This document shows, in pieces, positions 1 to 43,156 of a stretch of 43,156 nt of DNA. How positions within the stretch are numbered: the stretch's first letter is position 1; every line of letters begins with the position of its first letter. The translations under genes and the position numbers were made by a program. Location: positions 1 through 43,156 of the IMG/VR virus record IMGVR_UViG_3300047496_000036. The stretch is one strand, 5' to 3'. A model generated the notes under the pieces. It was not told the origin of the DNA and searched no databases. It was given only the letters and a program-made list of their open reading frames with translations. This DNA comes from a virus.

Positions 1-99
1 GCACTCACTCAACTCAAAGTCGATAGAATCGCACATACACTATCAACCGATTCAAGAGAGTGGACTCGTGAGATTGATTTCATTGAAGAACACATTAAG
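1..99. repeat. Terminal 99-bp direct repeat, left copy (circle join)
   Basis: Bases 1-99 are identical to 43058-43156. The length fits an assembly overlap of a circular or circularly permuted molecule better than a packaged terminal repeat, because a gene reads in frame through the join. The unique genome would be 43,057 bp. Confidence 0.95.
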
Positions 100-126
100 C
101 AATATCAGCAAAGGTTAAAGGGATGA
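1..126 (+). CDS. Hypothetical protein, C-terminal part of the gene crossing the circle join
   Basis: This is the end of the gene that starts at 42842; bases 1-99 duplicate codons already present at the right edge and bases 100-126 are the new part. The product ends IKQYQQRLKG and stops at TGA 124-126. The next ATG lies at 123, overlapping the stop. Function unknown. Confidence 0.8.
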   Translation, partial: ALTQLKVDRIAHTLSTDSREWTREIDFIEEHIKQYQQRLKG

Positions 127-203
127 GAGATTTTATATTGGGTATTTTGACTATGACGCTTTTAGTAATGATTAGCCAAGATTATAGGAGGTTAAAGGGA
201 TAG
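123..203 (+). CDS. Tiny membrane protein (26 aa)
   Basis: ATG 123 overlaps the previous TGA, with AAAGGG just upstream as ribosome binding site. The product begins MRDFILGILTMTLLVMISQD, one hydrophobic helix, and ends in basic residues YRRLKG. The last 12 bases before the stop (189-200) repeat 112-123 at the end of the previous gene. Function unknown; a small single-pass membrane peptide. Confidence 0.55.
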   Translation: MRDFILGILTMTLLVMISQDYRRLKG

Positions 204-204
204 C

Positions 205-363
205 CTATAACTAACGACTAGAACTGAGGCTGATTAGATTTTGCTAGCTCAGAACATGCGAAATCCAGCCTCTAACTGGTCGCTAGTAGCCGGATAAGAT
301 TAAAGGGTGCAGGTAAAATCTGCGGTGGAGAAATCCTTTTAAGGCCTATTTAATCCCGGCTAC
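205..363 (+). ncRNA. Predicted structured RNA, two long stems
   Basis: No gene fits here, but two long helices can be drawn. Stem 1 pairs 210-221 with 276-287 (one mismatch, one G.U) and 226-232 with 266-272, separated by a small internal loop. Stem 2 pairs AGCCGG 288-293 with 356-361 and GATTAAA 298-304 with 349-355. Inside it are GCAG 309-312/CTGC 320-323 and a GGA-GAAA-TCC hairpin at 327-336 with a GNRA loop. It directly precedes the twin hairpins and tRNA-like element and may be one RNA with them. Pairing was found by eye. Confidence 0.6.
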
Positions 364-370
364 TCCTAAA

Positions 371-457
371 AGAGAGATAGTTCGCTGGGCGGTAGGGAAA
401 TAGAAGACGTTCTAAGAGTTGGAATCAATAGTCTACCGCCCGGCAATCTGTCTCTCT
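371..457 (+). ncRNA. Twin hairpin element, copy A
   Basis: Outer helix AGAGAGA 371-377 with TCTCTCT 451-457; internal loop TAGTTC/AATCTG; inner 12-bp helix GCTGGGCGGTAG 384-395 with 433-444; apical TAGAA/TTCTA mini-hairpin at 401-414. Helices and internal loop are shared with copy B at 548-637 while the apical parts differ, which suggests selection on structure. It lies three bases before the tRNA-like element. Confidence 0.65.
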
Positions 458-459
458 AA

Positions 460-536
460 GGGGCGTTAATGTAGTGGTAACAGCAACTAGTCATCCGTGG
501 CTCTAGTTCTCACAGGTTCGATTCCTGTGCGCCCCA
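460..536 (+). tRNA. tRNA-like element with abnormal anticodon arm
   Basis: It has a 7-bp acceptor stem (GGGGCGT 460-466 with GCGCCCC 529-535), discriminator A536 without encoded CCA, a short D arm with the GGTA signature, and a perfect T arm (ACAGG, loop TTCGATT, CCTGT). The anticodon arm is not canonical: no 5-bp stem with a 7-nt loop fits. Instead ACTAG 486-490 pairs with CTAGT 503-507 around a 12-nt loop, or AACT/AGTT plus AGTCA/TGGCT form a longer hairpin with loop TCCG. The anticodon therefore cannot be assigned. It may be a decayed tRNA, a tRNA mimic or a domain of a larger RNA. Confidence 0.55.
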
Positions 537-547
537 TTAAGTTCATT

Positions 548-637
548 GAGGGAGATAGTTCGCTGGGCGGTAGAGTCTATTCGACCGCCGTTGCATTATG
601 CGGTGACGCCAAGTACCGCCCGGCTATCTGTCTCTCT
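548..637 (+). ncRNA. Twin hairpin element, copy B
   Basis: AGGGAGA 549-555 pairs with TCTCTCT 631-637; one A-to-G change relative to copy A keeps pairing as G.U. Internal loop TAGTTC/TATCTG; 11-bp helix from 562-572 with 614-624; a different apical hairpin (ACCGC 584-588 with GCGGT 600-604). It ends about 30 bases before the next gene. Confidence 0.65.
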
Positions 638-666
638 AAAATAAGTTCGATAAGTAAGGAGAAAAT

Positions 667-861
667 ATGAGAAGTCTAAGAACTACAGACAGAAGTCCAA
701 GCAGTCACCTATCGCCCTCTGAATCAGATGGGACGCCTAAAGCACCTAGCTGGACTAAGGTTAGTTTCTGGACAAAGGATGCAGAAGCAGTTGAAAAGGC
801 TCTGGAATCCTTTGAGGTTGCTGACTTAGAAATAGATATGGTCAAAAAGTCCGCCAATTAA
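667..861 (+). CDS. Hypothetical small protein (64 aa)
   Basis: ATG 667 follows AAGGAG with good spacing. The N-terminal half is Ser/Thr-rich and probably disordered; the second half (residues 30-64) is a compact alpha/beta-like segment with alternating acidic and hydrophobic residues (KVSFWTKDAEAVEKALESF). First gene after the structured RNA locus, in a run of small plus-strand genes. No family recognised. Confidence 0.7.
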   Translation: MRSLRTTDRSPSSHLSPSESDGTPKAPSWTKVSFWTKDAEAVEKALESFEVADLEIDMVKKSAN

Positions 862-880
862 ATAAATGTAAGGAGGTTTT

Positions 881-1030
881 ATGAACGACACAGACTGGAT
901 TTTACCCGAATTAAAGCGTTTACTTGGCCGCCACATCCCTAATTACGAGGTTGAGTATGTTGGGGTAAATCAAGCCAAGAAAGAAATAACTTTAATTAAA
1001 TACAAACCTAAAAATCCGCCCACTAATTAA
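881..1030 (+). CDS. Hypothetical small protein (49 aa)
   Basis: ATG 881 is preceded by a very strong AAGGAGG site. The product starts MNDTDWILPELKRLLG, has a short helix then beta-like segments, and ends with a proline-rich tail (KPKNPPTN). A following gene starts 14 bases later, so the two are probably co-transcribed. Function unknown. Confidence 0.7.
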   Translation: MNDTDWILPELKRLLGRHIPNYEVEYVGVNQAKKEITLIKYKPKNPPTN

Positions 1031-1044
1031 ATATAGGAGCTGAT

Positions 1045-1266
1045 ATGAGCGATGAACGTATTGAACGACTGGTAAATGACATTATCAGCTATCCCGTTGG
1101 CGGTTTAGCTAGGTTTGTGGCTAACGCTATTCAAGCTGGTACAAAAGAGTCACCGATACCAATCAGCCCGTCAGCATTGAAAGAATATAACATGGTCAGT
1201 AAACGCCTAACTGAAATGGTTAAATCCGCCCAATCAGCCCCCAGCGCCCCTGCGGTAGAGGAGTGA
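1045..1266 (+). CDS. Hypothetical small protein (73 aa)
   Basis: ATG 1045 follows TAGGAG at proper spacing. The product is probably helical for residues 1-60 with an Ala/Pro/Ser-rich tail ending in EE. No membrane segment or metal-binding motif. Part of the small-gene early operon; function unknown. Confidence 0.7.
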   Translation: MSDERIERLVNDIISYPVGGLARFVANAIQAGTKESPIPISPSALKEYNMVSKRLTEMVKSAQSAPSAPAVEE

Positions 1267-1268
1267 GT

Positions 1269-1382
1269 ATGAAATGTCTGTGTAAATATAAGGACTGTAG
1301 GGAGAAAGCCTATATGATGTCAGGTTTGTGCTTCATCTGTAATTTAAGCCATAACCAGAAACTAGTAACAATGAAAGGATAA
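1269..1382 (+). CDS. Small Cys-rich protein, probable zinc binder (37 aa)
   Basis: ATG 1269 lies two bases after the previous stop. The 37-residue product has Cys3, Cys5, Cys10, Cys21, Cys24 and His28, with CFIC forming a CxxC knuckle, so a small zinc-binding fold is likely. Its stop is just before the start region of the HNH gene. No family recognised; phage early regions often carry such small zinc proteins. Confidence 0.55.
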   Translation: MKCLCKYKDCREKAYMMSGLCFICNLSHNQKLVTMKG

Positions 1383-1400
1383 TGTGGGTAAACTTAAAAC

Positions 1401-1763
1401 ATGGGAATCAAACGAGATAAAGCGGACGCCCTCTTCAGTAAGTGGATTAGGGTACGAGATAACTGGACCTGCCAAAGGTGTCTCAAAAACTACGAAGGGC
1501 ATACGCAAGGGTTACATTGCTCGCATTTCCAAGGACGGGCAAAAGAGAGTACTCGCTTTGAGCCACTTAATGCCGATGCCCTTTGCTACGGGTGTCACCA
1601 ATACTTCACCAGTCATCCCGCCGAACACTACGAATGGCAAATTAAACGAAAGGGACAAGATGTCATCAACCAACTCGTCTTACTCAGCAACACCTATAAG
1701 AAGAAAGACAGGCTTGCCGAAGCCCTCTACTGGACTCAAGAGCTTAAGAACCAAGAGACTTAG
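1401..1763 (+). CDS. ninG: NinG/Rap-like HNH-type recombination protein
   Basis: The 120-residue product starts with a helical FSKWIRVRD segment followed by Cys24-x2-Cys27, His39-x2-His42 with HFQGR, then Asn57 and Cys62-x2-Cys65-His66. This order matches the lambda NinG/Rap family, which cuts or processes branched recombination intermediates, and is related to HNH nucleases. ATG 1401 is forced by a stop at 1395. Its ribosome binding site is weak. A second frame overlaps it: a GTG at 1384 has a better site, and a small membrane ORF overlaps the 3' end. With no phage polymerase visible, this may be the only recombination enzyme encoded. Confidence 0.7.
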   Translation: MGIKRDKADALFSKWIRVRDNWTCQRCLKNYEGHTQGLHCSHFQGRAKESTRFEPLNADALCYGCHQYFTSHPAEHYEWQIKRKGQDVINQLVLLSNTYKKKDRLAEALYWTQELKNQET

Positions 1764-1851
1764 TCTACTCGATTTAGCGATAATTGTTTTACTGACGTGG
1801 TTGATAATATTTATCCGTACCCACTTGCATATCAGCATAACTTGGTCATAA
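1660..1851 (+). CDS. Possible overlapping small membrane protein (63 aa)
   Basis: ATG 1660 has AAAGGGA just upstream and lies in another frame inside the NinG-like gene. The product has a basic Ser/Thr-rich N-terminus (RTKR before the helix) and one strong hydrophobic helix (DLAIIVLLTWLIIFI), about half of it encoded beyond the NinG stop. The same frame is open back to GTG 1384. The membrane segment is not explained by the NinG frame, but this could still be chance. Possible role in lysis or membrane modification is inference. Confidence 0.35.
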   Translation: MSSTNSSYSATPIRRKTGLPKPSTGLKSLRTKRLSLLDLAIIVLLTWLIIFIRTHLHISITWS

Positions 1852-1913
1852 TGGTTTCGGTAAACTTTAAACGAGGATACAAGAGCACTATCTGATAAGC
1901 GTCCGGCTCACCT

Positions 1914-2351
1914 TTGAAGAATTTAATCTGTGCGATAATTTTAAGTTTTCTGTTCTACGCCCCCTCACATGTAAGCGATAGGGTAGGGGTTAGTTTACCT
2001 CATGTCAATCAAATAAAGCCCTCTAAGTGGCCAGTACCTGTCTCACAGGGGGTCGTGGAAGCTTTGTATGTGGCTCCAGTATCTCCCCCAACCCCAGTTA
2101 TTAGTGGGGTGGTAAATTGTGGGAGTGACCCTTATCAAATACTCGTGTATCAAAGAGAGTCTGGGTGTCGGACAAACTCAGTCAACAGTATAGGCTGTGC
2201 CGGGATCGGGCAAGCCTGCCCAGGATCTAAACTCCCCTGCTCGCTATCAGATTGGGACTGTCAGAACAATTACTTCACCCAATACATGTTAGCTAGGTAT
2301 GGTTCGTGGGCGTCGGCATGGAATTCAGAAACTTCAAGAGGCTGGTGGTAG
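1914..2351 (+). CDS. Secreted lysozyme-like (APF/transglycosylase-type) protein
   Basis: TTG 1914 is the only start after an in-frame stop at 1896; no clear ribosome site is seen. Residues 1-18 form a signal peptide (KNLICAIILSFLFY), followed by a proline-rich linker to about 68. The C-terminal domain has QRESG with candidate catalytic Glu82, then GCAGIGQACPGSKLP and ARYGSW. This pattern is typical of the lysozyme-like domain of aggregation-promoting-factor and transglycosylase-like proteins, which cut or bind peptidoglycan. Four or more Cys residues suggest disulphides outside the cell. It may help lysis, entry or cell-wall loosening. Confidence 0.65.
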   Translation: MKNLICAIILSFLFYAPSHVSDRVGVSLPHVNQIKPSKWPVPVSQGVVEALYVAPVSPPTPVISGVVNCGSDPYQILVYQRESGCRTNSVNSIGCAGIGQACPGSKLPCSLSDWDCQNNYFTQYMLARYGSWASAWNSETSRGWW

Positions 2352-2574
2352 ATTTTCCCAATTATTAGGAAACGGGTCTTCTACTACTCTAAATAGAGGT
2401 AGTTCAGTAGTCGTGCCTATTCCTACGTCCTCATATTCGATTCTCTCTATAGGTTGTGGAGGGTGTTGTCTCCACCCGAAAGCTTCTGAGATAGCGAAGT
2501 GAATTCTACCCTTAAAACGGCGGTTTGGTTTTCTTTCACTGGGTGCATGTTCCATAATGATAAAGTATAAATAA

Positions 2575-3156
2575 ATGATTGCAATTTGCCTACCCTCAAG
2601 AGGACTAATGCACTCCAGGACTATGCAGGACATCCTATCCAATATCCGTAACTTCGATGAGATAGGCTTTTATTTTTCCCACGGACACTCTATTCCAGAG
2701 TCTCATAACATCTGTGTTGATGAAGCTTTGATGGATGAGCCGGATTATGTATGGTTGTGCGAGGACGATCAGAGTTATCCACATGATATTTTAGACCGAA
2801 TGATTAAAGCCGACGTTGATCTGGCGGTCTGTGATTACCCCGTAGGAATAGGCAAATTACCTTGTATAAAATACGCCAAGAACGGAGACATTCAATACGC
2901 CGGAACTGGCTGTGTTTTAGTAAAGCCTTGGATTTTTCATAAAATAGGTTATCCTTACTTTAGGACTGATACAATCTATATGGAAGATACAATGGAACCA
3001 GTTGAGAATAACATTCCAAACCCCCACGGACTACATGATGTAGATTTTTGGGTGAGAGCTTTAAAATTAAATCCCTCCTACTCCGTTGTGGATAGGATAG
3101 GACATTATAAGTTAGATGTTCGCTTACCGGACTATAAGGTGGAAAAATGGTCATAA
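2575..3156 (+). CDS. Glycosyltransferase, GT-A fold (GT2-like)
   Basis: First gene of an eight-gene overlapping operon. The 193-residue product begins with a beta-strand (IAICLPSRG), has ESHNICVDEAL, then the metal-binding motif WLCEDDQSYP (Glu63-Asp64-Asp65) expected of nucleotide-sugar-dependent GT-A enzymes, and later GTGCVLVKP and HDVDFW. It is shorter than usual GT2 proteins but keeps the nucleotide-binding core. It is distantly like the phage gene product at 10661-11500. The acceptor is unknown. The next gene starts 10 bases before its stop. Confidence 0.75.
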   Translation: MIAICLPSRGLMHSRTMQDILSNIRNFDEIGFYFSHGHSIPESHNICVDEALMDEPDYVWLCEDDQSYPHDILDRMIKADVDLAVCDYPVGIGKLPCIKYAKNGDIQYAGTGCVLVKPWIFHKIGYPYFRTDTIYMEDTMEPVENNIPNPHGLHDVDFWVRALKLNPSYSVVDRIGHYKLDVRLPDYKVEKWS

Positions 3157-4058
3157 GATACGTTGGGAATTTCCGTGAGACCTATTGTACGGAGACCCAT
3201 CTAGCCAAGACTCTAGAGAATCTTGGGCATGAGGTGATTCGTCTGCAAGAAGATACTACTCAAGATGTTGTTGGGAAGTGCGACCTTTTCCTCTTTACTA
3301 GAACTTGGGGTAATACGGTAAAAATGGAACACCTACAAGAGTACAAGAAGATGAAGATCCCGACAGTCTCATGGCACCTTGATCTGTATGTTGGGCTTCA
3401 AAGAGACGGGGGGATAGACAACGATCCGTTTTGGCGGACAGATTTTGTATTCACGCCTGATGGAGACCCTAAATCTGCCGAAGTTTTCAAGGAAAAAGGC
3501 ATAAATCACCACTACATGAAACCCGGTGTATTCAAAGATGAGTGTTATATCCCGAAAATCCCGACCCCGGACAGGCACGAGTTAATCTTTGTCGGGTCAT
3601 ATAACTACCATCCGGAATGGCCGTACCGACAACAGTTAATAGACTTCCTTAAATCGACTTATCCACAGTTTGAGCACTGGGGCCCGGAAGGGCGAGGGCT
3701 AGTAAGGGGAGACGCCCTGAACCGTCTATACGCTAATACGAAGGTCGTGGTCGGGGATTCACTCTGCTTAGGTTTTGATAAGCCCTATTACTGGTCGGAT
3801 AGAGTCTATGAGACTTTAGGAAGAGGCGGGTTTCTTATCCATCCGTACATCGAAGGCATGGACGAAGAGTTCGTGGACGGAGTTCATCTGGCTTATTACA
3901 AATACGGAGATTTTGAAGAACTTAAAGCCAAGATAGACTACTTCCTTCAAGCTGATCGAGTGAGAGAAGATATTCGGAAGATTGGACATGAGTTCGTCAA
4001 GAAACACGCTACTTACGAGAACCGAGCTAAGGACGTTTTAGATGTCGTATTGGGATAA
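3147..4058 (+). CDS. Glycosyltransferase, GT-B fold (CgeB/GT1-like)
   Basis: The 303-residue protein has an N-terminal Rossmann-like half (residues 1-130, starting MVIRYVGNF) and a C-terminal half with IFVGSYNYHPEWPYRQ near 148 and YETLGRGGFLIHP near 228. The latter is the donor-binding region typical of CgeB-type family-1 glycosyltransferases. The helical C-terminus KKHATYENRAKDVLDVV matches the end of that family. Start ATG 3147 overlaps the upstream gene by 10 bases. The sugar and acceptor cannot be told. Confidence 0.8.
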   Translation: MVIRYVGNFRETYCTETHLAKTLENLGHEVIRLQEDTTQDVVGKCDLFLFTRTWGNTVKMEHLQEYKKMKIPTVSWHLDLYVGLQRDGGIDNDPFWRTDFVFTPDGDPKSAEVFKEKGINHHYMKPGVFKDECYIPKIPTPDRHELIFVGSYNYHPEWPYRQQLIDFLKSTYPQFEHWGPEGRGLVRGDALNRLYANTKVVVGDSLCLGFDKPYYWSDRVYETLGRGGFLIHPYIEGMDEEFVDGVHLAYYKYGDFEELKAKIDYFLQADRVREDIRKIGHEFVKKHATYENRAKDVLDVVLG

Positions 4059-4560
4059 CGTAGATCCTATAGAGATGGGTGGAACCGATGACACCACACA
4101 GGAGCACGTTGATAAACTATTATTCTTAGCGCCCACAGGCGGGTCAGTCCTAGAGATAGGTTGCGGTATGGGCCGTTTACTCAGCGAGCTCACGGGATTC
4201 TTTGATAACTTATACGGTTACGATCCCTCGGAAACCCTACTAGCCAAAGCTCCTAAGGGTAAGATCATCTACACTACCGATCTGCCTGATAGAAAATTTG
4301 ACTTCATCTATTCGATGTTGGTTTTTCAACATATTACAGACGAGTCAAAAAAAGAATATATCGAGTATGCCTCAAAACACCTCTTAGTGGATGGTATGTT
4401 TAAATTCCAGTACGTCACCGAGGGAGAACGATCTCCTCAAAACTTCCCCGTAAAGGACGATGATATAAATAAATACTGCTTAGAGGCTGGTTTTACGGTC
4501 AATATCACCCAGGACAGTAAATACCCACAGTGGAGTTGGGCAACTTGTGAGTTGCGGTAG
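4042..4560 (+). CDS. SAM-dependent methyltransferase (class I)
   Basis: The 172-residue protein carries motif I VLEIGCGMGR (residues 36-45), an acidic motif II (YGYDPS), and FDFIYSMLVFQHI for motif IV, the usual class I Rossmann methyltransferase core. It overlaps both neighbouring glycosyltransferase operon genes, so it probably methylates a sugar or glycan product of this cassette rather than DNA; no DNA-recognition domain is present. Substrate assignment is inference. Confidence 0.8.
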   Translation: MSYWDNVDPIEMGGTDDTTQEHVDKLLFLAPTGGSVLEIGCGMGRLLSELTGFFDNLYGYDPSETLLAKAPKGKIIYTTDLPDRKFDFIYSMLVFQHITDESKKEYIEYASKHLLVDGMFKFQYVTEGERSPQNFPVKDDDINKYCLEAGFTVNITQDSKYPQWSWATCELR

Positions 4561-4810
4561 GTGCCAGACAACCGAAAATCTATTAATTCACTCCCGGAGA
4601 CTGCGGAAGGACGGGACTTATTATGTCCGCTACTATTGTCGGCGGTGTCAGAACGACCGAATGCTGGATTATAACCGCCGTACGAAATACGACAGAATGA
4701 CAACCACTCAGAGGCTTGCAGTCAAAGAGTGGTCAGAGGTAGCAACAGAGAATAATTCTCGTATCATGTCAAGGGGCTTACATGTACAAAAAACCGGGTT
4801 GGGTTTTTGA
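4547..4810 (+). CDS. Small zinc-ribbon protein (87 aa)
   Basis: GTG 4547 overlaps the methyltransferase stop. CGRC (residues 3-6) and CRRC (residues 31-34) form a two-knuckle zinc ribbon with basic residues between them, then a basic region (DYNRRTKYDR). Similar small phage proteins are related to degenerate HNH or zinc-ribbon DNA-binding proteins, but no catalytic His/Asn pattern is seen here. It sits oddly within a glycosyltransferase operon and may be an insertion. Function unknown. Confidence 0.55.
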   Translation: MSCGRCQTTENLLIHSRRLRKDGTYYVRYYCRRCQNDRMLDYNRRTKYDRMTTTQRLAVKEWSEVATENNSRIMSRGLHVQKTGLGF

Positions 4811-4811
4811 G

Positions 4812-5525
4812 ATGGTTTGGCTACAATGTAACCCCGAGTTAAAAGGTGCTACTTACTGGGACTGGACACTTCTTAAATGGATAGAACAACAGATTGAGAG
4901 TGACAGCATAATAGTTATCCCGGGAGCCTTCCAAGCCGACTATATAGATGAAATAAACAGGGTGCTAATGGATTACAAAACTGGTGTTGTTATAATCACT
5001 TCAGATGAGGAAGCTAACTTCCCTCTGGATAAACTCAAAACGAATCTTAAAGTCTATACTCAGTACTATGGGCACGCTCCTATTCCTATCGGTTATGCTC
5101 CTAACCCACCGGTCCCCTTAAAGAAAACTATTCCTTACTTCTTCGCTGGACAGGTGACTACTCCGGACAGGATGATTCTAGCTCAGGTTATGAGAGGTTT
5201 GGACGGCGAGCTGGTGGAGACTGAAGGGTTTGCCCAAGGACTAAAGAAGGACGACTATAATGCCATGATGGGAGCGGCAAAGATCGTTCCTTGTCCGGGC
5301 GGACCGTTCTCACCCGACTCATTCCGCTTATATGAAGCTTTGGAAGCTGGTTGTACTCCCGTAGTAAACGATGAGGAGTTCTTCACTAAATTATTCGGGC
5401 ACTTCCCTTTTCCTTGCGTTAAAGCCTGGAGCGAGCTTAAGGATATCGAATATAAAGACTACTCGGGGTGGTGGGACAACTACAAAGAAGAACTAGTAAA
5501 TGACCTATGGATGTTACAGTCTTAA
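4812..5525 (+). CDS. Glycosyltransferase, exostosin-like (GT-B half)
   Basis: Start ATG 4812 follows the previous TGA by one base (TGAGATG); an in-frame ATG at 4782 is an alternative that adds ten residues. The product of about 237 residues has CPGGPFSPDSFRLYEALEAG near residue 160, followed by CTPVV, the donor-site pattern of exostosin-like and related GT-B transferases. The N-terminal part has Rossmann-like strands (IIVIPGAF, GVVIITSDEE). It overlaps the next gene by 19 bases. Probably adds a sugar to the same glycan as its neighbours. Confidence 0.65.
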   Translation: MVWLQCNPELKGATYWDWTLLKWIEQQIESDSIIVIPGAFQADYIDEINRVLMDYKTGVVIITSDEEANFPLDKLKTNLKVYTQYYGHAPIPIGYAPNPPVPLKKTIPYFFAGQVTTPDRMILAQVMRGLDGELVETEGFAQGLKKDDYNAMMGAAKIVPCPGGPFSPDSFRLYEALEAGCTPVVNDEEFFTKLFGHFPFPCVKAWSELKDIEYKDYSGWWDNYKEELVNDLWMLQS

Positions 5526-6205
5526 TTTCGAGCTCTCCGATAGCCTCCCATCCCTCAACGCAGATGATTGACGAGGTTATTAAAAGTGTCCGTGATCGTC
5601 TGCCTAACCCGAGAATAATAGTTATGCTCGACGGGGTCAGGAAAGAACAAAAGGAGTACAAGAAGAATTACCGTAAGTATATTGATAACCTCGACCCAAC
5701 GGTTGAGAAGGTAGTTTCCCTGTCTTTCCGTCATCAAGCCGGGATGACACAAAAAGCCCTCAAACAGGTGACTACTCCTTTCATTCTGTTTCTAGAGCAC
5801 GACACCCCTCTAACAAAAGATATACCCTTTGATCATCTAATAGAACCACTCAAAGATGGCCGAGCGAATGTGGTGAGGCTTAATTATAACTTCGAGATTC
5901 ATCCTGACCACAAATATCTAGTCGAAGGAGTGGAAGGTGACCTGACAAAGATGTGGCAATGGAGCCAGCGTCCCCATCTATCGACTGTCGAGTTTTATAG
6001 GTATATGTTAAGTTACTTTCCAGCAACGTCCAAGACTATGATAGAAGACCACATCTACCCTATAATAATCGCCGACAGGGAAGAAAAACACAGGCCGTGG
6101 GAAACATGGAAAATTATGATGTACACCCCTGAAGGAGACCAACAACGAAGCATACACTTAGATGGTAGAGAAGGTAAAAATAAATATGAGATGTTAGCCG
6201 AGTGA
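5507..6205 (+). CDS. Glycosyltransferase, GT-A fold (GT2-like)
   Basis: The 232-residue product starts with a strand-loop (VTVLISSSPI), then an activation-like segment (HQAGMTQKALKQVTTPFI) and LFLEHDTPL, where Glu97-His98-Asp99 is in the place of the DxD metal site. A His within that motif is unusual but seen in divergent GT2 members. Later IEDHIYP may be the catalytic-base region. ATG 5507 overlaps the upstream gene by 19 bases. Donor and acceptor unknown. Confidence 0.65.
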   Translation: MDVTVLISSSPIASHPSTQMIDEVIKSVRDRLPNPRIIVMLDGVRKEQKEYKKNYRKYIDNLDPTVEKVVSLSFRHQAGMTQKALKQVTTPFILFLEHDTPLTKDIPFDHLIEPLKDGRANVVRLNYNFEIHPDHKYLVEGVEGDLTKMWQWSQRPHLSTVEFYRYMLSYFPATSKTMIEDHIYPIIIADREEKHRPWETWKIMMYTPEGDQQRSIHLDGREGKNKYEMLAE

Positions 6206-7218
6206 AAATAGGTCTAATCGCCCGCGGTGACAATGGAGGGTTGAGCGCCCAAACGCACGACTTTTTCGTCCACATGCAACCGGAGAAAGTTCTTCTAATA
6301 GACTACGACATTTACACCGGATATAAGACTCATCACGAGAGATACTCTGGTAATGTCATCGTCAGCAATCGAGAGCCTACAGCTGAAGTTATCAATTCTT
6401 TCCTAGAGGGACTGGATGTAGTCTTTACCGTCGAGACTCCCTACAATCCCGATCTTTATGAGATAGCCCGTCGAAGAGGTGTTAAAACCGTCTGCCAGTA
6501 CAACTACGAGTGGCTACAACATCACCAACAGCCTGAATTACCCAAGCCCGATCTATTCCTATCCCCGTCTAAATGGAAGATGGAGGAAATGAAAAAGTTT
6601 AACGTGCCTGTAAAATATCTTCACGTCCCTGTGGACAGGCGGAAATTCCCCTTTAAGCTTCGTAAACAAGCCAAAGTTTTTCTCCATATCGCCGGACATA
6701 AGACGATGAACGACCGCAATGGGACGGCTTTGTTCATGGATTGTATGCCTTACATCCAGAGTCAGGTTGATCTTGTAATCAGGACTCAAGATGAGCTACC
6801 CCGGACAACTACCGACCATCGTTTAACTATCCTAAGAGGCGACCCTAAGGACCGGGAAGAAATATTCAGAGGGGAGGTTCTGGTCCTACCCAGAAGGTAC
6901 GGGGGATTGTCTCTTCAATTAAACGAAGCCCTATCTTTGGGTATGGTTCCGATTATGTTAGACACTCTTCCGCAGAATGAATTCCTAGACAAGGATCTTT
7001 TAGTGACCGCTACCAGAAGTGAGTTCATCCAAGTCAAAACTAGTTTTGAGTCCTACGCTTGCTCACCGGAAACTTTAGCTAATAAGATTGACGAACTCGC
7101 CGGGATGGACATCTCAGAGTTCTCAAAAAAGAGTGACTCCCTAGCCAAACAAAGAGACTGGAAAGTTATGAAAAATAAGTATGAGGAAATATTCAGGTGG
7201 GTGATAGAAGACTTGTAA
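6202..7218 (+). CDS. Glycosyltransferase, GT-B fold (GT4-like)
   Basis: GTG 6202 overlaps the previous stop by 4 bases. The 338-residue protein has a glycine-rich N-terminal loop (GLIARGDNGGLSAQT), a linker with LFLSPSKWK near residue 117, and a C-terminal domain with VLVLPRRYGGLSLQLNEALS near 225. The last is the E-x7-E-like donor-binding element of family 4 transferases (GLxLxEAL). The largest and most canonical transferase of the cassette. No membrane segment, so it acts in the cytoplasm. Confidence 0.8.
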   Translation: MKIGLIARGDNGGLSAQTHDFFVHMQPEKVLLIDYDIYTGYKTHHERYSGNVIVSNREPTAEVINSFLEGLDVVFTVETPYNPDLYEIARRRGVKTVCQYNYEWLQHHQQPELPKPDLFLSPSKWKMEEMKKFNVPVKYLHVPVDRRKFPFKLRKQAKVFLHIAGHKTMNDRNGTALFMDCMPYIQSQVDLVIRTQDELPRTTTDHRLTILRGDPKDREEIFRGEVLVLPRRYGGLSLQLNEALSLGMVPIMLDTLPQNEFLDKDLLVTATRSEFIQVKTSFESYACSPETLANKIDELAGMDISEFSKKSDSLAKQRDWKVMKNKYEEIFRWVIEDL

Positions 7219-7706
7219 CTATTGTTGTACCGACTATCGGACGCAGAGAATGGCAAAGGGCTCTAGATAGTATTGAGTCGCAGACAATCCCAACTCAGTG
7301 GATCTTACAGCCGGACTCCGGTCCAAAAGGAAAAGGAGCCGGACCGACTAGAAATCTGGCCCTGAAACGGGTCACAACTGAATGGGTTGGGTTTTGTGAT
7401 GATGATGATTTTCTGGACCCCCACTACCATGAATGGTTAATTGAAGAATCTCCTGGATTCGATATGGTTATTTTTAAAATGAAGAACTCGCCCACCGGAG
7501 CTGTGCCTTACACCACCAACGTGGACGAACTAAAATATAACGAAGTCGGTATAAGCTTCGCACTTAAAACCGAACTGGCTTTAAAGTTCCCGTTCGAGAA
7601 CATGATCGGCGAAGACTACGAGCTTATTATGCGAGTCAAAGAGTCGGGCGCTAAGATTAAAATATCTGAACGTATAGCTTATTTTATAGGCTCAGTTAAC
7701 GGCTAA
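7197..7706 (+). CDS. Glycosyltransferase family 2
   Basis: GTG 7197 overlaps the upstream gene by 22 bases. The 169-residue protein shows VTIVVPTIGR at the start, GAGPTRNLAL near 47, the metal motif CDDDDFLDP (Asp68-Asp71) and IGEDYELIMRV near 136, where the acidic ED is the usual catalytic-base motif. These are textbook GT2 landmarks in a minimal-length enzyme. Its 3' end overlaps the convergent endolysin gene by 15 bases, with no terminator between them. Confidence 0.85.
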   Translation: MGDRRLVTIVVPTIGRREWQRALDSIESQTIPTQWILQPDSGPKGKGAGPTRNLALKRVTTEWVGFCDDDDFLDPHYHEWLIEESPGFDMVIFKMKNSPTGAVPYTTNVDELKYNEVGISFALKTELALKFPFENMIGEDYELIMRVKESGAKIKISERIAYFIGSVNG

Positions 7707-8633
7707 ACCCTTAAGAGCACTCAGCCCGGCAGCGGCGGCTCCCACTATTAGGGCGATAACGGCCGATTTAGCTCCTGGGATACCATTAGTACCGTAAACA
7801 TGGGCTATATTACCCAGCCCCCCTACGAATACTACGACGGAGGCTTGCCAGAAGGTATGGATAGATCTAACTACTATATCACCAGCACTTCCCTTCCCCG
7901 ACGAGGGGGGAGGTGTAACAGGGGTAGGAGGATTGATCGGAGTAGGAACGGGGGAGGGCGGGGGAGTGGGTTGAGGGGTTGGTATAGGTGCGGGAGTCGG
8001 TGTCGGTGGAGGAGATGGTGAGTTCAAAACAGGAGCGTGATAACCATACTTATTGAAAGTGGGAACGTCCATATAAACAGCATCGAGATCAACTCTGCCG
8101 GAGATACCAGGGACTGAACCGCCGGAAGTGTATTGGTGCATTATATAAGTCCCAGCAACGGGAAGGTCTTGGTTAGGGTCTTGCCCATACCAAGCTATCC
8201 AGAAGCCACAGTTGACTCCCACAGAATCCCAGTTATAAGCGTTTCTAGTCGAGCCGTTCATGTAAACAATTGGCCAGACATTACAAAGCTGATGCACTCT
8301 GCTAACAAAATTAGTCACCCAACCTACAGGATCGCTATGTTGAATCTCCCAGTCTAAAACCAGAACTTGATTCTCGTCCAAAGGCGAACAGACATTTACG
8401 AAGTACTCAGCTTCATGGTTGGGATCGGAGCCTCCAGCAAAGTGATAGGTTCCGACGGCTAGTCCAGCCGCTCGAGCGGCATTATAGTTTTGACCAGCTT
8501 TAGAGTCAACATAGTCTCCGGCGTCCGAACCGGAGACTTTTACTATAGCAATCTCATAACCAGCCGCTTTAACAGCAGGCCAGTCTATATTACCCTGATA
8601 GACAGAAACATCTAACGCAGGTGTATAGCTCAC
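7692..8633 (-). CDS. GH25 muramidase endolysin with Pro-rich linker and membrane tail
   Basis: Residues 1-205 are a GH25 (Chalaropsis-type) lysozyme, which cuts the glycan strands of peptidoglycan: ALDVSVYQG with Asp8 and VLDWE with Asp94 and Glu96 as acidic catalytic residues, then IAWYGQD and GRVDLDAVY. Residues about 206-250 are a proline/threonine/serine linker. The last 60 residues contain two hydrophobic stretches (ASVVVFVGGLGNIAHV and AVIALIVGAAAAGLSA), like a holin or membrane anchor. No cell-wall repeat domain is seen. Start ATG 8633 follows the stop of the upstream gene directly. Probable lysis enzyme or virion-associated lysin. Confidence 0.85.
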   Translation of the reverse strand: MSYTPALDVSVYQGNIDWPAVKAAGYEIAIVKVSGSDAGDYVDSKAGQNYNAARAAGLAVGTYHFAGGSDPNHEAEYFVNVCSPLDENQVLVLDWEIQHSDPVGWVTNFVSRVHQLCNVWPIVYMNGSTRNAYNWDSVGVNCGFWIAWYGQDPNQDLPVAGTYIMHQYTSGGSVPGISGRVDLDAVYMDVPTFNKYGYHAPVLNSPSPPPTPTPAPIPTPQPTPPPSPVPTPINPPTPVTPPPSSGKGSAGDIVVRSIHTFWQASVVVFVGGLGNIAHVYGTNGIPGAKSAVIALIVGAAAAGLSALKGLAVN

Positions 8634-8879
8634 TTAACCCTCTGTGGTTTCGGTGGCATCTTCGGCAGGAGTCTCGGTCTCTGCCGCAGTCTCGTCGGCG
8701 ATGGGGGTGACGTTTGGGGGTGTAACCGTGTAGCCTGCGTTAGTGAAAGCCGCAACAACAGCGGTAACGATTGCATCGTTAGGGTCGCTTGGAGGTGGTG
8801 GGGCTGTAGCTTGGGCAGTTGTTAAAGCCGTCTGAGCGTCGGCGATTAAAGTGTTTAGTTGATTGATTAGGTCTTGCAT
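8634..8879 (-). CDS. Hypothetical acidic small protein (81 aa)
   Basis: Start is set at ATG 8879 because AAGGAG lies at ideal spacing; a longer frame from 8906 lacks a site. The product starts MQDLINQLNTLIADAQTAL (helical), has a PPPP break, a helix-like AIVTAVVAAFTNAGYTV, and ends in an acidic Thr/Glu/Ala tail. It abuts the endolysin start, so it is co-transcribed. Function unknown, possibly a small virion protein. Confidence 0.7.
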   Translation of the reverse strand: MQDLINQLNTLIADAQTALTTAQATAPPPPSDPNDAIVTAVVAAFTNAGYTVTPPNVTPIADETAAETETPAEDATETTEG

Positions 8880-8924
8880 AAAACTCCTTGTAAAAGATTC
8901 CTGCATACCTATGCTGGGGTTTAG

Positions 8925-9488
8925 TTATAGTTTATCAAACTGGATATGGTTAGTCGATAGTAGGTTCTCTAGGTATTCGATACGCTTATAGAGCTTCTGG
9001 AGACCCTCGCTATCGGTGTAATGGTGCTTAACGTGTTCTCCACGCTTAAGTACTTGCAGGTTTTCGGGGCGGTTGTCGTCTTTAATACCGTTAATGTGAT
9101 GAACTACCTCATCTTTTTTCAATCGTCTACCTAGGGTATTTTCGGCTACAAGACGGTGCTCAAAGACAGCACCTTGGATTGCTAAATGATGTCCTGGCAT
9201 ATACAGCCGGGTATAGCCTTGTACTTTTCGTTTACCACCTTTCCAGTTGGAGGATTTTTCACCGTATCTACCATCAGGGAACCGCTTTTTAAGAGACTTT
9301 TTAATAGCTTCTGACTTATCCGCAAACCTATGTTTATTGCGATGGGGTACTTTGATATTGAAACGCCTAGACGCATATACAACAGCTGAGTAGGAGCAAC
9401 CCACCTCTTCTGCTATCTGTCGCAGAGGCTTATGTTTAATTTGTTTCGAGAGCCATTCTTCGTTACTTAATTGACTATATTTAATCAT
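8925..9488 (-). CDS. HNH homing endonuclease, free-standing
   Basis: ATG 9488 follows AAGGAG. Residues 20-45 look like a helix-turn-helix (LRQIAEEVGCSYSAVVYASR). The HNH core runs from His111 (FEHRLVAE) through VVHHINGIKDDNRPENL (His130, His131, Asn139, Asn143) to His152/His155. This is the arrangement of phage-borne HNH homing enzymes that cut a specific DNA site and spread by repair. It sits between genes rather than in an intron, so it may target a neighbouring allele. Base composition is AT-richer than neighbours, consistent with separate acquisition. Confidence 0.85.
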   Translation of the reverse strand: MIKYSQLSNEEWLSKQIKHKPLRQIAEEVGCSYSAVVYASRRFNIKVPHRNKHRFADKSEAIKKSLKKRFPDGRYGEKSSNWKGGKRKVQGYTRLYMPGHHLAIQGAVFEHRLVAENTLGRRLKKDEVVHHINGIKDDNRPENLQVLKRGEHVKHHYTDSEGLQKLYKRIEYLENLLSTNHIQFDKL

Positions 9489-9538
9489 GATAACTCCTTA
9501 TAGAGTCATCATATTCTATACTAATCTAAATGTCAATA

Positions 9539-10045
9539 TTAACTGAAGATAAGATCATATGACATGTTGACGTTCTGATTTGTGGCTAAGGCACTTGACG
9601 TATAGGTGTTACCTTGAAGCAAAGTACCCGAAGCTGTGGTAGGACCAGAGGTCTGCCACAGACCGACGTTTGAGATGTTGGCGCTTGCTGTAATGAAGGA
9701 GTTACTCGATGAGAAGGTGGCGGTGTTGTGAAGGGTCTTAGAGGTCGAGGAAGTAGCGGCCGTTAGAGCGGCTCGCACAACTGAACCTGAACCGTTAGTT
9801 GATACTTCACCTGATTGGGTGGTATCGGTAGCGTTAGGCGCTCCACCTGTACCTAAAGCGGCGTGACTAATTTTAGAACCAGTTAGAGAGGTTCCCATCT
9901 GGTTGACCATATTATTAAATCCCAGATTCGTGATCTGGTTCTCGATCCAGCCTGAGTCACCTACAATCCTACCTGTTGGTCCATCTTCAATCTGGAGTCG
10001 AAACATGCCTCGTATTTTGGCGGGCTCATGTGGGTTTTTCGACAT
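9539..10045 (-). CDS. Probable phage structural protein (168 aa)
   Basis: ATG 10045 follows AAGGAG. The product begins with a basic segment and FRLQIEDGPTGRIVGDSGWI, then NQITNLGFNNMVNQM and a Gly/Ser/Thr/Ala-rich beta-sheet-like region to the end. This N-terminal pattern (a gene-product-plus-ligand strand followed by N-x-[IV]-T-N-x-G) is common in tail-fibre or minor head proteins of environmental phages. It is the first gene behind a strong minus-strand promoter. Exact place in the virion unknown. Confidence 0.55.
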   Translation of the reverse strand: MSKNPHEPAKIRGMFRLQIEDGPTGRIVGDSGWIENQITNLGFNNMVNQMGTSLTGSKISHAALGTGGAPNATDTTQSGEVSTNGSGSVVRAALTAATSSTSKTLHNTATFSSSNSFITASANISNVGLWQTSGPTTASGTLLQGNTYTSSALATNQNVNMSYDLIFS

Positions 10046-10069
10046 AAATACTCCTTGTTACAGAAGCAC

Positions 10070-10081
10070 CTAGTTCTCTAG
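10070..10081 (-). promoter_or_regulatory. Leader repeat CTAGAGAACTAG, copy 1
   Basis: In the 5' leader of the structural gene at 9539-10045, the minus strand reads CTAGAGAACTAG, able to form a 4-bp hairpin with loop AGAA. The identical 12-mer is found in the leader of the gene at 21266-22066. Role unknown; could be a processing or regulator site. Confidence 0.35.
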
Positions 10082-10096
10082 TCAGCTTTACCTTGA

Positions 10097-10126
10097 ATTA
10101 TATAGGCTTATAAGATAGACTGTCAA
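10097..10126 (-). promoter_or_regulatory. Sigma70-type promoter, minus strand
   Basis: On the minus strand TTGACA (10121-10126) is followed after 18 bases by TATAAT (10097-10102), both perfect consensus hexamers. It should drive the structural/HNH/endolysin block to the left. It lies between this block and the divergent methyltransferase gene at 10132, whose start codon overlaps no part of it. Confidence 0.7.
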
Positions 10127-10131
10127 CAAGT

Positions 10132-10695
10132 ATGAAAGCCAAGACTGGCATCAAAAAACTAATTGAATCTAAATCCGGTATAAGACTGGACATAGGGTGT
10201 GGAGAAAATAAGAATCCTGGGTTTGTCGGGATAGATATGCTACCTCTTAAGGGAGTAGATATAGTTTGGGATCTGGAGGAATTTCCTTGGCCCCTCCCCG
10301 ATGAATCTGTCCTTACCGCCACCGCTTCGCATGTCTTGGAGCACATCAACCCTCATAAGGGTGTGTTTATCAACTTTATGAACGAGGTGTGGCGGGTATT
10401 AAAGAAGGACGGACAGTTTGCCTTTGTCGTACCTCATGCGTCATCGCATGGCTACCAGCAGGATCCAACCCATGTAAATATGATAAACGAGACAACGATG
10501 CACTACTTCGACCCTGACCCTGAAGGTAATAATATAGGTGCACAGTTGTATAATTTCTATAAACCTAAACCTTGGAAGATAGAGAAGCAATACTTCTCCC
10601 CACAAGGAAACTTGGAAGTTCTCTTAACTAAGAGGTTGGAAGACCCTCAAAGAGGACTTCGTGTCCCTCAACAACTTACAGATGATAAACGATAG
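10132..10695 (+). CDS. SAM-dependent methyltransferase (class I)
   Basis: The 187-residue protein has RLDIGCGENKNPGFVGID (motif I, about residues 19-36), DIVWDLEEFPWPLPDESV and ATASHVLEHI (motif IV region with HVLEH), then LKKDGQFAFVVPH (post-motif strand). This is the Methyltransf_11-like fold used on small molecules, sugars and lipids. It is paired with a GT-A transferase whose start overlaps its end by 35 bases, so it likely works on a glycan. ATG 10132 has no strong ribosome site. Confidence 0.8.
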   Translation: MKAKTGIKKLIESKSGIRLDIGCGENKNPGFVGIDMLPLKGVDIVWDLEEFPWPLPDESVLTATASHVLEHINPHKGVFINFMNEVWRVLKKDGQFAFVVPHASSHGYQQDPTHVNMINETTMHYFDPDPEGNNIGAQLYNFYKPKPWKIEKQYFSPQGNLEVLLTKRLEDPQRGLRVPQQLTDDKR

Positions 10696-11500
10696 CGGTT
10701 CAAAAAAATATACCCAGAGACTTCTTCTGGCGACTCCAACTCTAGGGGTAGTAAGGATGGAGTGGGTTAGCAATAGATACAATCAGACAATACCTACAAA
10801 CTGGTCAAAGACAGATATGATTCAGTACCTCAATGGGTATATACCCATGCGCTATCAAGTACATGACGCCCAGAATCTCGCTGTCAAAGCTTGTATAGAA
10901 GGGGGGTTTGAATGGCTCTTATTCATGGAAGACGACACCATTCCACCTTTGGACGCCCTGCTCAGATTCACAGAGTATATGGATAAGGGAGACATTCCTG
11001 TCGTGTCAGGTCTGTACTTTACTCGTTCCGTCCCTCCCGAACCGATGGTCTATAGAGGACGGGGCAATCATTATTTTAGAGACTGGAAACTTGAAGATAA
11101 AGTGTGGGTAGATGGTGTACCTACGGGTATGGTTTTAATCCACGCTAAACTTTTAAAAGTAATGTACGACGATTCTCCCGAATACCCTATCGCCCATACC
11201 GGTAGTTCAGCTAGGAGAGTTTTCAACGCTCCCGTACAGTCTTGGTTTAACGAAGAGACTGGCGCACAGGAAACTCTAGTCGGGACTTCAGATCTCGACT
11301 GGTGCTCTAGGGTTATAAAGGAGGACTATCTGACTAAGGCCGGATTCCCCAAGATCGCTAAACAGAAATATCCATTCTTAATTGACACCCAGATATACTG
11401 CAAGCACATCGAGAAAGACGGTAGGCAATTTCCGCTAGAGTTCCCGGCCGAGTTCTTAGCTCCCGACCCAGAAAATTATAAATGGAAGTGGGTAAAATGA
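10661..11500 (+). CDS. Glycosyltransferase, GT-A fold (GT2-like)
   Basis: GTG 10661 is chosen because AGAGGA lies about six bases upstream; ATG 10682 is an alternative. The 279-residue protein has LLLATPTLG as first strand, HDAQNLAVKAC near 68, LFMEDDTIPP with Glu90-Asp91-Asp92 as metal site, VSGLYFTRS, and GVPTGMVLIHAKLL near 150. It is related in layout to the protein at 2575-3156. It links the glycan-modifying pair to the fibre-like genes that follow on the same strand, so a virion glycan is a possible product. Confidence 0.75.
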   Translation: MSLNNLQMINDSGSKKYTQRLLLATPTLGVVRMEWVSNRYNQTIPTNWSKTDMIQYLNGYIPMRYQVHDAQNLAVKACIEGGFEWLLFMEDDTIPPLDALLRFTEYMDKGDIPVVSGLYFTRSVPPEPMVYRGRGNHYFRDWKLEDKVWVDGVPTGMVLIHAKLLKVMYDDSPEYPIAHTGSSARRVFNAPVQSWFNEETGAQETLVGTSDLDWCSRVIKEDYLTKAGFPKIAKQKYPFLIDTQIYCKHIEKDGRQFPLEFPAEFLAPDPENYKWKWVK

Positions 11501-11568
11501 GCGATTCACCCCCAGACTTAGGAATAAACATTGAAGAAGAAATTGAAACCGGCGAACATATCGGTTAG
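11497..11568 (+). CDS. Possible tiny acidic peptide (23 aa)
   Basis: ATG 11497 overlaps the previous TGA as ATGA. The product is MSDSPPDLGINIEEEIETGE plus three residues. It overlaps another short frame at 11531-11656. Coupled start supports translation, but length makes this uncertain. Confidence 0.35.
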   Translation: MSDSPPDLGINIEEEIETGEHIG

Positions 11569-11656
11569 CGACCAAGTTAAGACCCGAGAACAGATTTATA
11601 ATTATAAGCGTTGGTTTAACGGTCTGAAAAAGTTTATTGCTATTCGTTTTAATTAG
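11531..11656 (+). CDS. Possible small basic protein (41 aa)
   Basis: TTG 11531 follows AGGAA by six bases. The product is basic and aromatic, with QIYNYKRWFNGLKKFIAIRF at its end, an amphipathic or membrane-active-looking helix. It overlaps the acidic frame at 11497-11568, so at most one may be a real gene. Confidence 0.3.
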   Translation: MKKKLKPANISVSDQVKTREQIYNYKRWFNGLKKFIAIRFN

Positions 11657-11712
11657 TGATAGATAGAGAAGTGTGAAGTTTATAGCTATCCTAACTCAAA
11701 GCGAGGTTGTTA

Positions 11713-12243
11713 GTGAGTGATTTTCCCAGTGCTGCTGATTATTCTCATAGTATAATATCTATTTTTACAGAGGATTGTATAGGCTTAGAACTTTTGACAG
11801 CTGGTTCAGGGTTCAGTACAGCCGCTTGGCCTAGTGCTAATGCGGCTATTCTAATACCTTTTACTGTAGCGATACCTACTATAATCACACAAATTTTTTG
11901 GCTTGTGGGCACATCGGGTACAGATAATATAGATGTTGGAATTTATGATTCACAGGGGAATAAGATTATATCAACAGGTTCTACCGCTTTATCAGGAACA
12001 TCGGCTAATCAAATTGTTGATATAACCGACACTACTCTCCAGAAAGGTTTATATTATATCGCTGTAGTCATGAATGGAACCACAAACACTTTATCTGCAA
12101 TGACTCCGGTCGCGGGTTTATGCAGAACAATGGGAATTTATAGTGTTGCGACATCATTTCCTCTACCATCGACAATAACTTTTGCTGGTACAACACTAGC
12201 TTATATTCCCCGAGTACATCTAACCCTTAGGACTGTTGTATGA
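11713..12243 (+). CDS. Beta-rich surface protein, tandem paralogue 1
   Basis: GTG 11713 is preferred because GCGAGG lies six bases upstream; TTG 11707 is also in frame. The product of about 176 residues is rich in Thr, Ser, Ile and Gly. It contains DVGIYDSQGNKIISTGSTAL, then GLYYIAVVMNGT. The next gene product has the matching DLGIYDAFGTKIVSTGSTAQ and GQYYLAGAFNGT, so the two are tandem duplicates. The pattern fits a jelly-roll or carbohydrate-binding-like sandwich of a tail fibre or head decoration. No signal peptide. Confidence 0.6.
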   Translation: MSDFPSAADYSHSIISIFTEDCIGLELLTAGSGFSTAAWPSANAAILIPFTVAIPTIITQIFWLVGTSGTDNIDVGIYDSQGNKIISTGSTALSGTSANQIVDITDTTLQKGLYYIAVVMNGTTNTLSAMTPVAGLCRTMGIYSVATSFPLPSTITFAGTTLAYIPRVHLTLRTVV

Positions 12244-12761
12244 ATTTTCCACTTAAAAATATGCCACCAAAGAGTGTTCTTAGTACTCTTTCGGTAGGAC
12301 TAGGAATGTTTAAGATATTAGCAGCTGCTCCTGCTTCTGCGAGTTGGACATTAGCCAATCGTGCTACATATATTCCTATAAGCATAAATCAGACAATTAC
12401 TGTGCTCAACCTGTTTATATTAAACGGAGCTACTGCTGCTAATAATTTCGATTTGGGAATCTATGATGCATTTGGAACAAAAATAGTTTCAACTGGCTCT
12501 ACGGCTCAAGCCGGAACAAACAACTTGCAAGTAGTAAGTATTGCTCAAACTACTATTGGTCCTGGACAATATTATTTAGCAGGAGCATTTAATGGTACTT
12601 CGGGAACAGTTTTTAGGTATACCCCATCCACAGTTCAGCAACAAGAGGTTGGAGTATTTAATCAAAATACAGCCTTCCCTTTGCCTGCAAATGCAACTTT
12701 TGCAACTGCTACAAGTGCTCAAATTCCAATAATTGGTTTAGCAACAGTAAACACAGTATAA
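12240..12761 (+). CDS. Beta-rich surface protein, tandem paralogue 2
   Basis: ATG 12240 overlaps the previous stop by four bases. The 173-residue product shares the GIYD-x-x-G-x-KI-x-STGSTA block and the YY-x-A-x-x-x-NGT block with its upstream neighbour, while the N-terminal third differs. Base composition is more AT-rich than the flanking repeat genes. Probably a virion surface or fibre protein; the exact role is unknown. Confidence 0.6.
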   Translation: MNFPLKNMPPKSVLSTLSVGLGMFKILAAAPASASWTLANRATYIPISINQTITVLNLFILNGATAANNFDLGIYDAFGTKIVSTGSTAQAGTNNLQVVSIAQTTIGPGQYYLAGAFNGTSGTVFRYTPSTVQQQEVGVFNQNTAFPLPANATFATATSAQIPIIGLATVNTV

Positions 12762-12770
12762 GGAGAAAAT

Positions 12771-12794
12771 ATGACTAAAAGGAAAACAATCTAA
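12771..12794 (+). CDS. Possible 7-residue leader ORF
   Basis: A strong AAGGAG precedes ATG 12771, which encodes only MTKRKTI before TAA. That stop overlaps the ATG of the next gene (TAATG). It may deliver ribosomes to the next gene by coupling, or it may be chance because AAAGGA at 12778-12783 can serve the next start directly. Confidence 0.3.
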   Translation: MTKRKTI

Positions 12795-13144
12795 TGGCAG
12801 TTACACCTACACTATATGCATCAAACACCACAAGCCCTACGGTAACCACTGAGACTTTTCTAAGCTCTCCCAATGTTGCAGGTGTCTATACGTTTCATAT
12901 TGATACTGTAAATATGGTCGCTGGGGATGTTCTAGTAGTAAGAATCTATCAGATTGTTCTTACAGGTGGAACGACTAGAGTTGCTTATATCGCAAGTTAT
13001 TCTGGTACACAACCCGCAGATGATTTAATAAAGATTTCCGTACCAATCGGCAATGATCTAACTGATACGAACTCACTTAGATTTAGCATAACTCAAACTT
13101 TCGGTACATCTCGTGCCTTTCCTTGGAAAGTATTAGCGTACTAG
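12794..13144 (+). CDS. Beta-rich structural protein (116 aa)
   Basis: ATG 12794 overlaps a short leader ORF stop. The product alternates hydrophobic and Thr/Ser residues (VAGVYTFHIDTVNMVAGD, VLVVRIYQIVL, TRVAYIASYSG), like a small beta-sandwich. Similar small proteins sit among fibre and decoration genes in environmental phages. It lies between the paralogue pair and the SDTTTTSE repeat genes. No specific family named. Confidence 0.6.
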   Translation: MAVTPTLYASNTTSPTVTTETFLSSPNVAGVYTFHIDTVNMVAGDVLVVRIYQIVLTGGTTRVAYIASYSGTQPADDLIKISVPIGNDLTDTNSLRFSITQTFGTSRAFPWKVLAY

Positions 13145-13155
13145 AGGAGTAGCAA

Positions 13156-14712
13156 GTGTATAACACTGCAATACTCCAACTTTTAATACAGCTATCCAGC
13201 GGGTCTACTAGTCTATCTATAAATGTATCCGATACCACTACGACTAGTGAAAAAACTGATGTTATTAGAGCCAATACTAGAGATGTAAACGTCTCGGATA
13301 CATCTACAACCTCTGAAGCGAAGAACTCTACACTAGTAGATAATCTATCGGTTAGCGATAGCACGACAACTAGTGAGTTAAAAGACATTATTCGGAACAA
13401 CTCCCGTGATATCAATGTTTCCGATACAACAACAACTTCAGAAAACACTACTGTCTTACCTATTGGTATATATTGGGATGCGGCTAGTAACTCTGGCTAT
13501 AAAGCTTCCTTCTCAACATATAACTGGAATCATACCACAACAGGTACGAACAGAGGATTAGTCGTAAACGTCTCCTTATTCCTTACTGGTAGCGTCACCT
13601 CAGTCACCTATAACAGCGTCAACTTAGAGTTCATCCGCCAGGATACTATTGGCGTTTACCGTAATGAGATGTGGGTTCTTTACAACCCGACCGTTGGTAC
13701 GAACAGCATCGTCGTCACGCTTAACACAAGCCTTACCTCTATTGCCGGTGCCGATTCTTACACGGGTGTTGATACAGATATGGTCGAAGCCAACACAGGG
13801 ACTACCGGGAGTGGAGTAAGCACACCCAGCCTGAACCTAACTACAGTGTCCGATCAAGCTTGGGTAGTGGATGGATTAACTACATCAAACGCAAGCATGA
13901 GCGTCTCAGGTGGTCAGACTCAACGAAATAACCAGACAGGTGCATTGGGTACTGGAGCGGTGGGCGATAAAGGTCCAATAACTCCACAAGGTTCAACTAC
14001 TATGAGTTGGAGTGCCGTGACTTTAACCGACTCTTGGGCCTTAGGAGCCTTAGCTCTTAACCCAGCCGGAGAAGCTTTTACGGCGTCTATAAGTGTCAGT
14101 GATACTACCGCCACTAGCGAAAGTTTGAACGAACTAGACATTGAATTTATTAACGTAGCAGACAGTACGACTACTAGTGAAAAAACTGATGTCATAAGGG
14201 CTAACGCTAGAGATAGAAGTGTTTCGGACACCACTACCACGAGTGAATCTTCAACGGTTACTATTCAAGCCAGTGGTGCGACTCTAAGCGTGAACGTCTC
14301 AGATACCACTACCACTAGTGAGTCCTTGACAGTCCTTATCCCTACTCTGCTAGTAAGTAAATCAGACACGACTACCACCTCCGAGAGCGTCACAATGCGA
14401 GACGACGATTACTCTATAGGTGTTTCAGATACCTCAACGACATCGGAACTTTCAAAAGTCCTAGTCCCAACCTACCTGATAAGTACCTCAGATACCACAG
14501 TGACGAGTGAGTTCCTAGACATCCTAAGAGCCGGAGCTAGAAATATCTCAAAGACTGATACGACGGTAACCTCCGAAAGGTTGACCGTCATCATTCCAGC
14601 TTTCATCCTACCTACGGATTCGACTATTACAGTCCAAAGAACCGGGCAGATAAACATTTCCGTTTCCCGAATTCCAGCCTATAACTTTACAATTAAGACA
14701 GGAGCCCTATAA
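13156..14712 (+). CDS. Ser/Thr-rich SDTTTTSE-repeat surface protein 1
   Basis: GTG 13156 follows AGGAG by six bases. The 518-residue product has four repeats with SDTTTTSE-like cores at the N-terminus, a central globular domain (about residues 97-310) with features of an adhesin or concanavalin-like sandwich, and about eight more repeats toward the C-terminus. The core varies as SDTSTTSE, ADSTTTSE and TDTTVTSE; spacing is about 20-30 residues. DNA copies of the repeats differ at synonymous positions, so the protein motif is under selection. Probably a fibre or surface adhesin; the Thr/Ser runs are possible O-glycosylation sites. Confidence 0.65.
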   Translation: MYNTAILQLLIQLSSGSTSLSINVSDTTTTSEKTDVIRANTRDVNVSDTSTTSEAKNSTLVDNLSVSDSTTTSELKDIIRNNSRDINVSDTTTTSENTTVLPIGIYWDAASNSGYKASFSTYNWNHTTTGTNRGLVVNVSLFLTGSVTSVTYNSVNLEFIRQDTIGVYRNEMWVLYNPTVGTNSIVVTLNTSLTSIAGADSYTGVDTDMVEANTGTTGSGVSTPSLNLTTVSDQAWVVDGLTTSNASMSVSGGQTQRNNQTGALGTGAVGDKGPITPQGSTTMSWSAVTLTDSWALGALALNPAGEAFTASISVSDTTATSESLNELDIEFINVADSTTTSEKTDVIRANARDRSVSDTTTTSESSTVTIQASGATLSVNVSDTTTTSESLTVLIPTLLVSKSDTTTTSESVTMRDDDYSIGVSDTSTTSELSKVLVPTYLISTSDTTVTSEFLDILRAGARNISKTDTTVTSERLTVIIPAFILPTDSTITVQRTGQINISVSRIPAYNFTIKTGAL

Positions 14713-16404
14713 ATGGCTGATTTAAACATAAACAGAAGCGATACAGTCACAACCCTAGAGGCCTATAACCTAACAGGAGTAAGTGTAGGCGGAAGATTGT
14801 GGAGTTGTGGGGCGGAACAGCAGTCAGTGTCCTTGTTTGGTGGGGAGTTGGACGCTTCTCATAATGCCTCTATAAGCACCTCTATATTTAGATCAGGTCT
14901 AGCTTCGTTCCGCTGTCAGGCTACTACAGCGACCACTAATATCGAGAAGCAGTTCGTAGTAGAGCGAGCCGGGGATACATTTTACTCTCGAGGTTACGTT
15001 TACTTTACAGCTTTCCCCAGTAGTATTTCAACAGGTATCTCAGGTGCTCACAGCGACATAACTATAATGGATTTGACCTCTTCAGACGGGTCGTTCTGTG
15101 AGGTTACTATCGACGCTTCAGGAGTTATAAGAGCCTATTCCGATGGTAATCCCCGGACTTTGCTAGGAACTACCTCGGCTATTAATACCGGCCAGTGGTA
15201 CAGATTAGAACTAGCGTGTAGCACTTACTATCGTTATGTCGAAGCCAGACTGGATGGAGTTCTCATCGGTTCGGCTAATAACATAGTAGGCTTTGAATCG
15301 TACAAAGGCGTTAACTTGGCTATATGGGGTTGTGGGTTATTAGCAAGCGAAAGCTCTACCGTCGATATGTATTGGGACGATTTAGCAGTAAATCAAGGGT
15401 CAGGCGCAACGTCTCAAATATCTTGGCCCGGTTCGGGTAATGTAACTAATCAAGTACCGGGTAACACTGGAGATAATAATTCCTTCACGATCAACGTCGG
15501 AGGAACGGCTGGGCAAGCTAATAACTTCACTCGAGTCAATCAAGTACCTGCCTCTGATGTACAGTACAATGGGGACACTATTAACGGTGATGCCGATGAC
15601 TTACTGGTAACTGCCACCCCTTCGGCTATTACGTCTGGTGACACGATTAACGTAGTCCATGTAGGGATTAGGTATAAACTTTCGGCTACTAGTACTGGTA
15701 CCCAATTAGTCACCAGACTAAAAAAGACTTCCGGTGGGACTCTAACGACCTACGCAATTACACCAGCGAACACTTCATTCCAGAACTTCACCGCGCCACC
15801 GTTTAATACAGGACCCTACTCATATCCAATAACCCTATACAATGACCCCGATGGTCTACCGTGGGCTAAATCTACACTTGACTCATCACAGGTCGGTTAT
15901 CAGATTCTAAGCTCATCTAGTACAGAGTTGGATATCTCAGCTGTTTGGTTAGTAGTTGACTCGACTCCGGGGACTGCCTCGCTATCTATAAACACCTCGG
16001 ATACCACTACCACATCGGAGATGATGAACGACCAACCGAGTGATACAAACTTGAATAAATCCGACACGACTACAACAAGTGAGTCGATTAACATTGTCCA
16101 AGAATATAATCTATCTGTTTCCGATACGACGACAACTAGCGAACTTTCCACTGTTAATCCACCATTACAAGAGATAGATGATGACCCTGACGACACTTCT
16201 CACATGAGCGAGAGACTAACTGTCTATCTTCCGCTTGCGAATACTAAATATATAATTGTCAACGATGACGTTAAAGTAACGGATACCCCAAGTATTTTAG
16301 GGATCCCACCATCTTACGTCGGACCGTTCGGACCTTTGAAATTCACCATAGATGTCAATCCGTATAACTTCTCAATCGAACGATTTAACCCTAACGACCC
16401 TTAG
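14713..16404 (+). CDS. LamG-like domain plus SDTTTTSE-repeat surface protein 2
   Basis: ATG 14713 directly follows the previous stop. The 563-residue product has one degenerate repeat (SDTVTTLE), then a concanavalin/LamG-like domain (about residues 30-235: GLASFRCQATTAT, FYSRGYVYFTAF, GQWYRLELACS, VEARLDGVLIG, YWDDLAVNQG), a second beta-rich domain to about 410, and three clear repeats (SDTTTTSE) followed by a degenerate one. LamG-type domains bind carbohydrates. It likely forms a host-recognition fibre with its neighbour. The 3' end overlaps the convergent gene at 16401 by four bases. Confidence 0.65.
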   Translation: MADLNINRSDTVTTLEAYNLTGVSVGGRLWSCGAEQQSVSLFGGELDASHNASISTSIFRSGLASFRCQATTATTNIEKQFVVERAGDTFYSRGYVYFTAFPSSISTGISGAHSDITIMDLTSSDGSFCEVTIDASGVIRAYSDGNPRTLLGTTSAINTGQWYRLELACSTYYRYVEARLDGVLIGSANNIVGFESYKGVNLAIWGCGLLASESSTVDMYWDDLAVNQGSGATSQISWPGSGNVTNQVPGNTGDNNSFTINVGGTAGQANNFTRVNQVPASDVQYNGDTINGDADDLLVTATPSAITSGDTINVVHVGIRYKLSATSTGTQLVTRLKKTSGGTLTTYAITPANTSFQNFTAPPFNTGPYSYPITLYNDPDGLPWAKSTLDSSQVGYQILSSSSTELDISAVWLVVDSTPGTASLSINTSDTTTTSEMMNDQPSDTNLNKSDTTTTSESINIVQEYNLSVSDTTTTSELSTVNPPLQEIDDDPDDTSHMSERLTVYLPLANTKYIIVNDDVKVTDTPSILGIPPSYVGPFGPLKFTIDVNPYNFSIERFNPNDP

Positions 16405-16763
16405 GTAACCGCCCTCGTAACATCAGCGTTTACGGTAAAGGTATCCCAACCCGAGGAATAAACTGCTCCCGTGGGTGCGATTACTTCAACATCATAGACA
16501 TAGGTTCCGGGTAGGATATTAGTGTTAGTTGGGATTAACCCAAACGACACAACTCCCGATCCTGTGGGATCAGAGATAGTTTGTGAGACTTGTAAAGCGG
16601 CGGTATTATCGTCGTTTGTGTCTGAGGTGGTGTTTAAAGCCGTTTTAACAGTTAAATAACCTTTATAGCCGTTTATATTAACAGGAGCATTATTAGTGTC
16701 TGTAATCGTAGCTGTAGCCGTAACACTATCGTTTCTAATTATGGTTAGGGCGTTTTTTCCCAT
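16401..16763 (-). CDS. Ig-like/BppU-N-like structural protein (120 aa)
   Basis: The product starts ALTIIRNDSVTATATITDTN, then PVNINGYKGYLTVKTAL, SQTISDPTGSGVVSF, and PGTYVYDVEVIAPTG. This order (an unusual-term strand, a D-x-[ND] hairpin, a polarising V-K strand and a GTYxYDV strand) resembles the small beta-sandwich at the N-terminus of baseplate upper proteins and other phage adaptor domains. ATG 16763 has a AAGGAGG-type site (ctgaaggaggtacaac). It is the last gene of the long minus-strand late block and overlaps the next upstream gene. Confidence 0.6.
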   Translation of the reverse strand: MGKNALTIIRNDSVTATATITDTNNAPVNINGYKGYLTVKTALNTTSDTNDDNTAALQVSQTISDPTGSGVVSFGLIPTNTNILPGTYVYDVEVIAPTGAVYSSGWDTFTVNADVTRAVT

Positions 16764-16944
16764 GTTGTACCTCCTTCAGCAATTCCTTGTGGTGGGCGAG
16801 GCGTTGCTTCTGGTTTCTACGATGAAGAACCTCTATACGCCATATCATAGCACCCCATACAGGGACAGACCAAATTACCGAGGCAATGATGTTTGACCAG
16901 ACTCCGCCATCGGGAAAATGGAACCACAGTATCCATGGGCTCAT
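16735..16944 (-). CDS. Small membrane protein, lysis-associated (69 aa)
   Basis: ATG 16944 overlaps the stop of the preceding gene as ATGA, so this start is preferred over the in-frame ATG at 16965. One strong hydrophobic segment (NIIASVIWSVPVWGAMIW) is followed by a long basic cytoplasmic helix (RNQKQRLAHHKELLKEVQ). It belongs to a cluster of three overlapping membrane proteins. A holin or holin-partner role is likely by position but not proven. Confidence 0.6.
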   Translation of the reverse strand: MSPWILWFHFPDGGVWSNIIASVIWSVPVWGAMIWRIEVLHRRNQKQRLAHHKELLKEVQHGKKRPNHN

Positions 16945-17231
16945 TGGGTGAACTTTATATTGCAATCTTTACCGACAATTTGAATTAATTTCTGACTAGC
17001 GGAGGGTGGTCGTTGGGTAGTTAAGTCTTTTATAATGCAATTTATGTGATCTGTGTTCTTTTGAGCTAACTGTTGATTCTCGATAGCCAGATTCTTAGTT
17101 TCGGTAGCCAGCTTATTAGCTTGAGAAATACTATAAGATATAAGCACCAAACTGGCTAAGACCAGAAGCCCAGTCAAGACCATCAAAATGTCTCTCCATC
17201 TATGGGTATATTTCGCAACTACATTTTTCAT
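16941..17231 (-). CDS. Membrane protein with coiled coil (spanin- or holin-partner-like, 96 aa)
   Basis: One N-terminal membrane helix (ILMVLTGLLVLASLVLISYS, residues 15-34) follows a short basic cytoplasmic end. The external part has a heptad-like region (ANKLATETKNLAIENQQLAQ) and two Cys residues (near 68 and 90) which could form a disulphide. That topology is like an inner-membrane spanin (Rz) or a holin-associated protein. It overlaps both neighbours by four bases (ATGA), so the three are translated together. Confidence 0.55.
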   Translation of the reverse strand: MKNVVAKYTHRWRDILMVLTGLLVLASLVLISYSISQANKLATETKNLAIENQQLAQKNTDHINCIIKDLTTQRPPSASQKLIQIVGKDCNIKFTQ

Positions 17232-17521
17232 AGGGTCGGTACTTTCACATGTAAAACACTGGCTAAAATCAGAAGGAATACCAAAAGAGCAAAGGCGAAA
17301 GCGAATATAATCTGTCTATCTTGAATCAAATTACCTATTGAGCCTTGCTTCTTGCCGAATACTTTACCATCTAATTTATCTACTCTTACGGATATGGAGT
17401 TAGTCACTTTGGTATTTTGGTCAACTTTGTTAGAGAGGCCTTTAATGTCTCCTCTAACTTCATCAACACTTCTTTGTAGTGCATCGAAGAATTTTCCCTC
17501 AAAGTCTATCGCCATGTCCAT
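17228..17521 (-). CDS. XhlA-like coiled-coil membrane protein (97 aa)
   Basis: The first 55 residues form a coiled coil (VRGDIKGLSNKVDQNTKV, SVRVDKLDGKV). The C-terminal membrane helix (IIFAFAFALLVFLLILASVL, about residues 70-89) ends close to the C-terminus. This tail-anchored layout matches haemolysin XhlA-type proteins that work with holins and endolysins. It starts the membrane-protein trio. In-frame starts at 17521 and 17515 are both possible. Confidence 0.65.
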   Translation of the reverse strand: MDMAIDFEGKFFDALQRSVDEVRGDIKGLSNKVDQNTKVTNSISVRVDKLDGKVFGKKQGSIGNLIQDRQIIFAFAFALLVFLLILASVLHVKVPTL

Positions 17522-17540
17522 TGCTAATCGTGGATATCAA

Positions 17541-18185
17541 TTACCTGACTGACGCCTGATAGCCGGAACCATCTTTGTTACTGACTGGCGAACTTTGTCT
17601 TACGCCATTAGATTTGCCTGAACCTGTTTTGACGGGGGATTTAGTCATACCAGTACCCGAACCGTCCGTAGAACCTCGACGCATTGAACTACCCGAAGGC
17701 AGATTAAAGGTTGAAGGGTTATTGCCTTGCATGATTCGGTGTGAATTACTCATCGAGCGGAAAGATGGACCACCTTGAGGGCCGGAGCCTTTCTGTCTAG
17801 GAGCACTCACCGAAGCGTTGTCTTGACCCATATTAAACTTGGAGTTAGGACCTGACGGGTTAGTCGGTAGGCTACGGAGGGAAGAATTAGTCTCTTGCAT
17901 GAACTTCTTAGAGTTGTTCATCGAAGCGAAGGAAGGACCAGTGTAAGGCCCTCGGCTCTTAATGCCTCTAGTGAAGGTATTTATACTGTTGTGAGAACTT
18001 GAACTAGTATTGCCGTTGTTTTCACCCGGACCAGTCTTGCAAACTACTTTATTCTTAGCCGCACCGACTGTGGCTCGAGGAGCGGCCACTTTAGCGACTG
18101 AACCTGAACCGTTACCACCCGAAGTTGACGAACCTCCTGCGGCTACTTTGCCCATATTACCTGCCCATTTATTCTGTTTACTCAT
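17541..18185 (-). CDS. Low-complexity Ser/Gly/Asn-rich protein with internal repeat (214 aa)
   Basis: ATG 18185 follows AAGGAG. The protein is rich in Ser, Gly, Asn and Pro with many basic residues and no predicted globular core. Two repeats are clear: GPSFASMNNSKKFMQ near residue 82 and GPSFRSMSNSHRIMQ near 138. It lies between the C1q-like fibre gene and the membrane cluster. It may be a disordered virion or tail-tip protein; no function can be assigned. Confidence 0.6.
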   Translation of the reverse strand: MSKQNKWAGNMGKVAAGGSSTSGGNGSGSVAKVAAPRATVGAAKNKVVCKTGPGENNGNTSSSSHNSINTFTRGIKSRGPYTGPSFASMNNSKKFMQETNSSLRSLPTNPSGPNSKFNMGQDNASVSAPRQKGSGPQGGPSFRSMSNSHRIMQGNNPSTFNLPSGSSMRRGSTDGSGTGMTKSPVKTGSGKSNGVRQSSPVSNKDGSGYQASVR

Positions 18186-18209
18186 ATTGTCTCCTTATCT
18201 TTAATATTA

Positions 18210-19139
18210 TCATGTTGCGCTCACTAAAAAGCCTGAAAAATTTTGATAAATCGAACCTGTAGTCAATGCCTGCGGACCCACACCCTGATAAACCAGTACT
18301 TCTATGTAATCACCAATCGCTAACTGCAATAAATTCGATACAACATAACATTGAGGACCAGTACCAGCAGTAGTTCCAGAATATGTGCCTAATAATATCT
18401 GTGAGCCATTCTTATACAAAGTTATGCCCCCGAGAGTAGTTCCACTGCTAGCTGAAAACCCTAATGAAACCGCATTAAATTGATAGAATCCATTAACAGG
18501 AGCTGTAAATCTACCCTTATGAGTAGTAATATCCACGCTAGAGCTAGTATCAAAATTTCTGGTATCATAAGGAATTACAGTATTTGTGGTTAATGTAGGA
18601 GTAAATGCTGATGCTAGGTAAACATTGAACTTATAGGGATTAGAGAATGTAGTAGCTGCAAATCCTGCGCCTGTAATTGCACCGGCAAGGGAAGTAGCCC
18701 CACTAACCCCTAGAGTCCCGCCGACTACTGCGTTTCCAGTAGCGTTGATAGTGTCTGTCGTAATTCCTGTGTGAGTGCCTAACTGTTTATGTTGAGTTAG
18801 GAAAGAATTCATAAAGTCATTAACCATACTGGCAGTCCACCACATAACTACGTTAGCTCCGGCGGAGTGAGCTTGCTGAGTGGTTCCGTCCTGCCCCCTA
18901 ACTAGGTTGGAAACAACTGACCCTGAGAGAGTTCCGGTGACGACTTCTTTAAGGTTAGCTGTGACGGCTCCAGATACAGGGTCGGTGGCATCTATTACTA
19001 AAGTTATTCCAGTGGTAGTCGGAAGTCCGGTAGCTGTCTGAAGTGTCATCGTAGTATCGGAAAATAACATAGAGTTCGCTAAAGTAGTAGCGAAGTTGGG
19101 AGCTGTTAATCTTACTAGGTCGGTGTTTGAAGCGGCCAT
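18210..19139 (-). CDS. Tail fibre/tip protein with C1q-like domain
   Basis: The N-terminal part (residues 1-110) is a beta-rich attachment segment (FATTLANSMLFSDTTMTL, GSVVSNLVRGQDGTTQ). This is the pattern of a short phage tail-attachment domain. A triple-repeat shaft-like section follows (GVSGATSLAGAITGAG). Residues about 165-309 carry a C1q/TNF-like head: GRFTAPVNGFYQFNAVSL, ITLYKNGSQILLG, and LLQLAIGDYIEVLVYQG. C1q-like domains form trimers and bind proteins or glycans. Probable receptor-binding protein. It is downstream of the tail tube-like gene. Confidence 0.7.
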   Translation of the reverse strand: MAASNTDLVRLTAPNFATTLANSMLFSDTTMTLQTATGLPTTTGITLVIDATDPVSGAVTANLKEVVTGTLSGSVVSNLVRGQDGTTQQAHSAGANVVMWWTASMVNDFMNSFLTQHKQLGTHTGITTDTINATGNAVVGGTLGVSGATSLAGAITGAGFAATTFSNPYKFNVYLASAFTPTLTTNTVIPYDTRNFDTSSSVDITTHKGRFTAPVNGFYQFNAVSLGFSASSGTTLGGITLYKNGSQILLGTYSGTTAGTGPQCYVVSNLLQLAIGDYIEVLVYQGVGPQALTTGSIYQNFSGFLVSAT

Positions 19140-19193
19140 CTTATAGTCTGCCTGTGCTTCTACACTCAGTTAATATAATCATAGCATATTTCA

Positions 19194-21266
19194 TCAGTTA
19201 ACCACCCAGCTGGAGGGGTCTTGTGTCGGAATCATAAATCCGGTGACGATTACTTGATTAAGCGTCCACTGGCCTTGAACTGTATTTGAATAGACTTCGG
19301 CTTCCCAGTTGTTTATAAGTTGATTAATTCTAACCCTAGATTTAACTGATAACAAACCATCGTTAGTCGCTGGAGCTACACCTGAATAAGATAAGGGTTT
19401 ATTAGATAGAGGATAGGTAGATAACCCGACGTTAACCCCCTGTGTACCCGTAGAAATAGGATAGGCCGCTAACTGCGTGAGGGCTTGGTTCTTAGTCGTT
19501 CCGGCGAAAACTAGATTAATTTGTCCCGATGGTGAACCAAACTCATAATAAATATAACGGATACGGGCGAACTGAATATGGTCTGGTGAAACGTGAATCA
19601 ATCCTGTTTGGAGGTGGGAATCAAAAGGCACTCCGTTGTCTCCGAAGTATAGAGAGTTGAACTCCTGAATGAAGTTCCCAGCCACCGGAGAGGTTCTTAT
19701 GCCTAGCATTTTAGTAGAACCCGAATTATCTGTATAACGAATAAACCCGGAAACTCCAAAATCAAAAGCGTAAGGGTTCCAATTCTGTTTGTTTAGATCA
19801 TAGGCAAAGATTCGATTATTGGTCGTAGACCCGTAAGGAACCGAGTAGAAGAGCTTTCTATCGTACTGTAAACCCGTAATATTCGGGGACGAAGAGAAGG
19901 TTATAGACTTCACATCAGGGCGGATAACATAAGAGACTTCGTTGGTTGAGAGGACGTTGAATAAGGTAGGGACTGACCCGTTTGAATAAAATCCGGCTTG
20001 TCCCGGTGAGTGATAATAGATGTTTTGGTTGGTTTGAATAACCGACCGGGGAGCGGTCGTCCCGAAGCCGTCCATTGACTGAATTAAAGTCGGAATAGCA
20101 ATAATCGTATTACCGATAGTCGAAGTTGAAATTTGGCAATGCCAAGTTGACCCAAATCCGGTCGGTTCGGATAGAAGAACTGTAGTCATGGGGTCGCCCT
20201 TACCTGAACGGAACTGTCCTACCCAATAAGGTTTCTGCTGGGCTCCCGGAAGGATATCCACCCAACCGCCTCCTAAAAAAGCGTTGAAAGCTAGGTTATT
20301 GACTCCGGTGGCGGCCCAGTATAATCTGTTAGGGTTTTTGGGGTCGCCACAAGCCCACAGACGGTTATCCGAAAGAGCCACCCAAGAGAATTTAGGAGCT
20401 GTCGTCGTGTCCGTGACGGGTACTTGGATGAAATCGTTTATAGCCGATGAACCGAAGTCTCGATAGTTTACAGTAGAGCCGGAGGGTTGAGGGACGGAAT
20501 CAAGGTAATAAGACACTCCAGACACTCCATCTGAAAGGTAAATATTGTACCCGATAGCGTTTGAAATCTTAGTCCACGCCAAATCTATGTAAGTGGTATT
20601 CGAGCCTATAACTGAGACTTGGGGATTCCACCATTGATTCCTATTAATATTAGTGGACTGCGTGGCGACAGCCGAGGGAGCGGTCTCTCCGTTAGTTGAG
20701 ATAGCTGTTACCTGATAATAAAGCTGATACGAACCCGTCGAAAGTCCACCACCTAGAGTCGGTGTGACTGTACCGGGAGTTGACAGACCCGTAAACCCAA
20801 CGTAGGTGAAAGTTGGAATGTCTATATAAGAGAAAGCGTCTACTCCGTTACATAAGAGAAGTTTATTGCCGTACTGGAGCATATTCGTCCACACCGTAGT
20901 CGAGAAGGTGTGTCCTGTGACTGTATTCCAACTTCCCCCGTCGTGGGCGTACCTGAAAGTACCATTATCTATAATGCAGTAGTACTGAGTTGTCGAACCG
21001 TCCGAGTTATAAGACATGAAGTTTCCAAAACCTGTAATCGGACCGTTATAGGAAGCTCCATAATTCTTAGTTCCCCACCTTGTAGACCAGACTCCATCTT
21101 GGGTTTGAAGCATATTTTTAGCTTGAACGACCGCCCCGATAGGTAGACGGGACTCATCTACAAAAGTAATAACCCCTGGTCGCCAGTTTTGTTTAGCCTG
21201 ACCGCCTATTACAAGGTTGTAGTCCTTGATCTTTTGTCCACGAACTTTAGTAGAAATTCCTGGCAT
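19194..21266 (-). CDS. Large tail (nozzle/hub-like) protein
   Basis: The 690-residue protein begins with a basic segment and then VTFVDESRLPIGAVVQAKNM-type features and a beta-propeller-like series. An FnIII-like domain lies near 165-275 (GTVTPTLGGGLSTGSYQLYY, AVATQSTNINRNQWW, DLAWTKISNAIGYNIYLSD). Later RIFAYDLNKQNWNPYAF and LFYSVPYG fit blade motifs. Size and position after the adaptor gene match the T7 gp12/P22 gp10 class of tail nozzle proteins, but this is inference from layout. The start overlaps the stop of the adaptor gene (TAATG). Confidence 0.65.
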   Translation of the reverse strand: MPGISTKVRGQKIKDYNLVIGGQAKQNWRPGVITFVDESRLPIGAVVQAKNMLQTQDGVWSTRWGTKNYGASYNGPITGFGNFMSYNSDGSTTQYYCIIDNGTFRYAHDGGSWNTVTGHTFSTTVWTNMLQYGNKLLLCNGVDAFSYIDIPTFTYVGFTGLSTPGTVTPTLGGGLSTGSYQLYYQVTAISTNGETAPSAVATQSTNINRNQWWNPQVSVIGSNTTYIDLAWTKISNAIGYNIYLSDGVSGVSYYLDSVPQPSGSTVNYRDFGSSAINDFIQVPVTDTTTAPKFSWVALSDNRLWACGDPKNPNRLYWAATGVNNLAFNAFLGGGWVDILPGAQQKPYWVGQFRSGKGDPMTTVLLSEPTGFGSTWHCQISTSTIGNTIIAIPTLIQSMDGFGTTAPRSVIQTNQNIYYHSPGQAGFYSNGSVPTLFNVLSTNEVSYVIRPDVKSITFSSSPNITGLQYDRKLFYSVPYGSTTNNRIFAYDLNKQNWNPYAFDFGVSGFIRYTDNSGSTKMLGIRTSPVAGNFIQEFNSLYFGDNGVPFDSHLQTGLIHVSPDHIQFARIRYIYYEFGSPSGQINLVFAGTTKNQALTQLAAYPISTGTQGVNVGLSTYPLSNKPLSYSGVAPATNDGLLSVKSRVRINQLINNWEAEVYSNTVQGQWTLNQVIVTGFMIPTQDPSSWVVN

Positions 21267-22066
21267 TAGAAGCCGTAGTATCCCCCCGACCAGTAAGCTG
21301 AGTTCATGCGATTCGGAACTGCGTTGCCCATACCAGTCAGGCCGTCAATATCTTTAATATAGTCGTCTTGGAAGTTGGTAGCCATCGAGTTAGCGATAAG
21401 CATCTGCTTAAGAGAGTAGTTAGCTTTATCTTCTTGTATCTGATAAAGGGGCATATTGAAGTTATTCGCTGAGACCGCTGCCGATACTTTATAGATTATA
21501 AAACTAGGGTCGGACATCTGTGGAACATCGTTGGGGTTCTGTAAAATGCTGGCCGAGTTCAAAAGAGGTGTTTGGGCGTAGGCGTAGTATCTGAAGGATA
21601 AAGTAGCCCCGACTTCGGCACTTCCGGTAGTTGGTATCCAACCGCACTTTAAGAAGAAGCCTGTTTGAATGTTTCCGTAGACGTACCATTCGGGTAGATT
21701 CTTTCGGGGGTTTAGTTCGATCTCAGGCAACATTTTAACAGGGAAGGAACGAATCTGAGGATTAACGGCTGTACTTGAAGGATAAGTCAAACGGACATAC
21801 CCACCACCCATGAACTTGAAATCGGAGGGAAGGGCGATATCCGGTTGAGAAACTACTATGGTTGCGTAGTTAGGTTGGTCTACCCACAGTTCATTCCAAA
21901 GGACTCCACGTTCATTCTCCCACGTTGGAATCGCTAAATTAGCAATTAATTGAGTGTAAGTTTGGTATTCCTGAGAGGTTGAAACTGGAGGAGTGGGGTC
22001 ATTTAAGGTCTGAAGTTGGATTTGATTGACTAGAGTTTGATAAGTCATTCCTTGAGTCTGGGACAT
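21266..22066 (-). CDS. Head-to-tail adaptor-like protein (266 aa)
   Basis: ATG 22066 follows TTAGGAGAACC. The product starts with helical MTYQTLVNQIQLQTLNDP, then ELWVDQPNYATIVVSQPDIA and LPSDFKFMGGGYV, strand features and a helical C-terminus with QIQEDKANYSLKQMLIAN. This type of protein, sitting between portal/ejection genes and a large tail protein, is the adaptor or tail-tube protein (T7 gp11 or P22 gp4 functional class). Assignment is by order and size. Confidence 0.6.
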   Translation of the reverse strand: MSQTQGMTYQTLVNQIQLQTLNDPTPPVSTSQEYQTYTQLIANLAIPTWENERGVLWNELWVDQPNYATIVVSQPDIALPSDFKFMGGGYVRLTYPSSTAVNPQIRSFPVKMLPEIELNPRKNLPEWYVYGNIQTGFFLKCGWIPTTGSAEVGATLSFRYYAYAQTPLLNSASILQNPNDVPQMSDPSFIIYKVSAAVSANNFNMPLYQIQEDKANYSLKQMLIANSMATNFQDDYIKDIDGLTGMGNAVPNRMNSAYWSGGYYGF

Positions 22067-22083
22067 TGGTTCTCCTAACGACT

Positions 22084-22095
22084 CTAGTTCTCTAG
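22084..22095 (-). promoter_or_regulatory. Leader repeat CTAGAGAACTAG, copy 2
   Basis: The same 12-mer as at 10070-10081, again between the coding start and the preceding stop in a minus-strand leader. Two exact copies in two short leaders of late genes are unlikely to be pure chance but the role is unknown. Confidence 0.35.
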
Positions 22096-22115
22096 TAGTT
22101 GTTCTTATTTTACTA

Positions 22116-25100
22116 TTATGCTCTTACTTTTACCACTCTGGAAGGCTGGGCGACTTTGGCTGAACGTAAACTTGAAGTTCTAATCTGTATCGGGTTTTGT
22201 TTGCGCATCTTAGGGGCACGGAACTTCTTACCTCTTTGAGTGCGTTTGATGAATACCTTTCTAACCTTTTTAATCCGAGGGTTGGGTACGAACGGTTTTT
22301 TGGAAGAACCCGATCCAGTTGTATCACCAGATGGCAGACTGCCTCCCTGTATGAAGCTGGATATGCCCGTGAGCGGATCCTTGCCGATATCGTAAGTCCC
22401 CAAATTGGATATCCCTGCGAGCGTAGATTGGGCTTGTCTAGTGCCAGAGTTTAGCAGTTGCCCCTCACTCGCTCCGGGGTTCAAAGGATTTTGGAAGTTG
22501 AACTGAGATAGGTTTTTAGTGACTGAGCGTAGAGTAGAGTCTGCTAGGTACTGTGCGACATCGGGGTTAGCCTTAATAAGTTGTCCTCTAGCCGTTTTAG
22601 AAGCTGTATCAGCACCTTGAGGCATAGAATCTAATACGGCCTTAACATGATCGCTTTCTTGAGGAGAGTTCTGAAGTTCTAAGTTTCCAGCCGCTTTTCG
22701 GCGGTTGTTAGTATTTACGGCCTCCTGCTGTATGAGGTCGGATAGTTCGGGGTGGGCTTTAAACAGGTTAGATATGTCATCTGTAGTCTGGGCGTTATTC
22801 AGTTGGTCGAATAATCCCTGTTGCTGGTCGGTCAGCTTTAGAGGAGCATATCCTGCTGGAGCGGGGGTGTCCTGATACTTAGCAAAGTACTGTTTAATAG
22901 CTGTGCCACTCCAACCTAGTCCTTGCATATAGGTAGTCATCTCTTGTTTATAGTTATTACCAAAGTAAGCCGAGGCGGATTCGTAGTCTTTTAGCCAAGG
23001 GTTAGCTTGCATTAGGACTGCCCTCTGGGGGTCTCCTGCTCCCATATTTTGGTATTGCATGGCTACGAGTTGTTTAGGAGCTTGTGAACCGTCCACCGTA
23101 ATACCCTGTCCCTGAAGGTCATACAGGGGGGAATGAGGACGGCTAGGGTCTAAGCCCGTCAACTTCTTATCTATATAGTAAGCAGGGGATAGAATTTGCG
23201 CTCCAGTCTTCTGGTCGTTCGCTAGATAAGCTCCGGGCTTGTCTTGGTAAGCTAGAGCGTTCCAAGGAGTAGCAACGTGATTACCCAGTATATCTACAGT
23301 TGAAGCCGGATGTATAGATAACCATTGGTTAAGATCGGACTGTCCAAACTTGGGATCTCTGCCCTGTAGAGACGGGTCTAAAGCTCCGTAGTTACCCTGT
23401 TTTAGGTCTTGGGTGGCTTGGCCTTTAGCGTTGAAGTAATTAGCCTGAGAGACTACCTGTGGATCATTGGGGTTTGTTTTTAACCTAAGGCCGAAGGATT
23501 GTAAAATACCCTGTCCGACAGTCAATTTGTTTGTATCACTTCTACCTTGAGAAGTGAAATTCTGCACTCCTATAGGCAATAACCCGCCGAGGAGTTTTTT
23601 AGCCATTTGGTTCTCCCAGCCGGGTTGAGTCTTATCTACTAGAGGGTTACCGTTCCAATCGGTGTTAGTTACACCCTTAGAGATGGCAGATAAGACAGGT
23701 ACTTCTCGGGATTGGGTGAAGTGTTTAGGGTCAGTCGCAAGACCAGTAGCTAGGCCTATAGGATCGGTTGATAGAGTATAAGTCTGCTTCTCGCCTTTTT
23801 GGTTCTTAGCACCACCTTGAATGTTAGGATTGGGATTGTTGGGATTGAATCCAGCCTGACTTATTAAAGCCTTAAAACCGGGCATCTGACCAGAGGCTAT
23901 AGCTGAACCTACAACTGCTACAGCAGCTCCGGCTAGACGTTGGCCGACTACTGAGGCTCTAGCGGCTCCTCCTTCGGAGGTTAAATCTATACCTTTGCTA
24001 CCTTTGAAAGAACTTACCGATACAGGTATCTGGCCCAATACTGAACGAACATAATGGGGAGCTAGTGCTCCGCCTGAGAGAACCTTATTGAAGGTAGGGT
24101 TAGTCCCTAAAACTTCATCATTTACCCTACCTAGTATTCGGTTATAGCTTTTAAATAGTCCTATAGCTTCAGGCGAACCACTTACAATTCCCTTGTCCCT
24201 GGCAAACTCGGCTAGTCTAAGACCGAAAGCGTTAATGAACTGCGCCATATTTCTTTGTTGCATACCAGATGGGGAAAAGCGAGAGATCGCTACACCTGTT
24301 CGCTGACGTAAGTTGTCATCAACTGTTTTTCGTAGACGAACGGTGGTATCTGGTAAGCTCATACCATTCTCTTTAGCATATTGCATTAACGATCCGGATT
24401 GACCACCATCCTGAATCCTCGCTCTGGATTCTATCTTGGCATATTCTCCGGGTTTCAGACTAGCCGCTAAAGCATCTTTAAGGCTCCGTCCTCCCAATAC
24501 CCCGTGACCCGTTATTGATTCAGCCGAGAGAGCCTGTTCAGCAACGTGGGCGTAGTGGAAAGGTGTACCTATAAAAGTCACGGCTCGGGAGCCAGAAGCC
24601 ACTGTTTCAGCTACCTTAGCCGCACCTCTTAGTACAGGATTCTTTATGCGGGTACTTTTGAAGTTAGTTAATTTATCATCTAGCTTACGAGAGACATCGA
24701 AAGGTAAGTTAGCTCCAGCGGCTTGCCTGAAAGGTATGCCCTCGGCGTCTTTTGCCCCAGTACCTCTGGCGGCTACTTCCTTAGGGTTGGACATAGACAG
24801 AGCTTTGAATAAACCCGTACCTCTATGTCTAGCTACAGAGGAGTTACCATATCTGAATACAGCGTCAAAAGGATTATTATATAGGGGCTTTAAGATGCCC
24901 TTGGACTTGGCTTCGGCCTCGGCATAAGATTTATATTTAATATGTTCATCGGAGAAACCGACTTTATCTCCATTAAGCTCAAACCTATCCTCCTCGGGTA
25001 CTCCTAATGCGTCTAAAGTACCTTTGTCAGCTTGTAGGTATTTTGGTAGGTAGTGTTTTTGGATATTGCCCTCACCAGTAATAGCCCGTTCATGCCCAGC

Positions 25101-26363
25101 GGCATAATCTAAAGCATCTATGGCTGAGTTAGCCGCCTTAGTGAACTGTTTAGGGTTATGAGCATCTTTAGCAATACTTTCAATATCTTCGCCTTGGTCA
25201 TACCTGTATAGGAGATTTCTGTCGTGGGCATCTAGTTTGTTCTGGAGAACGTCAGTCTTAGCGAAGCGAGCCCCTTCTTCAGAGGTTCTAGCTCCAGCGG
25301 CGGCAATAGCTCCTTCGGGTGAACCTTGGGGTACTTTATATTCCAAGTCATAATTGGATTTACCTATTAGTTCAGGAGGACTTCTCATTCCCTCGGGAGT
25401 CCGGACTCCTTTTGAGAGTTCCTCGTCGGTCGGCATAGCCGCTAGTTTTTCTTTTTCAGAGGCCATTAGTTTAACTTGGGCGTCTGTATTTTGTTTTTCC
25501 AAATTAGTTACATCCTCTTTAGAAAAAGCTCCTTCGTTACGGTTGGGTCCAGTATAGGGTGGCGGGGCGTTAGCTTTTATGACGGCCATAGGGTCTTTGG
25601 CCTGATTAACAGCGTCTACAATCTCTTGTTTATCAGTACTATTAGCTATCTTAGCCGCAACACCTTTAGCGACATTTGCGTCAACTCCTCCCTTGACAAG
25701 GATGTTTACCACATCTTCTGCTTTCTCAGCTTTAACCAGGTCGTTTATCATGTTCGCCTTACCCGGTGAGCCCGGGTAATCACTGGCGATTGAACCGGCT
25801 ACTGCTATGCCTCCAGCCAAACCCCCATGCTGAGACTGTTCCTGCTGATAAGATTGGATTGGAGCAGCCCCGAATAGATTTTTTCCTCCGGGCATATTAC
25901 CGGGTACTAGGTATGGTGATTGAGGTACGCCTGTGGCCTTCTCGACTAGAGAAGCACCTGATATACCTACTCGAGCGGCACTACGTTCAAAGCCTTGTCC
26001 AATACCGATGGCCGTTTGCTTGACGGCTCCAGCGGCGGCACCACCTACATTACGAGGACTATATTTTTGAAGTATTCCTGCTTTGGTAGATTCTCCAGGT
26101 ATCTGTGAAAATTGTTTAATAAATGTAGGCTTATCTATCTGTCCCTGTGCTAGCGATTGTTTAAGCTGTAGAGCTTGGTCGTTAAAGTTGGCTGCGTGGT
26201 CGTCTAATCCCAGAGAAGTGTGTTGACCAGGATCGGCGGGGGCGGGGAGGGATATATTCGGTGTTGATATAGGTCTAGGTAGGGAAATAGTCTGCGTACT
26301 CGGAGCGGTGTTAAGCCCTATATTTGGTAGGGTCTGGTCGTTCTTAATCTTTATCGGGTTCAT
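22116..26363 (-). CDS. Very large internal/ejection-type virion protein (1415 aa)
   Basis: Largest gene of the genome. The N-terminus (1-150) is Pro/Ser/Gln-rich with ALQLKQSLAQGQIDKPTF; a long helical region follows to about 480; a central part has LFKALSMSNPKEVAARGTG and FIGTPFHYAHVAEQAL; a hydrophobic segment lies near 805-830 (RLAGAAVAVVGSAIASGQ). The C-terminal 60 residues are strongly basic (RIKKVRKVFIKRTQRGKK). In podovirus-like phages a single giant helical protein next to a Gln/Ala-rich partner is usually an ejected internal protein that forms a channel across the envelope. No lysozyme motif was seen. Confidence 0.65.
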   Translation of the reverse strand: MNPIKIKNDQTLPNIGLNTAPSTQTISLPRPISTPNISLPAPADPGQHTSLGLDDHAANFNDQALQLKQSLAQGQIDKPTFIKQFSQIPGESTKAGILQKYSPRNVGGAAAGAVKQTAIGIGQGFERSAARVGISGASLVEKATGVPQSPYLVPGNMPGGKNLFGAAPIQSYQQEQSQHGGLAGGIAVAGSIASDYPGSPGKANMINDLVKAEKAEDVVNILVKGGVDANVAKGVAAKIANSTDKQEIVDAVNQAKDPMAVIKANAPPPYTGPNRNEGAFSKEDVTNLEKQNTDAQVKLMASEKEKLAAMPTDEELSKGVRTPEGMRSPPELIGKSNYDLEYKVPQGSPEGAIAAAGARTSEEGARFAKTDVLQNKLDAHDRNLLYRYDQGEDIESIAKDAHNPKQFTKAANSAIDALDYAAGHERAITGEGNIQKHYLPKYLQADKGTLDALGVPEEDRFELNGDKVGFSDEHIKYKSYAEAEAKSKGILKPLYNNPFDAVFRYGNSSVARHRGTGLFKALSMSNPKEVAARGTGAKDAEGIPFRQAAGANLPFDVSRKLDDKLTNFKSTRIKNPVLRGAAKVAETVASGSRAVTFIGTPFHYAHVAEQALSAESITGHGVLGGRSLKDALAASLKPGEYAKIESRARIQDGGQSGSLMQYAKENGMSLPDTTVRLRKTVDDNLRQRTGVAISRFSPSGMQQRNMAQFINAFGLRLAEFARDKGIVSGSPEAIGLFKSYNRILGRVNDEVLGTNPTFNKVLSGGALAPHYVRSVLGQIPVSVSSFKGSKGIDLTSEGGAARASVVGQRLAGAAVAVVGSAIASGQMPGFKALISQAGFNPNNPNPNIQGGAKNQKGEKQTYTLSTDPIGLATGLATDPKHFTQSREVPVLSAISKGVTNTDWNGNPLVDKTQPGWENQMAKKLLGGLLPIGVQNFTSQGRSDTNKLTVGQGILQSFGLRLKTNPNDPQVVSQANYFNAKGQATQDLKQGNYGALDPSLQGRDPKFGQSDLNQWLSIHPASTVDILGNHVATPWNALAYQDKPGAYLANDQKTGAQILSPAYYIDKKLTGLDPSRPHSPLYDLQGQGITVDGSQAPKQLVAMQYQNMGAGDPQRAVLMQANPWLKDYESASAYFGNNYKQEMTTYMQGLGWSGTAIKQYFAKYQDTPAPAGYAPLKLTDQQQGLFDQLNNAQTTDDISNLFKAHPELSDLIQQEAVNTNNRRKAAGNLELQNSPQESDHVKAVLDSMPQGADTASKTARGQLIKANPDVAQYLADSTLRSVTKNLSQFNFQNPLNPGASEGQLLNSGTRQAQSTLAGISNLGTYDIGKDPLTGISSFIQGGSLPSGDTTGSGSSKKPFVPNPRIKKVRKVFIKRTQRGKKFRAPKMRKQNPIQIRTSSLRSAKVAQPSRVVKVRA

Positions 26364-27401
26364 CTAACTACCCTGTAACAGTCTGCTCAGTGACCCTCCT
26401 GTGGGCGTGGCCGTGGCGTTACCTTGATTGGCGGTAGTAGGGGCGAATGGACTTAGTGGTTGGAATGAAATTGGTTTAACATCTTGAGCTTGTGGAACAT
26501 TCTGCAGTCCTTGAGCACCTTGTACGCCTTGATTAATTAAGGTCTGGGCGTGGCCTTTTATCTGAGAGTCGAGACTAGATAAATTGTCCAGAGCCGAAGC
26601 ACTTAATTGTTGCCCATAAGAAGCTAAACGGGCTTTTTGCTCACCTTGGGCAGTCTGGAGGGCTGTGGAAAGTTGTGTTAATAAGGAAGCGTAGTTATTA
26701 GCTATTTGTTGGAGTTGGTTCTTTTTAGCGACCTCTAACTGGTTAAAGTTGGCCTGGGTAACGGCGTCAATTCCGGCAATTTGAGTCTGGGCGTTAGTAA
26801 TATTAGCGTTGCCCTGTTGGTTAATATTGGCTCTTTGGGTGTTTTGTTCATTCGCAAGAGCGGCTTCACCCTGTCCTACAGCCGAGGAAGAACCAGCTCC
26901 AGCGGCTCCTAATTGAGCCTGTAAGCCTTGATGTTGGCCTCTGATCTGATCGGCGAGTTCAGCGAGAGATAGTTGCTGTTGGTTCTGCTGTGAACCGATA
27001 GTATTCTGTAGAGTAGCTTTTTGAGCGTTGCCTTGGGTAGCAAAAGCCGCTTCTTGGGCGGCTGTATTAGTATTCGCCCCTGTCTGGGCGGCGTCATTAG
27101 CACCGGATAATAAAGCTAGATTAGTCGGGCCAGCGTTAATCTGAGCGCCGTATTCTTGGTTTATACCTTGAATATAAGCTGGAGCGTTAAGAGTAGTTCC
27201 ACCAACTCCAGTGGCGTTATAGGTTGGATTAGAGACTCCGGCGGGAGTTGTGACGGGGGTAGCGGCCTTAGCAGTGGCGGAAGAAACTGGGACGTTAGCC
27301 GGAGTCTGAGGATTATAAGTCCCTCCTTGCACGGATAAAGCCCCACCTTGGATTGGTGCGCCTGTCCCTCCCTGTAAAACTAAGTCACCTAAAGATGCCA
27401 T
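26364..27401 (-). CDS. Ala/Gln-rich coiled-coil internal virion protein (345 aa)
   Basis: ATG 27401 follows GGAGACAT. The N-terminal 100 residues are Gly/Thr/Ala/Pro-rich. The rest is a long helical region full of Gln, Ala, Asn and Leu (QQQLSLAELADQIRGQHQGL, KNQLQQIANNYASLLTQL). It ends in a Pro/Thr tail. Such proteins in short-tailed phages are internal or ejection components. It is directly upstream of, and abuts, the giant protein, so the two probably form a complex. Confidence 0.65.
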   Translation of the reverse strand: MASLGDLVLQGGTGAPIQGGALSVQGGTYNPQTPANVPVSSATAKAATPVTTPAGVSNPTYNATGVGGTTLNAPAYIQGINQEYGAQINAGPTNLALLSGANDAAQTGANTNTAAQEAAFATQGNAQKATLQNTIGSQQNQQQLSLAELADQIRGQHQGLQAQLGAAGAGSSSAVGQGEAALANEQNTQRANINQQGNANITNAQTQIAGIDAVTQANFNQLEVAKKNQLQQIANNYASLLTQLSTALQTAQGEQKARLASYGQQLSASALDNLSSLDSQIKGHAQTLINQGVQGAQGLQNVPQAQDVKPISFQPLSPFAPTTANQGNATATPTGGSLSRLLQGS

Positions 27402-27451
27402 ATGTCTCCATAATAACCTCTAAGATTTCTTAGCCAGTTAATTTTAAGATA

Positions 27452-27718
27452 TCACAAGGAGTATTCTTTGTCTATTTTCTCCTCCAGCTTATCGGTATCG
27501 GACTTCATACCACTAACCGAGTATCTACGTTCGTTATTTGTCTGTCTACGGGATTCTAAGAGTTTTTCACGTTCTTTGCCCAGAGTCTCATTCTCGGCCT
27601 GTCTTTTGATGTGGTCGATTACATTTCGAGCTTTAGAACGTTCTTTAAAATCCGCAGATGTCCGGATTATATGTTCCATTTTACGAATATCTTCTATCCT
27701 ACCGGAGTCAAGATACAC
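27452..27718 (-). CDS. Hypothetical charged helical protein (88 aa)
   Basis: The product is highly charged (Glu, Lys, Arg) and probably one long coiled coil (EHIIRTSADFKERSKARNVI, ENETLGKEREKLLESRRQ). Its start overlaps the end of the upstream gene by 11 bases. It lies between the capsid gene region and the internal proteins. Possible minor head or assembly factor; no family recognised. Confidence 0.65.
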   Translation of the reverse strand: MYLDSGRIEDIRKMEHIIRTSADFKERSKARNVIDHIKRQAENETLGKEREKLLESRRQTNNERRYSVSGMKSDTDKLEEKIDKEYSL

Positions 27719-28076
27719 TATACGTTCCTTCTGGAAGAGGAAAGCCCAAGAAGTGAAGTCGGTTGTACATATCTTCTCTAGTCTCCCTGAGAATCTCCGC
27801 CATCATATCTATAGTCATATCGGAAGCTGAATAGTGTTTTTTAATCCATTCATCGACACCTAATCTGTCTAGGTCGGCTTCGGCCTCTTCTTCGGTTATT
27901 AACTGGACTGGTCGCACTCTAGTTGTACTCTCGCCGGACGGTTGCATGATTCCAGCTTCGTGACCAGCGGTGTTAATTTTCACTGGGGCTGGTATTACAG
28001 GTGCGGCCTTTTTAGCTTCGTGCATAGCCTTCATGCGTTCTCGGGCTTTTTGCTTGTTTTCTTCACTCATTGCCAT
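27708..28076 (-). CDS. Hypothetical head-region protein (122 aa)
   Basis: ATG 28076 follows AAAGGAG. The basic N-terminus (KQKARERMKAMHEAKKAA) leads to a Pro/Val linker, then EEEAEADLDRLGVDEWIKKH and a C-terminal REDMYNRLHFLGFPLPEG. Short proteins just after the capsid gene in such phages may be completion or head-decoration proteins, but this one is not recognised. Confidence 0.65.
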   Translation of the reverse strand: MAMSEENKQKARERMKAMHEAKKAAPVIPAPVKINTAGHEAGIMQPSGESTTRVRPVQLITEEEAEADLDRLGVDEWIKKHYSASDMTIDMMAEILRETREDMYNRLHFLGFPLPEGTYSVS

Positions 28077-28140
28077 AATTTTCTCCTTTAAATAAATAGA
28101 GCAGTAAATAATACTGCCCTACTTATTGTAACCCTAACTT

Positions 28141-28683
28141 CTAAGCGATAGAAGCAGAGGTGACTAGATTCAATGACCAAGCGCTATTCAAAACGGTTGC
28201 GGCGAACTGACCTGCCCATGAAATAACATGGTAGCGTTCGGCGACGTTGTTTGAGTCGGCACCAGTGACAATGTACATCTTTGGAGGATCCAAAGCGTTG
28301 TCGTAAACTCCGAAGGCTTCTCGGCCGTGGAAGAAGTTAGCGTAGTAAGGGGTCGTTCCAGCAGTAACAAAACCTTGGTTAGTTACTAGGAAGCGAACAC
28401 CATACAAAGCACCAATTTCACCAGCGTACAGAGCTTGCACATTGGAGTAAGCGGCGGCGTTCTGCCAGGTTGTGGTGATGATTAAGTCATACTCAGTTTC
28501 AGGTTGGATTTTACCAATCCAGCCGAATGTACCAGGGTACATTAGAGCTTTGTTCTCTTTCAAGGTTGCAACTTGGTTGGCAACGAGGTTAGCAGTGATA
28601 GCGCCGTTGGCGTTCACTACGGTCGAGCCAGTGTTCAGAGCGTTTCGTACTAGAGCGTCAAGAGTTTCCGGATTTGTTACTCC
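28141..28683 (-). CDS. Major capsid protein, exon 2 (N4-gp56-like)
   Basis: This is the 3' exon, 180 codons plus stop. It starts GVTNPETLDALVRNALNTGS and continues with the capsid features FGWIGKIQPETEYDLIITTT, YAGEIGALYGVRFLVTNQ and FHGREAFGVYD. These are hallmarks of the N4-gp56 family of HK97-fold major capsid proteins, in particular the GEIGxxxGVR motif. The reading frame before it has stops within the intron, so it cannot be translated as one piece with exon 1 without splicing. Its first base after the splice is taken as 28683 because only that keeps frame after a G. Confidence 0.85.
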   Translation of the reverse strand, partial: GVTNPETLDALVRNALNTGSTVVNANGAITANLVANQVATLKENKALMYPGTFGWIGKIQPETEYDLIITTTWQNAAAYSNVQALYAGEIGALYGVRFLVTNQGFVTAGTTPYYANFFHGREAFGVYDNALDPPKMYIVTGADSNNVAERYHVISWAGQFAATVLNSAWSLNLVTSASIA

Positions 28684-29320
28684 CTTATAGGGGGATAAGT
28701 CATTTCTGCTTATCTCTGCATATTTCTATGCAGACCAGACTATCACTTCACCTTACGGTGTCTCTCGGTTTAGTCGTTGCGGCTGCACACCATTCAATTC
28801 TTTCATCTGTTGATATAGTTTCTCCCTCCTATTTAGCTCCTCAAGGGGCAGTTTCTTAGAAACTTTTTTGTCAGGATGGACTATATCTTCACGAAACTCT
28901 ACTAGCACTTGGGCTTGCGCCCGTTTGACTTTAAGGTACGGCAGTATTGCCTTTACCAGTGTATACGCTTGCGTGTGCGAATACTTGAGGCAGTAGGACT
29001 GCTGGTGATTGTCAAAATATTGTTTCTTGGCAGATAAAGAACTTTTTGGAAAGAACTCTTGGATAAACTTGAGGGGGGTTTGGTCTACTTGAACGATTAT
29101 TATCCGTTCAGCGTAACCCGGAGCCCACTCCTTGCGTAAGTCATACTTACGGTATATCCCAATAGTTCCTTCACCATCAACAAACCCCGCTATATAAGCT
29201 AGGTCGGTTGGAGTTGGTTGCTTGCCTCTGGTTGTCATAGTATAGGTGTAACTTCATTATACACCCATACCTTAGATTTTCCAAGGTGTTTACGAAAGAT
29301 TTTACATGGGCAAAAAATAT
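28684..29320 (-). other. Group I intron in the major capsid gene
   Basis: P1: the 5' exon end ACATGGGT pairs with GCCCATGT inside the intron (29304-29311 side), giving the conserved U.G pair at the cleavage site after base 29321. Core: GCAACGACTAAA (R-like) at 28769-28780 and GATAGTC-type S element at 28738-28744; P7 is GACTA/TAGTC. P8 is CACC/GGTG around GTAA; P9 is TCTGCAT/ATGCAGA. The 3' end is placed after G28684, which restores the capsid frame (116 + 180 residues). The intron ORF is a LAGLIDADG enzyme whose last codons lie inside the core helices. The exact 3' splice site is inferred. Confidence 0.85.
28753..29238 (-). CDS. LAGLIDADG homing endonuclease, intron-encoded
   Basis: The 161-residue product carries one LAGLIDADG motif at residues 13-24 (LAYIAGFVDGEG, acidic Asp21 and Glu23), then GTIGIYRKYD, a beta-rich DNA-binding saddle and a helical basic end. 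A single motif means it should act as a homodimer on a nearly palindromic target. The target is expected to be the intronless capsid gene at the exon junction. ATG 29238 has no strong ribosome site visible. Its TAA stop (28753-28755) lies in the P8 loop of the intron, so coding and ribozyme sequence overlap. Confidence 0.9.
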   Translation of the reverse strand: MTTRGKQPTPTDLAYIAGFVDGEGTIGIYRKYDLRKEWAPGYAERIIIVQVDQTPLKFIQEFFPKSSLSAKKQYFDNHQQSYCLKYSHTQAYTLVKAILPYLKVKRAQAQVLVEFREDIVHPDKKVSKKLPLEELNRREKLYQQMKELNGVQPQRLNRETP

Positions 29321-29668
29321 ACCCATGTTCTGGGCGACAACATCTATCTTCTCTTTGTCTCGGTCATCAATGTCTACTGTTCCCAAAAGACGAGTAACTT
29401 GCACGGAGTTACCATATTCAGCCAAAGTCACGGTAACCTGAGTATCCGTCAAGTTCACACTTGTCGGGTTGGTACCTTCTGTAAGACTGGAGGTAGCGAG
29501 TGCAAGAGCAGAAAAGCGGTTGAAGATAACCTGTTTACCAGCGTTGCCTTCTAAAGCTCGTAACTGTCCGCCTTCTTGGTGAATCAGCATAGCACGTGCC
29601 CTTTCCAAGAAACGTCGTTCATAATAAACGGCGACTTCATTGGACAGGGTGGTAGTATTATTTGCCAT
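29321..29668 (-). CDS. Major capsid protein, exon 1
   Basis: ATG 29668 follows AAGGAAAAATC. The 116 codons end DVVAQNMG at the 5' splice site. The product starts ANNTTTLSNEVAVYYERRFL and has QLRALEGNAGKQVIFNRFSA, matching the N-terminal arm and start of N4-gp56-like capsid proteins. Without splicing the frame runs on into the intron and stops at 29177 after a further 47 unrelated residues. Joined to exon 2 the mature precursor is 296 residues. The scaffold gene lies directly upstream. Confidence 0.85.
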
Positions 29669-29699
29669 TGATTTTTCCTTGGTTAGCCTCTATCGTATG

Positions 29700-30479
29700 T
29701 CATCTCTGACTGGCGAACCACTTCTCCATCTCATCGGCTGTTCCCCCTTCAGGGAACTCGTTTGACCGTTTAACCGGAGCCGAAGCTCGGTTAGCGGCCC
29801 GTGAGCGTGATTCTGTTTTCGAGGTGTCTTTCGACGTTGTATCTGAGCTTTCCAAGATTCGTGTGAACGGCTTTATGAACTGCGAGAATGAATACGTTGG
29901 GTCTTTCTTTAAGATATCGGCATAAGCCGTGGTAATCTCATCGTCCAAACCAGAATCGTAGTCCTCGCTATCCGGATTCAAGACTGAATATTTGGTAATC
30001 GTGGCTTCAATAGCCTGACTACTCTTAGCCATAGCTTGTTGCTGGGTTAGATTGTTGGTCAAATCCTTACCTGCGGACTGCATTTTTTGGTCTACAATCT
30101 GTTCGGCGGCCTTGATTATGTCGGACTTTAATTGGTCCGGCGTAACTTCGGTCATTTTGGAATAGTCCGGTAAATCTATCTTTGAGGAGTCCACTGGACC
30201 ACTCTGCAAGTTGACTTCGGCTAATTGTCCTTCCAAGTCTTTTATCGTCTTTGTTAGTTCACTTATTCGACGTTCGGCCCGTCCTGGACGTGCTCGCTCC
30301 CCATCACCTACTGCACCACTGCTCTCATCACTAGCTGTGGATTTACCCCCATCAACTCTATCGACTGTCGAGTTTGATGTTTGCGATGAATCGGAACCCG
30401 TGTTGGAGTTTGCAGATGACGACGAATCATCAGCACTACCCACGGAGGTAGTTTGCGTTTGCGTCTCGGTTTCAGCCAT
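29700..30479 (-). CDS. Scaffolding protein
   Basis: ATG 30479 follows AAAGGAGACAGCC. The 259-residue protein has an acidic, Ser/Thr/Gln-rich N-terminus (residues 1-65), a coiled coil (RRISELTKTIKDLEGQLAEV) near 80-100, helical middle (LKSDIIKAAEQIVDQKMQ) and a basic C-terminal part (SRSRAANRASAPVKRS). Acidic start, helical core and basic end directly before the capsid gene is the usual form of phage scaffolds, which guide procapsid assembly and leave before packaging. Confidence 0.8.
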   Translation of the reverse strand: MAETETQTQTTSVGSADDSSSSANSNTGSDSSQTSNSTVDRVDGGKSTASDESSGAVGDGERARPGRAERRISELTKTIKDLEGQLAEVNLQSGPVDSSKIDLPDYSKMTEVTPDQLKSDIIKAAEQIVDQKMQSAGKDLTNNLTQQQAMAKSSQAIEATITKYSVLNPDSEDYDSGLDDEITTAYADILKKDPTYSFSQFIKPFTRILESSDTTSKDTSKTESRSRAANRASAPVKRSNEFPEGGTADEMEKWFASQR

Positions 30480-30522
30480 GGCTGTCTCCTTTAATTACAC
30501 ACTAGTTAAAGTCGTGCGTCAC

Positions 30523-30810
30523 TTAAGGGGTGATGTCCCCTCTGGAAGACTTTCGTAAAAAACCTTCCACAGGAGAAATTACCGGACCGTTATCGTCAAA
30601 TCCTGTAAGTTGCTTATCCATGCCGATCCACTGGGAGTGTTCGTGGGGGCATGAGGTACAAACCAGTTCTGGTCCTCGTTGTCGCCAGGTGTGGTGGACG
30701 TTGGCTCTTGAAGCGGCAAGGAGGGCGTCGTGGGCGTCAGTGAGGTCGGGGAATTGGGGTAAGTTGGCATTTTCAATCTCCTCCTTAAAGTTTTTTTCGT
30801 TTGGGTCCAT
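30523..30810 (-). CDS. Small zinc-binding head-region protein (95 aa)
   Basis: The middle has the motif LVCTSCPHEHSQWIG (CxxC-x-HxH), likely one zinc site, preceded by HHTWRQRGPE and followed by MDKQLTGFDDNGP. Proteins with this WRQRGP-x-L-x-C-x-x-C pattern are common next to portal and scaffold genes in environmental phages. Role unknown. ATG 30810 follows AAAGTTTT only weakly; the gene overlaps the upstream gene by 26 bases. Confidence 0.7.
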   Translation of the reverse strand: MDPNEKNFKEEIENANLPQFPDLTDAHDALLAASRANVHHTWRQRGPELVCTSCPHEHSQWIGMDKQLTGFDDNGPVISPVEGFLRKSSRGDITP

Positions 30811-31159
30811 TATCTTCTAAGGCTAAAGCCGCCCCTTCTACTGTTAAAATCTTCTGCTCCAACTCATCGGCGATAGCGTTAGCGGTTCTCGTGAGAGCTC
30901 CAAGTTCATCATTAGTGACACCCTTAGCAATAGCGGCGGCTAAAGATCGACCACTTCTATAAGCGTCTATAGTAGCCTCGAAGTCCTTTTTTATTTGTTC
31001 CCAACCGGGATGACCCTTAAGTGAGGCGTATTTAGCGACTTTGCGCTCTTCTTCGGATTCCTCTTTTTGGTCTTCTTCGGTCAGTTCTCTTCGGAGTTTA
31101 ATCGTTTCCGGGTCTATTATTGTCTGTGAAGTACTTCTAAATGCTCGTTTTCCGTCCAT
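30785..31159 (-). CDS. Hypothetical head-region protein (124 aa)
   Basis: ATG 31159 is chosen because GGAGG lies five bases before it; a frame from 31171 would overlap the portal stop. The product is charged: DPETIKLRRELTEEDQKEE, a helical region, and AAAIAKGVTNDELGALTRTA with a basic end. It sits just after the portal gene and may be a minor head or assembly protein. No family recognised. Confidence 0.7.
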   Translation of the reverse strand: MDGKRAFRSTSQTIIDPETIKLRRELTEEDQKEESEEERKVAKYASLKGHPGWEQIKKDFEATIDAYRSGRSLAAAIAKGVTNDELGALTRTANAIADELEQKILTVEGAALALEDNGPKRKKL

Positions 31160-31160
31160 C

Positions 31161-33302
31161 TTAGCCTCCATTCGCTATTCTATCGAAATGTTGAGCCGCC
31201 GCTGAAATCTGGGCGTGGGTTTGGGCGATATCGGGGTCGTTTATCATCCCGGGGGAAGGTGCGACAGGTGCTTGAGGAACCTGTGGTAGCTCTTGAGCGG
31301 GTGGGGGGATGCCTTTCAGCGTAGCCTGGCTTTTTGTTTTGAGTGCCGATTCCTGTTCTGCATCTTGGATGAAATCCTGCGGAGTTAGCTGAATACCAGC
31401 TTGGGCGGCCATTTGAACCGCACCAGCCGGGGGCAGGTCTTTAATGTTGATCGCTTCGCTTGGGACGGGTGCACCGCCTTGAGTTCCGCCTTGAGACATC
31501 GCATTAGGCGGGCCTTGCTGTCCGGGAGGCGTGGCTTGAGCGATTGGTTTGATGAGTTTTTTCCAGTCTCTAGTTCCGCCGGTTTTGAGCCATTCGGTAA
31601 ATAATTCAGCCCCGTCTAAAGTTTTACCGGACATCTGTAGCATAGATTGGATTGAGCTATAAGCTTCGGGGTTTTCTACAAAACTCTGGACTATTTCAGT
31701 TAAAGAAACGTGTTGGGCGGCCATATCTTTTTGTTCCGTTGAGAATGGATCAACCTTGTAAACGTAGCCTTTTTCGTTCTTTATTCGGGACGGTTTAATT
31801 GTAATCTTAGCGGTTTTACCGTCTTTACTTAACTTAACGGCGTCTTTAATATCCTGATAATCTTCGGCGATTTGAGCTATCTCCTCACCGAACATATAAA
31901 GTTCAATCGGTTTAGTGTGGTCAACGTCATTTATTAGGTTAATCATATTCCCAAATAGTTCCTGGATGGATTTACTCATCAACTTACCGTCTATTTCGTC
32001 CCTTGTAGACTGATCCTGGTTTGCCCCTTTAATAGCTTGAGGAGTTTTGCCCATCGCCGAGGAGGAGCTTTCGGCCGAACTTTGGGTCGTAGTTGTTCCG
32101 GTGACGTTATTTAAAGACCCGTGAAGAGCCGCTAATAGTTGGTCGTTGTTGTTATCGACATCTGGGAATTGATGATGAGAGATATCATTCGGGTTCGAAA
32201 CCAGCCACTTGGCTCCCGGTTGGAAGCGAAGGGTAGGCATCACGACGTTTCCATTGACGACTTTAATTGGCGGGTAAGTTCGCAGTTTAATACCGTCTTG
32301 TAAGAGATTAAGGACGGTATCTATGGAGTACTGCATGAACCGGCCTTTTTCCATATCTCCCAGTCCGACAATCGAATCTAGCGTAGGAAGGGCGTGTTTC
32401 AAAACTACCGGAATCCGTCCGCTCTTATGGGGGTTCTTGATGTTCCTTATAACCCTGTTTCCAAAGTCAGGACAAAAATCAATCCACCGGCCGTCTACAC
32501 CGGCTTCGTATTTGGTGACGACTTCAATCTGTCCTGTATCCGTAAATGGTGCTCTTCGGCGAAGTTCCCACATCGGGTTGTTTCGAAGATAATCGTACCT
32601 AGAGGAAGGCATCGTTTTGCCTTCTTTGGTTTCGTTCATAATCTCCTGGATAGCATCCAAATCATAATCCTCGACTTCATCATCAACTAGATCAGCTAGG
32701 AACTGACGAGATTGCCAGGTACTTATAAATACAAAGTCGCAGTTCTCGATTGAGAATCTTCCTTGTTGGGGGAAGAAATTACGAATCGGAACTAACCAAC
32801 AATCCGGGCCGGTGTAATTTTTTGTGTCGGTCCAGTCGTAGACCATCGGCATCACCCCGTAGACATTGGAGTACATATCCCACATGAAGAGTTTAGTCTC
32901 CATGTCGTACTGCTCTTTGGCGTTTGGATAGATATACTTTTCAAGGATTAAATCCATCAAAAGACCCTTGCCCTGATTCTGTAGACCGAGAGCTTGGACT
33001 GATCCGGTGGGCATTTGGGACATCACTCTCCCGGCTCGCTCAATTACTATCGAAGATAAAGAGCCCTCGCCTAAACGAGCCTTAGCATTGTCCGGAGTCC
33101 TAGATTGTACGAATAAAAGATCTTCATAATCATCCCAATCCAGTGAGAAGTAACGCATTGCGTCTTGGGCAGTCTTATACCCCTTAGCGAGTTCGGAGCG
33201 GAGTTGGTTATCACCACCGACAATTCCGTTGTCAGCGTTGTCTTCCTGAATGTCTTGGGTTCGGGTTTCGGTTTTATCGTCGTTATCTTGAAGTATAGCC
33301 AT
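31161..33302 (-). CDS. Portal protein (P22-like)
   Basis: The 713-residue product has the P22-type portal layout: DWDDYEDLLFVQSRTPDNAK near 55, SSIVIERAGRVMSQMPTG near 83, VYGVMPMVYDW near 145, a central clip/stem region with KVVNGNVVMPTLRFQPGAKW near 350 and VTGTTTTQSSAESSSSAMG, a long helix (DGKLMSKSIQELFGNMINLI), and a Pro/Gln-rich C-terminal tail. Portal dodecamers form the DNA entry channel. P22-like portals are usually long like this one (P22 is 725). Its place between terminase genes and scaffold supports the call. Confidence 0.85.
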   Translation of the reverse strand: MAILQDNDDKTETRTQDIQEDNADNGIVGGDNQLRSELAKGYKTAQDAMRYFSLDWDDYEDLLFVQSRTPDNAKARLGEGSLSSIVIERAGRVMSQMPTGSVQALGLQNQGKGLLMDLILEKYIYPNAKEQYDMETKLFMWDMYSNVYGVMPMVYDWTDTKNYTGPDCWLVPIRNFFPQQGRFSIENCDFVFISTWQSRQFLADLVDDEVEDYDLDAIQEIMNETKEGKTMPSSRYDYLRNNPMWELRRRAPFTDTGQIEVVTKYEAGVDGRWIDFCPDFGNRVIRNIKNPHKSGRIPVVLKHALPTLDSIVGLGDMEKGRFMQYSIDTVLNLLQDGIKLRTYPPIKVVNGNVVMPTLRFQPGAKWLVSNPNDISHHQFPDVDNNNDQLLAALHGSLNNVTGTTTTQSSAESSSSAMGKTPQAIKGANQDQSTRDEIDGKLMSKSIQELFGNMINLINDVDHTKPIELYMFGEEIAQIAEDYQDIKDAVKLSKDGKTAKITIKPSRIKNEKGYVYKVDPFSTEQKDMAAQHVSLTEIVQSFVENPEAYSSIQSMLQMSGKTLDGAELFTEWLKTGGTRDWKKLIKPIAQATPPGQQGPPNAMSQGGTQGGAPVPSEAINIKDLPPAGAVQMAAQAGIQLTPQDFIQDAEQESALKTKSQATLKGIPPPAQELPQVPQAPVAPSPGMINDPDIAQTHAQISAAAQHFDRIANGG

Positions 33303-33340
33303 ACATGAGAGTTACCTGCTTTTTGTAGGCTTGGTTATGC

Positions 33341-33655
33341 TTATTTAATCAGAGTATTCGAGTATTCGTCAAGTATCACCTGCGAAACACTGCCCTGATG
33401 CCAAGCGATAGTGAAGGTCTGGGCTCCGTCATATTGTGCGACACTGCTATTTTCCATAATCTTGTTAATAGAATCCAAAGCCTTAGCGTTATCGGGGTAT
33501 TTTTTTTTAACAGACTTACTGCGGATAATCACCGTCGGAGTGCCGTGCATAAATTTGACTTCTACTAGAGAGTTACCGAACTGAATTTCTTTCCCGTAGG
33601 ACAGCATATCTCGCCCAATTTCGGCCCACTCTCTCCAGAAGACTTCATTTTCCAT
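33341..33655 (-). CDS. Hypothetical protein (104 aa)
   Basis: Start ATG 33655 overlaps the previous gene by 11 bases. The product shows WREWAEIGRDMLSYGKEIQF, VEVKFMHGTPTVIIRSKSV and TFTIAWHQGSVSQVILDEY, a compact alpha/beta composition. No family recognised. Location between terminase and portal suggests a packaging- or head-related role, but this is only by position. Confidence 0.65.
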   Translation of the reverse strand: MENEVFWREWAEIGRDMLSYGKEIQFGNSLVEVKFMHGTPTVIIRSKSVKKKYPDNAKALDSINKIMENSSVAQYDGAQTFTIAWHQGSVSQVILDEYSNTLIK

Positions 33656-33896
33656 TATTCATTCCATGGAATTTATTTAGGTTACTTCTGGCTTCGTTTT
33701 GCTGGGATTCCATCTCTCTATTCATCGCCTGAAGATCAAGATACAGATCCTTGACTTTTCGCTGGGCGTTTGGACCTGTGGATAAGTCCACGTTTATAGC
33801 TTGAGAGAACTCCCCCACTCTCATGGCGATAGTCGAACCCGTAATCGTGATTCTCTCGGCCTTTGGACATAATTCTTTTACTTCTTCTTCGGTCAT
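33645..33896 (-). CDS. Hypothetical protein (83 aa)
   Basis: The start overlaps the terminase stop by four bases. The product begins EEEVKELCPKAERITITGS and ends in a long charged helix (KVKDLYLDLQAMNREMESQQ). Not recognised; probably co-translated with the terminase large subunit. Confidence 0.65.
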   Translation of the reverse strand: MTEEEVKELCPKAERITITGSTIAMRVGEFSQAINVDLSTGPNAQRKVKDLYLDLQAMNREMESQQNEARSNLNKFHGMNNGK

Positions 33897-35323
33897 AATA
33901 CAAAACCTTTCTCGTTAAAAGCGTCGGTTGTTAAACTTAACTGTTCCTGCTCTACCTGGTCCCAGGCTTTCGGACGTTCAAACGGGTTTTTCCTTTCCTG
34001 TGGGTAAGCGTTCCCAACTTTCGCATAAGCTGGGATATCATTGGTTGGAATCCCGCCAGTTTGTTCTTGTTTTTTGGCGGCCACGGCCAGGTATCGAAAA
34101 GCGTCGGCGGCGTTACTTGACCAGTCGTGGAGGGGTTTGTTGTCGTAGACCCTGGTTTCTTCGTTGTATTTACGGTGGTAATTTTTAAGAGCAGATAAGC
34201 CGAGCTTGACGGAATCTGAGGTATTGAAATAGCACCGAGCAAGAAGGATTCGAGCGGCGTTGATGCCGTCCTCGATCGAAAGCTTCGGCGTAAGTTTGAA
34301 GTTGATACCAAGACCTCTCGCCGTCTCAATCCGAGACAGACCTGAACCGTATTCCCTAATTTTAATGTCATGCGGGGCGTAATGATCTCCGTAGACATAC
34401 GGTTTGTTTTGGAGTTCTTTGACATAATAATCCAATCCTTTAGAAGTGGCTTCTAGAAAGTCTATTAAGTGTACTTTAGAATCGACGAACTGCACAAACC
34501 AGATCGAGGTAGCATCCCCGATTCCGAGATCCCAGTAAGTATTCACCGGATATTCCGGTCGGTAATTTAATTCTATAATTCTTCCCTGGTCTTCTGCGAG
34601 TTTAATTTGATCCCCGTAGTAAGATCCCTGAATAGCCGTGGCGAAGGAGCACATCATCTCCTGCTGATAAAGTTTATCGTCCCCGTAAAGACCGATATAC
34701 TCGTCTCTAATCTCTTTAAGTTCTTCTTCGTTGAAGACCTTCGAGTCCTCCACGGTGACCATTTGAGAAAACCACGAAGGGTCTCGTTGGGCTTGTTCCC
34801 ATAATTGACGGGCGTGGTTATCTCCTCTAGGAGTGAAGTTAAACCACATAAAGCCTTGGTTCTCGTTGACGATCGGAAGAAGAAACCCTATCACCGCTGG
34901 ACTCATTAAAGAGTACTCTGAAAAAACAATCCCTACGGGATTAGTACCGACAATCCTGTCTATGTCGGAAGCCCCTATAACCTGAAAGATTGACCCGTTA
35001 TATAGCTCGATTAGCATCTGTTGCTGATCCGTCCTCCTTCGAATCGCTTCGGGAATGTGAGACATAGTTTTAAAGCCAGAGGAGTCAATATTGTCCCAGA
35101 GAGCCTTCCTACCTTGATTAAACTCCGGAAAGACGTAATAATACACCCCGACTCTTCTTAACATCTGCATCAAGACGGCATTTAACATGGTCTTATCTTT
35201 ACCGGAACGTCGGTGCCAGACAGTGACGGCCCTCTTGACGGGTTCATCTTGAATTTTTATCCAGAAAGGTTTTTGGTAATCCCTCTGAGCGAAGTTAAAA
35301 GGGATATCTAAGGTTTTTGACAC
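33893..35323 (-). CDS. terL: Terminase large subunit
   Basis: The 476-residue packaging ATPase/nuclease has a Walker A-like WHRRSGKDKT (residues 36-45), Walker B-like GIVFSEYS with Glu136 (residues 131-138) and WFNFTPRGD as coupling motif near 157. The C-terminal nuclease has TYWDLGIGDATS (metal Asp near 266) and HDWSSNAADAFRYLA near 410. It pumps phage DNA into procapsids and cuts it. It overlaps flanking genes by single or few bases. The small subunit and an HNH gene lie upstream on the same strand. Confidence 0.95.
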   Translation of the reverse strand: MSKTLDIPFNFAQRDYQKPFWIKIQDEPVKRAVTVWHRRSGKDKTMLNAVLMQMLRRVGVYYYVFPEFNQGRKALWDNIDSSGFKTMSHIPEAIRRRTDQQQMLIELYNGSIFQVIGASDIDRIVGTNPVGIVFSEYSLMSPAVIGFLLPIVNENQGFMWFNFTPRGDNHARQLWEQAQRDPSWFSQMVTVEDSKVFNEEELKEIRDEYIGLYGDDKLYQQEMMCSFATAIQGSYYGDQIKLAEDQGRIIELNYRPEYPVNTYWDLGIGDATSIWFVQFVDSKVHLIDFLEATSKGLDYYVKELQNKPYVYGDHYAPHDIKIREYGSGLSRIETARGLGINFKLTPKLSIEDGINAARILLARCYFNTSDSVKLGLSALKNYHRKYNEETRVYDNKPLHDWSSNAADAFRYLAVAAKKQEQTGGIPTNDIPAYAKVGNAYPQERKNPFERPKAWDQVEQEQLSLTTDAFNEKGFVL

Positions 35324-35553
35324 TACAAACTCTTCAGGGTTTTAAGAGACTTCTTCCTCATTGAGATGTCTTTTTGATGGGCTTTAGCGTGCCCCATATT
35401 ATAAGCTTTACTCTTTTGGGGACCCTTCTTAGCGGCTTTAACGTGATCCTTGACCTTTTGTTTCTCGAGTTTAATCGTTGCTTTTAAATGTTTTTTAGCC
35501 ATCTTCTTGTCACTAGAGGTCACCGGCAAAGGTCCGTGGTAATCTTTACTCAT
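35323..35553 (-). CDS. Lys-rich small protein (76 aa)
   Basis: ATG 35553 is preferred (TTGGAG about 12 bases upstream); a TTG at 35571 would add six residues. The product is strongly basic (KKMAKKHLKATIKLEKQKVK, HVKAAKKGPQKSK, RKKSLKTLKSL), suggesting nucleic-acid binding. The stop overlaps the terminase start by one base (TAATG type). No family recognised. Confidence 0.6.
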   Translation of the reverse strand: MSKDYHGPLPVTSSDKKMAKKHLKATIKLEKQKVKDHVKAAKKGPQKSKAYNMGHAKAHQKDISMRKKSLKTLKSL

Positions 35554-35557
35554 TCTA

Positions 35558-35698
35558 TTATTGTACTCCAATTGCGGGTTGAAGCTGGTAAGAAGAACCT
35601 GTAATGAAGATCGAACTCTGGGCTGAAGCGTGGGCCTGATTTACCATAGCAGTCGGTTGAGGGTTAAAGTTTATAAAAATTAAAAATAGTAAAAGCAT
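35558..35698 (-). CDS. Tiny secreted or membrane peptide (46 aa)
   Basis: Start overlaps the stop of the upstream gene as TAATG with GAGG five bases before it. The product begins MLLLFLIFINF, a short hydrophobic signal- or anchor-like segment, followed by a polar QPTAMVNQAHASAQSS tail. Translational coupling supports a real gene. Function unknown. Confidence 0.5.
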   Translation of the reverse strand: MLLLFLIFINFNPQPTAMVNQAHASAQSSIFITGSSYQLQPAIGVQ

Positions 35699-35946
35699 TA
35701 CATCCTCGTTTCTAGCACATTAATTAATTTTTCTAAGTCCCGAAAGACTTTATCGTAGTATTCGAACTTGGTTTCCATAAATCCCGTAAGCTTAGTATAC
35801 GACTTTCTCAGTCCATGTATTGTATCAGGGGTACTGATATCGTCCTTATATAGGTATAGGGCTTTTCGGACGGTTTCGTTCTGGTTTATTTCTCCCTCTA
35901 GCCATTGGTCTAAGGTGTTATCCAAATTTACTACTAATCTTCTCAT
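35698..35946 (-). CDS. Ribbon-helix-helix-like small protein (82 aa)
   Basis: The N-terminus RRLVVNLDNTLDQWLE and NQNETVRKALYLYKD has the strand-helix-helix pattern of ribbon-helix-helix DNA-binding proteins. The C-terminal half is a coiled coil (YYDKVFRDLEKLINVLE) that could mediate multimers. A strong extended -10 promoter sits only 7 bases upstream of ATG 35946, so the message may be leaderless. Possible local regulator of the late genes or packaging site; binding site not identified. Confidence 0.55.
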   Translation of the reverse strand: MRRLVVNLDNTLDQWLEGEINQNETVRKALYLYKDDISTPDTIHGLRKSYTKLTGFMETKFEYYDKVFRDLEKLINVLETRM

Positions 35947-35953
35947 ATCTGTT

Positions 35954-35962
35954 ATTATATCA
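35954..35962 (-). promoter_or_regulatory. Extended -10 promoter, likely leaderless
   Basis: On the minus strand TGATATAAT (TATAAT at 35954-35959 with upstream TG) ends 7 bases before ATG 35946, so transcription would start at or next to the start codon. No good -35 element is seen at normal distance, typical of extended -10 promoters. Confidence 0.45.
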
Positions 35963-36282
35963 CGCTTATATCAAAGTCTTACATAGGATAAAAATGAAAT
36001 AGGGGGCCTACATAGATAAAATATAAAAATAGAGGAGTGGTTCTCTGTAATGATTCATTTAAATCTAATTCTATAATAATTCATTTAAACAGACACCCCA
36101 CAGGGGTAAAAGAGGGGGAACACTACGCTATATGTGGTGTAGTCTAGGTATAAGGTGTATATACAATGGGTTCACCCCTGATAGGGAGGGTCGCACAATC
36201 TATATTTTCAGACGTCTACAACTGCTAATGATGACGTATAAGGGAACAATGTTCGAATAACAGAGGTCGCTATTACGGATAG
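35963..36282. other. Non-coding region beside terminase genes, candidate regulatory/packaging site
   Basis: About 320 bases without a gene. It has a direct repeat (ATTCATTTAAA at 36053-36063 and 36079-36089), an ACCCC-ACA-GGGGT hairpin (36094-36106), an ACACTAC/GTGGTGT stem near 36121-36142, and GGG/CCC-rich runs. It lies between the HNH gene and the RHH gene within the late block. Packaging sites often lie near terminase small-subunit genes, but no cos or pac sequence can be named. Confidence 0.4.
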
Positions 36283-36549
36283 TTACGCATAACACATACA
36301 ACTTGGACAATGTGGCATCTTACTTAACTGTTCACTATTACCAATATCTGTCTTTTGGTAATGACACTCCCTGCATAATAACTGTAGATCAAACATACTT
36401 ATGTCTGGTGAATATCTCAAATGATCTATATCATAGGTATTCTCTGTTCTTCCGCAATCGGCGCATTTATCACCAAACTTCATCTTCATGGCCGGGAGTA
36501 AATAAACCTTTAAGTCCTCGGTCAACTTATACTGTGCAGCTATCGTCAT
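36283..36549 (-). CDS. HNH endonuclease, terminase-associated (88 aa)
   Basis: The product has CADC (Cys29, Cys32), TYDIDHLRY (Asp42-His43), LQLLCRECH (Cys59, Cys62, His63), the compact HNH fold with a zinc knuckle. Many phages have a small HNH gene between small and large terminase genes that is needed for DNA cutting at packaging. ATG 36549 overlaps the small-subunit stop as ATGA. Here it is separated from the large subunit by about 950 bases, which is unusual. Confidence 0.75.
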   Translation of the reverse strand: MTIAAQYKLTEDLKVYLLPAMKMKFGDKCADCGRTENTYDIDHLRYSPDISMFDLQLLCRECHYQKTDIGNSEQLSKMPHCPSCMCYA

Positions 36550-36896
36550 CTTAATAGAGGTATATCACTTACCTTATTCACGTTGATTGTTACATCACCA
36601 AACTTTTGACTTGGGTTATCCTTTGGCTTTCCATAGGCTGTTTCAACTAGTATCTTAGCAGCCTGGACGTTGGCTATTTCAACTTTACCTGTTTCTATCT
36701 GCTTCTCTAAGTAATCTAGTCCTTTTTTACCTAGTTGTTCTAATCTATTAGCTACCTCAGGGCTTTTAAGGAGGTCTGAGGCTGTTTCTTTTGCTCTATT
36801 AGGTGAATAACCTGCTCGGCGTGCAATCTCTGCCCCGGACGCTAGCGGATCCTTAGCTCTCTCCTCAACAAAGGCTTTTTTCTTTGGTGTCATCAT
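36546..36896 (-). CDS. terS: Terminase small subunit
   Basis: The 116-residue product starts MMTPKKKAFVEERAKDPLAS, then a helix-turn-helix (EIARRAGYSPNRAKETASDL, about 24-45), KSPEVANRLEQL and a longer helix (EKQIETGKVEIANVQAAKIL) and a basic/Asn-rich C-terminus. This is the Terminase_2-type small subunit that binds the packaging site and forms a ring. It starts the minus-strand late operon, facing away from the early promoter at 36922. Confidence 0.85.
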   Translation of the reverse strand: MMTPKKKAFVEERAKDPLASGAEIARRAGYSPNRAKETASDLLKSPEVANRLEQLGKKGLDYLEKQIETGKVEIANVQAAKILVETAYGKPKDNPSQKFGDVTINVNKVSDIPLLR

Positions 36897-36921
36897 AATA
36901 CCTATATATTAACATGATGTA

Positions 36922-36950
36922 TTGACAATATCTATTATCTGTGGTAGAAT
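36922..36950 (+). promoter_or_regulatory. Sigma70-type promoter, early plus strand
   Basis: TTGACA at 36922-36927, 17-base spacer, TAGAAT at 36945-36950. Transcription starts near 36957, ahead of the gene at 36986. Confidence 0.7.
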
Positions 36951-36985
36951 GTAGCTTAGTTCAATCAAATAAACAAGGACATCAA

Positions 36986-37135
36986 ATGTACAAACAATCA
37001 CTACAATCTCAATACAACTACTATCTGTCTCAATTACCCAAAGCCTACCGGGAGATATCAACCTTTAATAAATGGTATAAAGAGTATAACTATACTAATC
37101 TATATATGATGCAAGCTAGAGATCTTTGTTCTTAA
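36986..37135 (+). CDS. Hypothetical Tyr-rich small protein (49 aa)
   Basis: ATG 36986 follows AAGGA at good spacing and is preferred over an upstream start at 36941, which would begin inside the promoter. Product YKQSLQSQYNYYLSQLPKAY then WYKEYNYTNLYMMQ; very rich in Tyr and Gln. It converges with and overlaps the minus-strand gene at 37116 by 20 bases. First gene from the early promoter; function unknown. Confidence 0.65.
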   Translation: MYKQSLQSQYNYYLSQLPKAYREISTFNKWYKEYNYTNLYMMQARDLCS

Positions 37136-37283
37136 TATAGTATCGCTTTTTACGCTCCTTAGCCTTCTCAGAGGCCTCGTAACGTGTTTGATACTCTTTT
37201 AGCTTGTCAGGGTTGCGTAAAGCCCATTTTCTTTGTCTTGAGACCTTTAAATGGCTTATATCGTCTTTAATCTCTTTGGGCAT
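37116..37283 (-). CDS. Small basic protein (55 aa)
   Basis: ATG 37283 follows AAGGAG, though at long spacing. Product MPKEIKDDISHLKVSRQRKW, then ALRNPDKLKEYQTRYEASEK and a basic end KERKKRYYIKNKDL. The RKWALRNPDKxKEY pattern is common in small phage proteins and at the start of some HNH-type proteins. Probably DNA-associated. It lies on the strand opposite to the surrounding early genes, between two early promoters. Confidence 0.65.
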   Translation of the reverse strand: MPKEIKDDISHLKVSRQRKWALRNPDKLKEYQTRYEASEKAKERKKRYYIKNKDL

Positions 37284-37366
37284 CTTATAATTCTACTCCT
37301 TATATATATGTATGTCAATAGTACTATTAGAACACAGATCTTTAAATAAATCTAATGTAAATAGTA

Positions 37367-37395
37367 TTGACGTAGTGTAAATAGTCCTGTAGTAT
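37367..37395 (+). promoter_or_regulatory. Sigma70-type promoter, early plus strand
   Basis: TTGACG at 37367-37372, 17-base spacer, TAGTAT at 37390-37395. The first gene starts at 37593, leaving a leader of about 190 bases. Confidence 0.6.
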
Positions 37396-37401
37396 TGGGG
37401 T

Positions 37402-37592
37402 TAGGCAGGAAAGATAACATCAAAACTGCACGAACGTAGACAACAAGGGACACGCAAACACCGATACATCAAATTTGATAGTACAAGCCTCTGTCCCAGT
37501 CTTTTAACAATTTAATCCACTGTGGCTAGTCCGATTTAAAGGGGCGGCCATAATAATTAAGTTCGATAAAGCATAGAAAGGTCTATAAAGCT
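37402..37592 (+). other. Long untranslated leader with predicted stems
   Basis: No gene here. GGGACA (37449-37454) can pair with TGTCCC (37494-37499), enclosing the palindrome ATCAAATTTGAT, and CCAC/GTGG lies nearby at 37518. The leader ends in a GAAAGG ribosome site for the gene at 37593. Could be a structured control region; no known class recognised. Confidence 0.4.
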
Positions 37593-37835
37593 ATGAAAGA
37601 ATCAACAATGACCGCAAAAGCTCGTAACAATGGTGGTACATACACTGGATTTGTACAATGTTTCGAGAGTGGTAGGGTTATCTGGAACGAAGAATGTAAC
37701 ACAGTTCGCTTAAACAAAGATGATGCGTTAGAAGATGCAAACGCTTTACTGGACTACCACGAGGGTATCAGCTTAAATGCTAACAATGTACAGTGGAATT
37801 ATGCCCCTGTTTACCAGATAGACGCAGGTAAATAA
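37593..37835 (+). CDS. Hypothetical protein (80 aa)
   Basis: First gene after the long leader; ATG 37593 or an in-frame ATG at 37608 may be used. The product has GTYTGFVQCFESGRVIWNEE, then DALEDANALLDYHEG and VQWNYAPVYQIDAG, a small alpha/beta fold. This combination is common in small early phage proteins; no named family. The downstream tiny genes are tightly packed behind it. Confidence 0.7.
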   Translation: MKESTMTAKARNNGGTYTGFVQCFESGRVIWNEECNTVRLNKDDALEDANALLDYHEGISLNANNVQWNYAPVYQIDAGK

Positions 37836-37836
37836 C

Positions 37837-37914
37837 ATGAGTTGGCAATCATTCGTAAAGACAATCAAAGAAGAAACGGGGCAGGATATAACTGTCCCTA
37901 AGGAAGTAAAATGA
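37837..37914 (+). CDS. Tiny protein (25 aa)
   Basis: ATG 37837 lies one base after the previous stop; the product MSWQSFVKTIKEETGQDITV plus PKEVK is short and amphipathic. Its TGA overlaps the ATG of the next gene. Coupled layout supports translation. Confidence 0.45.
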   Translation: MSWQSFVKTIKEETGQDITVPKEVK

Positions 37915-37994
37915 GGTGTTTGTTTGGACATTTGTGGAATTGGGATAGTAAGTTTTATTTCTGTGATAGATGTGGAAAGGTAAAGAAACGATGA
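37911..37994 (+). CDS. Tiny zinc-knuckle protein (27 aa)
   Basis: ATG 37911 overlaps the previous TGA (ATGA). Product begins MRCLFGHLWNWDSKFYFCDR and ends CGKVKKR, with Cys3/His7 and CDRC forming a possible zinc site. Its stop overlaps the start of the gene at 37991. Function unknown. Confidence 0.5.
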   Translation: MRCLFGHLWNWDSKFYFCDRCGKVKKR

Positions 37995-38200
37995 GAAAGC
38001 TAGTAAATATACTAAACGACTTTTGGAATACTCAACTCCCTGCGTCCAGAAAGCTAGATAAGATAGAGGACGAGCTAAAAGAGCTGTTTACGGACGTTGT
38101 GGGCTATGATGAGCCGACAGACGACCCTATTACAGAACTAGGCAATTCAGCAAGGAATGACTTACGCCGAGAGCTTAGGGACAGGATACACGACCTATGA
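37991..38200 (+). CDS. Hypothetical acidic helical protein (69 aa)
   Basis: ATG 37991 overlaps the previous stop as ATGA and is preferred over a GTG at 37970. The product KLVNILNDFWNTQLPASRKL, DKIEDELKELFTDVVGYDEP is highly acidic and helical with a charged end (RRELRDRIHDL). No family recognised. Confidence 0.65.
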   Translation: MRKLVNILNDFWNTQLPASRKLDKIEDELKELFTDVVGYDEPTDDPITELGNSARNDLRRELRDRIHDL

Positions 38201-38331
38201 GCGATTTGTACGAAAATGACCCATCAGAATGGCTAGGAGAGGACGACAACGCTCAACCAGATGAGCCAATGAATTATGGCTACAAATCCAGCCAAGCCCA
38301 TTTAAATTTAACGGCTAGTAAACCCAGTTAA
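38197..38331 (+). CDS. Tiny acidic protein (44 aa)
   Basis: ATG 38197 overlaps the previous TGA. Product starts MSDLYENDPSEWLGEDDNAQ and ends HLNLTASKPS; acidic and probably disordered. The stop codon lies in the first hairpin of the structured RNA at 38322-38459. Confidence 0.5.
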   Translation: MSDLYENDPSEWLGEDDNAQPDEPMNYGYKSSQAHLNLTASKPS

Positions 38332-38459
38332 TTACTGGGTGATGTAATGGAGGGGCGGAAAATCCGCCAATAACCTAGAGGGACGCACAAGGTAAATTAG
38401 ACACTCTAATAAGAGGTAAACAGATACTTGTGGTCGGTCTAGGGCTAATCAACAGTTAG
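38322..38459 (+). ncRNA. Predicted compact multi-stem RNA
   Basis: Five stems can be drawn: ACCCAGT 38322-38328/38334-38340; GGCGGA 38354-38359/TCCGCC 38363-38368; CCTAGA 38374-38379/TCTAGG 38438-38443; CACAAG 38386-38391/CTTGTG 38427-38432; TTAGA 38397-38401/TCTAA 38405-38409; a weaker CTAA/TTAG at 38445-38459. The third, fourth and fifth are nested. No coding frame explains the region. It precedes two small membrane-protein genes and could be a cis-acting leader or a small RNA. Confidence 0.55.
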
Positions 38460-38502
38460 TATCCCTAATCAGTTGGTTGGCTTTAAAAACAAAGGAGAAT
38501 AT

Positions 38503-38580
38503 ATGACAAAGAAGGATATAGGTTATGTGCTGTTTTGGTCTTTGGGAATAAGTGCTTTCATTTTAATGGTGGTGTTATGA
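38503..38580 (+). CDS. Tiny membrane protein (25 aa)
   Basis: ATG 38503 follows AAAGGAG. Product MTKKDIGYVLFWSLGISAFI then LMVVL is a single basic-start hydrophobic helix. Its stop overlaps the ATG of the next gene (ATGA). Confidence 0.55.
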   Translation: MTKKDIGYVLFWSLGISAFILMVVL

Positions 38581-38723
38581 GATATTTCATAGATTACCAA
38601 CCACGCAGAGTTTATAATGCTTCGGTGGTACTTTGGAGAACAGCTTGGTTTCTAGTAATGGTGCTGTGTTCAGTGTTTATCGGGCTGGCTTTGTTTAGAC
38701 CCGATATATTAATACTCCCTTAA
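38577..38723 (+). CDS. Small membrane protein (48 aa)
   Basis: ATG 38577 overlaps the previous TGA. Product has an N-terminal polar segment (RYFIDYQPRRVYN) and a membrane helix (TAWFLVMVLCSVFIGLALF). It ends within a rho-independent terminator. The paired tiny membrane proteins may act together; role unknown. Confidence 0.55.
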   Translation: MRYFIDYQPRRVYNASVVLWRTAWFLVMVLCSVFIGLALFRPDILILP

Positions 38724-38738
38724 TTGGGAGTATTTTTA
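38711..38738 (+). terminator. Rho-independent terminator
   Basis: AATACTCCC (38711-38719) pairs with GGGAGTATT (38726-38734) followed by TTTATT. It overlaps the stop of the membrane-protein gene and ends the transcript of the small early genes. Confidence 0.7.
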
Positions 38739-38811
38739 TTATAAAGAGAAACCCCACGTCTTAGGTGGGGGCTTGACTGTATTCTCTTGACAATGATTTG
38801 GACACCACGTC

Positions 38812-38840
38812 TTGACTTCATTTAAACAAAAGCCTACTAT
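38812..38840 (+). promoter_or_regulatory. Sigma70-type promoter for a small RNA
   Basis: TTGACT 38812-38817, 17-base spacer, TACTAT 38835-38840; transcription should start near 38847, at the base of a stem-rich region with no clear gene. Two copies of TTGACTGTATTCTC flank it at 38773-38786 and 38853-38866. Confidence 0.5.
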
Positions 38841-38846
38841 TTAGTC

Positions 38847-39013
38847 AATACATTGACTGTATTCTCGGAGGATATCACTAGCTGGTAAAGAGTCACCGAG
38901 TTAACAATCTCTTGGAGCTAGCGACTGACCCCTCAGCACACTGTCGGCATGAGAAGGCGGGCTTGAGTGATACCAAGCACAAGACTGTATCACAGGACAC
39001 GTTAGCCCTTCTC
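38847..39013 (+). ncRNA. Predicted stem-rich small RNA
   Basis: AATACA/TGTATT closes TTGAC near 38847-38863; CTAGCT 38878-38883 pairs with AGCTAG 38916-38921; AAGAG 38888-38892 with CTCTT 38909-38913; CTGA/TCAG near 38925-38936; GAGAAGG 38951-38957 with CCTTCTC 39007-39013; GTGATAC 38967-38973 with GTATCAC 38987-38993. A weak 85-codon frame (38912-39169) overlaps but lacks coding character. Its own promoter lies just upstream. Function unknown; no terminator is clear. Confidence 0.5.
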
Positions 39014-39165
39014 ATGATGATAGGAGCTAGGAAAAGGAAGCCTCGAGGGCTACTGAACAAAATACGAACAAGCTACCTACCGAACAACAACCAAAGAATA
39101 ATCAAGATAACGATTATTCCACCTAAGCCAATCATCTATTATGAATACAGTTCCAAAGATAGACA

Positions 39166-39372
39166 TTAAACTATTCGGGCAGGCCAAGCAGGATCAGCAA
39201 AGAAGTACCATAGTCCAGCTAGGATACCTAAAACAGAACCGTACTTAGTTAGCCAATTACCTATAGTGACAGCGACCTGAACAGTTAGATCATTTAATAG
39301 TGTTCCTACTAAATAACAACCTAGTGTAACTACAACAGCCACAACGACTGCTAATACTAATCTTGAAAGCAT
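39166..39372 (-). CDS. Small two-helix membrane protein (68 aa)
   Basis: ATG 39372 follows AAGGAG. Hydrophobic segments at residues 3-23 (SRLVLAVVVAVVVTLGCYLV) and about 45-58 (GSVLGILAGLWYFFAD) suggest a two-pass or holin-like protein. It is on the opposite strand from the surrounding early genes. A holin role is possible but it is far from the endolysin. Confidence 0.6.
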   Translation of the reverse strand: MLSRLVLAVVVAVVVTLGCYLVGTLLNDLTVQVAVTIGNWLTKYGSVLGILAGLWYFFADPAWPARIV

Positions 39373-39506
39373 TTTTGCTTCTCCTTATTTATGATCTCAG
39401 TATAGCTTAACTAAAACTTAATTCTGTAATATTTCCGACTATTAATCTACTTGTATTTAAGGAACAAAGGTATAAGATTAGAGTAGAGTTTTAAGAGGTA
39501 TAACAG

Positions 39507-39704
39507 ATGAAAGCACAACCAACAAAGTACGACTGGAAAACACTACTTGAAAGGATAGAAGTAGGTAAGAATGTTTCTCTTCCATTAGAGCAACGTGCCA
39601 ACGCGGCTAAAGCTATTCAGCGCTTAAGAGTAAGTTCTCCGGCTAAGGTTTTTACCACACGTAAAATGGGTCAAGCAGTATTTAAAATAGAAAGGATACG
39701 TTAA
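39507..39704 (+). CDS. Hypothetical basic small protein (65 aa)
   Basis: ATG 39507 follows AAGAGG. Product MKAQPTKYDWKTLLERIEVG, then LPLEQRANAAKAIQRLRVSS and a basic C-terminus; it looks like a small helical DNA-binding protein but no HTH pattern is firm. A possible promoter (TTGTAT, 16 bases, TAAGAT) lies upstream at about 39450-39477. Its stop overlaps the next start. Confidence 0.65.
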   Translation: MKAQPTKYDWKTLLERIEVGKNVSLPLEQRANAAKAIQRLRVSSPAKVFTTRKMGQAVFKIERIR

Positions 39705-39925
39705 TGGACATGGAGTTTATCGTACCGGGAATAACCGCCTTTAAAGAAATGCTAGAGGACAGACAAACTGAACATGAACGTGAAGCTTGGCAGTTAGGAG
39801 ATTATATCCCCTCGACCTATTTGCAGGACGGTGTGAGAAAGATTTATGTGTGGGACGCAGATGTAGAGGTTAGATACACTTACAGCCCTACAGAGGGCCT
39901 AAAACAGCTCAAGGGAGTCTTCTAA
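39704..39925 (+). CDS. Hypothetical protein (73 aa)
   Basis: Start overlaps the previous stop (TAATG); ATG 39710 is also possible. Product EFIVPGITAFKEMLEDRQTE, HEREAWQLGDYIP and a beta-rich C-terminus (RKIYVWDADVEVRYTYSPTE). Not recognised. Confidence 0.65.
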   Translation: MDMEFIVPGITAFKEMLEDRQTEHEREAWQLGDYIPSTYLQDGVRKIYVWDADVEVRYTYSPTEGLKQLKGVF

Positions 39926-39978
39926 TGTGGTCCGAAATAGATGTAGACGGAGAATTAGTCCATGAATATCAAGATTAA
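39925..39978 (+). CDS. Possible 17-residue peptide
   Basis: ATG 39925 overlaps the previous stop (TAATG) and encodes MWSEIDVDGELVHEYQD. Overlaps the next gene start. Tightly coupled, but very short. Confidence 0.3.
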   Translation: MWSEIDVDGELVHEYQD

Positions 39979-40150
39979 ACAGATGATAGATAAAGCGATA
40001 GCTGATGAAGAAGCTTATCAAAGGTGGCAGAGCGATATTATTTTCTCTCGTTTACCTTTGTGGAAGCAGACGGTTTTAGAAGGTGACAGGTTAAGCGATG
40101 GTTCAGACGAGCAAGGCTGGGACAAAGAACAAGAATGGCCGGAGGATTAA
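39962..40150 (+). CDS. Hypothetical acidic small protein (62 aa)
   Basis: ATG 39962. Product has a helical start (KIKQMIDKAIADEEAYQRWQ), FSRLPLWKQTVLEGD and an acidic C-terminus (EQGWDKEQEWPED). Directly abuts the gene at 40151. Function unknown. Confidence 0.6.
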   Translation: MNIKIKQMIDKAIADEEAYQRWQSDIIFSRLPLWKQTVLEGDRLSDGSDEQGWDKEQEWPED

Positions 40151-40405
40151 GTGACCGCTAATCCGTACAAGCAAACTACTAAGCATAAAATTATAGGCTA
40201 TCTTAGGAGAAATGGTTGGACACCTATCTACAAACTAGAAGCAGAAGCACCGAATTGGTATACGACTGCTGGCACGGTAGGCAGGAGAGCCAGAGAGCTA
40301 GCCGAAGACGGTACGCTGGATCGCAGAGTGGGCAAGGTGGTTGAATACAGGTTAAAAGAAGTAAGTTATCAAGAATCAAGGAGTGAAATTTATGGCAGAG
40401 TATAA
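40151..40405 (+). CDS. Winged-helix-like small protein (84 aa)
   Basis: GTG 40151 directly follows the previous stop. KHKIIGYLRRNGWTPIYKLE, TTAGTVGRRARELAEDGTLD, RRVGKVVEYRL fits a helix-turn-helix with a basic wing, typical of small DNA-binding winged-helix proteins that read replication or promoter sites. Its C-terminus overlaps the next gene by 14 bases. Possible phage regulator. Confidence 0.6.
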   Translation: MTANPYKQTTKHKIIGYLRRNGWTPIYKLEAEAPNWYTTAGTVGRRARELAEDGTLDRRVGKVVEYRLKEVSYQESRSEIYGRV

Positions 40406-40979
40406 AATAGCAATGATTGATGAAGATGAGCCTCGCAAGTGGGATGGTCCACACGGAACAGTTTGGTATATCACAGTAGGTCTAGAAGGACATCCCAAGC
40501 CTGTAAGTATAGGTAAGAAGTCCCCAGACGCTCTTAAAGTAGGAGATATTGTTTATGGCACTATTCAACCTACGGACTATCTAACTGATAAATGGAAGGC
40601 AGACCCTAAGCCACAGACTGGAAGTACTCCTCAAGGCACACAGAGAGCCTCAGAAGCTTTTTTAAAGGACATGAGCAATACTCCCATCCTGATGTATAAC
40701 GGCTCTCTACATTACGCTAAAGAACTAGGATTGAATCTAATCACAGACGCTAACGATCTTAGAGTGTACTTAGAGTATGTCCAGAACATTACCAATGAGA
40801 TGTTAGCTATGGTAGATAACGTAAGAAACGGTGGTTCACAAGAAGGTAGCCCACCTGCCTCTCAAGTGACGCAAGTTCCTCGTGGGGAAGCCACCACCTC
40901 ATTAAAAGATAACTGGGCGCAAATCCAATCCGATAAAGCAGTAAGTTACGACGATCCACCGGAGAACGAAAATGGATAA
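40392..40979 (+). CDS. Possible OB-fold/ssDNA-binding-like protein (195 aa)
   Basis: ATG 40392 is chosen because AAGGAG lies eight bases upstream; a GTG at 40383 is weaker. The N-terminal 80 residues have strands HGTVWYITVGLEGHPKPVSI and LKVGDIVYGTIQPTD that resemble an OB-fold barrel. The middle is helical, and the end is a disordered acidic tail (DDPPENENG), like single-stranded DNA-binding proteins. The fit is suggestive only. It would suit a DNA-replication accessory role in a phage that lacks its own polymerase. Confidence 0.4.
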   Translation: MAEYKIAMIDEDEPRKWDGPHGTVWYITVGLEGHPKPVSIGKKSPDALKVGDIVYGTIQPTDYLTDKWKADPKPQTGSTPQGTQRASEAFLKDMSNTPILMYNGSLHYAKELGLNLITDANDLRVYLEYVQNITNEMLAMVDNVRNGGSQEGSPPASQVTQVPRGEATTSLKDNWAQIQSDKAVSYDDPPENENG

Positions 40980-41037
40980 ATGCCCCCTATGCGGAAAAGA
41001 ATGGACTGCTAATTGTAATAATGGTGGATGTAACTAA
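40972..41037 (+). CDS. Tiny zinc-ribbon-like protein (21 aa)
   Basis: ATG 40972 overlaps the previous gene. MDKCPLCGKEW and CNNGGC give two Cys knuckles (Cys4, Cys7, Cys15, Cys20), a likely single zinc site. Too short to classify. Confidence 0.4.
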   Translation: MDKCPLCGKEWTANCNNGGCN

Positions 41038-41072
41038 ATGCTATACAAACAAACTATAAGGGGGCGGAAATA

Positions 41073-41681
41073 GTGAGCGACATATTAAATATTGACGGTA
41101 GTTTTGGTGTCGGGAATGAATATAGCGAAGAAGAATACAGTAAAGGTTATCGTGAGGGCTTAAAGACTACCCCACCCCTACCAGATAAAGAATTAGAAGC
41201 CGACATATCGGACATCATAGAGTCTAGGCAGTTACCCAAGGGCGCTATCTCGACTAGAGATATGAGGGGCGACCACAATCTATCATCTACCGAGCTAGGC
41301 TTAAAAGTAAGCCTGATACTTCAACGAATAAACGCCAATTACATTCCAAAGAGCCACCTAGAACCGTTACTGGAAGAAGAGGCGGTAACAGTCGTTGAAG
41401 ATTGTGATAATTGCGGAGAAGCTGGCTATGGAAAGATTTGGTTTGGGCGTGGGGCGGAGACTGGCGATAGCTGGGGCGACAGGTATGTACCGCTTGGAGA
41501 AGCTACTTTATGCGAAGATTGCTTTAAAGAGTACCGAATAGGTCGAGAATACTGTGGACAAGAGGTTTGGAAAGTATCATCAGACCGAGCCGAAGCTAGG
41601 CTTTCGCACATAACCTCGCCAAATGAAAAAGCTATCGGCAGAAACGCATTAAAGCAGGAGATACGAAAGGAATTGTTATGA
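41073..41681 (+). CDS. Zinc-ribbon-containing hypothetical protein (202 aa)
   Basis: GTG 41073 follows AAGGGGGCGG. The N-terminal half is acidic and helical; the C-terminal half has CDNCGEAGYGKIWFG and LCEDCFKEYR, a four-Cys zinc ribbon. It sits in the middle of the small early operon and overlaps the next start by four bases. Resembles small phage proteins of unknown function; a nucleic-acid or protein-binding role is likely. An eleven-codon ORF (41038-41073) precedes it. Confidence 0.65.
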   Translation: MSDILNIDGSFGVGNEYSEEEYSKGYREGLKTTPPLPDKELEADISDIIESRQLPKGAISTRDMRGDHNLSSTELGLKVSLILQRINANYIPKSHLEPLLEEEAVTVVEDCDNCGEAGYGKIWFGRGAETGDSWGDRYVPLGEATLCEDCFKEYRIGREYCGQEVWKVSSDRAEARLSHITSPNEKAIGRNALKQEIRKELL

Positions 41682-42079
41682 GTAATTTAACTGAACACGC
41701 AAAACAAGAATTAGTAATGGCCGGAGTGTTTGACAAGGACTCGGACTACAACGGCATGATTGGCGAGGCTGTTATGGAATTAGTCGAAGTCTTTGCTAAA
41801 CAGGGTCATAGTGGCTTCTCCGCCAGCCTAACGCTAGAACTGTTTAATAAGGTGGCGAACTTCAAGAACATTCTGCCTATCGGTAAAACCAAAGCCGAGT
41901 GGATGAACGTCAGCGATATGTCCAACGAAAAGTTATGGCAGAACAAACGCCGAGGCTCAACATTCTCACGGGACGGCGGTAAGACTTGGTATGACATCGA
42001 CGACCCCAAACTAAATAGCGGCGACACTTGGGTTAAAGAGCCAGCCCCTAACCTTTTAGATAAGGGTGAGGGGGCGTGA
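41678..42079 (+). CDS. Hypothetical protein (133 aa)
   Basis: ATG 41678 overlaps the previous stop (ATGA). The product begins LTEHAKQELVMAGVFDKDSD, then MELVEVFAKQGHSGFSASLT and EWMNVSDMSNEKLWQNKRRG with an Asp/Lys-rich end. EHAKQELxxAGxxD-like proteins are common in phages of actinobacteria and related hosts, but the function is not known. Confidence 0.65.
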   Translation: MSNLTEHAKQELVMAGVFDKDSDYNGMIGEAVMELVEVFAKQGHSGFSASLTLELFNKVANFKNILPIGKTKAEWMNVSDMSNEKLWQNKRRGSTFSRDGGKTWYDIDDPKLNSGDTWVKEPAPNLLDKGEGA

Positions 42080-42267
42080 TGAACCAAGCTGAGTTTATGA
42101 AATTACCCCTTGAAAGTCGCAAGAAGATTGAATTAGCCATACTCGATTTAGACAAGGCTGTAAAAGCTCACCACGGAATATCAATGCTTAAAAAGAAACC
42201 CAAGCTTAAATCCGCCCATCCAGCCGACCTTTTAGATACAAGGGAGGCGTCCGATGGCAAAAGTTAA
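42076..42267 (+). CDS. Hypothetical small protein (63 aa)
   Basis: Start overlaps the previous stop; ATG 42076 or 42079. Product NQAEFMKLPLESRKKIELAI, then a basic KKKPKLKSAHPADLLD segment. Overlaps the next gene by 14 bases. No family recognised. Confidence 0.6.
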   Translation: MMNQAEFMKLPLESRKKIELAILDLDKAVKAHHGISMLKKKPKLKSAHPADLLDTREASDGKS

Positions 42268-42517
42268 TAAACCTAATCAAAAGTCAGGTGTTAATAATCC
42301 AGAGAGCCTAGAGTATAGTCAGTGGCCGGAAAAGGGCGTTGCCACAGCTAAGTCAATCGAATGGGAGAATGGCGAGGGTATAGATATTTTCTTAGGTAAC
42401 ACGCATATCGAACTGTCCCACCAAGAATATGATGCTCTTGTGGCCGCTGAACAACTCCGCCAAGTAAATTACATGTTAAAGGATGAACACGTCAGATGGA
42501 TATGGCGTTCTTTGTGA
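42254..42517 (+). CDS. Hypothetical small protein (87 aa)
   Basis: ATG 42254 follows AAGGGAGG. The product has GVATAKSIEWENGEGIDIFL, LGNTHIELSHQEYDALVAAE and ends VRWIWRSL. Small alpha/beta composition, not recognised. Overlaps a tiny membrane-peptide gene. Confidence 0.65.
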   Translation: MAKVNKPNQKSGVNNPESLEYSQWPEKGVATAKSIEWENGEGIDIFLGNTHIELSHQEYDALVAAEQLRQVNYMLKDEHVRWIWRSL

Positions 42518-42582
42518 CCATGTTCGGCATGATTAGCTTAATTGCCCTAGCCTGTATCGTAACTATCGGAGGTTACAAGTAA
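42496..42582 (+). CDS. Tiny membrane protein (28 aa)
   Basis: ATG 42496 lies in another frame inside the end of the previous gene. Product begins MDMAFFVTMFGMISLIALAC and ends IVTIGGYK, one membrane helix. Its stop overlaps the next ATG (TAATG). Coupling supports it. Confidence 0.45.
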   Translation: MDMAFFVTMFGMISLIALACIVTIGGYK

Positions 42583-42845
42583 TGCCTCAATCAATACCTA
42601 ACCTATCGGAAGAGTGGTCAAAAATATTTGTTGAGTATGGACAGAAAGTGGCCGCCGCCCAAGAAAACTACGCCCTTACAGACGACGAAGAAGCAACACT
42701 GGAAGACTTAAGAGATTATCTGAAAACAGCCAAAGCTCAACTAGTAAAGAGTTTGGAGGGGGCCGGAGATTTACATATAGACCCGATTGACGATAAGTTT
42801 AGTTCTTTAGAAATACCCCTAGAGGTTATAAGAGAGATATTATGA
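42582..42845 (+). CDS. Hypothetical helical protein (87 aa)
   Basis: Start overlaps the tiny membrane gene stop; CGGAGG lies upstream. Product MPQSIPNLSEEWSKIFVEYG, then a coiled segment (DEEATLEDLRDYLKTAKAQL). Followed by a gene that also starts SQSIPE. Possibly tandem paralogues; no function known. Confidence 0.65.
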   Translation: MPQSIPNLSEEWSKIFVEYGQKVAAAQENYALTDDEEATLEDLRDYLKTAKAQLVKSLEGAGDLHIDPIDDKFSSLEIPLEVIREIL

Positions 42846-43156
42846 GCCAATCAATACCTGAGATAGAAGATTTAGATTTAATACTAGCAAAGTTCGCTCA
42901 AGAGTCAGTTCATGCTGTCCGTCAAGCCATAGAAGATAACTGGACTCGTGAAGAATCTTTACAAATCCAACACTCCAAAATAGTTAATTCCAAAGCCACA
43001 CTATCCCATTTAATCGCTAAAAGAGAAGTAGAGGCAGAACATAAAGGTGCTATAAATGCACTCACTCAACTCAAAGTCGATAGAATCGCACATACACTAT
43101 CAACCGATTCAAGAGAGTGGACTCGTGAGATTGATTTCATTGAAGAACACATTAAG
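42842..43156 (+). CDS. Hypothetical protein, N-terminal 105 codons of a gene crossing the circle join
   Basis: ATG at 42842 overlaps the TGA of the previous gene (ATGA), which points to translational coupling. The frame is open to the end of the window and continues from base 100 to a TGA at 124-126, giving a protein of about 113 residues. It is rich in Gln, Glu, Lys and Ile with no membrane segment and looks largely helical. It starts MSQSIPE, much like the preceding gene product (MPQSIPN), so the two may be distant paralogues. No known domain is recognised. Confidence 0.8.
   Translation, partial: MSQSIPEIEDLDLILAKFAQESVHAVRQAIEDNWTREESLQIQHSKIVNSKATLSHLIAKREVEAEHKGAINALTQLKVDRIAHTLSTDSREWTREIDFIEEHIK
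43058..43156. repeat. Terminal 99-bp direct repeat, right copy (circle join)
   Basis: Exact copy of bases 1-99. Joining base 43156 to base 100 keeps the gene that starts at 42842 open to its stop at 126. Confidence 0.95.

Follow-up and report, generated by a model that had tools for sequence, protein, structure and literature searches.

The early region of the phage record IMGVR_UViG_3300047496_000036 carries a row of hairpins that recur, with variations, in other phages. On the evidence of sequence comparison, these hairpins are sense-strand RNA modules with a conserved bottom and an exchangeable top, lying ahead of early genes. What recurs is a two-tier hairpin module located shortly before gene starts, and the flanking of a tRNA by such hairpins, which the initial annotation of this DNA had taken as the defining feature, is incidental. 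We saw A-type hairpins in two phages and an analogous type in three others.

The hairpin array

The window, that is, the whole stretch of 43,156 nucleotides that was analysed, is a complete-looking phage record. Its ends overlap by 99 bp, so its position 1 is arbitrary. A non-coding stretch of about 460 nt (from about 205 to 660), flanked by a mini-ORF on one side and the gene at 667 on the other, contains in this order the hairpins M1, M2 and A, a tRNA-family domain (T) and the hairpin B (Table 1). When 195-660 was folded as one piece, a z-score of -7.6 against shuffles was obtained, and M1, M2, A and B were each far more stable than shuffled sequences: z was -5.8 for M1 and -3.9 for M2 (-6.6 and -4.2 in a second run with the exact stretches). 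A and B indeed fold as claimed by the initial annotation, with z-scores of -6.8 and -5.6, respectively (-7.5 and -5.1 for the exact stretches, dinucleotide shuffles). Their common arms form a pair of direct repeats (D9/D10, 96% identity), and a repeat search of the window detected these arms in two copies only, A and B. As had been described, both hairpins contain an internal loop, which is 3x3, their apical parts differ, and an A-to-G change in the outer helix (A373 to G551) retains pairing as G.U. The geometry had to be amended in places: the outer helix is 10 bp in both hairpins and not 7 bp, B starts at 549 instead of 548, and the 11-12 bp assigned to the inner helix are correct for B but too few for A, where we counted 13 bp. 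The 3' arm of A can also pair with the 5' arm of B around T (432-574), and the free-energy minimum of the whole region is a nested long duplex around T, in which the 5' arm of A is paired with the 3' arm of B as well, not two separate hairpins.

Table 1. Hairpins, tRNA-family domain and neighbouring early genes of the window.
Feature	Position	Strand	Description
Hairpin M1	211..286	+	Lower helix of about 10-11 bp with one mismatch (211-221/276-286), closing on UAG/CUG; internal loop AACU/UAA; upper helix GAGGCUG/CAGCCUC; apical hairpin
Hairpin M2	286..363	+	Lower helix 286-293/356-363; one-sided 4-nt bulge AUAA; inner helix GAUUAAA/UUUAAUC; branched top
Hairpin A	371..457	+	10-bp lower helix 371-380/448-457; 3x3 internal loop UUC/AAU (381-383/445-447); 13-bp upper helix 384-396/432-444; apical part of 35 nt
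Domain T	460..536	+	7-bp acceptor, D arm, canonical T arm, discriminator A, no encoded CCA
Hairpin B	549..637	+	10-bp lower helix 549-558/628-637; internal loop UUC/UAU; 11-bp upper helix; 41-nt apical part, unrelated to that of A
Early gene, 64 aa	667..861	+	Immediately 3' of B; AAGGAG ahead of ATG
Early gene, 49 aa	881..1030	+	98% identical in the window and L017
NinG/Rap-like HNH endonuclease gene	1401..1763	+	phrog_5034, E 1e-18

Covariance-model searches, which the initial annotation had recommended, assigned the hairpins to no Rfam family at threshold. Identity with GOLLD or ROOL was thus rejected, as were miRNA-like Rfam hits with scores far below cut-off. By motif consideration M1 does not look like a hammerhead, as it contains CUGAUUAG..GAAA but not the essential G of CUGANGA, and integron attC sites were dismissed since no RYYYAAC/GTTRRRY ends were apparent by eye.

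Between the end of B and the ATG at 667 there are 29 nt. The gene starting there has no match in Pfam or among the PHROGs; direct reading showed that an ORF of a second phage, L017 (see below), begins similarly. The 49-aa gene is the first conserved gene 3' of the array in both phages. Elsewhere in the window, 13156-16404 (+) encodes two large proteins with repeated SDTTTTSE motifs, corresponding to the DNA direct repeats D1, D2 and D4, and 28753-29238 (-), inside the structural gene cluster, has a weak LAGLIDADG endonuclease match just under cut-off.

The domain between the twin hairpins

The domain between A and B had been called tRNA-like, which proved too cautious: with 33 bits against RF00005, it exceeds the curated cut-off of 29, although the fast-filter Rfam search missed it. 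T thus shares with phage tRNA genes the acceptor, D and T arms and a score over the family cut-off; it differs from them by a 14-nt anticodon loop, the absence of an encoded CCA and its enclosure by twin hairpins. Because of this loop, ARAGORN at default settings did not call T. It was read at relaxed thresholds only, and this reading needs either an 8-nt loop with a mispaired, bulged stem or a 7-nt "intron". The 7-nt loop with a readable anticodon expected of a tRNA is therefore missing, and such a domain without a normal anticodon is unlikely to decode.

A second phage keeps hairpin A and no tRNA

Exact and gapped patterns were derived from both helices (upper and lower) of A/B, from the arm of B and from the top of M1, and 2.9 million viral contigs were scanned with them. 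The sole true match was IMGVR 3300047496_000083 (L017, phage G001); the other hits were rejected because no two-tier hairpin was present, and seven matches from one scan of genome contigs were all judged to be chance. The DNA of L017 is mostly unalignable with the window. It carries window positions 202-281 (M1) at 98.75% identity, 365-459 (A, 95 nt) at 100% and then 850-1045, including the 49-aa gene, at 99%. T, B and M2 are missing from L017: sequence comparison revealed no counterpart of M2, the place of which between M1 and A is taken by other structures, and no tRNA match was found in the L017 genome. Since L017 keeps A and has no tRNA match, a tRNA between hairpins is not a fixed part of the arrangement.

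Directly 5' of A, L017 has instead another hairpin, C, which shares the 10-bp lower-helix geometry and UUC/AAU loop of A but differs in sequence and has a top of some 150 nt. Among 17 comparable pairs, counted by script with the gap at a 2-bp deletion beside the internal loop placed by hand, seven were changed on both sides, one on one side and nine were unchanged; none was broken. These compensatory changes are of the kind that the initial annotation had proposed to look for in relatives, and its reading of the region as a structured non-coding RNA of conserved architecture is supported.

A search for similar DNA in phages and plasmids returned one match, to the 3' half of a real tRNA-Met (Dorea phage), and otherwise none; with L017 queries, two hits were obtained, both chance. 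Sub-threshold BLAST hits of terminase relatives inside the M1 stretch (E of at least 0.01) were likewise treated as chance, and no related RNA was found there. In a separate comparison, window positions 41038-43156 plus 1-158 were found to share with L054 (1-1510) blocks of 25-152 bp, 94-100% identical, at the starts of small early genes (for example ATGCCTCAATCAATACCT and ATGAGCCAATCAATACCT), the remainder of those genes being different. These small genes look as if they had been exchanged via short conserved start segments.

Hairpins of the same plan in three other phages

Relatives of the NinG/HNH gene with 63-68% identity are present in phages G020, G022 and G023. All three carry hairpins directly behind this gene, and G020 has another one farther downstream. 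The hairpins come as a tandem pair, separated by 11 nt, in G020 and G023. The plan consists of a 10-11 bp lower helix, a small internal loop, a GC-rich upper helix and a variable top, and is thus that of A, B and C, but the loop is GUA/CA instead of UUC/AAU and there is no detectable sequence homology. No tRNA lies between these hairpins, which again speaks against tRNA flanking as a defining character. Across the window and G020-G023, the separate hairpins have z-scores of about -4 to -9.

The sequence-free scan for this plan gave approximately equal hits per base in shuffled and real DNA, hence the plan alone proves nothing, and we accepted the hits in G020, G022 and G023 solely on account of identical arms that were found repeatedly at one and the same intergenic position. 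In the scan of complete related records, these arms were found in different combinations: the lower helix ATTAAGCGTA is joined to the upper helix GTGCTGG.. in G022 and in G020 H3, and to CAGATTCCCC.. in H2 of both G020 and G023, while the lower helix ATTCGACTGTA is joined to GTGCTGG.. in G023 H1 and to TTAGCAGTAA.. in G020 H1. Between ATTAAGCGTA/TACGCTTAAT (G020/G022) and ATTCGACTGTA/TACAGTCGAAT (G023), the changes are compensatory and every pair is kept. Moreover, comparing G020 and G023, one upper hairpin is only 49% identical (that is, unrelated) between flanks that are both 95% identical, and the replacement falls exactly inside the conserved lower arms.

H2 (L046 6664-6820, L043 3358-3514) is a 157-nt branched RNA with an 11-bp perfect outer helix; its copies are 99% identical, and the L043 copy has no Rfam match. 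Further strong folds, partly non-coding and of different structures, were observed in phage G021 (L044) at 2850-3080 and 3530-4240.

Strand and transcription

Several changes keep their pairs through G.U on the gene-sense strand: A373/G551, the U.G beside the loop in A, B and C, an A-to-G change in G020 H1 and two G/A swaps in H2. On the opposite strand, the same changes would give A.C mismatches, and the sense RNA strand is therefore favoured. The sense fold is also usually stronger than the antisense fold.

Ahead of the arrays of G020, G022 and G023, a promoter-like match (TTGAC[GT]-17-TAGTAT) occurs at the same place, and the hairpins sit between this match and a gene start. Such matches score 9/12 and about one per region is expected by chance, so that their value rests on recurrence at the same place. 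At the syntenic place of G021, the promoter-like match is present but there is no hairpin before the ribosome-binding site. In the window, the same hexamers occur on the + strand at 37367-37395, ahead of its early genes; the scan detected no promoter directly ahead of the array, and no intrinsic terminator was found in the arrays of the window or L017. We infer that the modules are transcribed as part of an early phage transcript.

Possible roles of the modules

In our analysis, the best explanation, to which we would give somewhat less than an even chance, is that the hairpins are cis-acting processing and protection signals of early mRNA, of the T7 RNase III kind. An early transcript, running in the direction of the early genes, would carry a row of independently folding RNA modules, each with about 10 bp in its lower helix, followed by a small internal loop and a GC-rich upper helix under a variable structured cap. 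The resulting irregular duplexes of about 24-26 bp would be cut or bound by a double-strand-specific nuclease, for example host RNase III, and so act as processing and protection signals on the polycistronic early mRNA. A would leave a stable hairpin at a 3' end, B a defined leader ahead of the next ribosome-binding site and T, where present, would punctuate the transcript a second time (RNase P/RNase Z). The constant recognition platform would consist of the lower helix and the internal loop; the top would vary freely and be swapped among phages through recombination in the arms, perhaps since it has a second, strain-specific role.

Like the R1.1-type hairpins of T7 (PMC6121014, PMC8708148), the hairpins described here are irregular, about 20 bp or two turns long, interrupted by an internal loop and located between early genes in the sense of transcription. 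Unlike them, they combine a covarying lower helix with a fixed loop sequence, they have large tops that are swapped between phages, they occur in tandem copies and they may enclose a tRNA-family domain. RNase III substrates require neither a fixed loop sequence nor elaborate tops of 100-150 nt, thus tops such as those of C, H2 and H3 are not explained by processing alone.

The main rival to processing is a trans-acting role, perhaps against host defence. The modules would then be precursors of separate RNAs whose effector is the variable top or the anticodon-less tRNA, for instance as a decoy or mimic directed at host defence or RNA enzymes, while the constant stem is there for stability or gets processed. 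We consider this doubtful, at around a one-in-four level of belief. The conserved bases under wholly different tops, best seen in the G020/G023 replacement, fit such a role. Circumstantially, so does a clear homologue of Tad3, the anti-defence protein against type I Thoeris (PF25185, E 2.9e-34), encoded in the early region at 41678-42079 (+), which, with the genome read as a circle, is about 1.3 kb before M1. There are also precedents: RNA mimicry by phages is documented in the evasion of type III toxin-antitoxin (PMC3475682), and phage tRNAs are reported to evade retrons and other defences (PMC11555353). However, comparison of the tops with both phage genomes gave repeat-like and antisense matches at chance level only, so antisense pairing was rejected, and the tops have no sequence link to a known mimic. 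Also with roughly one chance in four, the arrays could be tandem cassettes of a new class of phage non-coding RNA, in which the constant stem is a socket and whole structured RNA tops are swapped between phages as effectors. In this reading, the anticodon-less tRNA between two sockets would count among the swapped tops of the window phage, and the swapping would resemble that of defence and counter-defence genes at the protein level.

Less probable still, yet not negligible, is that the hairpins are leader structures setting the translation of the next small gene, as a counterpart of the SAS/ESAS of actinobacteriophages. In cluster K mycobacteriophages, ESAS are 17-bp imperfect inverted repeats with a variable spacer, found just upstream of starts and only in the non-structural half of the genome (PMC3203893), and similar repeats exist in Microbacterium phages (PMC7302621). 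Our hairpins resemble them in being inverted repeats whose spacer varies and which lie shortly before the ribosome-binding sites and starts of non-structural genes in the early region. However, SAS are present in 11-19 copies per genome, about half with ESAS, which adjoin the 13-bp SAS and have a single consensus of about 17 bp per subcluster and spacers of 4-13 bp. Here, we found few copies (two for the A/B arms), two-tier stems with several lower-helix sequences and structured tops of 35-160 nt; furthermore, A and M1 are not immediately before a gene.

The hairpins are quite unlikely to matter as DNA, for example as recombination, replication or packaging sites or miniature mobile elements. 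Exchange of modules exactly at helix boundaries and exact blocks common to two otherwise divergent phages fit such elements, but the G.U-preserving changes and the usually stronger sense fold favour one RNA strand, and integron-type ends were not seen by eye. Least probable of all is one large ornate RNA spanning 205-640, in which M1, M2, A, T and B would be the domains of one fold or multimer: ROOL and GOLLD are also large structured phage RNAs of no known function near tRNA islands, with tRNAs sometimes in the GOLLD linker (PMC12286853), and the whole stretch does fold strongly, but our modules are separate, shufflable hairpins without an Rfam match, their set and order differ between the window phage and L017, and a co-evolving fold would not easily allow A to be fully kept without T and B.

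Modular exchange is well known for the protein genes of phages; in the phages compared here, it is apparently entire RNA hairpin tops that are exchanged, within a bottom helix that is conserved and covaries. All together, these rows of hairpins point to an undescribed modular type of phage RNA that probably serves in the processing or regulation of early messages. For now, we file them as a variant of phage intercistronic hairpins, with a modest chance, perhaps a quarter, that they form a new class of modular effector RNA. If they act in trans, they would be the equivalent, at the RNA level, of a counter-defence locus. As processing signals, they would represent a version of the T7 scheme that is specific to a lineage and uncommonly elaborate, and their naturally matched sockets and tops would allow a direct test of RNase III recognition.
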